From Aldrovandia affinis (lineage: Eukaryota; Chordata; Actinopteri; Notacanthiformes; Halosauridae): a stretch of 64,000 bases of DNA. The notes under the pieces were generated by a model that worked only from the letters and a program-made list of their open reading frames with translations, searched no databases and was not told the DNA's origin. The stretch is from NCBI GenBank assembly GCA_029706075.1, contig JAINUG010000179.1:186001-250000 (forward strand), in the 5' to 3' direction. The position numbers and the translations under genes were made by a program. Below are positions 1 through 64,000 of the stretch, in pieces. How positions within the stretch are numbered: the stretch's first letter is position 1; every line of letters begins with the position of its first letter.

Positions 1-3000
1 TTTTTGTATTGATTACATATGTACATACATACATGCATGGATACATACAAAATGGACCATTTAGTATTATTCATTATCTCTGGCACATTTGCAAAGCATG
101 GCACGTGCTCCAGAGAAATGATTTCACCATTAAACCTGTGGTAACCTGTCCTCTGTGTGTGTGAAAGGGTTATCCTGAACATTCAGAAGTTAAATGCCAA
201 CATAATACTTCTGCCTCAGCTCTTCAAGCTTAACAAGCCCTCCGTGATGCGGACATTTCTGTCAAATTTGAATTACAGTGTGAAATGGTAGACAACCTCC
301 AGAGTTGTTAAAATCCTTTGGTAAGAAATGTTAACATCCACCTTAAATTTTCAAGTGTAATACGTTCTTTTGAGATACATTTAGATGTGTATATATAAGA
401 TCTAGTTTTGTATTGGATGAAATAAAACAATCTTTCTTTTAAAAAACTGTCAATTAATCCATGAGTGTCTCATTTAGGAAACTGGGTTTCTAAGGGTTTA
501 GTGTTTTATGCTTCTGATGAAAATGGGACTGTTTTATTCACTATTGAAAGGCATTTGCTATAAAAGAAGAGCTTAGTTATTTTTGATGTAATTACAGTAG
601 GAATTTAAGTAACCGTTTTTTTTTTTTGTACAGTTCATAATTTACAAAATTTATATAATTTTCCCCTGCAGCACAATTTTCAACACTCCCACAAATTCAT
701 AGAGCATTCAATATTGGGATGAGGCCTAAATGTTTATTAATCTATGGATGACACCAGGTGAGATCAGAAAGGATGGAAACCATCCAGTAAACTTGACGAT
801 GATCACTTTTTGCACCATTTGTTGTTCACACCTTTTTGATGTGACGCCTACACAGATAACTTGATAATTACCTGACTGGCGTGATGAGACAGGGGAGTCA
901 AAGGTGTATTTAATGGTACAGCTAGCCTTGCAGCCCTCCCCTGTTAGAACACTTTGTTTGCATTAGCTCATGGGGTTCCTGGATTGAACTTAAGCATGTT
1001 CACACATTCAATATAATGTCATTGGATTCACCTGCATGTAAAAAATTGTTGATTTAGTCTGATTAAAGATATTTTCTAGGGTGACAGATATATGGGTACT
1101 GAATACGAAATCCATTTCTGTCAAAAACTGATAGCACAAGTAAATCTTCTCTTGATATTTGCATGAATTTGGTTCTTTATTTAGTTTTCTTCTGTTTAGT
1201 TTTCTCCATATACATGTAGGTTTGTTCAAGTCAGTTACCATTCTGCAGCGATAGTAACTGACCAGGAGTAATAGCAACTGACAACTCTATATGTAGTGTA
1301 TAAGAGCATCATAACCCATTTGATAAATTCCTTCTTCATCCCAGCATATACATATAAAACATGAACTAAGTATGAATCATATGGCCTTATGAGTATTTAC
1401 ACACTTTCAAATGGTAAATTCATACATTTGGGTGAGGATGCGTAACATACCTTCCATCTAACCATGCACAGCAAATCCACATAGACAAAGCAGCATGGGA
1501 ACTTCACTTTGAGACATCCAGTTGATTTTCCTGAGAGTTGATATACTGAACTCATGTGTCCCAACCTATTCTCATAACTACGAGAATTTCTTTTTAAACA
1601 GCCCCACATGCCAATGAGAATCTCCAAACCTTTTTTACAAAAAATAATAATTTAATCGTGAGGTGCATTAGTTAAGGGAATTTGAATCATTTCTTTCTTC
1701 TTTTGATAGTTTTCGCCTTACTGTTATTTCACCAACTACAGCAGAATAGCCATTTGCATTGCTTACCCACACATTGACATTTCAGCTTTGGTGGAAATGA
1801 AGGCTTGAATTGGCAAAACCTGCAGATGGCTGTTACATCTCAAAGCAGACAGAATCATGCATTGAAGTCCTTTTTACTACTTGTAAATGGGTTTTAGATG
1901 GGAGTGCAGTTAGATGTGGAAAACTAGCAGAAAATTGGGTACAAATGGAAGCACGTGCAGTATGTCAACTCGCACTTCCTGTTTTTTTAACGGCTGTTCT
2001 CCTTTTAAGGCAATCTGCGGAAACCAGACCTATGGAGTCTAATCCCGTCTTTATCCTCGCCCTCTCCTTCAATCACACTTTCAATTTCACTTGCAACTTC
2101 CTTTGTGTCCTTTTCATTTGATCTAGGTTTAAAATGCAAAATCTATTCAAGGGCATTCAGTTTGGTTTCATGCGGTTGCAGCGAAACCCTATTTATACAC
2201 CAGATTTAGGACTGCTGAGCACTCAATTTTGCGCATAAAGATATGTAAATGCATCCTTCCCAGGGATTCTCCCTTTATGATAATATAGATTTTCAAATAT
2301 AAACAGGGATGGGTTTTTTTGCTATTTTATTAGTGCAGCATAAGTTTGTAGAGGGCTGTTTGTTACAAAGTCCTTCCAAAATTCCTCAGTCTTAGAAATG
2401 AGACACTGTTTTTGTTGTGCCAGATTTTAATTGAAATGGGAGCCTCACTGCAGGCTGATGCATTCATTCATTCAAGGCTAAAGCTGTGAGAGTGGGTGCA
2501 GTTTCGGGGCATCATGACAAAAGGGAAGCGGTGGAAAGTGGCAGAAATGTTTCTGGTTTGTGATTTGCAATGAAATTGTTGCCTTTTGAAACAGATTTTG
2601 CTTACTCTTTCAGTGCAGTACAGCAGGGACAATTGAAATAAAATCAGTTTTATGGCAGTTTTTTTCCAAGTCTAAATCTCCTCGTTACAAATGCCTTTCC
2701 TTTCTGGAAAGTCGATAAGCATTTGAAAATGAAGCCCAGGGAACATGTCTAGTTGGACATATCAAACAATTACCGATGGTCTTCACAAAGCAGTTTTTTA
2801 AATGCTTCCAACTAAACTCTATCCTCTGGGTTTCGTTTTCTCATAGAACCTTGTTGATTGCTTTGTTTTCAGAACTGTGGATGTGTTCAAGCAGGCATTT
2901 ACAATTGGTCAGCATATGCAAGTCAAAACACATGCTTATCATAAATGCAACATGCATTATACGCAGGAAATATGGATGCAAACATCAGCGCACAGGGAAT

Positions 3001-3241
3001 GTAAGTAGAATCTTTGAAATTGATTGGAATGACATGCAAAGGTCAGGATCGAGTTAGAGAGATCAAGACACTACCTCCCAAATTGAGCATCATGTTGGTG
3101 TTGAGTTCCCCCTTGCTGTTTCTCTTGCCCACCAATGGGAAGATCCCAAGTTCAGAGTACTCTTATGTGCTCAGTGACAGGCACACTTCCAAAGGAAGCA
3201 GTATTCCAAACAAAACAACAATTTTATTATACTGAGTTTTT
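1..3241. other. Non-genic AT-rich stretch
   Basis: No recognisable gene or mobile element. Open frames up to about 100 codons (for example 1810-2121, plus strand) match no family I know and have low-complexity hydrophobic or cysteine-rich translations typical of chance frames. The stretch at about 780-960 is slightly more balanced in composition and could be a conserved non-coding block, but nothing in the sequence proves it. Confidence 0.55.
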
Positions 3242-3440
3242 CACAAAAACACAAAAAAGGATGGGTAAATGGGGAATTCAAACACACAGTCCATAATCCT
3301 TCTCTTGTTGTCTTTGTCCGTAATCCAAGTCGTTAATCCAATCCAGGTCCTCATACAATCCACAGTTGATACACAAACAGGGTTCTCAAAACAATTTAAT
3401 CCAAGTAAACAATCCAAAACAATTTTTTTTGAAGACAATA
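3242..3440 (-). mobile_element. LTR fragment, family shared with 22.5 kb and 44 kb
   Basis: Read on the minus strand, this stretch repeats the pattern 'GTTTTGGATTGTTTA ... GGATTACGGACAAAGAC ... GGATTATGGACTGTG'. It aligns with 22530-22680 and 43970-44150, both of which continue into an LTR-like 3' end with an AATAAA-type signal. Only part of the LTR is present and no internal coding region follows. It is an old, incomplete LTR-retroelement relic. The superfamily (probably Ty3/gypsy) is inferred from general resemblance to fish LTRs, not proven. Confidence 0.5.
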
Positions 3441-3970
3441 TACTAATAGACAAAGAAATACAGAAAAATATACAATTTCAATTGAACAATAAATAAAAAT
3501 AAATAGATAAATAAAAATAGTATGCTTGTTTTAAAAGAAACAAAAATAAGGAGGTGCTGTCCAAGACAATAAACAAGAACACTGAATCATACTGCACAAT
3601 AATTTAAAAATTGAAGTTGCACACAAATAAAACTACATTGAACACAGCGGAGTTCCACCTTTTCAATACTGGCTGAGTCTGGCTCAATTTGGCTGAAAGT
3701 TCATTATGCACAAACCAGACTTAAGATAACTTCTGCTGTTTTGCTGCTAGTTTAGCTGGACTATATGCATGTTAACTAGTTAGTAGTAAGCTCATAGTGA
3801 TGCAGTATAGCGCTATTATTACCCCAAAAATTTACAGAAAATGTTCATGATGATAGTTCAGTGTCATTATAGCCAGTGTAATGTTAGCTAAATGCTTGAG
3901 CTACTAGCTAGCATTAACTTTAGTATAACAATTTATGCAATACCTAGATAGCACGATTATTTACTAAACT
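3441..3970. other. Non-genic AT-rich spacer
   Basis: Contains an A-rich (AATA)n-like run at about 3488-3520 and no coding or element signature that I recognise. Confidence 0.5.
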
Positions 3971-3971
3971 A

Positions 3972-4132
3972 CTTATATATGCCATTTAGCAGATGCTTTT
4001 ATCCAAAGCGACTTACAGTAGTGAATGGATACATTTTATTAGTATATGTGGCCCCAGTGGGGATTGAACCCACAACCTAAGCGTTGCCAATGCTGTGCTC
4101 TACCAACTGAGCCACAGAGAACCACTTCAAAA
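3972..4132 (-). mobile_element. tRNA-derived SINE, family A
   Basis: On the minus strand it begins 'GTGGTTCTCTGTGGCTCAG', followed by an A-box-like TGGCTCAGTTGG and a B-box-like GGTTCAATCC, the internal Pol III promoter of a tRNA-type head. A unique middle follows, then the tail 'AAGTCGCTTTGGATAAAAG' CATCTGCTAAATGGC. That tail is shared by many teleost SINEs and their partner LINEs. Two further copies are at 32694-32850 and 43143-43318. It is not a functional tRNA gene, because the tRNA-like part cannot close a full cloverleaf and it runs into the SINE body. Confidence 0.85.
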
Positions 4133-4680
4133 CGTAACATAATGTTCATGATGAGATGACATAAAACATACCTTTATTTTTGGCCTGTTTCTTCTCTTCT
4201 TCTTTCCTCTTTTTTCAAAACTGAAATCCCAAAGGCTTTGATCTTTTAATTTTGGCAGCGTACCTCAATGTGTGTGGGACACGATTGTTTGTGTGACTAA
4301 ACGATTGCCCATCAATGCAGGGCCAAGAGACTAAACCATTTCACCTTGGTGGTGTACAGACTCATTTTCATTTATCATTATATTTTAAACCAGGCAAAAT
4401 TGCAGCTGTATATCAGTAGCTATTGAGATATTATTTCCATTTGCTTGTGTGTGTTACGAGAGCTGGGGCGCATTTGGTTGCAATGCTATTTTGGGATTTC
4501 ATTGGTTGACTTGTACTGTATAGTGTGAGTTTGAGAGGCGCTATTGACCTCCACCCCTACCCCACTTCAGCTTCTAGCAGGTGAGGACTAGGAGACTTCA
4601 TACGCTGACAGACAGCAGAAGCAGTGGGACGAAAAAGTCACATCAGGCCTGCCTGATGCTAGCGTAGCGCAGCGTGGGGT
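4133..4680. other. Non-genic spacer
   Basis: No gene or element recognised. The GC content rises toward the right end (about 4550-4680), ahead of the foldback array. Confidence 0.45.
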
Positions 4681-4684
4681 CATC

Positions 4685-5046
4685 CCTATGTTCCCACAGC
4701 CCTATGTTCCCCCATTTCTAAAAAGATTTTCTAATACATTTTTCCCCCATCAAAATTAGGCCCTATGTTCCCCCAGCCCTATGTTCCCTCAGGTCTACAT
4801 CCCCACAGCACAGGTATGGCCATTCCCTAATGCACATAACGTGTTGTTGCCCCCCCCAACCCGTGCCCCCAAAAAAAAACAGAATCCCCCCCCCGTTGTA
4901 TTGCTGCAGTAATAGTGATCATCTTGGTTTCAGAGAGTTGTCTTTATTTAAGAACAAGGAACATTATACATATTTAGGAACATAGGGCTGTGGGAACATA
5001 GGGCTGTGGGAACATAGGGCTGGGGAACATAGGGCTGTGGGAACAC
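4685..5046. repeat. Foldback array of a CCCTATGTTCCC motif
   Basis: The left block (4685-4800) carries four direct copies of CCCTATGTTCCC followed by variable CACAG/CCC linkers. The right block (about 4978-5046) carries four copies of the reverse complement (GGGAACATAGGGCTGTG). The two blocks face each other across about 180 bp that includes poly-C and poly-A runs, so the strand could fold into a long imperfect hairpin. Minus-strand frame 4948-5196 is only a translation of the array ('PQPYVPQPYVP'). Confidence 0.8.
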
Positions 5047-5215
5047 AGACACGCTCCCGCGCAGCGCTGAGCACAGATGAGCAAGACTGAAGTGAGCCTG
5101 TGTCTGTGTCTGTATATGGAGAGCTGTGTGCATGCGCCCCTTGCCGGCGTGCCGCCCTAGGCGACTACCTATGTCGCCAATGCCAGGATCTGCCACTGCA
5201 TATGCTATATAAGAT

Positions 5216-6235
5216 ATACAGATAGATAGATTCTTTATTGTCCTTTACAGGAAATTTGTTGCCACAGTCTGTACAAAAGCCTCACATAAATTACATAAAT
5301 ACAAATATACACACCACTATTACATATACATACATTAAATATGCGCCCACATGGGTACATCCACATTTGTGCCTACATACACAGTCATATTCATATACAC
5401 ATGATCATTACTGAGGTATTTTGTTCAGTGATGCTATGGCAGAGAGGACAAAACTCCTGCCAAAGCATGCCTGTTTCCAGGCAAGGGTTCTATATCTGCG
5501 ACCTGATGGAAGTAGTGTGAAGAATAGGTTGAGGGGGTGGCTGGGGTCATGTGCAATGGTACGTGCTCTGCGTGTAATGGCTCTGCTGTTGAGGTCTGAG
5601 AGGTTGGGGGTGGGGAGGCCAATAATTTTGGAGGCATTGTGTGTAATGCGTGTGAGTTTGTTCCTGTTGGAAACAGTTAGCATGTTGAAAAAACAGGGGG
5701 AACAGTAAAGGAGAATGTGTTGAAGTATACTTTGGTAAAGCAGCAACAGAAGGTGGGGGGCAACAGAAAGTGCTCTGAGTTTGCGGATGGCAGAGAATCT
5801 TTGTTGGTCGCGTTTGTGGATGTCAGTGGTGTGCTGATCAAAGTTCAGTTTATTGTCCAGGGTGAGTCCAAGGTATTTGTAGCACTCCACCATCTCAACT
5901 GCTTTATTGTTGATACAGGTGGGGTTGTGGGTGGAGTTGTGGGCTGTGCTGTGTGTACTGGAAATAATTAACAGTTCTTTTGTTTTTGCTACGTTCAGCT
6001 CCAGGTAGTTGTTTCTGCACCACTGTGTAAAATGGGAGATGGAGTCTTGGTAGCCTAAAACAGAGTTATTGTCATTGAGGAGTGCAAGTATGACAGTATC
6101 ATCAGAGTATTAGAAGTATGTAGTGATGGGTGAGGAACTGACACAGTCATTGGTATAGAGGGTAAACAGGAAGGGGCTCAGGACACAACCTTGTACTTTC
6201 AAGGCCTTATCTAACAGCCAGATTCCTCCATAGTC
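5216..6235 (-). mobile_element. Rex1/CR1-type LINE, 3' end (pseudogene)
   Basis: Minus-strand translation shows the C-terminal part of a non-LTR reverse transcriptase. A 'QGCVLSPFLFTLYTNDC' block lies near 6150-6190, then 'YKYLGLTLDNKLNFDQH', 'LLYCSPCFFNMLTVSNRNK' and 'SHPLNLFFTLLPSGRRYR' (open frame 5408-5893). The last block is the signature of Rex1/Babar- and L2-like fish LINEs. The 3' UTR ends with ACAATAAAGAATCTATCTATCT at 5216-5245, a polyadenylation-like signal plus tetranucleotide tail typical of these elements. The 5' portion (endonuclease, N-terminal RT) is missing, and the RT core upstream of 5893 is interrupted, including a stop in the region of the catalytic aspartates ('ILSDDTVIL' context). 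It is a 5'-truncated dead copy. It abuts the Harbinger relic at about 6235-6250. Confidence 0.82.
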
Positions 6236-6244
6236 CCCTTTGCT

Positions 6245-6640
6245 TAGTTGTTTGTAGTCTGTCATGACATGAACTGGGCACAACATTTGTGATTATTTGC
6301 TTTGAATTTGTACATTCATGGGACATGTGTGCTGTCAATTTCTGAACACATGTTCGTTGTGTGATGGTGGAACAAGCGGAATGTGAGTGCAGTCGATTCC
6401 AACGACGACATGAGGAAAGTTAGCCACGTTGTAAAAACCTTGTTTTGTTTATTGAATGTCTCCTCCATTTACTGGAAATGTATGTAAAGGCGTGCTCGCT
6501 GGGACAAAGCGTCCAGCACCTTTGAGTGCGCAATACAAAATGCAGATTGTGAAATGCAACCCAAGCAACCGTAATCTTAAAAGATCCGGAAGTAAGGAAA
6601 AATAAAGTTGAGAGCAATTTTACCATTGCCGGCAGAGAAT
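6245..6640 (-). pseudogene. PIF/Harbinger transposase relic
   Basis: Minus-strand translation in shifting frames gives 'LDALSQRARLYIHFPVNGG', 'TKQGFYNVANFPHVVVGID', 'CTHIPLVPPSHNEHVFRN' and then 'MNVQIQ'. This matches the order of the HARBI1-like DDE domain: the FP...GF.NV.G.IDCTHIPI stretch containing the first catalytic Asp, then P...E..FVNRKG, then SINVQ. At least one in-frame stop and frame shifts are present, so it is not functional. Spacing and orientation suggest the element continued toward 7236, where 'CCTTTAGTGAATCTGGCCCT' resembles Harbinger-type termini of fish. The left portion was lost where the LINE now abuts. Confidence 0.7.
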
Positions 6641-7240
6641 TCGATTTTTCGGTGTGTGGCTCAAGTATCTTTTTTATATCCTCCAGTAGTGCAAATTGTT
6701 GTGTGGCAGTGTAATCTGTATCGCTTCACTATTTGCAATTAACTGAAAGGGTCATTCTTGGACGAAAGACCCTCTCTGTCTTATCCTGTTTTTCTTTTGT
6801 CCTCTCTGTCTTCTCCTGGCTCTGATGACTGCTGCCATGTTTGGGAGAGATAAGTCCATATTAACATACCATTTGTAGAGCGTGAGCAGGGCTAAATCAA
6901 TGCTCAGCAAAATACTGCCTGCTTTCAGGTATTCTTAACATTTTCATACAAAGAGGAGAGTCACAATTAAGGCATGCTTTAATAAATCAGACGGAATTCC
7001 TAAATTGGCTTAAATTACAAAATCTCCACCTTGTTTTAGCGCATTCACCCTGGTATACATACTGTATGCATGAGCAGATTTAACTATAAAAAAGGAAAGT
7101 TGCAGAGTGACATAACCCCCGCACTGACCCATGCGACCATTTAGTAAATCGGATGTAGATATTGTGACCTTGTAGCGACTGCTTTTGGTCAAAAAGAAGT
7201 TGCAATCCTTTAGTGAATCTGGCCCTGGTAGTTCAAAAGT
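6641..7240. other. Probable outer part of the Harbinger element
   Basis: No coding potential. It contains the related phrases 'GCGACCATTTAGTAAATC' (about 7132-7149) and 'TCCTTTAGTGAATCTGGCCC' (about 7206-7225), which look like repeated subterminal or terminal motifs of a Harbinger-type element. I cannot identify the partner terminus, so the boundary is an inference. Confidence 0.3.
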
Positions 7241-10200
7241 TTTGTAGTTCACGATTAAGTACTTCAAGAAGACATTTTGATTGTTTTCAGAGTAAAAGCC
7301 ACTTCAACTGCTAACAATATGTTATGGGTTAGAGTATTCCACACAATTAACTGTGTTCAAATTGAAGGTATTTGGTGGAAAAATATATTCTGACATGTTT
7401 AATGATGATTTATGAGTAAATTTTAGCAGATGCCATATATATATATATATGTAGTCAAATTTCAATCAAATGAACTTGTGTTTAAGGTCAGATTCAATTA
7501 AATCAAATAAAACAAACCTTCTCAGATTAATCCGGCACCATAACTCAATAAGGTTTGTTTAACGTACCATATCTCTCTACATCGGGGGATGTAAGAGATT
7601 GTACCCACTAAAGAAATTGCACTTACCAAATGATTGGTACCATGGGTTTTCTCTTATTGGTCAGGCAATCCTAAAAATACCTGTTTTTTCCTGGTAAATC
7701 TGTCTGTTTGGGTTGCAATCAGTTTTTTGGGGTTGGAATTGATCCTATATCCAGATTAATGGTCGTTGTAATCACGTCTTTGTAGTAGAGCAAACAGACG
7801 TGACTAACAGAATGTCAGATATACTGCTGAATGGAACTTTATTTTTAGTCTGTTCTAAAAACATGGTGAGAACTGTAAAAAAAAACAAAAAACTAATTTG
7901 ATTCAATTTTGGCCTTTGTCTTCATACACCTTAATAAAAGGCTGAAGTGACACTGATGACTAGTAATGAGGACAAGGAAGCAAGTGGAAGGATGGGACAC
8001 AGAGAAGACCGCTCCTCGATGACCATTCCTGGACCGCTCCTGGACCGCTCCTGGATGATTACTCTTAATCAATCTCTCTCCACCAGGAATATCATTGATT
8101 GGGTCACTAAACTAGAAAAACAATAAGTGAGTGACTGTGACTGACTGAGAGTAGTTTTTGAATTAGACCTTGATTTCTCATACAGAAAAACTACATGACT
8201 TGTTTTCATTGCAAAAAGATATAGAAAATGTCAGCCCAGATTCCAATACATTATTACACAATGGCTTTCCAAAGCTAAATATGAAAAAATAAACATGCCT
8301 ATCTTCTGGCAGACATTGCTTATTCACAACATGGCACTGTCTATATGCCAGCATTAATGGCTTTAATCGAATTACATGTACTGTAGGTTAGAATCAAATA
8401 TAATTACCAGCTTTCCTTTGTATGTGCAAGATTTGTCAAGCACTAAAATAAAAATGGGAAAAAAAAACACTTAATAAACCCTTATCCTCACAATTCTCTG
8501 AAAAAATGCATCTATGAATTTATGAGCAAGGAAAGCATTCAACGATCCACAATGCAACTGTATATGATGGTGTGACGATAATAAGACAGAACAAAATGGA
8601 AACATTTGACTAATTATGTCTTCTGCAGTTAAAGATAAATAAAACATGAAAAAGGAGAAAACTTTAAGAGTAAAATACAAAATATGTAGTAATATATGAC
8701 AAAAATGTTTGTGATCGTTCGCACAATTTTTATTACACTTTCTTCCCAAGGGTTGTTGTGGATCTTTATTTGAATAATATTTACATATTTTGAAAATGAT
8801 AACATACCGCTTATGAATAATCTGTTTCACCCTAAATGTCTTCAGATGAACTCCACATGTTTCCTGCTTTTGAGTATGTCTTTTCAGGCCTTCAGTTTGC
8901 AAAACAACTGACTGTACATATCATCTGATATTTACACTAAGGACTTTTTGTAAATTGTAAATTGAGATTCCATTGGTCCGCATTGTTGAACTATTAGGTG
9001 TGCAAAGGAAACAGGGCTGCCAACTCTACAAATAACTCTAATAATGCTGTAATAAGGGTTCCATAATCCAAACTGATTCAAATATAAATATATCCAATTT
9101 GCATATATCAAAGATAATTAGAAAGTGCACATTTTATATGGAACTCACAAATAATCATGAATCAATTCCTGTCAATTAGTCATACATGGAATGAAGATTA
9201 AAGCAGCATTATTTATTGCAGTCATGGGTCATTAAAATGTCTAATTCTTGGGAAACGTTGTAATTGGAATTGCTTCTTCCACAATTTCCATGGACAGATG
9301 AATTTAGCAGTTATCATATTGTGCTGTGGTTTACGTTGATGAATGAGCTAAGATCTACTCAATTTTCAGACGATCTCGTCATTTCATCTTGATTAAAATT
9401 TCAAATCAGTCCCCAATAACTCTCACTGACAACAGTGTACTTTGTGTTTCGATCTGTGTAGAAATCTGATTGTGTGTTTCAAACCTTCCAGGTTTTTAGT
9501 TTCATGCTGAATTTGCACAGCAGGGGAGGGGGACCCCTGCATTAATGCAGTGATTTATGCATATGATAGGGATGTAAGCAAGGGGGGTGGCTGTTGGTAT
9601 ATGAGCCATGTTTTATTTATGTATTTCCTTTAATATAGATCAATTTCAGTTTATTTAATCGATTTCAATTGTTAATATAAACACTGATCTTTTGTAATAT
9701 TCATGTTGGGGGGAAAAAAAGTTGTGCAGTTTATTTAATCGATTTCAATCAGTATCACTAACAGGTATGGGATTCCAAAACACTGTATAGACATTTTGAT
9801 ATATGATGTTTTCCCTATGCAGTAACTACCTTTGATTTTCAAAACTGTTACTATGAATTTATATTAACCTACACACAGGAGTTCCTGCTCAAGTTCATGT
9901 CAACTTTTTTCCTGGATTTTCAGTATGAGGATCTTTGGGTGGATCTTTGAAGATAGGGTTGGTCTGATTTAATCCCGATTAAACTTAAGTCTTGTCATTT
10001 GTCCTTATTTAGTATACATCTGCTTGTATGAATCTAGACCTATAAATGTATAAATATGAATTGCATTGTGTAGTAACAGAATGAAGACACAAAACCATAC
10101 ACGATTATGCCAGATGACAAAATAAAGAATTAATTTATGGAAGAAATTGCTGCATTCATTTGCGAAGTCCTTTCTGCAAATTGTCTTACATTCCACAAAC

Positions 10201-10365
10201 ATCAGGATTGACAATCCTGTTAAGGAAGTAGGACAGTTTTATGTGCTTGCAATTGGAGCTAGTTGATCTTAACAATGTGAATGCCACCAACCAATGACAA
10301 CATAGCCAATTTTCAATCCTCCATAAATAAACTTTTCCAAAATAGATTACCTAGAGAATCAATCA
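7241..10365. other. Non-genic AT-rich stretch with minor repeats
   Basis: No gene recognised. It holds a short (AT)n run at about 7434-7451, an 11-bp perfect inverted repeat (AAACAAACCTT at 7510-7520, AAGGTTTGTTT at 7550-7560), a small duplication of 'CCTGGACCGCT' near 8030-8055, and a 23-bp direct repeat at 9647/9727. The 143-codon minus-strand frame at 8471-8902 has a composition typical of AT-rich chance frames. Confidence 0.5.
9647..9749 (+). repeat. Direct repeat of 23 bp, spaced 80 bp
   Basis: The phrase beginning CAGTTTATTTAATCGATTTC occurs at 9647-9669 and again at 9727-9749 with no mismatch, starting exactly 80 bp apart. The intervening sequence is AT-rich and otherwise unique. Its origin is unknown. 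It could be a short tandem duplication or a repeated protein-binding site. Confidence 0.7.
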
Positions 10366-10369
10366 AGGC

Positions 10370-10745
10370 ACAACAACATAGTCATAGATGGGCTCTCTGA
10401 TGCCAAAACTGAAACCTGACAGGAATCCGATATCGAAGTGAAGAAATGTCTTACTGAATGCCTGAATCTTGACCTGAAACAGATTGAGGTGGAACTGTTC
10501 TAGGAGATTTGAGGCCAAGGGTAGACCTAAACCTGTGGTACTGAAACTACTGGGTTATCATGACAAAGAGGACATACTCAAAAGAGCAAAGTGCCTCAAG
10601 GGCCCTAACCTCTTCATCAATGAAGACTTTTCAGAAAAGTCAGACTCAGAAGCAAGGAACTTGTAACAAAACTCCTGGAAGGACAAAGAAATGGCAACAT
10701 TGCATACCTGAGGTATGATCAACTGATCGTTCACCCACCTCCCCG
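10370..10745 (+). pseudogene. LINE ORF1-like (Transposase_22 type) relic
   Basis: The translation across frames contains 'NRSRHNNIVIDGL', then 'KCLTECLNLDLKQIEVE', then 'GRPKPVVLKLLGYHDKEDIL' / 'CLKGPNLFINEDFSEK', and finally 'NIAYLRYDQLIVHPP'. This is the order seen in the RNA-binding (RRM plus C-terminal) part of L1-type ORF1 proteins: NR.RRNN..I.G, then R.KPI..RF..YK....L..A..LKG..I.I.EDFS, then G..AYLRYD.LIV. A stop near 10502 and a frame change near 10640 show it is dead. No endonuclease or RT follows on this strand, because the minus-strand CR1 begins directly after it. Assignment to L1 versus another ORF1-bearing clade is uncertain. Confidence 0.6.
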
Positions 10746-12130
10746 CACGTCATAGGAATATAAGACCTAAAGAACATAATAATACCTAATGACGAGAACA
10801 GGCCATTTGGCCCATCTAGGCTTGTCATGTCCTAGTCTAAAGACTATTCAGTACTGCATCAACCCTGGACTTGAATATCCTAAGTGTTTCTGCCTCAACT
10901 ACCTGAACAACCAATTAATTTACAACTGTGCCCTCTTGTTCTGCTAAACTGACTGTTTTTGTTACTCCCTTTTTGACTTTAACCTCAATAAAATCCCCAA
11001 TTATTCTGAGATTGCTAAACTTGAATAAACAAAGCATAATAACTATTCCTTTCATACCAGTTACCAATTTAGTTCCCGTCTTTGTACTATTTCAAGAGCT
11101 TTGATATCTTTCTTGTCATGTGGTGCCAGGAAATGTACACAGTACTCTAAGTGAGGTCTCCCAAAGGCAATATATAACATCAATATAACCTCCTTCAATC
11201 TATACAAAATACTTTTTGCTATATATCCAAGCATTCTGTTTGTCTTTTTCACTGCTACACCACACTCCTTAGACATGGATATACTTTGATCAACTACAAC
11301 TCAAATTGAACACATTCTAATTTCACACAGTCTTATATTTTTATTTTCCACATGTATAACTTTACATTTAGCAATATTTGAATATCATCTGCCATATTTC
11401 TTCTCATTTTTACATTTTGTTTAAATCATCTTAGATTGCATTAGTTGATTACAAACTGTTTTCTAAACCTCCAAGTCTTGTGTTATCCATAAATTTAACT
11501 ATTTTGATACTAACATTCCTATCAAGACATCTCATTTACATAAATAAGGAAAAGCAGAGGTCCCAGCACTGATCGCTGTGGGACTCCACTGCCCACAGCA
11601 CCTAGGTAAGATACAACCCCCACTCCTGTTACTCTTTGTATTCGAGACTGTTTCACGTAGTAATTCCTACTGAATTCCTTTTCACAATAAGCATGTCATA
11701 TGATACCTTGTCAAAGGTGTTTTTTGAAAGTCCAAATATATAATATCATAAGCTTGGTTCAAGTCGAAACACTTTTTAGCTTGCTCGAAGAAGTCAAGGA
11801 GATTTGTTAGGCATGACCTGCCCCGGAAAAAAACTATGTTGGCTATCCCTTGAAATACTATTATTTTTCAGGAATAATTTTAACTTGCACCTAATAATAC
11901 TTTAGGGCCAACATAGAGTATTTTACATGAGATGCATGAATGATGCATGATGAAGTTTCATTGTGAGACCTATAGTTCCCTGGTCCAGTACTACCAATAC
12001 AACCTTTCTTCCAATCATCTGGTATATTTACAGTGTTATGGGATTGCATAAAATATCTGTCAATGGTTCAGAAATAATTTCCCCAAGATCGTTGATTACT
12101 CTAGGATATATGTCATCGGGGCCTTATTTG
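10746..12130 (-). mobile_element. CR1-type LINE, 3' half (pseudogene)
   Basis: Minus-strand translation (broken by many stops) shows 'YIPRVINDLGEII' at the right end. It continues with 'FRGRSCLTNLLDFFEQAKK' and 'YDIIYLDFQK' (RT fingers/palm), then 'AVKKTNRMLGYIAKSI' / 'GRPHLEYCVHFLAPH' / 'DIKALEIVQRR' (open frame 11061-11276), and ends near 10800 with 'LDGPNGLFSSLGIIMFF'. The last phrase reads as a frame through the 3' UTR 'GATGGGCCAAATGGCCTG', a well-known end of fish CR1/L2-like LINEs. RT motifs are recognisable but riddled with stops, so this is an old copy. A second, shorter fragment of the same family lies at 53757-54125. The right end is cut by the Tc1 relic. Confidence 0.8.
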
Positions 12131-12462
12131 TCTTAAGTTGGTTACCACCTCATCCGTGAAACATGGTGGAGGGGGTGTTATGGCTTGGGCCTGTATGGCT
12201 GCCAGTGGAACAGGCTCACTTGTCTTCATCGATGATGTGACTGCAGACAGAAGTAGAACAATGAATTCTGAAGTCTACAGAAATATTTTATCTGCTCAGA
12301 TAAAACCAAATGCCTCCAAACTCATTGGATGGCACTCAGCGTCTTCAAGCAGTCATTGCATGCAAAGGATATGCGACCAAATATTAAAAATTATTCGACA
12401 TTACGTTAAACTGTCCAATTAATTATGGTGCCTGAAAATGGGGGAGACTATGTACAAAAGGT
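12131..12462 (+). pseudogene. Tc1-like transposase relic with internal deletion
   Basis: The open frame 12138-12422 begins 'SVKHGGGGVMAWACMAASG' and continues 'FIDDVTADRS' and 'MNSEVYRNILSAQIKPNAS'. This is the central DDE region of fish Tc1 elements, just upstream of the second catalytic Asp block (QQDNDPKH), which is missing here. The frame then jumps to 'SSSHCMQRICDQI', corresponding to the C-terminal 'LQAVIACKGYATKY' region. Sequence after the stop ('AAAATGGGGGAGACTATGTA') matches the usual Tc1 3' flank. Thus about 70-80 codons including two catalytic acidic residues were deleted. The element sits exactly between the CR1 relic and the next LINE. Confidence 0.8.
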
Positions 12463-13140
12463 TCTATTTACGTTCTATACAAATGACTGTGTCACAACTG
12501 CACCAAATCAGTTCCACTCCACCTTACTTTCCCTGTTGAGCGACACTGATCACCCCAATATCCACCAAGACAGTGTCAATGGTCTTGTGGAGCGGTGTGA
12601 TCATAGCCACCTGTTTTTCAGAGGAGATGATTCTTGGCCCCCAGAATGCTATTACTGCCCATCCAGTTAGGATTCATAATGAGGTCATAAAGCAGGTTAC
12701 ATCCTACAAATACTTGGGCGTTTATATAGACAAATCCTTGTCATGGAAGGTACATGTAAGGTAGACCATGTCTGTGACAAAGTACAACAATTATTTATTT
12801 CCTATGTAGGCTAAGGTCCTTTGGAGTAAGCAGGGAAATTCTGTATTTATTTTTCTGTTCATCTATTCAGAGTGTGATGGAGTATGGTATGATTGTCTGG
12901 TACAACGGTATTTCAGTGCAGCTAAAATCTAAAATTTCCAGGCTGCTCAGGATCTGCTCCAAGATGAGCAGACCTTCCAAAAATCTTACAATGATAACAT
13001 GTTGAGACAGGCTAACAAGATTTCATCGGACCCCAGTCCGAGTATCAACTTATGCCCTCGGGAAGGCACTTTAGGCTCCCCAATGCAAATAAAAATGAAT
13101 TTAAAAACTTTTTTGTTCTGTATTCTATTAAAATGTTGAA
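12455..13140 (+). pseudogene. Rex-type LINE reverse transcriptase C-terminal relic
   Basis: Starts inside the RT domain with 'VLFTFYTNDCVTTAPNQFHS', continues with 'VIKQVTSYKYLGVYIDKSLS' (12680-12745), then in another frame 'LRSFGVSREIL', 'VMEYGMIVWYNGISVQLKSK' and 'ISRLLRICSK'. This is the standard order for fish Rex/CR1-group LINEs: catalytic palm, thumb (YKYLGV.ID..L.W), C-terminal 'LRSFGVSR.ILLLFY' and 'LKSKISRL'. The left end is truncated at the Tc1 remnant, and stops and frame shifts occur throughout. It is a different family from the CR1 relic on its left. The 3' UTR boundary, somewhere after 13140, is not clear. Confidence 0.75.
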
Positions 13141-13950
13141 TTGACAATAGAGTACAGGCTATGTGCAATAACAAGGGAAGTGCACTACGACTGTGAAATA
13201 ATATGTACTGATGTTTTGTGTTGTTATAGTTTGTGCATATGTAATATGATGGTGTATCGGAAGCTGTTTGGATGCAAAACATTATTGATGAGAAACTTTT
13301 TTGGAAAGAGCATATCGATCTTGTATGCTTGTATGCATAATTGTAATGTAATTGCATGTAATTGCAGGTGATAATCTGGTCCATGTCTATATTTTTTAAA
13401 TCTATTTTTAAGAATGTTATATTATTGGTTAAATGTGATCATTTCAAACTAAAACTAAATTAATTGGCATTGTTTAAATGAACCATAGGATTGTAGTATA
13501 GTGTGTGAGATGTGTAGCTAAACCTTGAAGGTTTAAAGAGAAAGTAACCCTTAGGGGGTTACAAAATGAAAAGAAAACAGTAATGAAGAGACAAGCTGAT
13601 ATGATTTTGATGTTACTCATTGACGTTAGTCCCCCTCACCTATCAGACCAAATTTGCAACCCCTATCCATGGCCTTATCCATTTTCAGGCAGATTAATTC
13701 AGACAAAGGAATGGGCTTTCAGACCTTTTGTGTGATTAAACCCCAACAAAAATCCACTACTACCACTGATTCCATACATTAATTAACTGCCATCACCACT
13801 GTTAAAATGTTTTTTTAAATGAATAAAAAAGAAAACACTAACTTTTCTTAACCCTGTGTTACAGGTATGATGTTCAGCTGCCAACAATTATGTCTATTGC
13901 AGTGTTACTACACTGATCTCTTGCAATAACCATGATTCATCTTACCATAT
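13141..13950. other. Non-genic spacer (possible LINE 3' UTR at left)
   Basis: No gene recognised. The 132-codon minus-strand frame 12986-13384 is largely antisense to the LINE relic and its probable 3' UTR, and is rejected as a gene. Confidence 0.45.
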
Positions 13951-13954
13951 ATAA

Positions 13955-14015
13955 ATGCCCTTTTTGTAAGTTGCTCTGGATAAGTGTGTCTGCTAAATGC
14001 CTAAAATGTAAATGT
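13955..14015 (+). mobile_element. SINE 3' tail fragment
   Basis: Only the conserved tail remains: 'GTAAGTTGCTCTGGATAAG' followed by TGTGTCTGCTAAATGCC and AAATGTAAATG. The tRNA-like head is missing. The same tail in reverse orientation lies at 22868-22925 and 61306-61360. Confidence 0.75.
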
Positions 14016-14862
14016 ACTAAGTATACGTGGTGCTGGTGTGGTCTTCAGGTCTCTGAGAGGTCAGGGACTCTGTGACAGCACTGCCCACTCACAGAGAGGG
14101 GCAAGATAACAGAGCTACAGATACTGTATTTCTGCCAGCCACTCTCCTCTGACCATTCTTACTGCCAATTTAGATGGCATCTCAAATGCCAACCGTTTCT
14201 CTGAGGAGAAAACCAAATATATAATAAACAATTAAAGGGATTAGTGCTTCTGTGTACTTTCTGTTGGCCTCCATTCAAATACCCACCAGCTTTTGAAGAA
14301 AAAAAGTTAACAGTTTCTTGATGTTAAATGTATAGAAATTAAATGTCCTTCAAAAAAAAAAAAGCTCCTTTGCCCCTTGCCCCCCTCCTCCCCCCCTCTC
14401 CTCAGACACAGTCACACATGCACACACACTCAAACATGTGCTCTTGTGAATGAGAAATGAATGCATTCTAGTTTACTGTATTGGCATTGTAAATTTGTAT
14501 ATATGATGCAGAAAAACAGCTGCCATGTGTTCAAACCATCTATTTTTATTTGACCCAGATACAACATACATGTTTTGCTCAGCCTTGTTCTTAAGTCTGA
14601 GTGACACATTTAAGAAAATATGTTGCTCAGACTTAAGAACAGATGCATTGCTCAGAACTAATTTTACTCATCCTGATGATAGTGTAGCGATCGTACCTCT
14701 AAGGCAGGATTTTATCGCTAGGAAGACCATTGTGGCAGGACATTCCACCTGGCCTTTTGGCAGTGTGTCATGGAGATGGAGACCTGGGCTTGATTCTCAT
14801 GTCTGAAAAGTTAGCTCATCACCTCCTCGAAAACCCCCTGCTCACAAAAATACTGACATATA
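14016..14862. other. Non-genic stretch
   Basis: Nothing recognised apart from poly-A/poly-C runs near 14350-14395 and an (AC)n-like patch at about 14415-14435. Confidence 0.45.
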
Positions 14863-15026
14863 GGCCTGGATCCAATCAACATTTGTCCATATATATTTTT
14901 TAAGTTCAATTCAATCGTAACTTTTGGCCCAGTTGATTTTAGTCATTGCTGAACTGTGATAAAAGATTTAAAAACTACTTTTTATCGTGAGTCAAAGTTA
15001 AGGACTAATGTTGATTGAATCCAGGT
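14863..15026. mobile_element. MITE (family M1), copy 1
   Basis: A non-coding 164-bp element whose ends are inverted repeats: GGCCTGGATCCAATCAACAT on the left and ATGTTGATTGAATCCAGG on the right. Two more copies with the same ends are at 45001-45179 and about 55912-56066. The interior contains GACTCAAAGTTAAGGAC-type sequence next to the right end in all copies. TA lies immediately outside both ends here. The superfamily is undetermined (Tc1/mariner or Harbinger are both possible from the TA or 3-bp duplications). Confidence 0.7.
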
Positions 15027-18000
15027 AAAAAATGGAAAAGCAGTGGAGGAGGCTGGCACAGTTTCTGAGCAGTAGAAAGTTCCCAGGGTTTTCTGCCTGA
15101 GGCCTGTCAAAATAATTAAAAAAATACATGAAGCCGCAGGTGAACCAGTAATACAAGCACTCCCACGCTCTTCTCTCCCAGCACGGAGGGGAGTCACACC
15201 TGGCACAATATAAGAGACACCAGCTTGGCACAGCACACAAACAAGCAGTCCCCATGGCTGGTGCCAGTGCAGGCAACCAGGAGAGGCCTGTTCTCAAGCT
15301 CACTGGCTGTTATAAATCCTCAGTGTTGACGTCGCCGTCGCCGGAGATGTTAATGACAGTGATTTGCTTTCTTTTTGCAGCTTGTGAAGCCATCATTGGG
15401 TTTACATTAGTCTTTACAAGGATCAGACTTCAAAACAGCCTCCTTACCCGTGTCAGTTATTTCCGGACACTAGTGGAGGGGATCGCACTCTGCAAATCCA
15501 GCAGACCATGGGGAGAAATACGATTTACGTTTGGTGAGGTCATGTTACTTAAAATAAACATTTTCACAATTGATTAATCCACAAACAGTTTACAGTATAC
15601 ATATAATACCTAAATGTTGAGGAATCTGATTATATCCCGTTTGAAAATATGGGCAGGAAAATAGGAATGTCTTGTACTGTGCAAGTATAATAAATCAATA
15701 ACAGTACAAAATTTAAGGAACAAAGTCGGGATATATGTGTAAAATAAAATGCATGTGTGAAATCTGGTAATACACAATATATTTTTTTATACATGCGCTC
15801 AATTTTGACATATATTTCAGATATTTTCCCTGCTTTGATAATATATTCTGATGTATATTGACATGAATTAATGAGCATTCGCAGGAGGGTTGCCGATGTT
15901 GAGGTGTCGTTAAAATTTGCAGTCTGAGCGTGGCTTTGTTGTGAAGTGAACGCTATGTTTTGGTTTAGCAAAGGAAACCTACAGGGCAAAATCATCAAGC
16001 ATTGTCTGCCCACTGATGTATAATGAATTTGGTTACTGGGCTTTCCCATGACATTCTGAGGTTAATTTGTAGTGGTTCGCGGTTACAGATTGATGGCTTG
16101 CCGGGGAATTTGCATTCTCCACGCTTTTTATTGACACAAATGATTGATGTGCTGCCCAGTCAAACAAGATGGCTGGTCAAATGTGGTAACTGTAGTGAAC
16201 ACAGTCCCGGAGTCAAGAGGGAGCTGCTATGATCCACTGAAATACAACTTTTTTGCTGATATGTTGCCTTTTCAATGCTTTCAAGTTAAATACAGCATCC
16301 TGGGGATGTTCTGAAAAAAAGACATTCTGAGCCAAAAACGTGTTGAATGTTTATCAATGATCATCAGTTCCAGATGAAAGCTTTGTATTCAATGTCATCT
16401 TATCACAAATAAATTCTATATTCATGAAAGAGAATGAATATACTTGAATTATATTAATATTTATACGAGGAATAGGCATATTCTTCTGTCCAGTTGTTTA
16501 CAGAATGAAACAAATAGCATCAGTAATATAGTATGACTCCATAAATAACATATCTACAAGCTCACACTGTAGGTGCTCTTTGGTAAAATGTTCTTGTTAG
16601 TGAGAGTTTGTTTTTTCATCTTTAGTACAGGGGCAGAACATTGTTCTCCCTCCAATTAGGATTACAGAAATTCTACCATCATTGGCATGCGTTACGTCTT
16701 GGTAACCTCCGTAGACAGAGGTGAGTGTCAGTATGTACTGTTTACAATCCCTAGAATGTGTTCTACAGCAGTCGGCTGAATGTGCATGCTTTCCGGCATT
16801 TCTCCTCAAAGCGGAATAATTGTTTACTGCTGGTGTTGATGAGTTAGCACCCTGGTGGGTTGCGTATCGGTCGCACGGGGTCACGGCCACGCTGGCCTTT
16901 GATCCGACTTTGCCGCCCCCGGCAGGAAGAAGAAAAGGAAGGAACAATTTTCATGACTTAGTGCCTGCCCCTGCCCGGAGAATTTTCTTTCCCCCTGCTC
17001 GACTGACATTCTGACAGCCCTGAATAATCACTGCTCTTTCCTCTCCCTCACTACCCCGACTCCTTCTTTTCACTGCTCCTTCGCACTGTAATTTACTCCT
17101 CTCTCTTTGTTTAATCCTCCCATCTCTCCTTACAGGTAGTCCAAACATAGTTGTGGAACTTGGCCACGCAAGACTTGTGACAAGAACGGTGTTGTTTGAA
17201 GATGTGAAGATACTATCATTGTAGGTCACGCGTCATTCCCCTTTTCAGTTTGAAAGTTTGTTCGGTGGAAGATGAGGGAGTTGGGTCCTCTTTCAGAACG
17301 TTGGTTATTATGAACCTTCGAGATGGTTGCATGTAATATTTTAGGAGGCCTAATACATACCCAGTCCGGTGCTTAGGCATCAATAAACTACCAACTAAGA
17401 AGTTCCTCTCACTCAAATTCATTTGAAGTGAAGTCAACCTCCCAGAATTAGCTAATTGAATCAATTCTGGCAGTACCATTGATATGACTGGGCTAATATT
17501 TGCAGCCTACAAAATCATGTACACATTTTAGATGATGTTCTCCAACTCTCCAGTTCTCAGCAACATGTTATGAAGTGTTCAGTGTTAAATCTACTCTGAG
17601 TACAGTGCATTGATCCCTTTCTGATTAATTTGAACTCTGGTCATTTGAATAAACTATTAAGAGTTTATTTAATATTGAATATGTTGGTGTACCCTCCCAA
17701 TCATACTTTGCTGCCGAGGAAGCTCTGTAACTCTAATATAGAGGAAACCATCTTATTACCTCATTTCATTAGTGAAAACACTTTTCCAGATGTATGAATA
17801 ATGAACAATTATGACACTTTAAGTTTAACCTAACAGTACTCCAATTAGATTAATTAAACAAATTGAAAATGCAAGAATCTAAATCACATAAATTTGCACA
17901 AAGGCCAAAGACACTCTGTGACTGATTATAATTAAGTGGACATGCAAAACAGATATAATCGTTATTTGGTAATAACAGGTTATTGGGGCTTTGATTTAAT

Positions 18001-18549
18001 TACGCAAGAAAAGAAGGTCGCATGAGAATACAAGACAATGTCTCAATCTGTAAAGGGGGAAAAAATGATGATAAAGATTTTAAAGCCTGTAGCCACACTT
18101 TTGAGATGTGGCCATTTTTATTGTTCAGTTGGAAAGATGCTAACCTGAAACAAATATCTGAAATTTTTCAGCGATACCAGAGAAAATCTCAGTTAATAGG
18201 GTACCAAGAATATTTTTTAAAGCACACTTCCTTTTTCAGAACATACAGAAAGAATACAATTAACTAATATATAACTTGTATTTGTTTGCTGTTCTGTATG
18301 TATATAGTAGAACCTCAGAAATATGAATGCATTGAAAATGGAGGACATTTGGTTAATCACTTTGAAACTGACATGAAAATACACCAAGATTAATAACATA
18401 ACCTTTATTTAATGGAATCATATACTTAGATAATTGTAGCCTTATTTCCAAAATAGGCTACTCATATTTTGTAGCTATAAACTTAGTTTAAGTTAACCAA
18501 TAATCAAACCAATGGTAATTGGGCTATATTTAGTACATTCATTCATTTT
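15027..18549. other. Non-genic stretch with two GC-richer, CNE-like patches
   Basis: No gene recognised. About 15040-15340 and 16780-17160 are GC-richer than their surroundings, with mixed-composition sequence that could be conserved regulatory DNA. Several overlapping short open frames occur on both strands in each patch (for example 15254-15577 plus, 16597-16947 minus), which is the expected result of local GC content, and none has a recognisable domain. Confidence 0.4.
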
Positions 18550-18775
18550 TGCCTACGTCCGCATTCCAAATGACACATCTCCTTTTTACCTGGCCACCAT
18601 ATTTTGGAACTCTTTTGTGGACTGTGTTCTGGCCTTCCTTAATATGAAATATTGCTGACTTTCCCACATTGCATTCTTTAGCAATAGTGCTAAGACATGC
18701 CCCTTTGTCCAATGGTGATATTATGAGTTTTTTAGAAGACTTGATTTTGTTTCATGCGTGCCTTTTGGCATCAGT
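18550..18775 (-). pseudogene. pogo/Tigger transposase N-terminal (CENP-B-type HTH) relic
   Basis: Minus-strand translation begins 'MPKGTHETKSS' at about 18771 and, after a frame change, continues 'KLIISPLDKGACLSTIAKEC', 'NVGKSAIFHIKEGQ' and 'VHKRVPKYGGQVKRR'. This matches the first helix-turn-helix of pogo/Tigger transposases and CENP-B (K.EII..L.KG.....IAKEFNVGKSTI.DI.K). Only about 70 residues of the DNA-binding domain are present. The DDE domain is not found nearby. It is a dead, isolated fragment. Confidence 0.72.
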
Positions 18776-18789
18776 GATAATAAGAAGCT

Positions 18790-21406
18790 TGACAAGGCGG
18801 AACTGTTGAGTTCAGTTGACTATCAGTCCATAACTCTGAAATTCATATATTATTTTTAAGATAAGGTATGGCAACAGGCTGAATTCTCATGAAGCCTGTG
18901 TTTGCTCAATTTAGAATGCCCTAATCAGCAGAGAAATGGCCTTGTAAATTTGTGAAATTGAATTGCTCAATTGGTGTCCATAATGGAAATGACCTCTTCG
19001 TTATTGCTTTCAAATTGATTTGCCCCAGATCTGTCCCACTGTTATACAAGTGCTTCTTGAGGTTAACAGTGTTTACATTACCTTCTTACTAAAAACAGAT
19101 CTGTACTGCATTGGTGAGGGGAACAATGTGTTTTTCCCATTTCCACGAGTAAACTGGGAGGTTAGGCCTCCCGGTTGGCTGTCTGTTTTGAACTCTCACT
19201 GCTCTTGTTTGTGCAAGCAAATCAGTACCGCAATCCTTCCTCTCCCCTCTCCTCCCCTCCCCCCAGTTCTTTCTTTGCAAGCAGATGTCCATAACAGACC
19301 AATCAGGGAGTGCAGCGTTCTCCACAGTGACAACACTCATTATCACAAAACACTCTTCAAAGTGCTTTTAGAATTGGTTAACACACTTGCCTCCCTAGGT
19401 TGTAAAGTACATTGTCTTGACCTAACATTTATTTAAAAATACCATACATTTTTACAAGGACAAACATGTGTGTATGTGTGTGTGTGCTGCTGACAAATCT
19501 CAGGAATTATCACTACACACCTTTTCCAATGTGTATAATACATGTGTATAATTTCACATTCATGAACTCATATGGTTTGTCAATAACCTAAAATAAATAA
19601 AATAAAATAAAACGCACATACATTGAAGGGAATAAGGCAATGGTGTTATGGAGAGCCTAGCGCAAAGCACCTGATATACATTAATTACATTAATTGTTAC
19701 ATTTATTGAATGTGCAATAAATCTTGTTTATCCATTGGCCAAAAGTTATTCTCATTGGGTTTTTGTGATGTGTAGAATTGCTTCATTGCTATTTGAAGAA
19801 AGAATCATTTACCCTTGAGAGGGTTTATTTGAAGAAGAAAAAAAGAAAATAAAGAAACATGAATGATATTGAAAATAAGAACTTAGCTGTTTTGTTATCC
19901 AGGTTGTACAAGTAAAATCAATTAAAATTGTATTCCAGAACTGGAACTTTTCTCAGCAAAACTCAGAAAATATAACTGATAAATTGAATTCAAGAAAAAA
20001 GCCAGGTCACTAGGTAATTTTAATATTTAATCCCATTCGAAATTATATATATGTATAAAAGCTTTTGTATGTATTTCACACAGTAAAACTGTGTTCTCAC
20101 AATTGATCTAAGAAGGTTAACAAGTAAATTAAATATTATATTTGTCATCTGTGTTTGTCCTTGGGGATCATGAATAAATGAAAGCAATTAACATTTTGAC
20201 TTTTGTGTATGGTCTGCCCACAGTACAAAATAATTACAAATGGTATTAATATACTGTAAAATTAACAGCTGATTAGAATGTTAGATTCAAATATTTATTT
20301 TGCCTTGTCATTTCTCCATTTGCAAAACACTCAAAAGTGTTTATTTCTCAAAAGTTTAAAATCACCAAATGTTTAATTCAGATAATTCACTTACATTTTT
20401 AAACAATGCAATTTCAATTAATCAGACCACATGATTCCATTACATTTCCAAACAGAGTGACAAGTATAATCTTATTTGACTAATGCTTAAATTATCAATA
20501 AGGTTATGTTCCTGCCTGACAAAGCAAAGCACTCTGTACAACTGAAAGATAAAATGTAATATCAAGCCACTGAAATAAATACTCCGAGTTTATATTCTTG
20601 GAATATTTTAACTGAAATAGCAAAGCAAAAACATTTTTTTTACATTTACTTGATTCTCTGCACTCTTAAGTTTTTCGGTACCTATATAATTTGCATAGAA
20701 TGGACCGGAAAGCTATCACTTGGCTTATATGATCCATCCTGTGAGTCACCTGTGAGTCACCATGTTCAGGATCAGATATGAAAAATGAGATTTTAAACAG
20801 GAAGACACTTGCACAGAGAGGGATCTCTTTACAGTTAATGTATTTCACATAGGCATATCACTTGAAGGTATCACAAGGTTTACATATTCATTCGAGTACT
20901 ATATCTATCTATAATGTCTCCCTCTCTGACTTATCCCACATTCAATTTTAATAGCTTCAGTTTGGCTGATCCAATATTGAGCTTCTGCTATTTCATTATT
21001 ATTGTATTTTTAAAGCAAATTGATTTGATAATTTTGATAAATTCCCATCTCTCTCGTGAAATGAGATGCCCGAGTTCCTTTCTCTGAGGCCATATGTGAC
21101 TATTTCTGCAGTATGCACATTTCAAAATCACACGCTATTTACACAGCATGTATGTTTCACAATCACACTATTTTCAAGAAAAGGCTCATTTGGTAGAAAT
21201 GTGATGAGATAAAACTCATGGAAAATGTTTTGTTGGTCATTCCAAGCCTTACTTGATGCTTGGTTTGATGTTTTTGTTCTCTCAATTGATTTTCCCTGGG
21301 TTTCTTTGTTCAAATATACAGATTTATTTGATTAAACCGAAGCTTCCCAGTTCTGATATATAAATATATTCACCTATTAACATATATCTATACTAATTAT
21401 GTACAG
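18790..21406. other. Non-genic AT-rich stretch
   Basis: No gene or element recognised. A small C-rich block with frames on both strands occurs at about 19160-19330, and a short (TG)n patch near 19465-19485. Confidence 0.5.
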
Positions 21407-22053
21407 TGTGGCAACCTGGCAGGCGGAGCCATGTGCAGGGGTTCATATGATGCCATCTACCGGTCACACCCTGACCTCGCAGGACCAAAACGACTGCCAC
21501 CTGCAACTAATCAACCAATCAACACCCAATCAACAGTGAATCAAAGGAGCCAGGTTTCCCTTGTGAATGAACAGTGAATAAAAGAGGAGGAAAAGTTGTG
21601 GAAGTATTTGGAACCAGGTGTCCCTTATCCGAAGGGACCGCTGTGTGTGCAGGCTTTGGAAGGAAAAGCCTCATTCAACAAATCCACCAATCGTGGTCTT
21701 CAGAGACCTTCATTAGAGGTGTGTTAGTGCTGGGCTACAAAAAAGTTGTGGAACTGGCCCTTCTTTGGATTGGACATCCCTGTGTAAAGGAACCCTGTGA
21801 CATCTGTTGACCAGCCAGGATTTCGAGAGGCTTTGGGTAAGGGGTTAGCTCCCCAGAGCGGAAGAAACATTTTGTTTATGTTTAGAGATTTTGAGTTCTG
21901 TTGGACTGTTTGTTTAAATGTTTGCACCATTTGAGTGACTTCCCCATTGTTTGTGTTCGTGAGTGGATTTTTCCTTTAATTAAAATGATTTTTGTTTGAC
22001 ATTTGACTATGGATCTGTCTCTTGGGTTTGCACTAGAATGCACCACACTAACA
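21407..22053 (+). mobile_element. Solo LTR-like sequence (family L2)
   Basis: A 647-bp segment starting TGTGGCAACC and ending CCACACTAACA, so with TG...CA ends. Inside are a TATA-like GTGAATAAAAGAGG near 21570 and a polyadenylation-like TTTAATTAAAATG near 21978, in the order promoter then poly(A) signal expected of an LTR. No coding region is attached and I see no clear target-site duplication. It looks like an old solo LTR or LTR-type relic. The superfamily is uncertain. Confidence 0.45.
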
Positions 22054-22059
22054 AAAGGA

Positions 22060-22814
22060 GGTAGTGCAACCAAACCCAGTTTTTGATTTTTGAAAGAATG
22101 ATGGAAGGTGACTGGACAGTAGGGAGGCTTGGGACAAGAGGGCCCAATTAGACAAAGTGGTGCCACGTGGTGCATATGCCTCCCTAGGTCAGAGCTGAGA
22201 AGGAGGGTAAAGAATGGACAGGTCAGAGAGAAAAATGGCTACCTGGTGCTGTTAAGCCAACACATGGGAGCCAGGAAGTTTGCTGGGTTACAGAGTTGGG
22301 AGAGGCATTTCCCAGCAGCCCTCCCTAGGTCCAACAGCTGAAAGAAATGGCTTGGCTTTGGGAGAAGACACTAATTTCAAACAGCTGAAGGCCATTTGGG
22401 ACTAACAAACTGAAGGCCATTTGGAGACCTATTTAAAGGACTCTTTCCTGTCACACACTGGAGGAGGAGGAAAGTGTTTTTTGAAGGAGTAGAGTGGTGA
22501 TTGAGGAGAGTGTTGTGGAGAGAGAGTTTGGAAAAGTGTTTTGGATTGTTTATTGTGTTTGACCCGGATTGTTTTGAGGACCCCCTTTGTGTACCAACCT
22601 GGATTACAGAATTGGATTTTGGACAAAGACAAAGCTAAGGATTGTGGACTTTGTGTTTGTATTCCCCTGAAGACCCCGCCCTTTGTTTTGTGTTAAGATT
22701 AATTTAATAAATTATTGTTTTGCTTATAATACTGCCTCCTCCAGGTTATTTACCCTGCCTACGCCCTCTGCAAAGGTCCGTGAGTGTCACCCAACCCCTA
22801 GGGACACCACAACA
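22060..22814 (+). mobile_element. LTR-like sequence (family L1)
   Basis: The segment carries CCTATTTAAAGGACTC near 22428 as a TATA-like signal, AATTTAATAAATTATTG near 22700 as a poly(A)-like signal, and ends GGGACACCACAACA at 22814. Its right part (about 22485-22814) aligns with 43917-44275 and, reversed, with 3242-3440. The left boundary is not determined. No paired LTR or internal coding DNA is present. This is a fossil LTR. The right end directly touches the Tc1-like terminus that begins at about 22817. Confidence 0.5.
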
Positions 22815-22816
22815 GG

Positions 22817-23540
22817 TAATTGCCAAAGTAAAGGAAATACTTGAAGAGTGAAGAGGTCTGGCAGCTCTACATTTTACATTTACATTTTAGCCATTTAGTA
22901 GACGCTCTTATCCAGAGCGACTTACACAGTTTACATTTCTTTACATATAATCCATTTATACAGCTGGATATTTTACTGAAGCAATTCTGGTTAAGTACCT
23001 TGCTCAAGGGTACAACAGCAGTGGCCCCACCTGGGGATTGAACCTGCAACCTCTGAGTTACACACCCCAAATTATGGTGTGGGGTGCATTTTCCTGGTAT
23101 GGTCCTCTCAACCCCTTAGAGGGAAAGGCAAACACCAATAAATACAAAGTGATCACCTTCATACTATGCTGAAGCATTTATATTCTGATGGGAGTGTTTT
23201 CTTCCAGGATGACAATGCCCCATTCACAGGGCACGAGTGGTCACTGAATGGTTTGATGAGCATGAAAATGATGTAAACCATATGCCATGGCCTTCTCAGT
23301 CACCGGATCTCAACTCAATTAGACACTTATGGGAGATTCTAGAGTGGCGCCTGAGAAAGCGCTTTTCACCGCCATCAACAAAACACCAAATTATGGATTT
23401 TTTCATAGAAAAATAATGTTTCATCCTCAAATAGAGTTCCAAAAACTTGTAGAATCTATGCCAAGATCAAAGCTGCCTTGTATTAGCAAAATGCCCTATT
23501 AAGACACTATGTTGTACATGTTAAATGTTGTAAATTATTA
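22817..23540 (+). mobile_element. Tc1-like deletion derivative, split by a SINE
   Basis: Starts with ATTGCCAAAGTAAAGGAAAT, the terminal inverted repeat of a common fish Tc1 family. It is interrupted by a SINE (22868-23062) and resumes at ATGGTGTGGGGTGCATTTTC. It then encodes pieces of the transposase: 'MVWGAFSWYGPLNPL', '[11 protein letters not shown]' (frame-shifted form of F.QDDNAP.H), '[12 protein letters not shown]'-like (by nucleotide resemblance) and 'EFQKLVESMPRSK'. The N-terminal half of the transposase is absent and the right terminus is not recognisable. Frame shifts are present throughout, so it is dead. The same TIR-to-ATGGTGTGGGG joint occurs at 57412-57480. Confidence 0.78.
22868..23062 (-). 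mobile_element. tRNA-derived SINE, family B
   Basis: On the minus strand the head carries GTTGCAGGTTCAATCCCCAG (B box) and continues 'GTACCCTTGAGCAAGGTAC', 'TAACCAGAATTGCTTCAGTA' and the tail 'AAGTCGCTCTGGATAAGAG' CGTCTACTAAATGGC plus AAATGTAAATG. The extreme 5' part of the tRNA-like head is missing compared with the copy at 29164-29343. It interrupts the Tc1 derivative, so it is the younger insertion. Confidence 0.85.
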
Positions 23541-23990
23541 TTGAAAAGCAATATATAATGATAATTATTAAAAGAACAGGCTCAACTTCTATGGTTTTTC
23601 TCAATTTCTAAGACACTTTTAATGAAACTGGGGCCCACAGAGGTAGAGGGGCCCAGAGAGGAAAATGGGACCATAGAGAAAGAGGGGGCCATAGAGGGGT
23701 TGGATGCATGGTGGTGGAGTAGCTCAAAGGGGAAGACAAAGAGATCATTTTTCAAATTAAATTTGTGCCACAGTTATTGACCAATGCTAATCATGGCCTT
23801 CCCATGAGAGAAGGTGGACAGTGGGTCCAGCCCAATCTCAGCAGATCAAATGTGACCTCAATAGTAAGACTATTCCCACACTGTATTTCAGTGTTACTGC
23901 ACCGTATACAGTACAATGTACTATGTGTAAATATGTTTTTCTGTCAAAGCCCTCCATGTGACCATCATAACAGCACAGTTTTTACAAATT
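23541..23990. other. Non-genic spacer
   Basis: Includes a purine-rich stretch at about 23630-23720 with repeated GGGCCCA/GGACCATAGAG phrases, and otherwise nothing recognisable. Confidence 0.45.
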
Positions 23991-23994
23991 TGCT

Positions 23995-24640
23995 GTATTT
24001 GTAGAACTCAAAGCCATGCTGGTGGCAGAGGTAAAGTTGAGAGATCCAGACAGCAGTCATCCGAGACCACTACATGTTCATAACAGCAGTCAACAGTGTG
24101 AGTTTGGCCACCCAGGTCCTCGGGTCCTGAGAAGACACAAAGTGAGAATGAAACAACTTCACAAGGTCCATTCCAAAGAAACAATGACAGAGTGAAGGAG
24201 AAAAGACTCCACCATGTGCAGGTAAAGGTTTGTCACTGTAATGCCTTTTCTCACATTAGAACAATGCATTGCATGCAGCTAGAACAACTTCCCAATGTAT
24301 TTACTTAATGTATACATAAGTACTTTGTATTTTTCTAAATAATGAAGCTTGAAGCAAACGCAACAGCCCATACATTCATCCTGATGCAATTTCTCCCTCC
24401 GTACTCTCCGTTTCTCAATCCTATTAAGGTGTAAAGTTTATGACTGCCACTCACATGATCAGGTGCCCCTCCTAGATGCAATGAATGCTGCATGTCTGGG
24501 AATCACTACAGAGGGCTGTCAAGCACGGATGCGCCAGCAAGGTAGATTTTCTCCTTTGCTGCGTTGTGAGGGAAAACACAGAGTGATCTAAAAGAAAACA
24601 CGTGGCCTGATCGACAAGAACGAATGGACTAAACGTGGTG
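23995..24640 (+). pseudogene. IS630-like (Tc1/mariner-type DDE_3) transposase relic
   Basis: The left part (about 24003-24230) reads, across frames, 'IRDHYMFITAVN', 'RRHKVRMKQLHKV' and 'GPFQRNNDRVKEKRLHHVQ'. This matches the HTH plus linker of a fish IS630/Tc1-like transposase group (R..KVRMKQLYKVPF.RN..RVK.LR..YVQ). After about 150 bp of non-matching DNA (perhaps an intron or an insertion), 24389-24430 encodes 'FLPPYSPFLNPI', the classic DDE_3 C-terminal motif, followed by 'DAMNAACLGI' and 'ENTWPDRQER'-like sequence. The DDE core containing the first two catalytic Asp residues is not found. It may correspond to what repeat libraries call TcMar-ISRm11, but I cannot confirm that name here. Confidence 0.68.
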
Positions 24641-24649
24641 CGTACAGCG

Positions 24650-25815
24650 TTTGTGTGGTGATTTGTTAGCTTGAATGTGTTTTATTTTTATTCCCTGTAC
24701 CTACATACAGAAACATTGAATTTGTAAAGAACTAAGTGGAAGAAAAAGTCAAATAAAGCCTTTTGTTTCTGGATTTTGTTGCTCTTGAGTGAAATTATTT
24801 CTGCATTGGTCATTTTTTTAGAATCATTTTAGGAAAAAAGAATACTATATGTATTAATATGCTTACTTGCCTTTTATGGTACACATTATAGCCTACGTAT
24901 AGTGTCAACAAATGGCACAGACATATTAAGGAGGGTTAAGCATGTTTGAACATTTTGATTGTTGTAGTTAGTATTCATTGAGCCATTGTCTAATAATTGA
25001 TTAAAATAACTTGTCATTGAATAACAAGTTGTATGTTTTGATGGAGGTAGTTGATTTTGTGTCATGATTTTTGCTACGTATTTAATTTTAGCCAATGCTA
25101 ATGAAATGTGTCATTTTGGCCAGTATGTTTCAGTTTGAGGCTGCATGCTAACATGCAAAAATAAATGATAAAAACTCATTCAAATGTGCTCAAGAAATCA
25201 AGAAACACATTTGGAAAGAAAACTATAAATATCAACAATTGGTTGCTCCCTGGATCTGTAAAATATTGAGAAAGGAGAGGCTTTATGGAATCTGATCATT
25301 GGATTCCTCAAATGTGTGTGCAGCAAGCGGAGTGCTTTAGATGTGGCATAATGGCAAATACACACCAATCTTATAAATGCTACATGTTCGGCCCTAATTT
25401 ATGCAATAATGTTTGTGTGTTGTGTGTGCCTGTGTGAGAGAAAAAGAGTACGATTTAGAGCAAGTGAGCACGAGTACTTTTTAGAGTTAACACATATATG
25501 AGCTAATAAGGGTGTCAGACAAAATAAGCAATGGAATATTAATATTGACCGCAACCATGCGCAAGAGACAGATTGATTTGCTCAACTGATGTTAATTGCT
25601 TTTGTCTGTCTGCAAAGTGTTATTGGCATCGCCTTTCCACTTCCCTCACAACACACGGCTTTCTATGGCCGGTTGTCTGCTCCTTCAAAGAGAGATTGAA
25701 AAAGTTAATCAAAAGTCAAGTCAAAAAACTCAAATTCAAACTTTTATTCTGCCACTTACAAAAATGGCAGTTTTACAGCAACTTGACACATTTTGTTTGC
25801 AAAAGAGCTTGAAAG
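24650..25815. other. Non-genic AT-rich stretch
   Basis: No gene recognised. The overlapping plus-strand frames at 25573-25853 have no domain and share sequence in two frames, which marks them as chance. Confidence 0.5.
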
Positions 25816-25819
25816 GCCT

Positions 25820-26300
25820 GGTCTGTCCTAAAGCAGGACTCCCGGGGTGTTAGCTGATCTCCAATGGCCAGTCAACGTGCAGCCCTCTCTAATATTGCTC
25901 TCCCAGTGTTTGCACGGTGAGGCCGCAGCCGTCGCGGTGACCCTGCCATCGTTCCCCGGAGGTCTCACAACGTCGTTATCACTCTTTATTGCCGACGCCT
26001 TCTTTGACCACTCAGTGCCAAACAGCCATGCCGATAAAAATAGATTCCCCCTTACCTTCCTTTTGGTGGTTTTAGTTTTAATTACCAACACCTAACGGGG
26101 CCTGGCATCTTCATCCCACTGTTTTTGGCTAATTAAAGTGAGGAGAGAGTTTATTAAAGGGACAGCAGGCTTTCTTGTCTGTTATTAAAGGGGCAGGGGA
26201 AATATGATTTGAATTGAACGGAGGAGAAGACTGCCCTGAGACCATTGAGGGGTGAGAGAGGAGGTGAGGGAAGAGGTGGTGGTGGAGAGGGGGAAGGAAG
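25820..26300. promoter_or_regulatory. Candidate conserved non-coding block
   Basis: This block is richer in G+C and CpG than its surroundings and then contains homeodomain-type cores (GGCTAATTAAAG near 26127, TTTTAATTACC near 26073). Open frames occur on both strands but have no domain. Such a mixture of a GC-rich patch and TAATTA cores in a gene-poor region is typical of vertebrate developmental enhancers, but this is inference from composition only. Confidence 0.3.
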
Positions 26301-29163
26301 GGAAGGGGGACACACTGGGTCTGCACCACCCTCAGGTTTCAGTCAGGCTAACTTTTCAGAAGCAATAGCAAAGTGAAGCCTCAAGAGCCCCAAAATGGGT
26401 GCGTCTATGTCATCAGTGACACACCGATGTGAACCGATGCTTTGCTAGAGAGAAAAGTATTTTCACGGGTTCACCAGAGACAGCAATTGGCAGCCCATGG
26501 CAGCATCCATTGTGGCGATCCTGAAGACTCGCTGTCCCATCGTTGCATGTCAGGAACTGCATGTTGGAGGCAGAACCCCTATGTTCACAAATCCCTCAGG
26601 CAGCCAAGCTCAGCTCTCCTATATCCTTCAGTCAGAAATGGATTAACAGCATGAGAACATGGATAAACAGAAATGGATTGTGCTCTTATCTCACTGAGGA
26701 AGGCAGTATGCTGAAACATTTGAATCTTTTAGCCTCGTCTTAAATTTTTAAAAAGTGGAATGAGGATCGCCTACCAATATAACCTGAGAACATTTCACAT
26801 CTTTTATCTTTTAGACTGATTTTTGTCTATCTACAAGTAAGAGCCACAGCAATTCCAGTACAAACCAAAGTAAATAACAGTAGAAGCTACCTTGGAGGTG
26901 ATGTAATCTTTGTTTGGATGCTCTGATCTCACAGGACCTGAAGAAGCAGGTTTAAACAACCGCTCTAATTAAGTCTTACTGGAAATAATCAATGGCTGAG
27001 ATTTTATTAGAGACGCGGGAATAATCTGCAATCCACACTATATTACCATGAGGACTCAACCTTTAAACATCACGGCTACCCTATCACCCACCTTATTCTA
27101 ATGAACTAGATTCTGAGGGGGCCTTAGGAACACACAAAATTAATAAATCTTCAGTTTAATAATAAAGCTGATAAATTAACAATAAAGCAGAAGGAGGAAG
27201 GTTAAGGACCAAACGTCCTTGGAGCTGGCAAAGCGGGTAATCCTTGTGACCTGATTTATATTCAAAACAACCAATCGCAAGCAAGCATTTCCCCACACAG
27301 TTCTAGGAAGCTTTTGGCCTCAATGGTAACTTATCTCCCTGATCTGCAGCAAGGATCTCAATTAATGGAATTAAAGTAAGACTATGGCCAAATAAAAATA
27401 AGAAAACAGAAGTTTACACACAATTAATATCTTAATTTGTCATGTTTTATGCCTGTTAAAATAAACTGATCATATTAAATGCCCTCTTGAAAGACCGCAG
27501 GTTAAAAACAAGCGGAATAAGAGTAAATACTAGAGTGTGTGCATTTGGACTGATATCAAACAGATCGATATTCTGTTTGGTACCCAGACAAAACCCCAGT
27601 TACCCAGACAAAACTGCAGTTACCAGTGGTTGTACGAATGGCCCTATAAAATATCTCACTGCTTAGGATGGGACAGGTGCACACTGAAATGGACAGCTGG
27701 GAAACAAACAACCAGTTCTATATTCAGCGAGATGGCCCAGTGGCCAGACTTCACCGTCCATCACCAGTCAATGAAAGTAAGGAGAGAGTGACAGTCGACA
27801 TGTCGCATTGTGCAGATTAATTGAGCCAACTTCTGTGTCAGTAGGCTTTTTCTCCATTACACCTTCTGCTAAGAATGCACGGCAGAGACTGTAAACAAAG
27901 CTAACTCTGAATAAATGTGTCCATCAGCCCACTGAAAAAAGACTATAGTGGCTGGGAGGATGGCTTGGTGGATATGGATGTGGGTTTCCCACTCAACAGT
28001 ACCTGGGCGAGGGATGTGCAATGGCCCAGGAGTCCTATCCATGCATTTCCACCAGAAAAAGATTCAGGCATACAGCCATATTCCCAAAATGCAACACAAG
28101 TATCTCACACACATAAAAATGGTTGTGGTGGACAAGGGCCACGACATTTACACAATTACTTCTACAACCTAGCCTTAATCAAGTGACAATTTACTTGCAT
28201 AAACAAATTATTCACATTTGAAACAGCCATTTTGTATTTAACTATAACCTTTCAGGAACACATCTGTGGTTATTCCAGCTATCATCAGGTAGAAGAGAAC
28301 TTGATGAGTCAGGGTCAGAGAAGCATTGCTTGGCCCTGAGTAATTAGTCACATCTAACATGGAGCATGATTTTCATATTGATATTATATTGGGGCATGAA
28401 GTTGAAAAAGAACTAGATGCTTGGTTGGACATTCTAAAGAAAATCACCTTAATATTGCTTTATAACTTCCTGGTAAGGCAAACCAAATACTTTACGTGGG
28501 TTTTCCCCTCATGGCTTTAGGAAAAAACATTTTTGTGCTTGACTATTGTTATTTTATATTAATTTTACAATCATAAACATAAATGCATCAGTAAGTGTAC
28601 TAATAATATTGTAATTGTAATAATATTCATTTAAAATGTATTCATATAAATTAAGCGCATAGAATGTACAGCACAGGGTTTAAGTAAGGTATGATGATTT
28701 GGCTTGATCTCTTTGTTCAGTAGTAGGTTCCTTCTCTTCACTGCATTAAGGTTTCATTCAAGAATAAAATAAAACTTCCCTACCGCTTAACCCTTCTCAC
28801 ATTATACTCGAGTCCCTTTGCCTACAGACAAACCTGCCAGCTTTACATTCTACCGCCTGACCCCAATTGAGCCCAGCTTTCTTCAGCAGAGTGACAATCT
28901 TAACTCGTCTGTTAGTGTCCTCTCCCACAATGTAATTGGCTACAATGGCAGCCTTTCATCTTCAGGCACAGCCTTGAATTCACCAGTAGGCGTATTAACA
29001 GTGACTGACTGGATGTGTGCCTGGTATGTCCAACTATGAACACTATGCCTGGAGTTCCTTTTCAAACGCTTATTCGATATTTCGCACAAACTTCAAGCTT
29101 GAATTAGATACAGTATGTTAAATGATAATCGTGAAGGTGATTTCTTTGATAAGACAAATTGTT
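26301..29163. other. Non-genic stretch
   Basis: No gene recognised. A short imperfect tandem duplication of 'TACCCAGACAAAAC' lies at about 27581-27614. Two overlapping plus-strand frames near 27917-28186 translate the same DNA in different frames and have no domain. Confidence 0.5.
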
Positions 29164-29343
29164 AGTGACTTACACAGTTTACATTTATTTTACATACAAT
29201 CCATTTGTACAGCTGGATATTTACTGAAGCAATTCAGATTAAGTACCTTGCTTAAGGGTACAACGGCAGTGCCCCCACCTGGGAATTTAACCTGCAACCT
29301 CTGAGTTGCAAGCCCAGTTCCCTAACCATTATACTACTCTGCC
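29164..29343 (-). mobile_element. tRNA-derived SINE, family B
   Basis: Minus-strand start TCGGCAGAGTAGTATAATGG then GGTTAGGGAACTGGGCTTG, CAGAGGTTGCAGGTTAAATTC (diverged B box) and the family body 'TTGTACCCTTAAGCAAGGTA', 'AATTGCTTCAGTAAATATCC', ending AACTGTGTAAGTC. The conserved 3' tail seen in the 22868 copy is cut short here. It shows the tRNA-like 5' head missing from that copy. Confidence 0.83.
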
Positions 29344-29879
29344 GAAATTAGATAATATATAACATTTTATACCATCATTTTCTCATAGTCATTTGTTTTT
29401 CCTCTGCTATTATTATGTAAAGCGAAGTGTACATTCTAACCCAGCATTCATCAATTAAGAAAAGCGGACCCCTCGCATTTAAACACAGTTCAGAATTCAT
29501 GATGTCAACTCTTTTTTTGGCTTTTATAAAACATTAAAACAATTTAAAAAAAAATAAATTGTGTTTAGTGACACATCAGGATTCATAAGATTCAGCATGT
29601 AATGGTACATCAATGACAATAATTTAGCAATGCACCGGGTGTGAACGTGAAATGAACACTCCATAGACGCATATTTGCACCTGTACTGAAAATACATATC
29701 TCCAATTAGCACCCCTTTTCATTCATTTCAGACTGAACAAGCAACTATGCACAATCGTAGCGTTAAAGTGGATTATTAAAGGATAAATCACCATTTCAAA
29801 ATGCTCATTTCATCTTGAGTAAGGACTTTTCCCCCATTACACCGAGGGAAGGCTGTAAAGGTCAGGGACCCTAAAGCCT

Positions 29880-30610
29880 TGTCGGTGATTTGCCGTTGAC
29901 CGTTTATTGAAGCTGGCTGAGGCCGAGAGCGCAGGCGTAATGCGGGGAGGCCGAGGTGAATTGATTGCCTGTAGACATGTTAAACACGACCCCGCCAGGG
30001 CATCGGTCCCGAGCCCAGCGAGCCGCACACGCCTCGCTCCCAACAATCAGCCGAGGCGGGTCTTTAATAAAATCCTGGAGGCCTCTGGGACTTCCCGCCC
30101 AGGGACGCGTTCTCCCACCCAGAAATAATAAAAAAACTCACGGCCGGCGGAGATTTACGGCACGTTGTCGTGGCAGGCATCCGAGAGCCCCTAACCTTCG
30201 CCAAGCCCTTTAAACAAATGCCGGCCCCGCCAGCTGCTCTCCCATCTAATTGTTAACAAGAGCGGCGGACACGCCTCGGCCATTGTTTGACGCGGGGCGG
30301 ACGGGAGAGCTTTAGTTAGAGTGCCCGGGCCGCTGTTTGGCTTGGCGCGCGGAGGTACCAGCTTGCTGCACTGGGGCTGCTGGGGGGATAATTATGATTG
30401 GGGGAGGGTCTGTTCGAAGGGCTCATGCTCAATCTGTCTGCGTGTGTCCCCTCTTTCGAAGGGGAGCTCCCCTTGATTAGCTGCGCTCTCGGGTGCGCAA
30501 GGGGGGCCGTCCCCGCTCCATCAGAGGGGTCTCAGCTGTCCGTGTGTGGCGATGAATTACACGCGGCGAGGAGGTGTTGACAGGAGCAGCTGGACATCAG
30601 AGAGTGAGGA
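29880..30610. promoter_or_regulatory. CpG-rich island without an identified gene
   Basis: By hand count there are about 40 or more CpG dinucleotides in the 480 bp from 29881 to 30360, in a window that is otherwise CpG-poor and AT-rich. The GC-rich character fades by about 30610. It contains AACAATCAGCC, CATCTAATTGTTAACAAGAG and TTTAATAAAATCC-type blocks. Short open frames on both strands have no recognisable domain. In vertebrates, unmethylated islands like this usually mark promoters or Polycomb-regulated developmental loci. A host promoter or a conserved enhancer are both possible, and the sequence does not decide between them. Confidence 0.5.
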
Positions 30611-30790
30611 AAGGGAGGAGGAGATTCATTGAGAACTCACCAGGATGGAGGGTGAACATGCCATCTGCTGGAGGCAGGGGGAACTGCAGCTCAACTCTTG
30701 CTTTGGGAAGTAAGGTCACCCAGTGATAGTGTAGTGTAGTAATCTAGAAGTAGTGTTTGGCCAACCTGGTTTTGTCTCTGGATTATACAT

Positions 30791-30821
<31 letters not shown>

Positions 30822-32690
30822 CTGTTACATGAGGTGAATACAAGGTGAATTTAATTCTGTTCCATTGCATATAGTCTTATATGCATACAGCAAGGGTATT
30901 TTCCCTCCCCTTATCAAAATTGGTTTATTGCCATATCTACACATTACAAAGCTAAATTAGATATAGTATTTAATTCTTATTTTAAAATGTGACAAATGGG
31001 AAAATGTAATTCTATAATACATAAACCAATACCATTGAATATGGAGAAATATTACGCTTTTGTACATTCCTAAATCCAGCAAAGACGAATATCCATTTTG
31101 TTGGTGTCTGTTCATGAAAATGCTTCTGTTTGTGTGAATTTGTGTTTGTGATACTGCTGTATGAAAGGTTTTGTCAGAGGACTGCTCCTTAATACTTTTC
31201 CCTGTTAAAATGTCAGCATTTTCCCTAGGAGATACCCTGAGAATCTGCCTGCCCATGCATTTGATCTGCTGTTAATGGCTCCATGGAGCCTCCATAGACA
31301 GCTTTAAAATACAGCAATGTCTGGCCACACTTAAATACACACCCCTCCATTTCTCCGAAAGATCTGCTTTGCGTAATGTAGCCTAAATCCTGATTGAGAA
31401 TAATTATTTATAGTAATAGCCACACATATGCATATTCACAGACACACACACACACTCGCACACACACAAGTCCATATGTGAGAGTTACTGTTAACTGTAC
31501 ATTATTTCCATGGGAAATGAATTCTGGAGGAGACACATTAGTGGATTTAATGGTAAAGTGAGCCGTTGATTTTTCTTCTGCCCTGAGGTCAAGGGAAGGT
31601 CTATTGGTGCGATTTCACCATCCATTGTATTAATGAGTTGCCTCAAGGTGCAAATGATATTTTAATAGGTGTTACTTAACTCAAGTAGTCCTAACACATG
31701 AAATCCCACACATTCAAAAAAATTATTCACCTGCTTGTTAGAGTAAGTAATTACCATGTGTGCAGACTTGAGCTGATATTAATAAAGTGCCAGCTATCAT
31801 CAATATGGGATTTAATTAAATAAGCTTTTTATCAACATACTGTTTAGGAATGGTTTTTTCCATTCTCTTGTAATGGACAACTTCTCTCCAAATTATTTGT
31901 TTTTTTCTGCAACTAAATAATTTTACTCATATTCATATCAGAAAATTAAACCAGGCCCAAATAATTCCCTGGGCTGATTTCAAAGCCTGCTTAATTCATA
32001 GCACACTCCCCTTTCATTTCCCACTTCCTTTTAATTTATTTCTAATTTGTTGCTTCCCTTTTATTCGTTTTTTTGTAGAGACATGTTGTAAAAATGTCAA
32101 CATCTCTATACAAACTCTCCAAATTAATGGCTGTAAAATACAAGAAAATACCACTTTAGAATTCACTATAGTACAGGACAAAGCCATTTTCCCGGGCACT
32201 AAAATGCAGGGCTGGCCGTTCAATTTATTCCTTGTTTAGTAGGCTCTCCCGTATAGGGCAAACAACTTACAATGCTTACAGTTTAAATTGGCATTCTGAT
32301 CAAAATATATAATTTGATATGATTGATCCATTACATTCATGAGTGAAAAATTATGCCTCAAAGAGCCTTTATGTCAGGGCTGAGCCTTCCTCTCTCCTGA
32401 TGATGACATAACTGGAGCTGAAGCCACTTCAAACACTTTTTCTGTAAAACAATGCAGAGAGATGGAAAGTTATCGGTATAAATCTGTTTTCCTTCACATG
32501 CAAGTCTCTGAATGCTTAAAGACACCAAACAGGTTGTACATAGCATTTTCAGAGTGTATTAAATGGTGCCCTGGAATGGTGAAATATTTGGTCATCTGAA
32601 ACACTGTCAGCATGAACTTGTTTGGGGGCAGTCCTTGCTACAGCATATTTACATTAAAAAATGACTTTGCTACTTTGCTACATAGCTAAG
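30611..32690. other. Non-genic stretch with CNE-like sequence
   Basis: Contains (AC)n(AT)n at 30788-30821 and (CA)n-like repeats at 31440-31468. Segments at about 31500-31690 and 31760-31840 have the non-repetitive, TAAT-containing texture of conserved non-coding DNA (for example GGGATTTAATTAAATAAGC). No gene recognised. Confidence 0.4.
30788..30821. repeat. (AC)n(AT)n microsatellite
   Basis: An uninterrupted run of alternating AC followed by AT dinucleotides. Confidence 0.9.
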
Positions 32691-32693
32691 TGT

Positions 32694-32850
32694 TTCTGTG
32701 TGGTTCAGTAGGTAGAGTATGTCAGTGACAACACTTAAGTTGTGGATTCCATTCCTATTGGGACCACATATACTGAAAAATGTATGCGTTCACTACTGTA
32801 TGGCGCTTTGGAAAGAAGTGTCTGCTAAATGGCATATGTTATGTTATGTT
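32694..32850 (+). mobile_element. tRNA-derived SINE, family A (diverged)
   Basis: TTCTGTGTGGTTCAGTAGGTAG (A-box region), GTGGATTCCATTCCTATTGG (decayed B box), CACATATACTGAAAAATGTA, then 'GGCGCTTTGGAAAGAAGTG' TCTGCTAAATGGCATA and a (TATGT)n tail. It aligns along its full length with 43143-43318 but has many more substitutions, so it is an older copy. Confidence 0.8.
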
Positions 32851-33229
32851 AGCTGTATTGTTGCATTGAATTTGCCACAATGATGCAAACTTTCATCTTT
32901 AAAATGAATTAATCTTGAAAACCAAGATTAAGATTACAATGTATGGCAGTATATTATCATGTAACTGTATCAACTGGTGTTTGTTGAAGTATGTCATAGA
33001 TTTCAGATATTGTTCATCAACTGTAACTTTGTGCATTTCCACACAATACACTGAAAAATAAGTACAAACCATTTCCTACAGTCATCAGAGCTAAGGAGTG
33101 CTTCTAGACATTAAACATATTTAATGAAAAAGCCTGGTAAAATACTATCATACTCCATACACAGTTTTTTTAATAAGGGTGGCTATATGAGCAATGGAAG
33201 TCCAGGGATTGTGTTTGGTTGGATTCAAG
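32851..33229. other. Non-genic spacer
   Basis: AT-rich with nothing recognised. Confidence 0.45.
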
Positions 33230-33420
33230 AATACATACATCATTTACATACATCACCCTGGAATGGTATTGCATCCCTCCAATAGAGTTCCAGAAACATG
33301 TAGAATCTATGCCAAGGTGCATCGAAGCTGTTCTGGTGGCTCGTGGTGGCCCAACACTCTATTAAAAGGCTTTATGTTGGTGTTTCCTTTATTTTGGCAA
33401 CTCCCTGTACATATACTGTA
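33230..33420 (+). mobile_element. Tc1-like element, 3' end
   Basis: Encodes the C-terminus of a fish Tc1 transposase in an intermittent frame: 'EFQKHVESMP' and 'EAVLVARGGPTLY', followed by the stop and TTGGTGTTTCCTTTATTTTG at about 33376-33400, the right terminal inverted repeat. The complementary left TIR type (TGCCAAAATAAAGGAA) is seen at 57412. All upstream transposase sequence is missing. Confidence 0.8.
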
Positions 33421-33481
33421 TATAACATTACATTTTATGTCCTTTTATTTGCCCCCATTACCATTAATTATTAAAGTCATT

Positions 33482-33720
33482 TATTATTTTTGTTGTCCTT
33501 CCTACTTGTCACTAACCATTACCACAACGCCTAATATCCTCATTAACTATGGTTATTTTAGTCCTGTTTAGATCTATGAGATTAGTTTGATGTACATAAT
33601 TAGAACTGCACTTATCAGTTGTGTGACATTCTTGGCCGAAATCCTATCCTGAAAACTACTTTATGGGCCTAGTTATTACTATTTTACCAATTACCTGTCT
33701 GTTGTACCATTTATCCACTT
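33482..33720 (+). repeat. Diverged duplicate block, copy 1
   Basis: This block aligns with 36262-36480. Shared phrases in the same order are TTGTTGTC..TCC, CATTACCAC..CGCCTAATATCC, CATTAA, ATTTTA...CCTGTTTAG, TTTGATG.ACA, CTTATCA and GGGCCTA...TTATTA. Identity looks like about 70-75% with a few indels. It has no coding frame that both copies share and matches no element I know. It may be an old repeat or a duplicated conserved element. Confidence 0.6.
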
Positions 33721-36261
33721 TTAATTAGCGATTGAACTTTTACTCATGTCGGAGGGGCAATATCGAACGCAATGAATTCAAACTGTTTACGCAAAGAAAG
33801 ATACCATATTTTCCCCTGTATCTGAGTTTCTATTGGGCTAATAAGATTGCACTATTTATGACTCCTGTAGTGCAACTCCGTCAATAAGCTCTGTGTATAT
33901 ATAGTAAAATCAATTGCTTTATTGATCTGTGACTAATTTGAGTTAGACAAGCAGTTTAGATGAACATACTGTCCGTCGAGTGAATTGACCACAGAGTGAA
34001 TGAATTCAGAGACAGAGAGGTCAGGTGGAAATACAGTATGATATAAGGCATGGATTCAAGTTACTTGGAGAAGTCATTACTTTTACAGTTTAAAGAATTG
34101 TGGAAATTCACAAAAATCTCTGCAGAGGTCTTTATGCACACTATTTCATCCTAAACTGTATACACTGCAGGTCTCCACACCAGACTACACCCCTCCATCA
34201 GTGACATGAACCTCCAAATTCACACACTATAGCATAGGTATATTTCCTATAGGATTTGTCCAATTTTCTGGGCGATATCTCACAGTGGATTGACATTTCT
34301 TACAGGAAATTTTGCATGCAGCTGAGACCGTGTGCCCATCTCTTGAGGAAGCTAAACAGCTATTTAATTAATATGAGTCTAAGTTAATTACGGGCGGAAG
34401 AAAATTAAGTGAGGGCCACAAATTGAAGTAAACCTTGAAACATTCCATTTTGAGGGTTACAGACAAACGACGAGGCGAAGGTAACTGATGAAAATGTGCT
34501 TAGTTTCATCTGAGAGAGTATGCTCTGAGAGGTCAGAGTTCATGACTCGTGTCATGGGGACCAGGGCGGGCCCCAGGAATAGGGCTCGCAGGACTGCACA
34601 GGGGTCAACGGCCTCATTACTGGAGACGTCCATCACCATAAGAAATCACTTCCTTGCTGCTTTCATTGAGTCAGTCAGGTGCTTTAATTGGGTGTGGTTG
34701 TTTTATTGACCCAACCCCTCCCCCACAGCTCTGGCACTGGTGTGATGGAAACAGACAAAACAATCCTACCTGACCAGAGCTGGAACCCAGGGGCTCCCTC
34801 TGCAGGGCTCAACCAGAATTGTGCGTACAAGTAGATCTCAACAGGATTCATACACAGATACATATGTCAGTGTAGGATTGCCAGTAGAGATAATTAATTA
34901 AATTAATTGTTTGATAGGGAAGGTTTGAAGTAAGCAGTGACTCAGCATGTTTTTTTCATAGCAGGGTAGCCCCTTGTAACTACAAATTAAACTATAACCT
35001 TGAGGGGAAAACATAATAAAATGATGAGGCTGCAAAATGCAAATTCTTGATATATTTTAGTGGAAACCCTTTATATTTGAACTATTTGTGATTTAAATAT
35101 ATTATTTTAAGTCATATTTCCCATTTTTCTAAAATGGACCATTCAATCATCATCATGACATAGCTACGCAATCTATCCTGAGCTTATTTGCATGCTCAAA
35201 GAGAGAAACAAAAATGCAAGGAGTAGGTTAAAAAAAGTGCTTCATCCTGTGTCCCTTTGTGAAATGTAGGTGTCAAAATTCACTCACCAACCGAGTGAGG
35301 GTGTAAAATTGAAAGTAAATGTGATGTGAAGACTTAGCGGAAGTCGCAACGGTAGCCATCAACACGACATCAATGAAACAACAAGTGACGCTGCCCAGTC
35401 AACATGAGGAAAAGAATGTAAACCTCAAATGCGAACACACGAATGACCCATTACCCAGTGACATGCCGCCCAGATCTACTAGACACCCAACAGCTGCATC
35501 CAACGGATCACTTCCTTTTTGAAAACACCTTTAAACACAGCCACGGTATGAGCTCCAATAAAATGTGGTCCCTGCCAGCCTGGATTGAGCAACAACTTTT
35601 ACGATTTCCTTTGTTTTGATGACAATGGTGTAAATGATCTTTAGTACTTCTTTGAATAATTCACAGTGGCTCCCATCTTGCCATAGCTTGCACCCACAGA
35701 CATATAAAGCTAATTCTGCCCCTGCTTTGAGCCCTGTTTTTCACTACCTTTTTTTTACAGATTGCTCACGGTGATCTAACACAAGCAAGTGTAGCATCAC
35801 AGCTGTATCAGAAGTCTCTCATAAATGTCACTGCTTAAAGAGTCCACAAAATGGTCATGAAAAGGTTATGATGTATAGACTATTCATACCAATGTCAATA
35901 TGAGTAAATTGCATCAATGGATCCCTTCTTTACTGATGTTATAATTAAAACAGATGAACTAGGGAGAATAATGCTACATGTAATGAATTTAAAAAAAAAA
36001 AATATATATATATATTAGTTTATAGTTTATATATACTGTATATACACCTTGTCATCAGTTGAGATGAATAGAGATGAGATTTAATGGAATGCTTGGGCTT
36101 AAAAGCACAAAGCTCTCATATGCATGCTTTAAGGATGTGATTAACTGTATGAGACTTGGTTGGAGAATGGGAGTCTGACTTCTGGGGGCGAGGGTTACAA
36201 AACAGACTTGTTAATTATTAAAAAGCTTACATCAGCCAAGCACCTGAGAGACAGAGTCATT
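33721..36261. other. Non-genic stretch
   Basis: No gene recognised. A GC-richer patch at about 34500-34640 gives opposing short frames without domains. TAATTA-bearing sequence at about 34360-34420 is CNE-like. A small (AT)n repeat lies near 35998-36018. Confidence 0.45.
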
Positions 36262-36480
36262 AATGTTGTTGTCTGTCCTCCCTGTCCCTAAACATTACCA
36301 CCGTGCCTAATATCCACATTAATCAAGGATATTTTATCATTCCTGTTTAGGTTTATGGGATTTGGTTTGATGCACAGACTTATCATGCCTTTTATCCTGG
36401 CTGTTGCGGGACATGCTTGGCTCATACTCTTTCCCGAGAATTGCTTTAGGCCTATAGCTATTATCCGTGTGTTTTACCTT
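36262..36480 (+). repeat. Diverged duplicate block, copy 2
   Basis: Partner of 33482-33720, in the same orientation about 2.8 kb downstream. Core matching stretches are CATTACCACCGTGCCTAATA and ATTCCTGTTTAGGTTTATGG, each with only scattered changes from the other copy. See copy 1 for the alternatives. Confidence 0.6.
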
Positions 36481-36929
36481 CGTATTTTAAATGTATTTGC
36501 TCTATGAAACCAAAACCCACAGGGACGTTTTAGATTTTTCATCACATAATTAAAACCCATTAAGAACCTTTGGAAATTATTGAAACATATTTTTCTCAAC
36601 ATATAGGAAAACACATAATAGGAACACATAATAAGAATATCAAGTCCTAAAATTCTCATGTTAATTTAGACTACTTTACAAATATATTGTGTATTTGTAA
36701 TTAAAATGATATAGTCATTCCTCTACCTCACCTTTTTTAACATATGGCTATAATGATTCATATTTACATTTTGGTTACATTATCTACTAAGCAGGCACTT
36801 ATGCAATATATTTACATGACACTGCCATAAGACAAGTAAGTAAACAAGTACATTAGTATGGACATGCAACTACAAAACCTGTGTAATTGTGATTATGTTC
36901 ATTGTTGGGTTAGTGCCTTTGTAGAAATC
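36481..36929. other. Non-genic spacer
   Basis: AT-rich with nothing recognised. Confidence 0.45.
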
Positions 36930-36946
36930 TCTCTCTCTCTCTCTCT

Positions 36947-37010
<64 letters not shown>

Positions 37011-37032
37011 ATATATATATATATATATATAT
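36930..37032. repeat. (CT)n(AT)n microsatellite
   Basis: About 75 bp of nearly pure CT with two CTTT interruptions, then CTAT and (AT)n. The open frame 36858-37166 merely translates this run as LSLSLS / IYIYIY. Confidence 0.95.
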
Positions 37033-37395
37033 ACAGTGCCCCTTTACAGTCTACACCCTGTTTTAAAAATGTTATCTTTTGTTGCCTTACAGTTTTAAAT
37101 GAAAACATATTGATCCAGACCTTTTCCACCTTTATTTACATATTTTACCCTACATCTTCCAAGTGAAAAAAAATTATCTGAATTTTTTAGAGACATTGGA
37201 AACATTCATAAAAAAACTGGAATAACTTGGATTTATTATTATTAAGTCTACAACACGTTGAGTTAGTACTTGGTAGAAGCACCCTTTGCTTGAATTACAG
37301 CCACGAGTCTGTTTGGATGTCTCTACCAGCTGTCTGATTTAATATATTTTAATTTCAGGCTGCAAGGCAACAAAAGGTGACATTTTTGAGGTCAG
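37033..37395. mobile_element. Tc1/mariner-type MITE remnant
   Basis: Left end CAGTGCCCCTTTACAGTCTA continues to TTTTGTTGCCTTACAGTTTT. Near the right end, TTCAGGCTGCAAGGCAACAA is the inverted counterpart of that subterminal block. The interior contains 'AGTACTTGGTAGAAGCACC', a phrase typical of a well-known fish Tc1-like non-autonomous family. It has no transposase frame. The right terminus appears clipped at about 37395. Confidence 0.7.
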
Positions 37396-39820
37396 GTGTA
37401 GGTCTCAGAAGAGATGTCATTTAGTTGTTTCAGAAAAAATCTAAAATGGCAGAAAATGCAATATTTTTGACCATGATGACTGTGTAGACTTCTCTCACAT
37501 CCATCTGTACACCTATCAGGTTTTGTGAGTTTTTGAGAATCCATCTAAAGGCACTTTTCCAACAGTTTTTCCACTTTCGACTGAGCCTAGAGCTACAGCA
37601 GAATTAATTAGGATGTCACACACTGCAACCTAACTCTGGATGAGCTGAGCAGAATGTAAAACTGTGATCCTGAATGTACCTTCATGTTGCCTGTGACAGA
37701 ACACACCCCGTTGACAGGGGTAAGGCTGGAGATGTGCAATGGTCCAGCAGGCATGTAATATTAAATATCACATTTATGTTTCCTTGGGCTCTGCTGAGTT
37801 GCTGGTCAATAGCTTGTGGTCAAAAGAGTCATACCGACATGATATTTTTCTATATTATAAATTACCAGTCCCTTGCATACATATTACATGTGCTGTACCA
37901 ACATCAGCGAGACATCTACTCCTTTATAAATATACAGATAAACCAGAGTATTGGCTTTTCACTATTTCAAGCTTAATTGCGACCATATGCAATTTTAAAG
38001 TGTGTTCTACCTTCTCATGGGTCCCCAGAGAGAAAGGGGTTAATTGATCCAGCTGTCGGCAGCTTTTACACACAATTTGGAGAGCAGATGTCCCAGGTGG
38101 CTGTTAATGAAGGAAGTGTTTAACCCAGCGCCAAATAGAAGCCTTTTTACTCTTCAAACCAGGAGCAAAATACCCCTAAAATAATAGTAAAGTCAATCAT
38201 TGATTTATCCGTCAAACGACTTAAAGTGCTGTTTTCCAGTGTGTGGCTCCTGATTTGTAAGGTCCACCAAAATCCCAGGTGAGGCCTCCTCACACAGTAA
38301 TGCTTCAGAATAGCGAGCACGTTTCCTCGGCTCTGAAACAGCAACATAGCAGATTTCAAGGCTTTGCCTATACACTCTAAAGTATAGGCAAAAATATCAA
38401 CTGGAATAATTCATATCATGTTCGAGGCCTTTACGTTTCATTACAGTGAATTGTGAAGGTAGCAGGGCAATGATGTCATGATACATTCTGTGTAAATCTG
38501 AAGGGCAGTTTCACACAGAATATATCATGATATCATTACCACCAATCAGTGTGGATTCAATTGTTCTACAACAGGTACAAAATTATATTTAGAATGTGAT
38601 GTCAGAATGTTTAAAATACAGGGGACCTGAAATGTGAAACATGTGTTTTTTAGATTCTGAAAGTGTGCATCAATAATAAGCATGTACCTACTGCAGCACA
38701 CAGAAATATAAAATCCAAAGGTAAATACCCACATTTCCAATTTCCTTTCCATAATCAATGGCATTTTATTTTCTTTTCTTTGTAGATTTGAATAACACTC
38801 ACTTTTCGTGAGTAGAGTTAAATGTATTCTTCCTGTAATTATTTATTATTTTGTAATTGGGTTGTGTAGATGGGCTTACTGGAGAGAAGAATAAGTTTAT
38901 CATGTTAGTTTAAGTGCATCTCAATTCTGTAATCTGATGTAATTCTGAGCACCATCAAACAATTTCTATATCCACTGGCCTTGCACATTAAATATTGAGT
39001 AGATAACGTTTAACAATTCAATTGTCTGGTTTGATTATCAATATATTCATAGAAATAATGGTCACGGTTATACTATATTAAACACAAAAAAAGACCAAAA
39101 GGCCAAAAAGAGGCAAGAAATTCACACAAGCGCCTCCCCATTACCGTGACCCACTGACAAGTGTTCCAACAGAAATGTTTTGATACCTGTAACTATGTTG
39201 GTCTACTTCAAACGATGTAATCACCATTGAGCAGGCTGCTGAAGATTCAATCAAACTTTCTCTTTGAATCAACTACCAAATAGATTATTTTCAGAGGAAT
39301 GATTAACAAAGCATTTAACAAAACCAAAATATTGGAACGGTTTTACATCGTATGTGTTCCACAAGGTCACAAAGTACACTTAGTACACTTACTACACTAA
39401 ATTTGATATATTTATCTGTTTAATATAACAATGTTTATTCATTATTTCACCATTTTATCAAGACATCTAATGGGACCAGCTTACAAGTGCAAACAGCTAT
39501 GGTGCAGAATAAAGAAAATAGAGATCTTGCATGGAAGCTAAAATCATAGCTATCATTTATTTAAACAGGGAATATGATACTTTCAACCTAGTGCATTCAA
39601 TGAAAAATAAAAAACACCAGCAAAGTGTATTTTCTCACTTATAAAAATATAAATGAAATGAAACTAGTAGAAACAAATATTTTTGGGCTATGGTAAAACT
39701 CACATTCTGCAAGTTATAACATTAATGGTACTTCCTCATTAAGCTCAGTCCCACATCTGCACTGACCCATTATATTTCACTCTAAATAGCAAGTTCAACT
39801 TTGGTGACCAAACCAAAATA
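37396..39820. other. Non-genic stretch
   Basis: No gene or repeat family recognised. Overlapping frames near 37674-38047 read the same DNA in two frames and have no domain. Confidence 0.5.
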
Positions 39821-39821
39821 T

Positions 39822-40166
39822 ATATATATATTTTTGAAATAATTTGTTTCTGATTTTATCCCATTTTGGTAGCCAATTACTTGTAATGCAAGTTTGCTGC
39901 TGTAGCCCTGTGACCGGTAGTGACAAAGGCAAAGTATTGTCTCCTCCGAGATGGCACTTGCCAGGCTGGTGACTGTAACCCAGTACTCCAGAGCCACTCC
40001 TGTATGCAGTAAACATCTGTCGGCTTCCCGCCCCCTCCCTGGGGTGGACAGCCAATCGCCGCCCCCGGTAGTACTCCAAGCCAGAGCTGACTCTGGCGTG
40101 ACGGGGAATTGAACCCCGGTTGCCGTGGCCAGTGTTGAACGCTGTAACCACTGGACCACGCGGCCC
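39822..40166 (-). mobile_element. tRNA-Glu-like SINE, family C
   Basis: Minus strand begins GGGGGCCGCGTGGTCCAGTG, GTTACAGCGTTCAACACTGG and CCGGGGTTCAATTCCCCG (B box), which resembles a tRNA-Glu/Asp head. The body contains GGGCGGCGATTGGCTGTCCA and the 3' end has ATTGGCTACCAAAATGGGAT. CCAAAATA lies on both sides (39813-39820 and 40167-40174), a short probable target-site duplication. The three overlapping minus-strand frames here, up to 145 codons, are translations of the SINE. A relative lies at 55296-55680. Confidence 0.8.
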
Positions 40167-40174
40167 CCAAAATA

Positions 40175-41329
40175 CATTTTTACATACGTCACATGGATTA
40201 CAGAGATTGACAATGTTTAAGAACTCCATCATGAGTTTAACATGATACTTGTTTCACATTTACTATGAAGAACTTAAACTGAAGTAACCAACTGAAAGAA
40301 TCACTTACAGAGCACTAAAGCTGTAGTTAAAATCACAGTCTTGTAAATACAACACCAAAGTGTTTTCTATGTTATGACTCTTAGTACAAAGTTACCGACG
40401 AGAGATTTTGCTAATAAATGCCAGTTTCCAAACAAAACCTGTCACTGGAACATTGATAATATATTTCCTGTACATTATGATCAATTGTCTTCTTTTTTGT
40501 GAAAATGTTTTTTTTTTTAACTTTGTTTTATACATTTGTTATTTTATTAGATAATGCCAGATGAGTTATAATTGAATTGGAAGACAAAATAAAATAATAA
40601 CAGTTCTTTATTATATTTGACTTGACCTTTGACCCTTAGGAAAGGAATCCATGCTGTGAAACTCCATGAAGTGGTGCGACAGTGAGATTTCATGATAATG
40701 GGTGGAACCACCATGAGCTGTCAATCACTGCCTTCTACGTCCTCTCTGTTTCCGTGTTCCGTAAATCAATCAAATCATTTCTGAGGATTTGTTCTGCCCA
40801 ACATTAACTCCCACTTAGGCCTTGGGATAGGTTCACATTTTCAGTAACAATCCTGTGTATAGAGACATTAGGAAAGGGGTGGTTGCCATCTGCCTTTGTT
40901 TACACCCATTTTAGTTCACAAAGTGTCACTCTCCCACCACTAATTAAATGCAGAAGGAAGGTACTGAGAACCAGACACTCCCAATGCTTTCTCACCTATA
41001 GTCACTGAACTGTGATGATTTTTGTGAGAAACCCAAGAACAGGCTGAACCAGCCAGGAGAGCCGAGCATGTGCAGTATCCTCTTCCCAAGTCAAAAATCC
41101 CACACGTGACCACAGTCAAAGCTACAGAAATATGCTTAATTTTCTTCATCCGTTTGTCCACATCTTGCCCCCAAAAGTGCATTAGGGACCCCAACCACAC
41201 AGTGCCAGCATATTAGAAATAAAGAACTGTAAACAAACATGCTTCCTTTCCCCCTGGTAAATAACACTGGAAAATTCACTGGGTGAGTTTGTTTTTCTTT
41301 TCCCAGCTCAGCTTTTTGTTTGATCTGTC
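40175..41329. other. Non-genic stretch
   Basis: No gene recognised. The minus-strand frame 40940-41200 has no domain I know. Confidence 0.45.
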
Positions 41330-41690
41330 AGCCTCTTCCGGCCCGATTATCCGGAGATGCCAATTTCAAAGAGACATCTTAATAGTGATGTCAACAAATT
41401 AATTAGATGTGTTAATGAGCTAAAGGCAACTCAAATTAAATTAATGCAGTAATGGGCACAGACAGCGAAATTAGCTTCATTTCCTGTAAATGACTCTGAA
41501 GTGTACACAACAGCTCAGCCTGCTCGAACACTCCCATCCCCCCAAAGCTAATCAAGAACTACATTCCAATTAGCTGCTTAATTACAGAAGCTCTCGGCTC
41601 AGAAAACCTGGCAGCATTAAGTAATGGCTGTTACAGCATGAAGCTAGACAGTATTTTCTTCAGGAAAAAAAAACATATTTGTACCTAATG
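41330..41690. promoter_or_regulatory. Candidate homeodomain-rich conserved non-coding element
   Basis: A block with repeated TAATTA/ATTA cores spaced through otherwise complex sequence: AAATTAATTAGATG, AATTAAATTAATGC, GAAATTAGCTTCATTTCC, CCAATTAGCTGCTTAATTAC. It has no open frame of note and no repeat-family signature. The texture is that of vertebrate developmental enhancers. Conservation cannot be tested here. Confidence 0.35.
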
Positions 41691-43142
41691 GGCCCTGGGG
41701 AATTCAGAGGGCCAAGATCTGCGAAGGAAGAGGAAGCCCCATCTTTGTCTTCTCTGGGCTCCAACTCTCCATTTAAAGGCTGTTCAGAGAATTATGTGAC
41801 AGCCAACCAGATAATGGTTTGTCACTCAGGGATTCATAGTTGATTTGCAAACTACTAGGAATTCTAAGCGCCATCATTTTGTCATCATCATGCTCCATTT
41901 TGGTTTTCCAGTTTGCTGTGACAGTTCTGGATGTATGAGGTTTCCCCTCATATTTCAATAGTGGATAATTTTACACGCTCCTCAATATTTCCCAGCATGC
42001 TCTGGGTGCAGATGACCTAATTCAGCCCCATTTATAACCCAGTTAGAAAATACAGAAACACATAATTACAGTTCTCTAATTAGAGAAGGAGTGTGAAGTC
42101 CTGAAATAGTCTGGTGGAATACCATTTGGAATCACCCTCGATGATGACAAAGCCAGTGAACTCACATCACTGAAGTCAACAGTATACATAGGAAATGAGA
42201 GAAGCCATGTGGCTCTGGAACACAGTCAAAGAAACTCTCTGCGGGAGAGACTTCATAGGCTAATTCAGTACTTCATTGCTCTAAAAGACTAATTAATGCC
42301 TACTCCCAGTTCACGGTGGACTCCAGGGTGGCAACTCGCTGAGCAATTTCCCATTATTGCGAAGACACTCATCACACCAAACTGTACCTTAGCAACAGCG
42401 GCTCCCTTGATGGAAGGGAAATACAATTTCCAGAGCGAGGTTGAAAGTCTGGCAGCTCTTCACGCAGAGAGGAGAAAAGGAACACGAGAGACTGAGTGAG
42501 ACAGGCTTTAAAATGATGTGAAACGCGGGGACACTATTTAGCACTGTCAAGGGGACAAAGCTATGAGGTAATGGATTGAATTTCGAAAGCCTGGAGCGCA
42601 CTAGAACTCTGGATAGATTCTGGAGGACAGAGCATAGGCAACATGCATAGGTTATGCATTGCACTCTTCATGAGATGTCTTTTGTGTCCTTGAGTACCTG
42701 CTTTCATTATTTTCTCCTCTCCCAGATTCACGTCACAATCAAAGTACCATTTGAAAAAGAGCGTGACATAAACGGTTATTTATACTTTCATTAGTGTTAA
42801 ATGAACCGCCACCTGAATCACCTGATTGTGCACTACTGACCTCTAATCTCCTCTTAATAGGAGCAGCCAAGCACTCCTGTGAGCCACTGGTCCCGGAGTT
42901 AGTTTTACCCCCCAACAGAAGTAGATGAATGCAACAGTTGACAGCAGAATAAAACTTCATGAACCCTATAATGGGTGGTGGACCTGCAGTGTTCCACAGT
43001 CTAACATGACCCTTATGATCCAGACATTCCTCTCAACAGCAAAACGCTATGATTGATTTGATTAAAATGAGGGAGATAAAATATGATCCTTTCACCTATT
43101 TTTGGTGTTTATGAAGACCCCCTCTCCCATTACAATAATTCA
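41691..43142. other. Non-genic stretch
   Basis: No gene recognised. Short frames at about 42296-42664 lie on opposite strands of the same DNA and have no domain. Confidence 0.45.
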
Positions 43143-43318
43143 TGTGTGCTTTGTGGTTCTCTGTGGCTCAGTTGGTAGAGCACAGCGTTGGCAATGCTTA
43201 GGTTGTGGGTTCAATCCCCACTGGGGCCACATATATTGAAAATGTATGCATTCACTACTGTAAGTCGCTTTGGATAAAAGCGTCTGCTAAATGGCGTATA
43301 TTATATTATATTATATTG
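43143..43318 (+). mobile_element. tRNA-derived SINE, family A (best preserved)
   Basis: GTGGTTCTCTGTGGCTCAGT, TTGGTAGAGCACAGCGTTGG, GTTGTGGGTTCAATCCCCAC (B box), CACATATATTGAAAATGTAT, then 'GTAAGTCGCTTTGGATAAAA' GCGTCTGCTAAATGGCGTA and a (TATAT)n tail. This is the least diverged of the three copies in the window and the best template for the family. Confidence 0.88.
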
Positions 43319-43916
43319 TGATTTCAAATATCAGACAATTACATGAACATCCTAATTAGTTGAGGTGCTGAGCAAAAGGATATAGGATAAAAGTAAAGCT
43401 CACAACACTCATAAACTCCAACACAAACCTTGTATAAGATGTATAACAGCTATGATCTGGGCGGAGGTTGAAGTCAACCCCTCACCACCAAGCCTACATC
43501 TGCTGTGAACAGGCACCACCCACTGCCTCTTTGGGGTAGTCTGCCAGATCTCCTATCCCACGCCCAGATCAGGAGGCTGTTCTATAGCCAAAACTGTGCA
43601 GGCAATAAACACCTCTAATCAACATGGTGTGTCATCTTAACTTTCTAGAGTCGGAACGGCTGTGTTATAAAATGACCTTAATTATATTGTCAAATAGAAT
43701 GATCACATAATAACCACATATGCTAATGTTGAGTTAGAGTCTTGATATTCAAATCTTGTAGGTTAAACTCAAAATGCCACCATTGATGTGCTCTCTGTTA
43801 TAGGCAGTAATTAGGGAACCAGTCTGCCCAGTTTTCTTCCTTCAAAAAGGAAATATTGTATTGATAGATATATTGATTGTGTATGCGTAGAATATATTGG
43901 ACTGTTTTGTGTCACA
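43319..43916. other. Non-genic spacer
   Basis: Contains a palindromic pair (GATCTGGGCGG near 43454, CCCGCCCAGATC-like at about 43560) and an AATAAA near 43605, hinting at a further LTR-type relic, but no family could be assigned. Confidence 0.35.
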
Positions 43917-44275
43917 TTGGGTGGTGGAGTAGTGGAGAGTGGTGGTGAGTGAGAGAGAATTTTGGAAATTGTTTTGGATTATTTACTGGCTTGAATTGGA
44001 TTGTGTTGATAAATCTGTTTGTGTATCGATTTTGGATTATATGAGGACCTGGCTTGGATTGATGACCTTGGATTACGGACAAAGACCATGAGAGAAGGAT
44101 TATGGACTGAATGTGCTTGATTTTCCCGATTACCCCATCTAGTTTTGTGTTTCATTAAGAAATAGTGTAATCAAATTATCGTTTTGTTTGGAATACTGCT
44201 TCCTCCGGATTATTCACCTGCCTAAACCCTCTGAAAAGGTCCTTGAGTGTCACCCCACCTCCAGTGGCACTACAA
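43917..44275 (+). mobile_element. LTR fragment (family L1)
   Basis: Aligns with 22485-22814. Both have GTTTTGGATT, GATTACGGACAAAGAC or its variant, a TTAATAAATTATTGTTTTG-type block, ATACTGC.TCCTCC, CCCTCTG.AAAGGTCC.TGAG and a CAC.ACAA end. It is truncated on its left side, has no internal region attached, and is clearly an old fossil. Superfamily is probably Ty3/gypsy by general resemblance. Confidence 0.55.
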
Positions 44276-45000
44276 TATACATATCTGCATGGTGAATATT
44301 ATTCAGGTGTAAGCTTTTTTTTTAAATGTTTGCTTTATTTGAATATTTCGTTGGTAGCAGTGCACCTGAGTATATTGAGCACCAGTAAAGGTAAAGTCAG
44401 CCCCAAACAGGGCTGTGATTTTGAATGTCTAATTGCACAGTGTTCTGTGCAGCTGGTGTGAGACAGTATATCCTTGCGAGGCAAGCTGCTCTATTTGGGA
44501 CTCCCAGCTCTGCTCAGACTGTCTCACAGTCTTCTGCGGGAATGGGAACCTTGCGGCCCAGGTGACAGCCCCCCGCTGTTTTGCATTTAGCTATTTACTG
44601 GTATTAAAAAGTGTGCAAGTGAGCTGTGATTAACACCATGGTTAGAGGTGGCGTCAGGGGACCATGGCGTAAACTCGATCCTCCGACAGGTGTTCGTCTG
44701 CCCGGGTGCACCTGCCACCGGGTTGGCTGGGGGTTTCCACGGAGACCACCCTGTTTGTGTTTCCTGGGCCACAGCTCAGCTGGGAGTGAGCCTCGCCCCA
44801 CAAACACCATCTGCTAGGAACAGGTCTACCTGCTAGGTACATTTAACCAAGGAACCAGCACCAGTTTCCAACGGGACGCCTACGAATGCACGTAACCCCT
44901 GTCCCCTCTCCCCAAAAGGGATGCAAACAGTCTTCACTTCTCACAACAAGACTTCAGTTGCTTCAACATCCACCCATATTGTACACTTCAGGTACGATGA
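44276..45000. other. Anonymous stretch with a GC-rich core
   Basis: 44630-44830 is GC-rich and gives overlapping short frames on both strands, none with a domain. CCATGGTTAGAGGTGG ... GGGGACCATGG near 44636-44667 forms a small inverted repeat. It could be part of an unrecognised repeat or a regulatory patch. Confidence 0.35.
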
Positions 45001-45179
45001 GGCTTGAATTCAACCAACATTCTTCCTTAACTTTAACTCACAATTAAATCAAATAGTTTTGATTTCTTCACTAACAAAGTTTGGTGAGTTCAGCGATCAT
45101 CAAAATGAACTTGCTAAACCGTGCCAACATTTGCGTCCATTTGTAAGTCAAAGTTAAGAATGTTGATTTCATCCAGGCC
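45001..45179. mobile_element. MITE (family M1), copy 2
   Basis: Left end GGCTTGAATTCAACCAACAT and then TCCTTAACTTTAACTCACAA. Right end GTCAAAGTTAAGAATGTTGA then TTTCATCCAGGCC. The inverted ends extend about 40 bp. TGA lies directly on both sides (44998-45000 and 45180-45182), consistent with a 3-bp target duplication. Confidence 0.72.
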
Positions 45180-45445
45180 TGAGACTAGTGACACCAAAGA
45201 GTCAGCCCCCCTTAATAAGCCGCACCTAATGATACCTTTTCATAATGAGAGAGAAAATAACACCTGAAGTGTATGAAGCTAAATTAGTTTTTCAAATATA
45301 ATAATTAGACTTGTTTTCCCTCAAGGTAAATTACCTGCTCACTAATTGAGCTGCATTCTAATTATAGACTTTTGCTCTTGGCCTATTATGGGAGACTGCC
45401 ATACCTCTGGGTTTAGATGTAAAAATGATTAACACAATGTTCTAA
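45180..45445. other. Non-genic, CNE-like spacer
   Basis: TAAT-containing complex sequence (for example CTCACTAATTGAGCTGCATT and ATAATAATTAGACTTG) with no gene or repeat recognised. Confidence 0.35.
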
Positions 45446-45517
45446 TATATACAGTACCCTAAAAATTTATTCACACCCTTGATAAAGATGAACAAAGAAG
45501 GTTGTATAAACTAAACA
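45446..45517 (+). repeat. Outer Tc1-like terminal inverted repeat, left
   Basis: Matches the reverse complement of 54125-54197 with few differences (AACAAAGAAGGTTGTATAAA against AGCAAAGAAGACTGTATAAG). A degenerate direct copy of the extreme terminus, CAGTACCTTCCAAAATTATA, recurs at 45851, just outside the long arm. Confidence 0.75.
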
Positions 45518-45977
45518 ATAAATCATTTTGTGAATAATTTCTGTATGTATACCAGAGCTGAAAAATATTCCTATGTATATTTATATCATTGTTTAGCATG
45601 CATGAAACACAACGGCTAGGATAATTAAATGCTTTGAGCAGCTTTGCAGGGCGACAGAGTTGGTTCAACCTGGCTTGTATTGTAATGTTCCTGCATTGTT
45701 TTTGATGTGAGCCAACCATTTAAGCCTTCAAAATCAGCTTCTGTTGGAAACAATACAGCTTTCAAATGAGTGATCATTTTGTCAAGATGCAACTGTAAAA
45801 TCTGTACTGACAGTATACATTTCTGGTGAAGGCTATGGCGTGCATTATACAGTACCTTCCAAAATTATAGTATATACTCATGAATGCATCATGAACTAGT
45901 CATAATAAAGTCCTTACAACCATACCCTTCCAAGAAACAGTGCATCATCATCTGGTATAGGTCTGACCTGGGGATCG

Positions 45978-47205
45978 TATTTCTAAGAATGCTGCACACA
46001 TAATACATTCATAAGCATTGAAAAAGAATTATGTAACAGTTACAAAAAGCATTTATGAATACATCATAACGTTCCAGATATAAAGTGTGATATGGCTGTG
46101 TAGTAGACAACACAACATAAATGTGAACACCCATACATTTCTAAACCTTCCTTTTTTCAGAAAATATTGTAGAACACACAAATGTTCCCCCATTAATAGT
46201 ACAGCTCCATCTGCTTTTAGATGCACTTACCTTGTCTCACAAAACATGAGAAAACAGGCCACTGAAGTCACTTCCCAGTGATGCACATACAGTACTGAAA
46301 ATCACTGCTCTCTATTGATGGTATGCTGTAGGGATCACTGTGTAGCTGTTCACAACAGATTGTGATACTGAACATACAGATAAGCAGCAGGTGCTGCAGG
46401 AATGTAACTTGGGTTTGGAAGCTGGAGGGCTCCTGTCATAACTGCCGCAATACTGTTGTACACTTACACCTGGTACGGAACTCAGATGAACCACTTCAAC
46501 AGACCAGCAGTGGTAATGTGAGGGATATTTCCAACTGTGCAAAAGTCACTTTAAATAAGAGTGATAGAAAAGCTAAACTGATTAATAGCTGTTATTATAA
46601 TGACAAAGGCCAATGTCACTGTACATTTGGAATGCAATAGCATGACTTGACTGCTTAATGTGCATATAAAAACATTGTCAATATGAAAGGATTTGACATG
46701 AGGCTTTGTAATATATACATCAAGGCTTCGTGAATTAATTTGATGTAGTTAATGTAAAATCATGACCATTTTACCTTTCATAATAGATTTATAAACAATT
46801 ATGTGCAGTAATAAGCTATACAGTTTGACATGGGGCTTCATAATACATTCATTAAAGAGTCTTAAATTAATTTGATGTAGTTCATGTAAAGTCATGACCA
46901 TTTACCTTTCATAATGCATTTACAAGTGAAACAACACAGTAATAGTAAAAGCATTCGAAAGTATTTATTTTTATAGAATGAATATGTGCATACAAGGATG
47001 GGCCTAGCATGAATGACATTGAAGACCCTGCATCATCAAAGGCTTTTTCACAGCTGCCTTTATGGTATTCAAAAATAAAAATTATAATAAAAATATGAAA
47101 CAAAAATGACAACATTTTCTGATACAAATAACTTAACTTTTTTCCTCAAGGCTCATTTGGTAAACAAATTTAAGCCTACATTTACTTAATGGGAAGCAGT
47201 GTTTT
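45978..47205 (+). repeat. Long inverted arm, left
   Basis: Inverted copy of 52632-53757. Matches run from GTATTTCTAAGAATGCTGCA at the outer side to ATGGGAAGCAGTGTTTTGC at the inner side, with about 90% identity by eye and a few indels. It contains two related direct units of about 100 bp (46690-46795 and 46826-46925: TTTGACATG.GGCTT...AATTAATTTGATGTAGTT.ATGTAAA.TCATGACCATT). The arm has an open frame (46362-46640) that survives in the partner arm as 53187-53462, probably because the arms are similar and not because it is a gene. Confidence 0.88.
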
Positions 47206-47248
47206 GCTGAAATGCATGCTTTGCTCTCTGGCCTTTTTCTTCAAGCAT

Positions 47249-47655
47249 TTATTTGGTGTACTTTTTTATGTCATGGAACAGATGAACAAGCACACCTTCA
47301 ATGTGACTGTTGGCAGGCCAGTGTTTCCATTCGATGCAGCAAAGGTTTGCTTTGAGTAATTTGGGGCTGTTCTTCCCCCTGTGGTGCCATATTTCCGCCT
47401 TGCATGTTTGCCAGGCCTTTTCCAAGTGTTGGGTGTGTGCTCCAGTATCAGGGTTGACACATTTTTATTTATTTTTATAAAAATATATATAAAAATATGA
47501 TTTACACATATAATTGTGTTCCCTCCTCTGATGTAATGGTGAATTATTGGCAAAAGATGTTGTCCGGATCTCCTCTGCACCAACTTCAGGATGGGCCTTC
47601 GGACCTCACCTTGAACCCCCAGCATGCCAAAGACCCTGTGGAGGGCGTCGGTCTC
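47249..47655 (-). pseudogene. Merlin (IS1016/IS1595-type) transposase relic
   Basis: Block 1 (about 47503-47652, minus) reads 'ETDALHRVFGMLGVQG', 'EVRRPILKLVQRRSGQHLLP' and 'IIHHYIRGGNTII'. This matches the DDE core of Merlin transposases (VEIDES...WVFG.VE, ...DRSA.TLLPII..HI.PGTTI.SD.W), except that the SD.W block with the second catalytic Asp is not found. Block 2 (47249-47457, another frame) reads 'NPDTGAHTQHLEKAWQTCKA', 'EIWHHRGKNSPKLLKANLCC', 'IEWKHWPANSHIEG' and 'VLVHLFHDIKKYTK' followed by a stop. This is the Merlin C-terminus (VDP.TGAHTQ.IE..W...K...RHRGN.TE.LL..HL..IEW). The 50 bp of AT-rich DNA between the blocks replaces the W.AY...H..V region. The stop lies about 45 bp inside the left arm. 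N-terminal exons were not found. Confidence 0.78.
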
Positions 47656-47749
47656 GGCAACATGGGAGTGGCAGGGTTGCCTTTGTCTTTCCATGTTGTG
47701 GAGGCCTTTGGAGCAGGGACACTTTCCGGGGGTAGGTTTGGCACTCTCA

Positions 47750-49012
47750 CAGGGTGTGAGAGTGAACTGTTGCCCGGAAGGTTGCTCCAAAGGTCATAAT
47801 TGATTTGATTATTATTTAATTGGTCATTGATGTGGAATTCAATTGACTGATTGGGTTTGTGTGTGAGAATGTGAATTGTTTGGTGTTGAGCGATTGTGAT
47901 TGGGTGAGTGAATGATAGACGGGTGATTGCCTCACGAGTCCCACCTGAGCTAGGCAGAAAATAAGCCTATTTAAGAGCAGGTGGGGCGAGTGGGGAATCA
48001 GTTTGTCTTTGTCTTGAGCTGTGTGTATTGGAGGGTGTTAGTTGTGTCATTATGTGTGCGTATTAAGAGTTACTCTTTGTCTGGTCGTTCGTGTGTGAGT
48101 GAGTGTGCACGTATATTGTGGATTATTGTGGAGTGTTTGATGTTTGATGTGACTGTCGGGCATGGTGGCGCGTGTCTGTATCCAAGCTTCTGGGAGGCGG
48201 AGTCTGTGTGGAGTTTATGTTGAGTTCTGTGCGCGTTTGTTGAAAGTGACTGAGTAGAGTGCTTCCTGTGTGAGTGGGAGAGAGGGCGCCCTGAAAGAGG
48301 GTCTGCCTCTCGCCCTCGGTGTCATTGGAGAACTCGAACTAGGGCAGTGGAGAGTGTTTCTGGACAACGGCCCGAGAACTCTCACTGAAAGAGTGGTGAG
48401 TGTCTCGGGGCTGGTTGAAGGGGAACTCTCACTGTGAGGAGTTGCAAGGGTCTCTGTGTGTTTGGGGTAAGAGAACTCGGACTGGAAAGTTTGAGTGTCT
48501 CTGTATGCATGGGTTTGGGAAGCGCTTGAAAAGTCAGGGGATATGTGTGCCTGGGGAGGTTCTAGGGGAACTCCGGTCTGAGGAGGCGCGGTGTCTTGAG
48601 ATGTGTGTGTCGGGACAGTGCGTAGAGTTCTACCCTGTCCCGGTGAGTGTTGTGTGTTTAATGTGAATGTATGAAGGCGGTGTAGAAAGCCGCTGACTGT
48701 CTGTGTTGTGTGTTCCCGGAAAGGGGATTCCCCCCTCGGAGGTGGCGGGCTTTCGTTGAGTTTTGATTATTTTAGTTTCTTATTTTAGTAAATTTTTTCT
48801 GCCCGAAAGCTTCGCGGCAAGTAGGGTGAAGAGTTTGTGTTTGTTTTATTTTAGCCTGCTCTCCCACTGTCTCTCTCCCGTCTGGGGGGGAGAGACCGGA
48901 AAAAAATAAAGATCCGGTCCGTAGACCGGCAAAACACCACTCCTCTGCCAGTTATTTCCATCGGCTGCTCTGCTCCAGTCCAGGGATTGTCATGTGGCGT
49001 GTGACAGACCCA
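47750..49012 (+). mobile_element. LTR-like sequence
   Basis: A G/T-rich segment with a TATA-like GCCTATTTAAGAGC near 47965, repeated GGGAACTCTCACTG-type phrases, a poly(A)-like GAAAAAAATAAAGATCC near 48899 and a TGTGACA end near 49007. The order is that of an LTR. Neither the left boundary nor a partner LTR is seen. It lies between the Merlin relic and the gypsy pol relic and may or may not belong to the latter. Old and incomplete. Confidence 0.4.
48155..48235 (+). ncRNA. 7SL (SRP RNA) Alu-domain-like fragment
   Basis: GTCGGGCATGGTGGCGCGTG, TCTGTATCCAAGCTTCTGGG and AGGCGGAGTCTG closely resemble the first 50 or so bases of vertebrate 7SL RNA (GCCGGGC.YGGTGGCGCGTGCCTGTA.TCCCAGCT.CTGGGAGGC.GAG), followed by weaker similarity (GTTGAGTTCTGTGCG). 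Only the Alu-domain 5' part is present and no 3' domain follows, so it is a fragment, not a functional SRP RNA gene. The match is from memory of the 7SL sequence. Confidence 0.62.
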
Positions 49013-49424
49013 TGTTCGCTTCCAGCACCAGGTGGAACACACCGTCCCGTTGTACTGGATATAAACAAACTCTGTAAACTCAAAATGCAAATAGGTTGTG
49101 AACAGTATATTTTCCAACTTGTTAAGGTATACACAAACTATGTCAGTTTAAATGAAGAAAAGCACAGGAAAAACTATATGTCAAACATACTCAATATCTT
49201 CTACAGCGGCATGTGTTTTCTACTTTAACAAGCATCTTTGCGCACCTTTCTTTTATGAGCAATTTGCTGGGACCGTCCAGATGCACACCTGAGTGACGTA
49301 CAACTTATAAGTAATTTTTGCCCTGAGTGTCCATTTTGCCCTGAGTGTCCATTTTGCTATTTTATATATATAATATATATTGTGGTAATCCAGGAATGGG
49401 CCTGAGTGCCACCTGCGTACAGTG
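49013..49424. other. Unassigned interior of the composite
   Basis: Contains a 20-bp perfect tandem duplication (TTGCCCTGAGTGTCCATTTT) at about 49318-49357 and an (AT)n patch at 49364-49380. No gene recognised. It could be remaining Merlin-element interior. Confidence 0.4.
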
Positions 49425-51885
49425 ACCTCCAGGCGGTGTTCAGCAGGCAACATGCATCCACTCTGCAACCTCACCGTCCGTAGGACTGCGCCATCGATCT
49501 GCTGCCGGGAACCAGTCGCCCCCGGGGCAAGATCTTTTCATTGTCCAGGACCGAGTCAACAGCAATGAGTAACTACATCCGGAAGGCGCTCGCCACTGGG
49601 CACATCCGTCCTTCCACCTCGCCAGCGGGAGCGGGGTTTTTCTTTGTGGGGAAGAAGGATTGACTACCGAAGGCCTCAACAGCATCACAGTGAAGAACAG
49701 GTACCCTCTGCCCCTCATGTCCACGGCATTCGAGATGCTCCAAGGCACCACCATCTTCTCCAAACTGGACCTCCAGTGTGCATACAACCTGGTGCGCATT
49801 CACGAGGGGGACGAGTGGAAGACCACCTTCAACACGCCGACCGGGCACTACAAGTACCTTGTCTTGCCGTTCGGGCTTTCCAACAGCCCGTCGGTTTTCC
49901 AGGCACTCATTAACGACCTGTTGAGAGAGGCGCTCAACCGCTTTGTGTTTGTATATCTGGACGACATCCTCATATTCTCCAGGAACACGAACAACACGTG
50001 CGTCATGTCCTCCAGCTGCTCCTGTGGAACCAACTCTACGTTAAGCTGGAGAAGAGCGAGTTCCATACTTCCACTGTCACATTCTTGGGATTTATCTTAC
50101 ATGGAGTCCCCATCAAGACACAAACAGTTCGCCACTGGCCATGCCCCGTCTCGGTCAAACAGGTGCAACGCTTCCTAGGCTTCGCCAACTTTTACCAGCG
50201 ATTCATCCGGGACTTCAGAACAGTGGCAATCCCACTCACCAACCTGACCCGGGGAAAGGCCAAAGAATTTGTCTGGACACCCGAAGCCAAACAAGCCTTC
50301 CTGCACCTCAAGCAGTGCTTCACCTCGGCACCCGTCCTGATGATTCCGGACCCATCTCTGCCCTTCGTGATCAAGGTAGATGCGTCCAACATGGGCATCG
50401 GTCTGTTCTCTCTCAACGACTGAAACCAGATAACAAGCTCCACCCATGCGCCTTCCTGTCACACCGCTTGATGCCTACCGAGCGCAACTACGATGTCGGG
50501 GACCACGATTTGCTGGCCATGAAGAAAGCTCTGGAGGAGTGGCGTCATTGGCTGGAGACCATAAGAATCTGGAATACCTCCAGCAGGCTAAGAGGTTGAA
50601 CTCCTGTCAAGCGAGATGGGCCCTGTTCTTCAACCGTTTCCAGTTCACCCTCTCCGACCGTCCGGGGTCTAAGAATCAGAAACCTGACGCACTCTCCCGG
50701 ATCTTTGAAGCTCCTGACACCGTCGTCCCAGTGGAGACCATCCTCTCACCTAGCCACATCATCGCCTCGGTCCAGTGGGGCATTGAAACTATGGTTCGTC
50801 TGGCTTTAAGAGCGGAACCCGACCTGGTTAACGGCCTGCCTAACTGTTCATTCATACCCTCGGCCGTTCGGAACCGAGTACTGCAGTGGGGTCACGCTTC
50901 TCGTCTGACCGGACACCCAGGGGTGTCTCACACCCTGGAGTTTCTTCGTCGACGGTTCTGGTGGCCCAAGATGGAGGAGGAGGTCCGGTCTTTCGTCCTG
51001 GCTTGCGCCGTGTGCACGCAGCACAAAAACCCCAGACATGCCCCCAAGGGCTACTCCATCCCCTACCCATTCCCCGCTGCCCATGGTCCCACATCTCCAT
51101 GGACTTTGTCACAGGGCTACCTCCTTCACACGGTCACACCGCGGTCTTGGTGGTGGTGGACCACTTCTCCAAGGCCCGCCGGTTCATTCCCCTGCCCAAA
51201 CTGTCCTCGGCCCAGGAGACTGTGGGACTGGTGGCCGAACACGTGTTTCGGATGTTCGGTCTTCCCACCTACATCGTGTCTGACCCACCCTTCGCTGCTC
51301 TACCACCGGGATGTCACCATTCGAGCCAGCCTCCTCTCTTCCCTGACCAGGAGAGGGAGACCGGGGTACCTTCGGCAGAGCTTCAAGTGTGACGATGCAG
51401 GCAAGCCTGGAAGAGAGCCAAGTTGGTCATTGAGCGCACCACCCAACAGCATCGTACTCAAGCCGACCATCTCCGTCGTCCGGCACTCACCTTTCGCCCA
51501 GGCCAGAGAGTCTGGTTATCTGTCCGGGAACTGCCCTTCAAGGTGGAGAACCGCAAGCTGGCTCCTTGCTTTGTGGGTCCCTTCAAAGTGGTACGCTGGA
51601 TTAATCCGGTGGCCTACCATCTCCTGTTGCCCCCAGAGATGCACTAAGTATACCCGACGTTTCACGTTTCCTGTCTTTGACCCCTGCTCGTCAGAGCGCA
51701 CACACCGCCAGCAAGGCCTCCTCCCGCTCCTCGTCTCATCGACGGCCACCCGGCGTACACCGTTCGGCACCTCCTCCAATCCCGCCGAGTGCAGTCAGGA
51801 GTCCAGTACCTGGTGGACTGGGAGGGATATGGTCTGGCGGATCGGTCCTGGATTCCGGCATGGCAGATCTCTCTTACCTGCACTT
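49425..51885 (+). mobile_element. Ty3/gypsy retrotransposon, broken pol relic
   Basis: A Ty3/gypsy-type pol region in the usual order: reverse transcriptase (with the YLDDIL catalytic motif near 49957), RNase H, zinc-binding and core integrase, and a chromodomain-like end near 51800-51885. No gag, protease or paired LTRs are recognised, so it is incomplete at both ends. The reading frame is interrupted several times (about five by eye), so it is a dead fossil of moderate age. It inserted within, or was captured by, the interior of the long-armed element. Confidence 0.85.
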
Positions 51886-51938
51886 GGTTCAAAATCCTAC
51901 AACATTCCTGACATTGTGTGCTTCCTCATCTAGATTAA

Positions 51939-52624
51939 ATGGATGACACCATATTGTCCTTATCATCTATCGACTCTTCCGTTGAATCCTCATCAAGCTC
52001 TGACTCCTCTAAGAAGAATACGGCTAAAATAATGAATAAGAAGGCTAAGAAGACTCTGTAGGACTGTTTTTCCCGCACACACTGTAAGTAACCTACTGAC
52101 CCTGGAAACACTTGCCCAGATTTTCGTCTGAATGAATGAACTAAAAAATTTTTACTGAATGAATTAACTAACATTTTTAATGAATTAACTAACATAACAT
52201 CCATACCCTAGAATGCATGCTCTGAACAATATTATTTTAGTCATTCAATAGCTTAAAAAGAACATTAACTTAAATCTAAACAATTTCTCTGCCATGTCAT
52301 AATGAAATAAATAAATGGTCATAATGTAAAAAATACAGTAGATTGAGGATATATTATACTTTTTTTTGTACTTTTTTCCTATAGTGTGCAAACCAAAAAC
52401 CATAATAAAAAGATACCAAAAAGCCCTAAAGGAGCATGTGAGTGGAAGAACAATGGCCAAATGCCTCAGCCGCTGTTGCCATTGCCGAGCTGTATATAGT
52501 TTCGCCAGAAGTATATACTGCTCTGCCCCTTTGGGATGAAGGAGCAGAAACCATCGCTGGGTTCACAGTATGCTGCAAACAGGCAATGGATGAAGCCATT
52601 CAAAAAAAATTAAAGAAATCATAA
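51939..52624 (+). pseudogene. CCDC106-like / psq-HTH gene relic
   Basis: Exon-like piece 1 (51939-52083) encodes 'MDDTILSLSSIDSSVESSSS' and 'KKNTAKIMNKKAKKTL', an acidic serine run then a lysine-rich linker. It carries a stop near 52059 before a consensus donor (CT/GTAAGT at 52084). Piece 2 follows a pyrimidine tract and TTTCCTATAG (52375-52384) and reads 'KPKTIIKRYQKALKEHVSG' then, one frame over, 'AIAELYIVSPEVYTALPLW' and 'CKQAMDEAIQKKLKKS' with the stop at 52622-52624. The phases of donor and acceptor agree. Layout and wording resemble fish CCDC106-like proteins (KRY.K.L....G.TM..A....VDRNT....APIAEL...P). The VDRNT segment is missing at the frame jump, so it is broken. The stop is about 8 bp from the right arm. 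Gene or cargo function is unknown, and the family name is a judgement from memory. Confidence 0.5.
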
Positions 52625-52631
52625 GCGAGGG

Positions 52632-53757
52632 AACACTGCTTCCCATTAGGTACATTTAGGCTTAATTCTGTTTACCAAATGAGCCTTCAGGAAGTTAACT
52701 AAAAAGTTATTTGTATCAGAAAATTACATAACATTTTTATTGTAATGATTTTTTTTTTTTTTTAAATACCATAAAGGCAGCTGTGAGAAAGCCTTTGATG
52801 ATACAGGGTCGTTCATTCTAGGCCCATCCTTGTATGTACATGTTAATTCTATAAAAGTGAAGACTTTCAATAGTTATTAGCATTACTGTGTTGTTTGCCT
52901 TGTATAATGCATTATGAAAGGTAAAATGGTCATGACTTTACATGAACTACATCAAATTAATGTAAGAACCTTTAATGAATGTATTATGAAGCCTCATGTC
53001 AAACTGTATAGCATATTATTGCACAGAATAGTTTACAAATCTATTATGAAAGGTAAAATGGTCATGACTTTAGATTAACTACATGACATTAATTAATGGA
53101 GCCTTAATGTATATATTACAAAGCCTCTTGTCAAATCCTTTCATACTGACAATGTTTTTATTTGCACATTAAACAGTCAAGTCACGCTATCGCATTCCAA
53201 ATGTACAGTGACATTGGCTTTTGTCATTATAACAGCTGTTAATCAGTTTAGCTTTTCTATCACTCTCAGTTAAACTGACGTTTGTATAGTTGGAAATGTT
53301 CCTCACATTACCACTGCTGGTCTGTTGAAGTGGTTCATCTGAGTTCCGTACCAGGTGTAAGTGTACAACAGTATTGCGGCAGTTATGACAGGAGCCCTCC
53401 AGCTTCCAAACCCAAGTTACATTCCTGCAGAACCTGCTGTTTACCTGTGTGTTCAGTATCACAATTTGTTGTGAACAACTACACAGTGATCCACACAGAA
53501 TAGCATCAATAGAGAGGAGTGGTTTTCAGTACTGTATGTGCATCACTGGGAGGTGATTTAGAAATGTATGGGTGTTCGAAATTAATTATGAATGGTTAAT
53601 GATGCATTCACATTTCACATGTCGTCTACTACACAGCCATATCACACTTTATATCTGGAATGTTATGATGCAGTCATACATTCTTTTTGTAACTTACTTT
53701 ATTCTTTTTCAATGCTTATGAATGTGTTATGTGTGCGGCATTCTTAGAAATGTGACT
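52632..53757 (-). repeat. Long inverted arm, right
   Basis: Inverted counterpart of 45978-47205. The inner end is GGAACACTGCTTCCCATTAG and the outer end CGGCATTCTTAGAAATGTGA, where the CR1 fragment begins abruptly. It carries the same subterminal direct units (52920-53000 and 53045-53130). Confidence 0.88.
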
Positions 53758-54125
53758 TTTTACACCTACTGTATATCCCAGCATTCTGTTGGTGTTTTTT
53801 TTGCTACTACTCCCAACTTTTTTCAAATGTAACGCATTCTAATTTTTCTCCTCCCATAAAATTCTCCTGTCTTAAATTTGTATTTCCCACATTTAGCAAT
53901 ATTGAATCTCATCTGCCATTTTTCTGGTAATTTCTGAATTTAGTTTAAATCATTTTGGATTATCTTAATCGATTTCAAACTGTTAAATCCACAGGTTTTT
54001 TTATCATATGAAAATGTTGTTATTTTGCTACTAACATCCCTATAAAGATAATTTATGTAAATAAGAAAATGCAATGGTCCCTGCACCGACCCCTGCGGGA
54101 CTCTACTGCCCACAGTGCCTACCTG
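53757..54125 (-). mobile_element. CR1-type LINE fragment
   Basis: Aligns with 11216-11610 in the same orientation (CCAGCATTCTGTTGGTGTTT, CATTTAGCAATATTGAATCT, CATCTGCCATTTTTCTGG, ATTTATGTAAATAAGAAAAT, CGACCCCTGCGGGACTCTAC). It covers part of the RT and thumb and lacks the 3' end. It replaces or interrupts the outer part of the right arm. Confidence 0.8.
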
Positions 54126-54197
54126 TATTGTTTATCTTATACAGTCTTCTTTGCTCATCATTATCAAGGGTGTGAATAATTTTGGAGGGTACTGTCC
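54125..54197 (-). repeat. Outer Tc1-like terminal inverted repeat, right
   Basis: Inverted partner of 45446-45517. On the minus strand it starts ACAGTACCCTCCAAAATTAT. Confidence 0.75.
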
Positions 54198-55295
54198 ATC
54201 CCTAACTCCAGATTATACAATGCATCACTCTAATTAACAAGTCCTTCCAAACGTATGCTCATTAAAGTTACCCACATGAAAACAAACAAAGCTTGAAAGA
54301 GTTTAAATGAAAAATGGGATTGTTGTGAATTGGCTTTCGGTTTAAGAGAATTTGAGAACACAATGTGAAGCAAGAATGATTAAACTAAAGGCATATCCAC
54401 CCATTATAATCATAAAACTATCCTCAGTACAATATGACAAAAGCATAACTTTACTAGCCAAATCCCTTGCACAATAAGAGGCTATTTTTTGTTTTTTAAT
54501 TATTGTATCCTCAGTTTTGGCAAAAAAAGGCATTAACTAAATCCTCAACCACAAGTTTATTTTCCTGTTATCTTATAAAAGACATATGTGGAAAATAAAT
54601 ATTGCTAGGGGAAAGAATAACACAAAATCTTTTTTCTTTCACAGAAACAAGGACGGATAAGCTTGAACTTCCTTCAAAAGGCTTGGTTTCAGCTGTAATC
54701 TACATGGATACACAAGGTATTAGAAAGACCGCAAACTTTGTGCTGTACTGTACCCCACAAAGAGCTGCCACTTGTTTAATCCACTAAAGGGACAAGCCCT
54801 AAAACCAACAGATAATCATTAGGTCATTATTCACAATTGCACAACTCTTCCTAACACCCTTTTAGCAGACTGATATATTGCTGAATGTTTTTTCTTTTGC
54901 ATTTATTTATTTTTCTCTGACCGCTATTGTGACCGCATATCTGATCAACCGTAGAATATTCACTCAACTACCATGCACATAAGTTCTACTACACTTAAAG
55001 TCACAACACAAAAAAGGATAGTCTCTGAATTGTATAATATGTGAAACTTTTCCTCTGGTGAGAAAATGTCTCTTGGTATTCAACAGTAAATTGCAACATA
55101 TATTAAACCAAATGGACCACCAATTAGCATTAACATGCTACACACATCTACAGTACATGTTTGAGGTCCCTGCAGATTATCTTCTACTCTCACATACTGG
55201 CTCAAATTCCCTATGTCTACTGTAGGTAAACTGTAGATATATTAAACCTCCCAAACTCTAACCAGGTATATGTATGTCTTTGTACATTGTAATTT
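54198..55295. other. Non-genic AT-rich stretch
   Basis: No gene recognised. The frames at 54342-54533 (minus) and 54602-54787 (plus) have no domain. Confidence 0.5.
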
Positions 55296-55680
55296 AAAAA
55301 ATATAATCTAATCTGTCAAATTTTTCAAATTTTCTCCAAATTTGGTTGCCAATTATACCCTCTATTTATTTCAATTCACCCTCCCCCACGAGTCCGCTGC
55401 CCGTCCTCTGGGTAACGGACCAATTTTTCCAGGCCTGTAGATCCACCTCCTCCGAGACGGAACCCAACCACGGATGCCTTTTCCTGCTCCTTGTCGAACT
55501 CGTGCCGGCTCACCCTCCCCCTGGGGCGGACAACCAAATGCCGCCCCCAATCGGGACTGACAACCGGGGCCAGTCTGCTAGAGATGTGGGTTTCGAACCG
55601 TGTCCCTGACAGGCAGCGCACATCACACCAGACCAGCCAAAGTGTGGTGCATTAGAGTGCTACGCTATCCGCTGCCCCTC
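55296..55680 (-). mobile_element. SINE related to family C
   Basis: Minus strand starts at GGGCAGCGGATAGCGTAGCA, has GGACACGGTTCGAAACCC (B box) and GGGGGCGGCATTTGGTTGTC, CGCCCCAGGGGGAGGG, and a 3' end with ATAATTGGCAACCAAATTTG. The body and end match the 39822 element, although the heads differ. TGTACATTGTAATTT (55281-55295) on one side and TGTACATGTAATTT (55681-55694) on the other form a target-site duplication of about 14 bp with one indel, defining both ends. Confidence 0.82.
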
Positions 55681-55911
55681 TGTACATGTAATTTTAATTG
55701 TTTACTTCAACAATGCACAAACTAGCTTCTCTTGCTTAAACACGTGTTAGTCTGTTGACATTAGGCATTAGCCATACTTTCTGAATGCACTGCATATTCC
55801 TCAGTGGGGAATGTCTGGTGCTTCTCAAAACACAGAACCAAAAAAGCAACAGGTGTTCCCTGTTGAGGACAGCTGAGCCACCAAAAAGTAAATAGAGTCA
55901 AGTAGAATTAG

Positions 55912-56066
55912 CTGAATTCAATCAACATTTGTCATTCATTTTGACTTCTTCTCAAAGTATGACACTTTTGGTGACTTTTAAGCTCACGAAACTGTAAAAA
56001 AGGAGCACAGCACTTTCATTTATTTGTGAGCCAAAGTTAACTTAAGGAAAATCAAGCAGTCCAAGC
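55912..56066. mobile_element. MITE (family M1), copy 3
   Basis: Left CTGAATTCAATCAACATTTG. Right GAGCCAAAGTTAACTTAAGG then TCAAGCAGTCC. It shares the ends and the AAAGTTAA block with the copies at 14863 and 45001 but is more diverged on the right. Confidence 0.6.
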
Positions 56067-56110
56067 CAGTTTCCCCTGCATAGCAGACATGAAAATATAT
56101 TGTAGGAGCA

Positions 56111-56489
56111 TGTGGCAGGAGTGGCCACCATGCCAGGTGTTGATTAGATGGAAAAAAAGTGTTCCAGTAGGCTAGCGGCCATTTTATTCTCTCCCATCGG
56201 GGCAGTCAAAGCAAAATAAAATGAAAGACAGTCAAAATAAATGTTACAATTCAGAGGGTAAGAACAGAAGAAACAGCACCATTTCCTCCATGCCCCGAAA
56301 GTCTCTAGCCGGGCATGACAGTCTCTGGTTTTATAAAGGGCCTAATGAAGGCAATGGGCAACACCTGAGCTGATTGCTGATCACAGCCTATATGTGAGCC
56401 TGCTGCTGTCCAACGGCCTGTAGGCTCCCAGGCTTTGGGAGGGAACAGCACCTGACAGCAGCCAAAGAGGAGGAACATCCCTCGCTACA
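56111..56489 (-). mobile_element. LTR-like sequence (family L3)
   Basis: Read on the minus strand it begins TGTAGCGAGGGATG and ends TCCTGCCACA. It has a TATA-like CCTTTATAAAACC near 56330 and a poly(A)-like GAGAATAAAATGG near 56185. About 380 bp, no coding region attached, no clear target duplication. Probably an old solo LTR of uncertain superfamily. Confidence 0.42.
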
Positions 56490-57403
56490 CCTCCCTCCAC
56501 CTCTACCAGCATTGCAGAGCAGTAAAGATATGAATTGTTTTTGTTTTGTTGAGATGGGTAGTTTTGCATCCATACCGTGGCGGTATCTTTGCGAAAAGAG
56601 GCCAGCGGATCAGTGAATGCCTGTGCTGAACTAATTGGCCGGTCATTTGAATTCTTCCCAGATTACGAAACGCTAATTAATATGTAAATTTCACACTGTC
56701 TGTTAGTTCTGCATTCATATTTTATGGCAGAGAGTGGCTCTAGGTTAAATGGGATTTACTGTGGATTGTGGACTGGCTATCTGCCAGATCCCTGGCAGTT
56801 CACAGTCTATTATTTCTCAAGTAGACTGACTAATATATGGCTACTGCTGTGGCACAAAAGTCAGAATCATGGGAGAAAGCTAATAATATATTATCAGGCC
56901 AAAGTAATTAAAGAGCATCATCCCGATCTAAATGTGTAATTAAACATTTTAGCATAATCATGCAACACAGTTGGAATCCAAATGACTTCATTAAAATAAG
57001 TCAATAAATTAGTTATTTAGAGTCCTTGTCTGTCTGTTTTAACTGCAGCGGTTATCACTTAGGCCTCATTCTTGGCTGGATGAAGGGAATTCTCTTTGTT
57101 AATAGCCATTGGCCTAATAGGAAACAGAAAAAAACTTTTTATAGTATAAAGGAAGGTAATTATTTTTATATTAGTATATTTTATATACACATGTAGGAAT
57201 ACGAGAATATATATGACACAAATATGAGCAGTTACATTTAATTTAATAGAAGGAAAAGCAAGTGAACATTTTTCAGAAAGGAAATTGAATTAATGTATTT
57301 CATTTTATGAATCCCTGTAATGTGGAGTGCCATTGGGCATTCACCCTGGCAACAGCTTCCTGACCTAGACTTCTTTGTGTGCACAACTGTAGATTAATAA
57401 AAT
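56490..57403. promoter_or_regulatory. Non-genic stretch with a CNE-like block
   Basis: About 56640-57000 has complex, TAATTA-bearing sequence (ACGCTAATTAATATG, AAAGTAATTAAAGAGCATC, GTGTAATTAAACATTTTAGC) with no repeat signature, and is a candidate conserved regulatory block. Nothing coding is recognised in it. Confidence 0.3.
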
Positions 57404-57485
57404 CATGCCAAAAACTGCCAAAATAAAGGAAGCACTTGAGTAAATTAAAGGTTCGGTCATGGTGTGGGGTGTATTTTCCATGTAG
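57404..57485 (+). mobile_element. Tc1-like deletion derivative fragment
   Basis: ACTGCCAAAATAAAGGAAGC (terminal inverted repeat) is followed after about 25 bp by CATGGTGTGGGGTGTATTTT, the same TIR-to-coding joint as at 22817/23073. It stops near 57485 in unrelated DNA. Confidence 0.72.
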
Positions 57486-57964
57486 GTGTGTTACAATTCC
57501 CGTGCGAGGCGGCGGTCTAGATGTGCCTGTGTCCCTGTGCAAGCGATTACGAGAGACTATGGCCGTACCCCAAAAATGCAGACTTTTCAAGGGCTGTCAT
57601 GGTTTTTTTTTCACCATATGTCTGCGATATAACGTAGTTGAAAACTCGATCCTCCATCTTGTTTCCGAAATTTGATTAAACATTGCTCGGTTTGGTCATA
57701 CGCTACACTACAGAGTCAGACTCGTGTTTAGTGCTTTCAAAATGATGTATCGCAAGTTCAGGACTAAATAAAAGGTATCCAGGACGTTAATTTAACATTT
57801 TATCTTGTTTCTGGTGAAATTTCATTGAAATCTGTAGATGTTTTTGACGATATTTTTGACCCGGAATGTGAGATATGCCCAAATGCTCACTGCCTGCCGT
57901 GGTTTTTGCCGTGTCGCGGCGTGTGCACAACATGTAATTATGTGATGAATTGATTATGTAATGC
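57486..57964. other. Unassigned stretch
   Basis: GC-variable sequence with no gene or family recognised. Confidence 0.4.
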
Positions 57965-57977
57965 AATTTCAGATAAT

Positions 57978-58340
57978 GGCGGCACGGTGGTGCAGTGGAT
58001 AGCACTGTCGCCTCACAGCAAGAAGGTCTCGGGTTCGAATCCAGGCCGGGGGCCTTTCTGTGTGGAGTTTGCATGTTCTCCCCGTGTCTGCGTGGGTTTC
58101 CTCCGGGTACTCCGGTTTCTTCCCACAGTCCAAAGACATGCATGTTAGGCTAATTGGAGAGTCTAAATTGCCCGTAGGTATGAGTGTGTGAGTGAATGGT
58201 GTATGTAGTGCCCTGCGATGGATTGGCGACCTGTCCAGGGTGTATTCCTGCCTCTCGCCCCAATGCATGCTGGGATAGGCTCCAGCCCCCCCGCGACCCT
58301 AACTAGGAATAAGCGGCTGAAGATGAGATGAGATGAGATG
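57978..58340 (+). mobile_element. tRNA-headed repeat, family D, with 13-bp target duplication
   Basis: Starts GGCGGCACGGTGGTGCAGTG, has GGGTTCGAATCCAGGCC (B box), CCCGTGTCTGCGTGGGTTTC, GGATTGGCGACCTGTCCAGG, GGGATAGGCTCCAGCC, and ends with a (GATGA)n tail. It is flanked by AATTTCAGATAAT at 57965-57977 and again at 58341-58353, a perfect duplication, so both ends are exact and the insertion is fairly recent. The sequence is a very common fish interspersed repeat. The tRNA-like head, (GATGA)n tail and duplication length fit LINE-dependent retroposition. Confidence 0.9.
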
Positions 58341-58353
58341 AATTTCAGATAAT

Positions 58354-58615
58354 TCAAATTAAGATATATCATATCTTTTTTAGAATGCTTCAATCTGTAA
58401 TTACTGAAAATTTCATGCAATTATCTTTATTTTTAAGAAAGTTATGGGCATTTATGTTATTGAATCACAGCTTTTGTTTCAAGATCATTTAAAAACAATA
58501 GGGATCAATATGCTAATTTACGAGTGTAAAAATGAAATGTATTTTCATGCTCTATCTGGGATAAGTTCAGGCTAGATTTATAACATCTAAAAATGTTGTA
58601 ACAACAGTACCTATT
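58354..58615. other. Non-genic spacer
   Basis: AT-rich with nothing recognised. Confidence 0.4.
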
Positions 58616-59650
58616 TCATGAGCACACTTCAGCAGTATCAACCTTCTTGACATGTGGACTTCTACTCCAGACTGGGGCACAGTATTCGGCTGCAGAGAAG
58701 ACCAGGGCTTGCGTGGAGATTCGTACTGTTCTGGCGGAGGCTCCGCAGGTCGTGCCAGCGAGGCGACGGATAAGTGAGACCCTTGATGTCACTTTGGCCC
58801 TCACTTCTTCTAGATGTTGTTTGTAGGACAGTGTCCTATCCAGGCGTACACCGAGGTACTCTGGGGCTTGCTGGAACTCCAGGCGCTTGTTATCAACGGA
58901 CACATCCAGTTCCCTTTCCGCTTCCCTGTTGTTAAGATGGTATGCCGCCGACACCGTCTTACCAGTACTGAGCTGCAGGCGCCACCTGCAGAGGTAGGCA
59001 TCCAGGATGCCCATATCCTGGTTGAGACCCTCTTCCACCGCCTTCCATGTTGGTTGTCGTAGCATAATGGCCAGGTCATCCGTGTAACCATATTTTCTGG
59101 ATGTTGTCTCCGGTAGGTCATAGCTGTAGATGTTAAACAGCATTGGTGAGAGGACAGACCCCTGTGGAACCCCGCTTTTCAGTCTTCTAAGCCTGCTTCG
59201 CTAGCCATCGCTGGTCTGTAGGATGAAGCTGCGGTTTGACAGCATCTCCATGATGAAGTTCACCATATGCCGATCTGGGATTGTCCTCAGTAGCTTCAGG
59301 TGGAGTCCGCAGTGCCAGACGGTGTCATATGCAGCTCTCAGGTCCAGTAGAACTACCCAGCTTTCTCTTTGGCCTGAAAGCTGTCTTCTATGTCTTGTTT
59401 GAGCAGTGTTACCTGGTCCGTGTGTGATCTGCCCCGCCGGAAACCGGCCTGTTCCCTCAGGAGCTGTGGGTCCACTACTGGCTCGATGCGACTGTAAATC
59501 ATCCTCTCCAGTATCTTGAACGGGACACAGAGCAGCGAGATGAGTCTGTAGGCCTTGGGCACCTCCAAGCCAGCTAGCAAACGGTTGTGTAAATATCTCC
59601 AGTACTGGCTAGCTAGCTCCCTGGCTACGTTAGCTAACTGCAACAATAGT
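58616..59650 (-). mobile_element. Jockey/CR1-like LINE reverse transcriptase relic
   Basis: Minus strand gives, from 59646 down, 'KAYRLISLLCVPFKILERMI' (RT motif region 'YRPISLL...K..E'), 'LREQAGFRRGRSHTDQV' and, after a short frame break, 'DLRAAYDTVW', 'SGVPQGSVLSPMLFNIYSYD', 'GYTDDLAI' (catalytic YxDD, with T where A is usual), 'EYLGVRLDRTLSYKQHLEEV', 'LIRRLAGTTCGASA' and 'VFSAAEYCAPVW'. The order and the thumb motif resemble a group of jockey/CR1-related LINEs. The endonuclease part and the 3' end are missing. Two open frames (58616-59143, 59353-59646) plus the linking region carry only a few breaks, so it is younger than the CR1 relic at 10.7-12.1 kb. Confidence 0.78.
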
Positions 59651-60352
59651 AAGCTTACAATAATTGACCTTTTAAAACAGCAATTTTGGAATAATTACGA
59701 CTTATGTCCTGTTTAATTTACTTGGTAGCCAGCACCTTCCTTGTTGGCACCGGTTCCTAGTTACAGGAAAGACGTTTGGTATTTAAGGCCTTAATGCTTA
59801 ATTATGCTTCTGCGAAGATACACATAAACATCTCTGCGGAGCTATGCAGAGAAGGGGTTTATGGGTAAACGTTGCTCGCAGAGGAGCCGACGCCTACACC
59901 TCCAAAATGTCAACAACACGTCGCCTGTAGCTGTGGTCGTGTGCATCAAACAAACGCTGATTGATTGAGCAGGGAAGTATATCCGGTAGCATTGGAGTTG
60001 GGCCAAGAACCAAAACGGAACTAAAACAAAGAACCAAAATAGAAAAAATGGGATCACTCTCAGATGAGGTTTGCAAATACATCTGCATGACCCCTCATCA
60101 AAATATTATAAAAATCATCAGGTTGTGATGACTTGGAGGGAGATTTCTGGTTTCTGGGTTTCTTTGTTTTCTGTGCATTCTTTAATTTTAGTAAATGCGA
60201 CACTGACCCCTAGCTAGCAAACCTAACCTGCCATGTAAATATCTCCACTAGTTCCCTTATTATGCACATTATTATTGTTATTTTCTTTTAATAGTCATGA
60301 CAATATAATTGTTATGACAACTATACAATCTTTGGCAATATGTATTGTACAA
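59651..60352. other. Unassigned stretch, possible DNA-transposon relic
   Basis: 59740-60100 has a balanced composition with opposing short frames and phrases such as TTTATGGGTAAACGTTGCTC and CAGAGGAGCCGACGCCTAC that look like repetitive DNA, but I cannot name the family. Confidence 0.35.
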
Positions 60353-61100
60353 TATGCAATCCCAATAAAGCAAAATTATAAACCTAAATTATAATACATT
60401 ATCAAACTATATACTGTAAATCTATACACACGTGGAACCAAAAAGCTACTTCAGTTCTCCCTTTCTCTATCTGCTTCATCCCTCCTTCTAGCTGATGATG
60501 TCATTAAAGCCTTACTACTACATGGCTATTATAATTGTCTGAATTGCAATCCCAACTCCATCCATCCATCCATCCATTGTCTAAGCCGCTTATTCCTGGT
60601 CAGGGTCGCGGGGGGGGGGGCTGGAGCCTATCCCAGCATGCGTTCCGGGCGAGAGGCAGGAATACACCCTGGACAGGTCGCCAATCCATCGCAGGGCACA
60701 CACACCATTCACTCACACACTCATACCTACGGGCAATTTAGACTCTCCAATTAGCCTAACGTGCATGTTTTTGGACTGTGGGAAGAAACCGGAGTACCCG
60801 GAGGAAACCCACGCGGACACGGGAGAACATGCAAACTCCGCATAGAAAGGCCCCCGGCCTGGATTCGAACCCGAGACCTTCTTGCTGTGAGGCGACAGTG
60901 CTATCCACTGCACCACCGTGCCGCCACACAATCCCAACTCATATACTGTAAATCTCTACACATGTATAACCAAAAAGCTACCTCGGTCCTTCCTCTCTCT
61001 ATAGCTCCATTCATCAATCCATCCATCAATCCCTTCATCCCTCCATCCAGCTGATGATGCTGATTAAAGCTATACTACTGCATGGCTATCATAATACTTT
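60353..61100 (+). repeat. Tandem duplication of about 0.15-0.2 kb, split by a SINE
   Basis: Unit 1 (about 60408-60558) and unit 2 (about 60941-61098) share ATATACTGTAAATCT.TACAC, ACCAAAAAGCTAC.TC.GT, TTCATCCCTCC and AGCTGATGATG...ATTAAAGC...ACTAC..CATGGCTAT.ATAAT. Unit 2 has an extra (ATCC/ATCA)-rich insertion. The family D element was inserted exactly near the boundary between units, at CAATCCCAACTC. Confidence 0.75.
60559..60928 (-). mobile_element. tRNA-headed repeat, family D, with 12-bp target duplication
   Basis: Minus-strand copy of the 57978-58340 element (GGCGGCACGGTGGTGCAGTG at the right end, GGATTGGCGACCTGTCCAGG inside, and a (GGAT)n tail at the left). CAATCCCAACTC occurs on both sides at 60547-60558 and 60929-60940. 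A run of ten G lies at 60610-60620. The short frames at 60535-61054 are translations of this repeat. Confidence 0.9.
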
Positions 61101-61305
61101 AGCAAACCAATCTCTAATCACGAGGATACCCTACTACACCCTCTCTCTATTTGTCCATCCATCTCTCCCTTCATCCATCTATCCAAATCTATTCCTTTTT
61201 TTATTCAAAGAGATGTAATCCTCAGTATGCAGTAGCCTGCCCAGTGGTGAGTACATTGTTTGAAGTAGACCAACATAGTTACAATCCCGTAGAAGGTATG
61301 ACATT
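61101..61305. other. Non-genic spacer
   Basis: Contains a few CATC-rich phrases and nothing coding. Confidence 0.4.
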
Positions 61306-61365
61306 TTACATTTACATTTTAAGCATTTAGCAGACGCTCTTCTCCAGAGCGACTTATAAGATGTG
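61306..61365 (-). mobile_element. SINE 3' tail fragment
   Basis: Minus strand 'TAAGTCGCTCTGGAGAAGAG' CGTCTGCTAAATGCTTAAAATGTAAATG. The head is absent. Same tail as family B and as 13955-14015. Confidence 0.72.
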
Positions 61366-64000
61366 CATTAATACAAGGTAAGAACAATCATAGTTATCGC
61401 ACAGGATCAGTGCAGTAAAACAGCAATAGACATCATTGCAGGCGTCTGCGTATCATACCTGTAACACTGGGAAAGAAAAGGTTAGTGTTTTTTTTTTTTT
61501 TTTTTTTTTTATTGTTTTTTTTTTTTGAAAGCATTGTGTGTTGGAAGACTTGGGTCAAGATAAGATGGTTGAGAGTGGGTTTGCGCAATGGATTCGTGGT
61601 GTTTTGGTGAATAACGTATGTTAGTTTCGTGAGGGGTAGCACTGCGTCAGAAAGAAGCTCAGCTCCAGCCTGCAAACTACTACCAATGAAACGTGTACCG
61701 AGTTATTTCAGTCCTGCGAATTACGGAGTTATGGAATGATTGATACTGATTGATTTGCACATTGTGAACACAAAGCGGCCCCAGTGTACTTTGCTTTTTG
61801 CATTAGCCACATGGTCCTCAAACATTGATCACTTGCAACTAGCTCAAAATTACAAATATTGCTAGTTACAAACAAACTACAAGATGGCAACTGGTAGCTG
61901 CTGTGGTGCTGTTTGGTCTGAGGAAGAGACAACTGCACTCCCCGAGGCAAGGATCACATCAAATGCCAGCTTTCCTCAATGCACAAAATAATGAGAAAAT
62001 GAAAGCCAGAGGTTATAATAGGACTGTACTGCAGTGCTGCAATAAGGCAATTGTAGGGGCAGCCATCTTGCTCAAATTGAAAATGACCCACAATCCAAAA
62101 TCATATGAGTCTGAGTTCTAAAGCAACTGTGTAGTGTGAACAGAAAGGGGTTCACTGTACTGTACTGAGTTTGGTTAGTTTAAAAGGGACTATATGTGAA
62201 AACATCCTTAGTTAAAAAGTTCCTCACAGGAAAGTTTGACATTGGCCTCTACTATAAGTTTTTGTTAATAGAGGTCACTCTTTCTGCCATGATTTATGAC
62301 AACATTTTTTTAATGCAAAATAATGATTCCCTTCGCTCTCACATGTTTATATTTCTCATTCTTTAATTTATTTGAATTATTACTCTTAATTTCCATAAAG
62401 AGCTCTTAAAAAAGTATCCCTGAAATTTTGGAGGCAGTGGCTCATTTGTCCACCTGGAACAGCCTCCACTGGCGGTCACACTGGCTCACCATCACAGTCT
62501 CCAATATAGAGGAGGATGTCAGAGTTATTTTGCATATTTTGGTTGTTTCTCTCTTGCATACGGGCCAAAGAGGTGTCGGAAATTAGTTAAATGAATATCA
62601 GGAGAGTGCCTGCACTCTGCCCGGCCTGACACTATATGCTAAACCATGAAAAAGGACTGAGACGCAAAGGCAGAGATGACTCCAGCCCCAGCGGAATCAT
62701 TTAGCCTTTCTCCAAGCAAGCCCGAGATAGTAATTAAGATAAATCTACCTAAATATTCAGATTCTGCTATCACGTAATTCATGAAAATTATGATAATTAT
62801 TTTTGTAGGGCAAAAGAGTTATTACCTCAATCATGTCTGATTTATACTGATATTCATTGAGTCCAGTTTGGGTGTTATAACGCCTTCATGTTTTAGTTAA
62901 GGAGACAAAATGAGACAAAATGCGCACATATGCAATCACAATGCATTTGTTTTAACAGGCTCCCTCCTGGTCTTTCAATTATTTTTCTAAATATTCCCTT
63001 TCTCCATTTTGTAAATTGTAATACTGTTTCAATTTCCCCTCCCATGGATTCCTATGTTCCTAACAGGGTAACAGAGCTGAATTGACATTTTCTGTCTTTC
63101 TGTATTTTTAATACTGTAATTTGACGAATTATTGGGCTACATTACTGCTGATGATTTAGCTGATTAATTAAACTCAGAGGATCTAATTAAGAAGAGGCTA
63201 ATGTTTGATGTGCTAATTGTTTTTTTCTCCATTATTTTAAGGGAGGCCTGGCAGCTGCCATCCATGGCGGAGTACCCTGTCAGGTGACAAGTCACATGAC
63301 TAGTCCAGCCAGGTGTGTTTTCAAAGATGCCCGTCATTACTCGTGTTTGAACTGAGAAACTCACCTCCTGTCAGTACAACCCTGCTGCACAGGAACACAT
63401 TCATTTGTGCCATATAATCTGAATTAATAATATTATCTGTGTCTGACAGAATAAGTACACTTTATACATTAGTACAATGTATGTATGTTACCATTATGTG
63501 GGAAATTATTTGGCAATATGTGCTTAACAAAACAATTACGGTTCCACACTTACATTTTTCAGGTCAGTGCTTATTTATGGTTTTTGCCTATTCTGTAGGC
63601 CTACCAATGTTCTTGCTCTTCTAGATGTTTAACTGATACTGGATGTATTTAATGCCTTTTATAATGTGCATAATTTAATAATTTATAAAGTAAAGAATAT
63701 ATTTATAAAGTAAAGAATATCCTAGAGGTCCTAGAACCTTTACTGCCTGTCTGAGGGAGAAAAGGATCCACTCAGTGAGTGTGTTCACATGGTGATCATC
63801 ATCATTCCCTAGTGGCTGTTGCTTGGTTGTCATGGAGAATTGTCTAGGCTGTACAGATGTGGCACATACAGAGGGCAAAGGGGCAAAGGGGGCAGGGTGG
63901 CACAGTGCAGGGGGGAAGCAGGGCAAAGACAGTGATGGAGGAGGGCAGATCACACACCATTAGAGCACCAAGCACTAATTAGGATGAGGATAATTGCAGT
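61366..64000. promoter_or_regulatory. Non-genic stretch with CNE-like blocks
   Basis: No gene recognised. About 62400-62800 and 63200-63340 have complex, TAATTA- or AATTAG-bearing sequence (GATAGTAATTAAGATAAATC, GGAAATTAGTTAAATGAAT) and are candidates for conserved non-coding DNA. A short duplicated phrase (TTTATAAAGTAAAGAATAT) lies at 63682-63720. Confidence 0.35.
61484..61527. repeat. Poly-T tract
   Basis: Two long T runs separated by ATTG. The minus-strand frame 61433-61675 translates it as poly-Lys/Asn. Confidence 0.9.

What the first reader, a model, noticed from the sequence alone, without database searches (positions are those of the whole stretch)
45978..53757. Merlin-type transposon with kilobase-long inverted arms and a second gene at the opposite end
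Seen: two inverted arms of 1.1-1.2 kb. Just inside the left arm is a minus-strand reading with Merlin transposase wording (VFGMLGVQG, LLPIIHHYIRGG, TGAHTQHLEKAW) whose stop is about 45 bp from the arm. Just inside the right arm is a plus-strand reading ending about 8 bp from that arm. The divergent, outward-pointing layout with both stops at the arm edges is what an intact two-gene transposon would look like. Known: Merlin/IS1016 elements usually have short terminal repeats and a single transposase gene. Inference: a long-armed Merlin family with a cargo or accessory gene, which I have not seen described.
Basis: partly seen in the sequence, partly recalled or inferred. Interest (0 to 1): 0.82.

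Follow-up and report, generated by a model that had tools for sequence, protein, structure and literature searches.

The report
Two-gene Merlin transposon with kilobase arms
A decayed jumping gene of the Merlin kind has inverted ends over a kilobase long and carries, besides its transposase, a second gene of the CCDC106 protein family, which suggests a two-protein way of moving and a possible tie to a gene that vertebrates still use.

Summary
Window 45865-53752 is a broken copy of a Merlin-superfamily DNA transposon. Its arms match over 947 columns (88%) plus 134 (91%). The left gene is a transposase relic; an LTR-like piece and a Gypsy fragment landed inside the element. The right gene has the C-terminal domain of CCDC106 (Pfam E=5.6e-12 with frames read through). 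The host genome holds more copies: C113 has transposase plus two gene-2 exons between arms; C1756 has gene 2 plus transposase-side flank; their interiors overlap. Family ends mostly read GG and make 8-bp target duplications, two perfect, as in Merlin; the window copy has lost both ends. An arm is 1.38 kb in C2019, against 24-462 bp reported. The last codons of gene 2 lie inside the arm repeat, so gene 2 belongs to the element. A second Merlin family (45% identical transposase) also pairs with a CCDC106-like gene. An intron position is shared with host CCDC106 genes. No intact copy was seen. An accessory role for gene 2 is inference; capture or domestication is open.

The parts
45865..47203 (+). 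left (transposase-side) inverted arm; its outer part, present in other copies, is missing
   Evidence: inner part pairs with right arm; homology to C1756, C2500, C236 copies runs to 45865/45866; other copies extend further out
46394..46523 (+). 130-bp tract identical to 53301-53430 of the right arm, the rest of these arms being 90% identical: likely gene conversion
   Evidence: 3 of 20000 random placements of the mismatches give so long a run; 90%; the five other copies aligned over the whole tract share 117-120 identical bases in 130-133 columns
47249..47636 (-). transposase relic, 3' part (block with the catalytic E kept, block with the second D lost); stop about 45 bp from the arm
   Evidence: better-kept relative C113 Pfam DDE_Tnp_IS1595 E=7.4e-14
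47637..49006 (.). LTR-like insertion (read as a solo LTR) with 5-bp duplication GACCC (47632-47636 and 49007-49011) inside the transposase gene
   Evidence: uninterrupted in C902, C113, C2233
49007..49371 (-). rest of the transposase region, shared with other copies; the first catalytic block (VGGPQQFVLIDESKF in C2019 and C902) is damaged here
49372..51867 (+). Gypsy/chromovirus pol fragment (RT, RNase H, integrase zinc finger, SH3, chromodomain), broken; a later insertion; limits approximate
   Evidence: Pfam; limits from homology of the flanks to other copies
51934..52083 (+). gene 2, exon B: acidic Ser-rich then Lys-rich linker (MDDTILSLSSIDSSVESSSSSDSSKK...), relic
   Evidence: counterparts in C1756, C113, C813; limits from splice-site-like sequence read by eye
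52385..52659 (+). gene 2, exon C: CCDC106 C-terminal domain, frameshifted and with a deletion; stop 52657-52659
   Evidence: Pfam PF15794: 6.1e-11 for this exon, 5.6e-12 with exon B, profile 73-220 of 220; splice acceptor 26 nt before the RY codon as in host genes
52624..53752 (-). right (gene-2-side) inverted arm, starting inside the last codons of gene 2 (pairing with the window's own left arm from 52632); outer end lost and joined to a CR1-like LINE

Best explanation
A dead copy of a Merlin-superfamily cut-and-paste transposon with a two-gene plan: [long arm] - transposase (pointing out) - interior - gene 2, CCDC106-like (pointing out) - [long arm]. Shown by sequence: Merlin-type DDE transposase, mostly GG termini and 8-bp target duplications in family copies, gene 2 with a linker and CCDC106 domain (and a coiled-coil exon in other copies), an arm of 1.38 kb in one copy, and parts of both genes in one copy at two loci (the window and C113). 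Inferred mechanism: the transposase cuts the DNA, and gene 2 makes a nuclear, dimerising protein that binds the long arms (which hold repeated ~100-bp units) and recruits or imports the transposase, as the Myb-like protein does for Harbinger. The arms grew, or are kept alike, by copying one end onto the other: the transposase-side arm carries an inverted copy of the last codons of gene 2. Short foldback derivatives probably move in trans.
For: Arms and both genes in the window. Own genome: 22 matches to the arm query, the window's own two included, with inverted arm pairs at C1756 and C113. Transposase abuts the arm in C113, C2019, C902, C2022, C2233; gene 2 abuts it in C1756. C113 holds the transposase and gene-2 exons A and B; its interior overlaps that of C1756, which has gene-2 exons A, B and C and 27 nt of transposase flank at its other arm. 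Termini: 12 of 18 placed ends read GG at the extrapolated first base (one of the 12 is the query itself), 5 differ from GG by one base, 1 has GG four bases in. Target duplications at the 5 loci with both ends: 8/8, 8/8, 7/8, 6/8, 5/8; cross-locus pairs of the first four reach at most 5/8 (12 pairs). The end of gene 2 is copied in the transposase-side arms of all 5 other copies printed. A second family with the same pairing: CCDC106-like at C91:2468988(-) (borderline: 30.1 bits, 30.9 with neighbours, cut-off 30.2), Merlin-like transposase at C91:2471514(+); transposase hits predicted and found at C147 and C1756:4871844. Transposase blocks VGGPQQFVLIDESKF (C2019, C902), DEW and HLERAW (C113). 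Repeated ~100-bp units within each arm.
Against: No intact copy was seen; each gene-2 copy of this family that I examined is broken. No other locus shows both protein domains: C113 lacks the CCDC106-domain exon, C1756 lacks transposase coding sequence, the window lacks the coiled-coil exon. Pooled pN/pS is only mildly below 1 (transposase 0.74, gene 2 0.79 and 0.60, without a significance test). The window copy alone fails the Pfam cut-off for the transposase, and NCBIfam gave no hit. Nine of 15 other fetched arm loci show neither gene; C2245 shows transposase without an arm in 3.2 kb. Families 1 and 2 have gene-2 domains only 20 of 76 identical, no closer than to host genes, so one ancient association is not proven. 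No HTH family was hit by three CCDC106 domains, so DNA binding is unsupported by tools.
Confidence: 0.86

Rival explanations
1. A single-gene Merlin transposon that captured a host CCDC106 gene as passive cargo; gene 2 never had a role in transposition.
For: Gene 2 keeps an intron position of host CCDC106 genes, as DNA-level capture would; TIR transposons are known to capture genes (recalled). Selection signal is weak.
Against: Gene 2 exons are seen at several loci: window, C1756, C113, C813, fragments at C569. The end of gene 2 is built into the transposase-side arms of the 5 other copies printed. A second, diverged Merlin family has the same pair in the same outward layout at C91, which would need two captures.
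Confidence: 0.2
2. Chance neighbours: arms of an unrelated repeat that bracket a Merlin relic and a CCDC106 pseudogene.
For: The region is full of nested insertions (LTR-like, Gypsy, LINE, Tc1-like).
Against: The same juxtapositions recur at C1756, C113, C2019, C902, C2022, C2233, and arm ends carry Merlin-type GG and 8-bp duplications.
Confidence: 0.01
3. An assembly artefact or segmental inverted duplication rather than a transposon.
For: Arms are long and share a 130-bp identical tract.
Against: Dispersed copies on different contigs (56 matches to the outer arm, 40 of 172 candidates scored) with defined ends and target duplications.
Confidence: 0.01

Closest known systems
Merlin superfamily (eukaryotic relatives of IS1016/IS1595)
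   Same: DDE_Tnp_IS1595 transposase with DES, DEW and HTQ-E blocks; terminal GG; 8-bp target duplication
   Different: an arm of 1.38 kb (C2019) against TIRs of 24-462 bp; a second gene. PMC8101967 (abstract and 12 of 32 passages read) gives that TIR range and, in the passages shown, only an additional ORF judged due to chance and overlapping ORFs beside the transposase
PIF/Harbinger two-gene transposons (transposase + Myb-like protein)
   Same: works-alike only: DDE transposase plus a separate putative DNA-binding partner; fish Harbinger transposase and Myb-like trees are congruent (PMC9179366, 12 of 23 passages read)
   Different: different second gene (CCDC106, not Myb/SANT) and transposase family; 8-bp instead of 3-bp target duplication (3 bp recalled)
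CCDC106 (vertebrate nuclear protein that interacts with p53)
   Same: gene 2 has a coiled coil (in other copies), acidic Ser / Lys linker and the PF15794 C-terminal domain, with the same intron position before the domain; human CCDC106 has CK2 sites at S130 and S147 and an NLS at 151-164 (PMC6423756, passages)
   Different: gene 2 sits between transposon arms and is broken; its domain has 24-27 of 75-85 positions identical to C469 and C36, 36 of 75 and 38 of 84 to the C2200 exon
ISL2EU (transposase + YqaJ exonuclease)
   Same: two-gene DDE transposon in fish (PMC9179366, passages)
   Different: second gene is an exonuclease; placed in the Harbinger-like superfamily there

Membership tests
Merlin superfamily | DDE_Tnp_IS1595 transposase domain | tested here: met
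   C113 copy E=7.4e-14, 52.5 bits against cut-off 27; window copy alone 18.1-21 bits, below cut-off
Merlin superfamily | TIRs starting with 5'-GG | tested here: met
   12 of 18 ends GG at the extrapolated first base (one is the query itself), 5 one base off, 1 four bases in; both ends of the window copy are lost, so not testable for it
Merlin superfamily | 8- or 9-bp target site duplication | tested here: met
   C1772 8/8, C2019 8/8 (transposase-bearing), C2011 7/8, C1502 6/8, C2356 5/8: all 5 loci with both ends; random 8/8 frequency 7.5e-5
Merlin superfamily | TIR length 24-462 bp as reported | tested here: not met
   arm 1379 bp in C2019 left (L016 567-1945), about 1721 bp in C1756 right by extrapolation; a descriptive range, not a strict criterion
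Merlin superfamily | single transposase gene (usual) | tested here: not met
   second gene in window, C1756, C113, C813; a usual feature rather than a defining one
CCDC106 (PF15794), gene 2 | C-terminal CCDC106 domain | tested here: met
   window E=5.6e-12 read through; C1756 E=6.2e-9, over cut-off
CCDC106 (PF15794), gene 2 | N-terminal coiled coil at profile start | tested here: inconclusive
   C1756 exon A aligns to profile 2-36 at E=0.041, below cut-off; similar exon in C113 and C813; none found in the window
PIF/Harbinger | Myb/SANT-like second protein and Harbinger DDE | tested here: not met
   hmmscan of the two genes gave IS1595 DDE and CCDC106 as the credible families

The most novel reading that the evidence does not exclude
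The second gene of Merlin transposons is an old, required partner of the transposase, and the vertebrate CCDC106 genes (with the extra gene at C2200) are domesticated descendants of such transposon genes, as NAIF1 and HARBI1 are of Harbinger (recalled). A p53-binding nuclear protein would then be a tamed transposon accessory protein. Merlin traces exist even in the human genome (Merlin1_HS; PMC5753468, passages).
Probability: 0.35. Interest if true: 0.87.

Novelty: new variant of a known kind. Interest (0 to 1): 0.77.

Why it matters
In the literature I saw, Merlin is a short-ended superfamily with one transposase gene. A two-gene, kilobase-armed branch would show that a separate accessory protein arose in another DDE superfamily besides Harbinger, and that Merlin TIRs can be several times longer than reported. 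It also gives CCDC106 a testable evolutionary link to a transposon: either Merlin captured it or vertebrates tamed it.

Tried and rejected
Window terminus hypotheses: I first took 45979/53751, then 45960/53766 (GG with a weak 9-bp repeat, by eye), as the element ends. Both were rejected: the flank beyond 45979 is conserved in other copies and the right side continues as LINE. LINE target: the left flank does not align as the missing half of the LINE. The outer 70-bp inverted pair 45451-45520 / 54126-54195 was considered as the real TIR and rejected: it looks like a Tc1-like repeat (name recalled) into which the C1772 copy inserted. Coding sequence in the arms: mismatches show no third-position excess in two ORFs, and three of the arm readings have no Pfam hit (a fourth gave only RAE1_2 at E=0.028), so the arms look non-coding. 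Viral and prokaryotic collections: no exact match to a 27-base piece of the conserved tract; no relative of either window relic in IMG/VR, a search that reaches close relatives only. NCBIfam gave nothing for either relic; PDB gave nothing for gene 2. Two interior ORFs of C113 (L011 4276-4758, 4387-4749) had no Pfam hit; two further ones planned in failed one search were not tested, so a third gene is not excluded. C992 was set aside as an IS1595-type gene on a 16-kb contig. Papers: searches in open PMC papers listed no report of a Merlin with a second gene or of CCDC106 in a transposon (listings, not full reading); Repbase and Dfam could not be searched.
Full report
Observation. The window has two inverted arms, 46265-47203 against 53559-52632 (947 columns, 88.0%) and 45979-46112 against 53751-53620 (134 columns, 91.0%). 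The plus-strand reading beside the right arm is the C-terminal domain of CCDC106: E=5.6e-5 for one frame, and 5.6e-12 when the frames and the preceding exon are read through, covering profile positions 73-220 of 220. Between them lie a Gypsy chromovirus pol fragment and an LTR-like insertion 47637-49006 with TG...CA ends and a GACCC duplication, absent from the transposase of C902, C113 and C2233.

Other copies. The genome in which the window lies (G000, 1.22 Gb, window = C879:186001-250000; species not identified, fish-like by my judgement) gave 22 matches to an arm query, the window's own two included. Seventeen stretches from 15 other loci were fetched and scanned. Transposase DNA abuts the inner arm end in C113, C2019, C902, C2022 and C2233, in the same orientation as in the window; gene 2 abuts the arm in C1756, pointing at it. 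In the other 9 of 15 loci (C1772, C1799, C2500, C236, C1756:7259k, C2098, C1834, C2289, C1691) neither gene was seen in the stretch fetched, which for some reaches only part of the locus. C2245 has transposase but no arm in 3.2 kb. C113 has the transposase at one arm and, in the same interior, the gene-2 coiled-coil exon (from L012 1314) followed by the linker exon, but not the CCDC106-domain exon. C1756 has coiled-coil, linker and CCDC106 exons of gene 2 at one arm and 27 nt of transposase-side flank at the other, but no transposase coding match. The window has transposase, linker and domain exons but no coiled-coil exon. The C113 and C1756 interiors align with each other over several segments of 0.1-1 kb. 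A search with gene-2 DNA adds C813 and two fragments at C569.

Ends. The window copy has lost both ends: its left arm stops at 45865 and its right arm at 53752, where a CR1-like LINE (name recalled) begins. Other copies run about 500 bp further out. In one search, 18 ends could be placed by extrapolation: 12 read GG at the first base (one of them the query itself), 5 differ from GG by one base, 1 has GG four bases in; a typical reading is GGTAACGCTTTACATTAACTC. Five loci had both ends. Target duplications are 8/8 (C1772), 8/8 (C2019, which carries the transposase), 7/8 (C2011), 6/8 (C1502) and 5/8 (C2356). Cross-locus pairs of the first four gave at most 5/8 (12 pairs), and random 8-mer pairs from the window match 8/8 at 7.5e-5. 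These are the Merlin hallmarks given in PMC8101967 (abstract and passages): GG ends, 8-9 bp duplications, DDE_Tnp_IS1595. The same paper gives TIRs of 24-462 bp; here an arm is 1379 bp in C2019 and about 1721 bp in C1756 by extrapolation.

Transposase. In C113 the exon gives DDE_Tnp_IS1595 at E=7.4e-14. C2019 and C902 show the first catalytic block VGGPQQFVLIDESKF; C113 shows DEW (second D) and HTQHLERAW (E). In the window copy the block with the second D is deleted and the first block is damaged. Pooled pN/pS is 0.74 over 15 pairs of 6 copies, with dN/dS of single pairs from 0.42 to 1.30. Gene 2 gives 0.79 (one pair) and 0.60 (three pairs, 0.26 to 1.43). This is compatible with copies that were once selected and have since drifted, but it is not a test.

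Gene 2 belongs to the element. In C2019, C902, C2233, C2022 and on the transposase side of C1756, the five other copies printed, the inner end of the arm is an inverted copy, with a few differences, of the last codons of gene 2 (GGGAACACTGCTTCCCATTAAGTACAT in three of them). So gene 2 stood at its place when the two arms were last made alike. Within the window, a 130-bp tract is identical between the arms, which are 91.4% identical over 914 ungapped columns and 90% without the tract; 3 of 20000 random placements of the mismatches give so long a run. Five other copies aligned over the whole tract share 117-120 identical bases in 130-133 columns, so conversion between the arms is likely, perhaps with some constraint.

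A second family. Two more CCDC106-like relics, C1792 and C91, share 1.2 kb at 75%. A stretch just downstream of the C1792 one also lies downstream of a different Merlin-like transposase at C2256, and similar pairs were seen at C1756:4861730/4872168 and C147:2041084/2045319. I predicted transposase hits beside the latter two (note, written in the same turn as the search) and found them: C1756:4871844-4872011(+) and C147:2044696-2044941(+) (again). C91 itself has the CCDC106-like relic on minus at 2468988 (borderline score) and the transposase on plus at 2471514, pointing outward. The second transposase is 45% identical to the first. A protein search with the C1792 relic hit four places, C1792, C1, C91 and C358, the last three short (33-39 residues). 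The gene-2 domains of the two families are only 20 of 76 identical, and family 1 is closest to a stop-free exon at C2200 (36 of 75 and 38 of 84). Two captures are therefore less likely than one old association but are not excluded.

Relation to CCDC106 genes. The genome has two CCDC106 genes matched in separate exons (C469, C36) and the C2200 exon, for which one search showed no close second copy among its 9 matches. The splice acceptor stands 26 nt before the RY codon in the window copy, C36, C469, C2200 and C91, and 24 and 21 nt in C1756 and C1792. Gene 2 was thus probably not copied from mRNA: it was either captured as DNA or is the source of the host genes. Which way round cannot be told from one genome.

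Mechanism. Likely, but inferred: a transposase plus a partner protein that dimerises by its coiled coil, enters the nucleus by its basic linker and recognises the arms. The precedent is the Myb-like protein of Harbinger, which binds TIRs and allows joint nuclear import (PMC9179366, passages). Human CCDC106 is nuclear, with an NLS at 151-164 and CK2 sites at S130 and S147 (PMC6423756, passages); that these lie in the part that matches the gene-2 linker is my judgement. The helix-turn-helix look of the CCDC106 domain (..AF..GVDRNT..) is my reading of the sequence; no HTH family was hit.

Limits.

Noticed in passing
window 48153-48228: 7SL-like (SRP Alu-domain) stretch inside the LTR-like insertion: Rfam Metazoa_SRP at 48155-48228, 25.9 bits, below the gathering score of 70.
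   Followed up: no
window 45451-45520 and 54126-54195: Tc1-like terminal repeat (name recalled) in inverted copies on both sides of the element; the C1772 foldback copy of the Merlin family inserted into the same repeat, leaving an 8-bp duplication.
   Followed up: partly
window 53753-54121 and 11196-11604: CR1-like LINE fragments; the right arm of the element is joined directly to one of them.
   Followed up: partly
L039 (C2256:1804244-1807543): Merlin-like DDE in an open frame of 177 aa with a Tc1-like HTH-looking segment directly upstream in the same frame; a nested insertion or a fusion.
   Followed up: no
L028 (C2200:2581240-2581542): Stop-free CCDC106-like exon, the closest relative found of the transposon's gene 2: a candidate domesticated gene; its flanks could not be fetched.
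   Followed up: partly
L035 (C992:9408-9785): IS1595-type transposase relic on a 16-kb contig, perhaps a bacterial contaminant.
   Followed up: no
G000, e.g. C1502, C2011, C335:1708704, C2022:6930218: Short foldback derivatives of about 380-460 bp that share only the outer arm of this Merlin family: a MITE-like set.
   Followed up: partly
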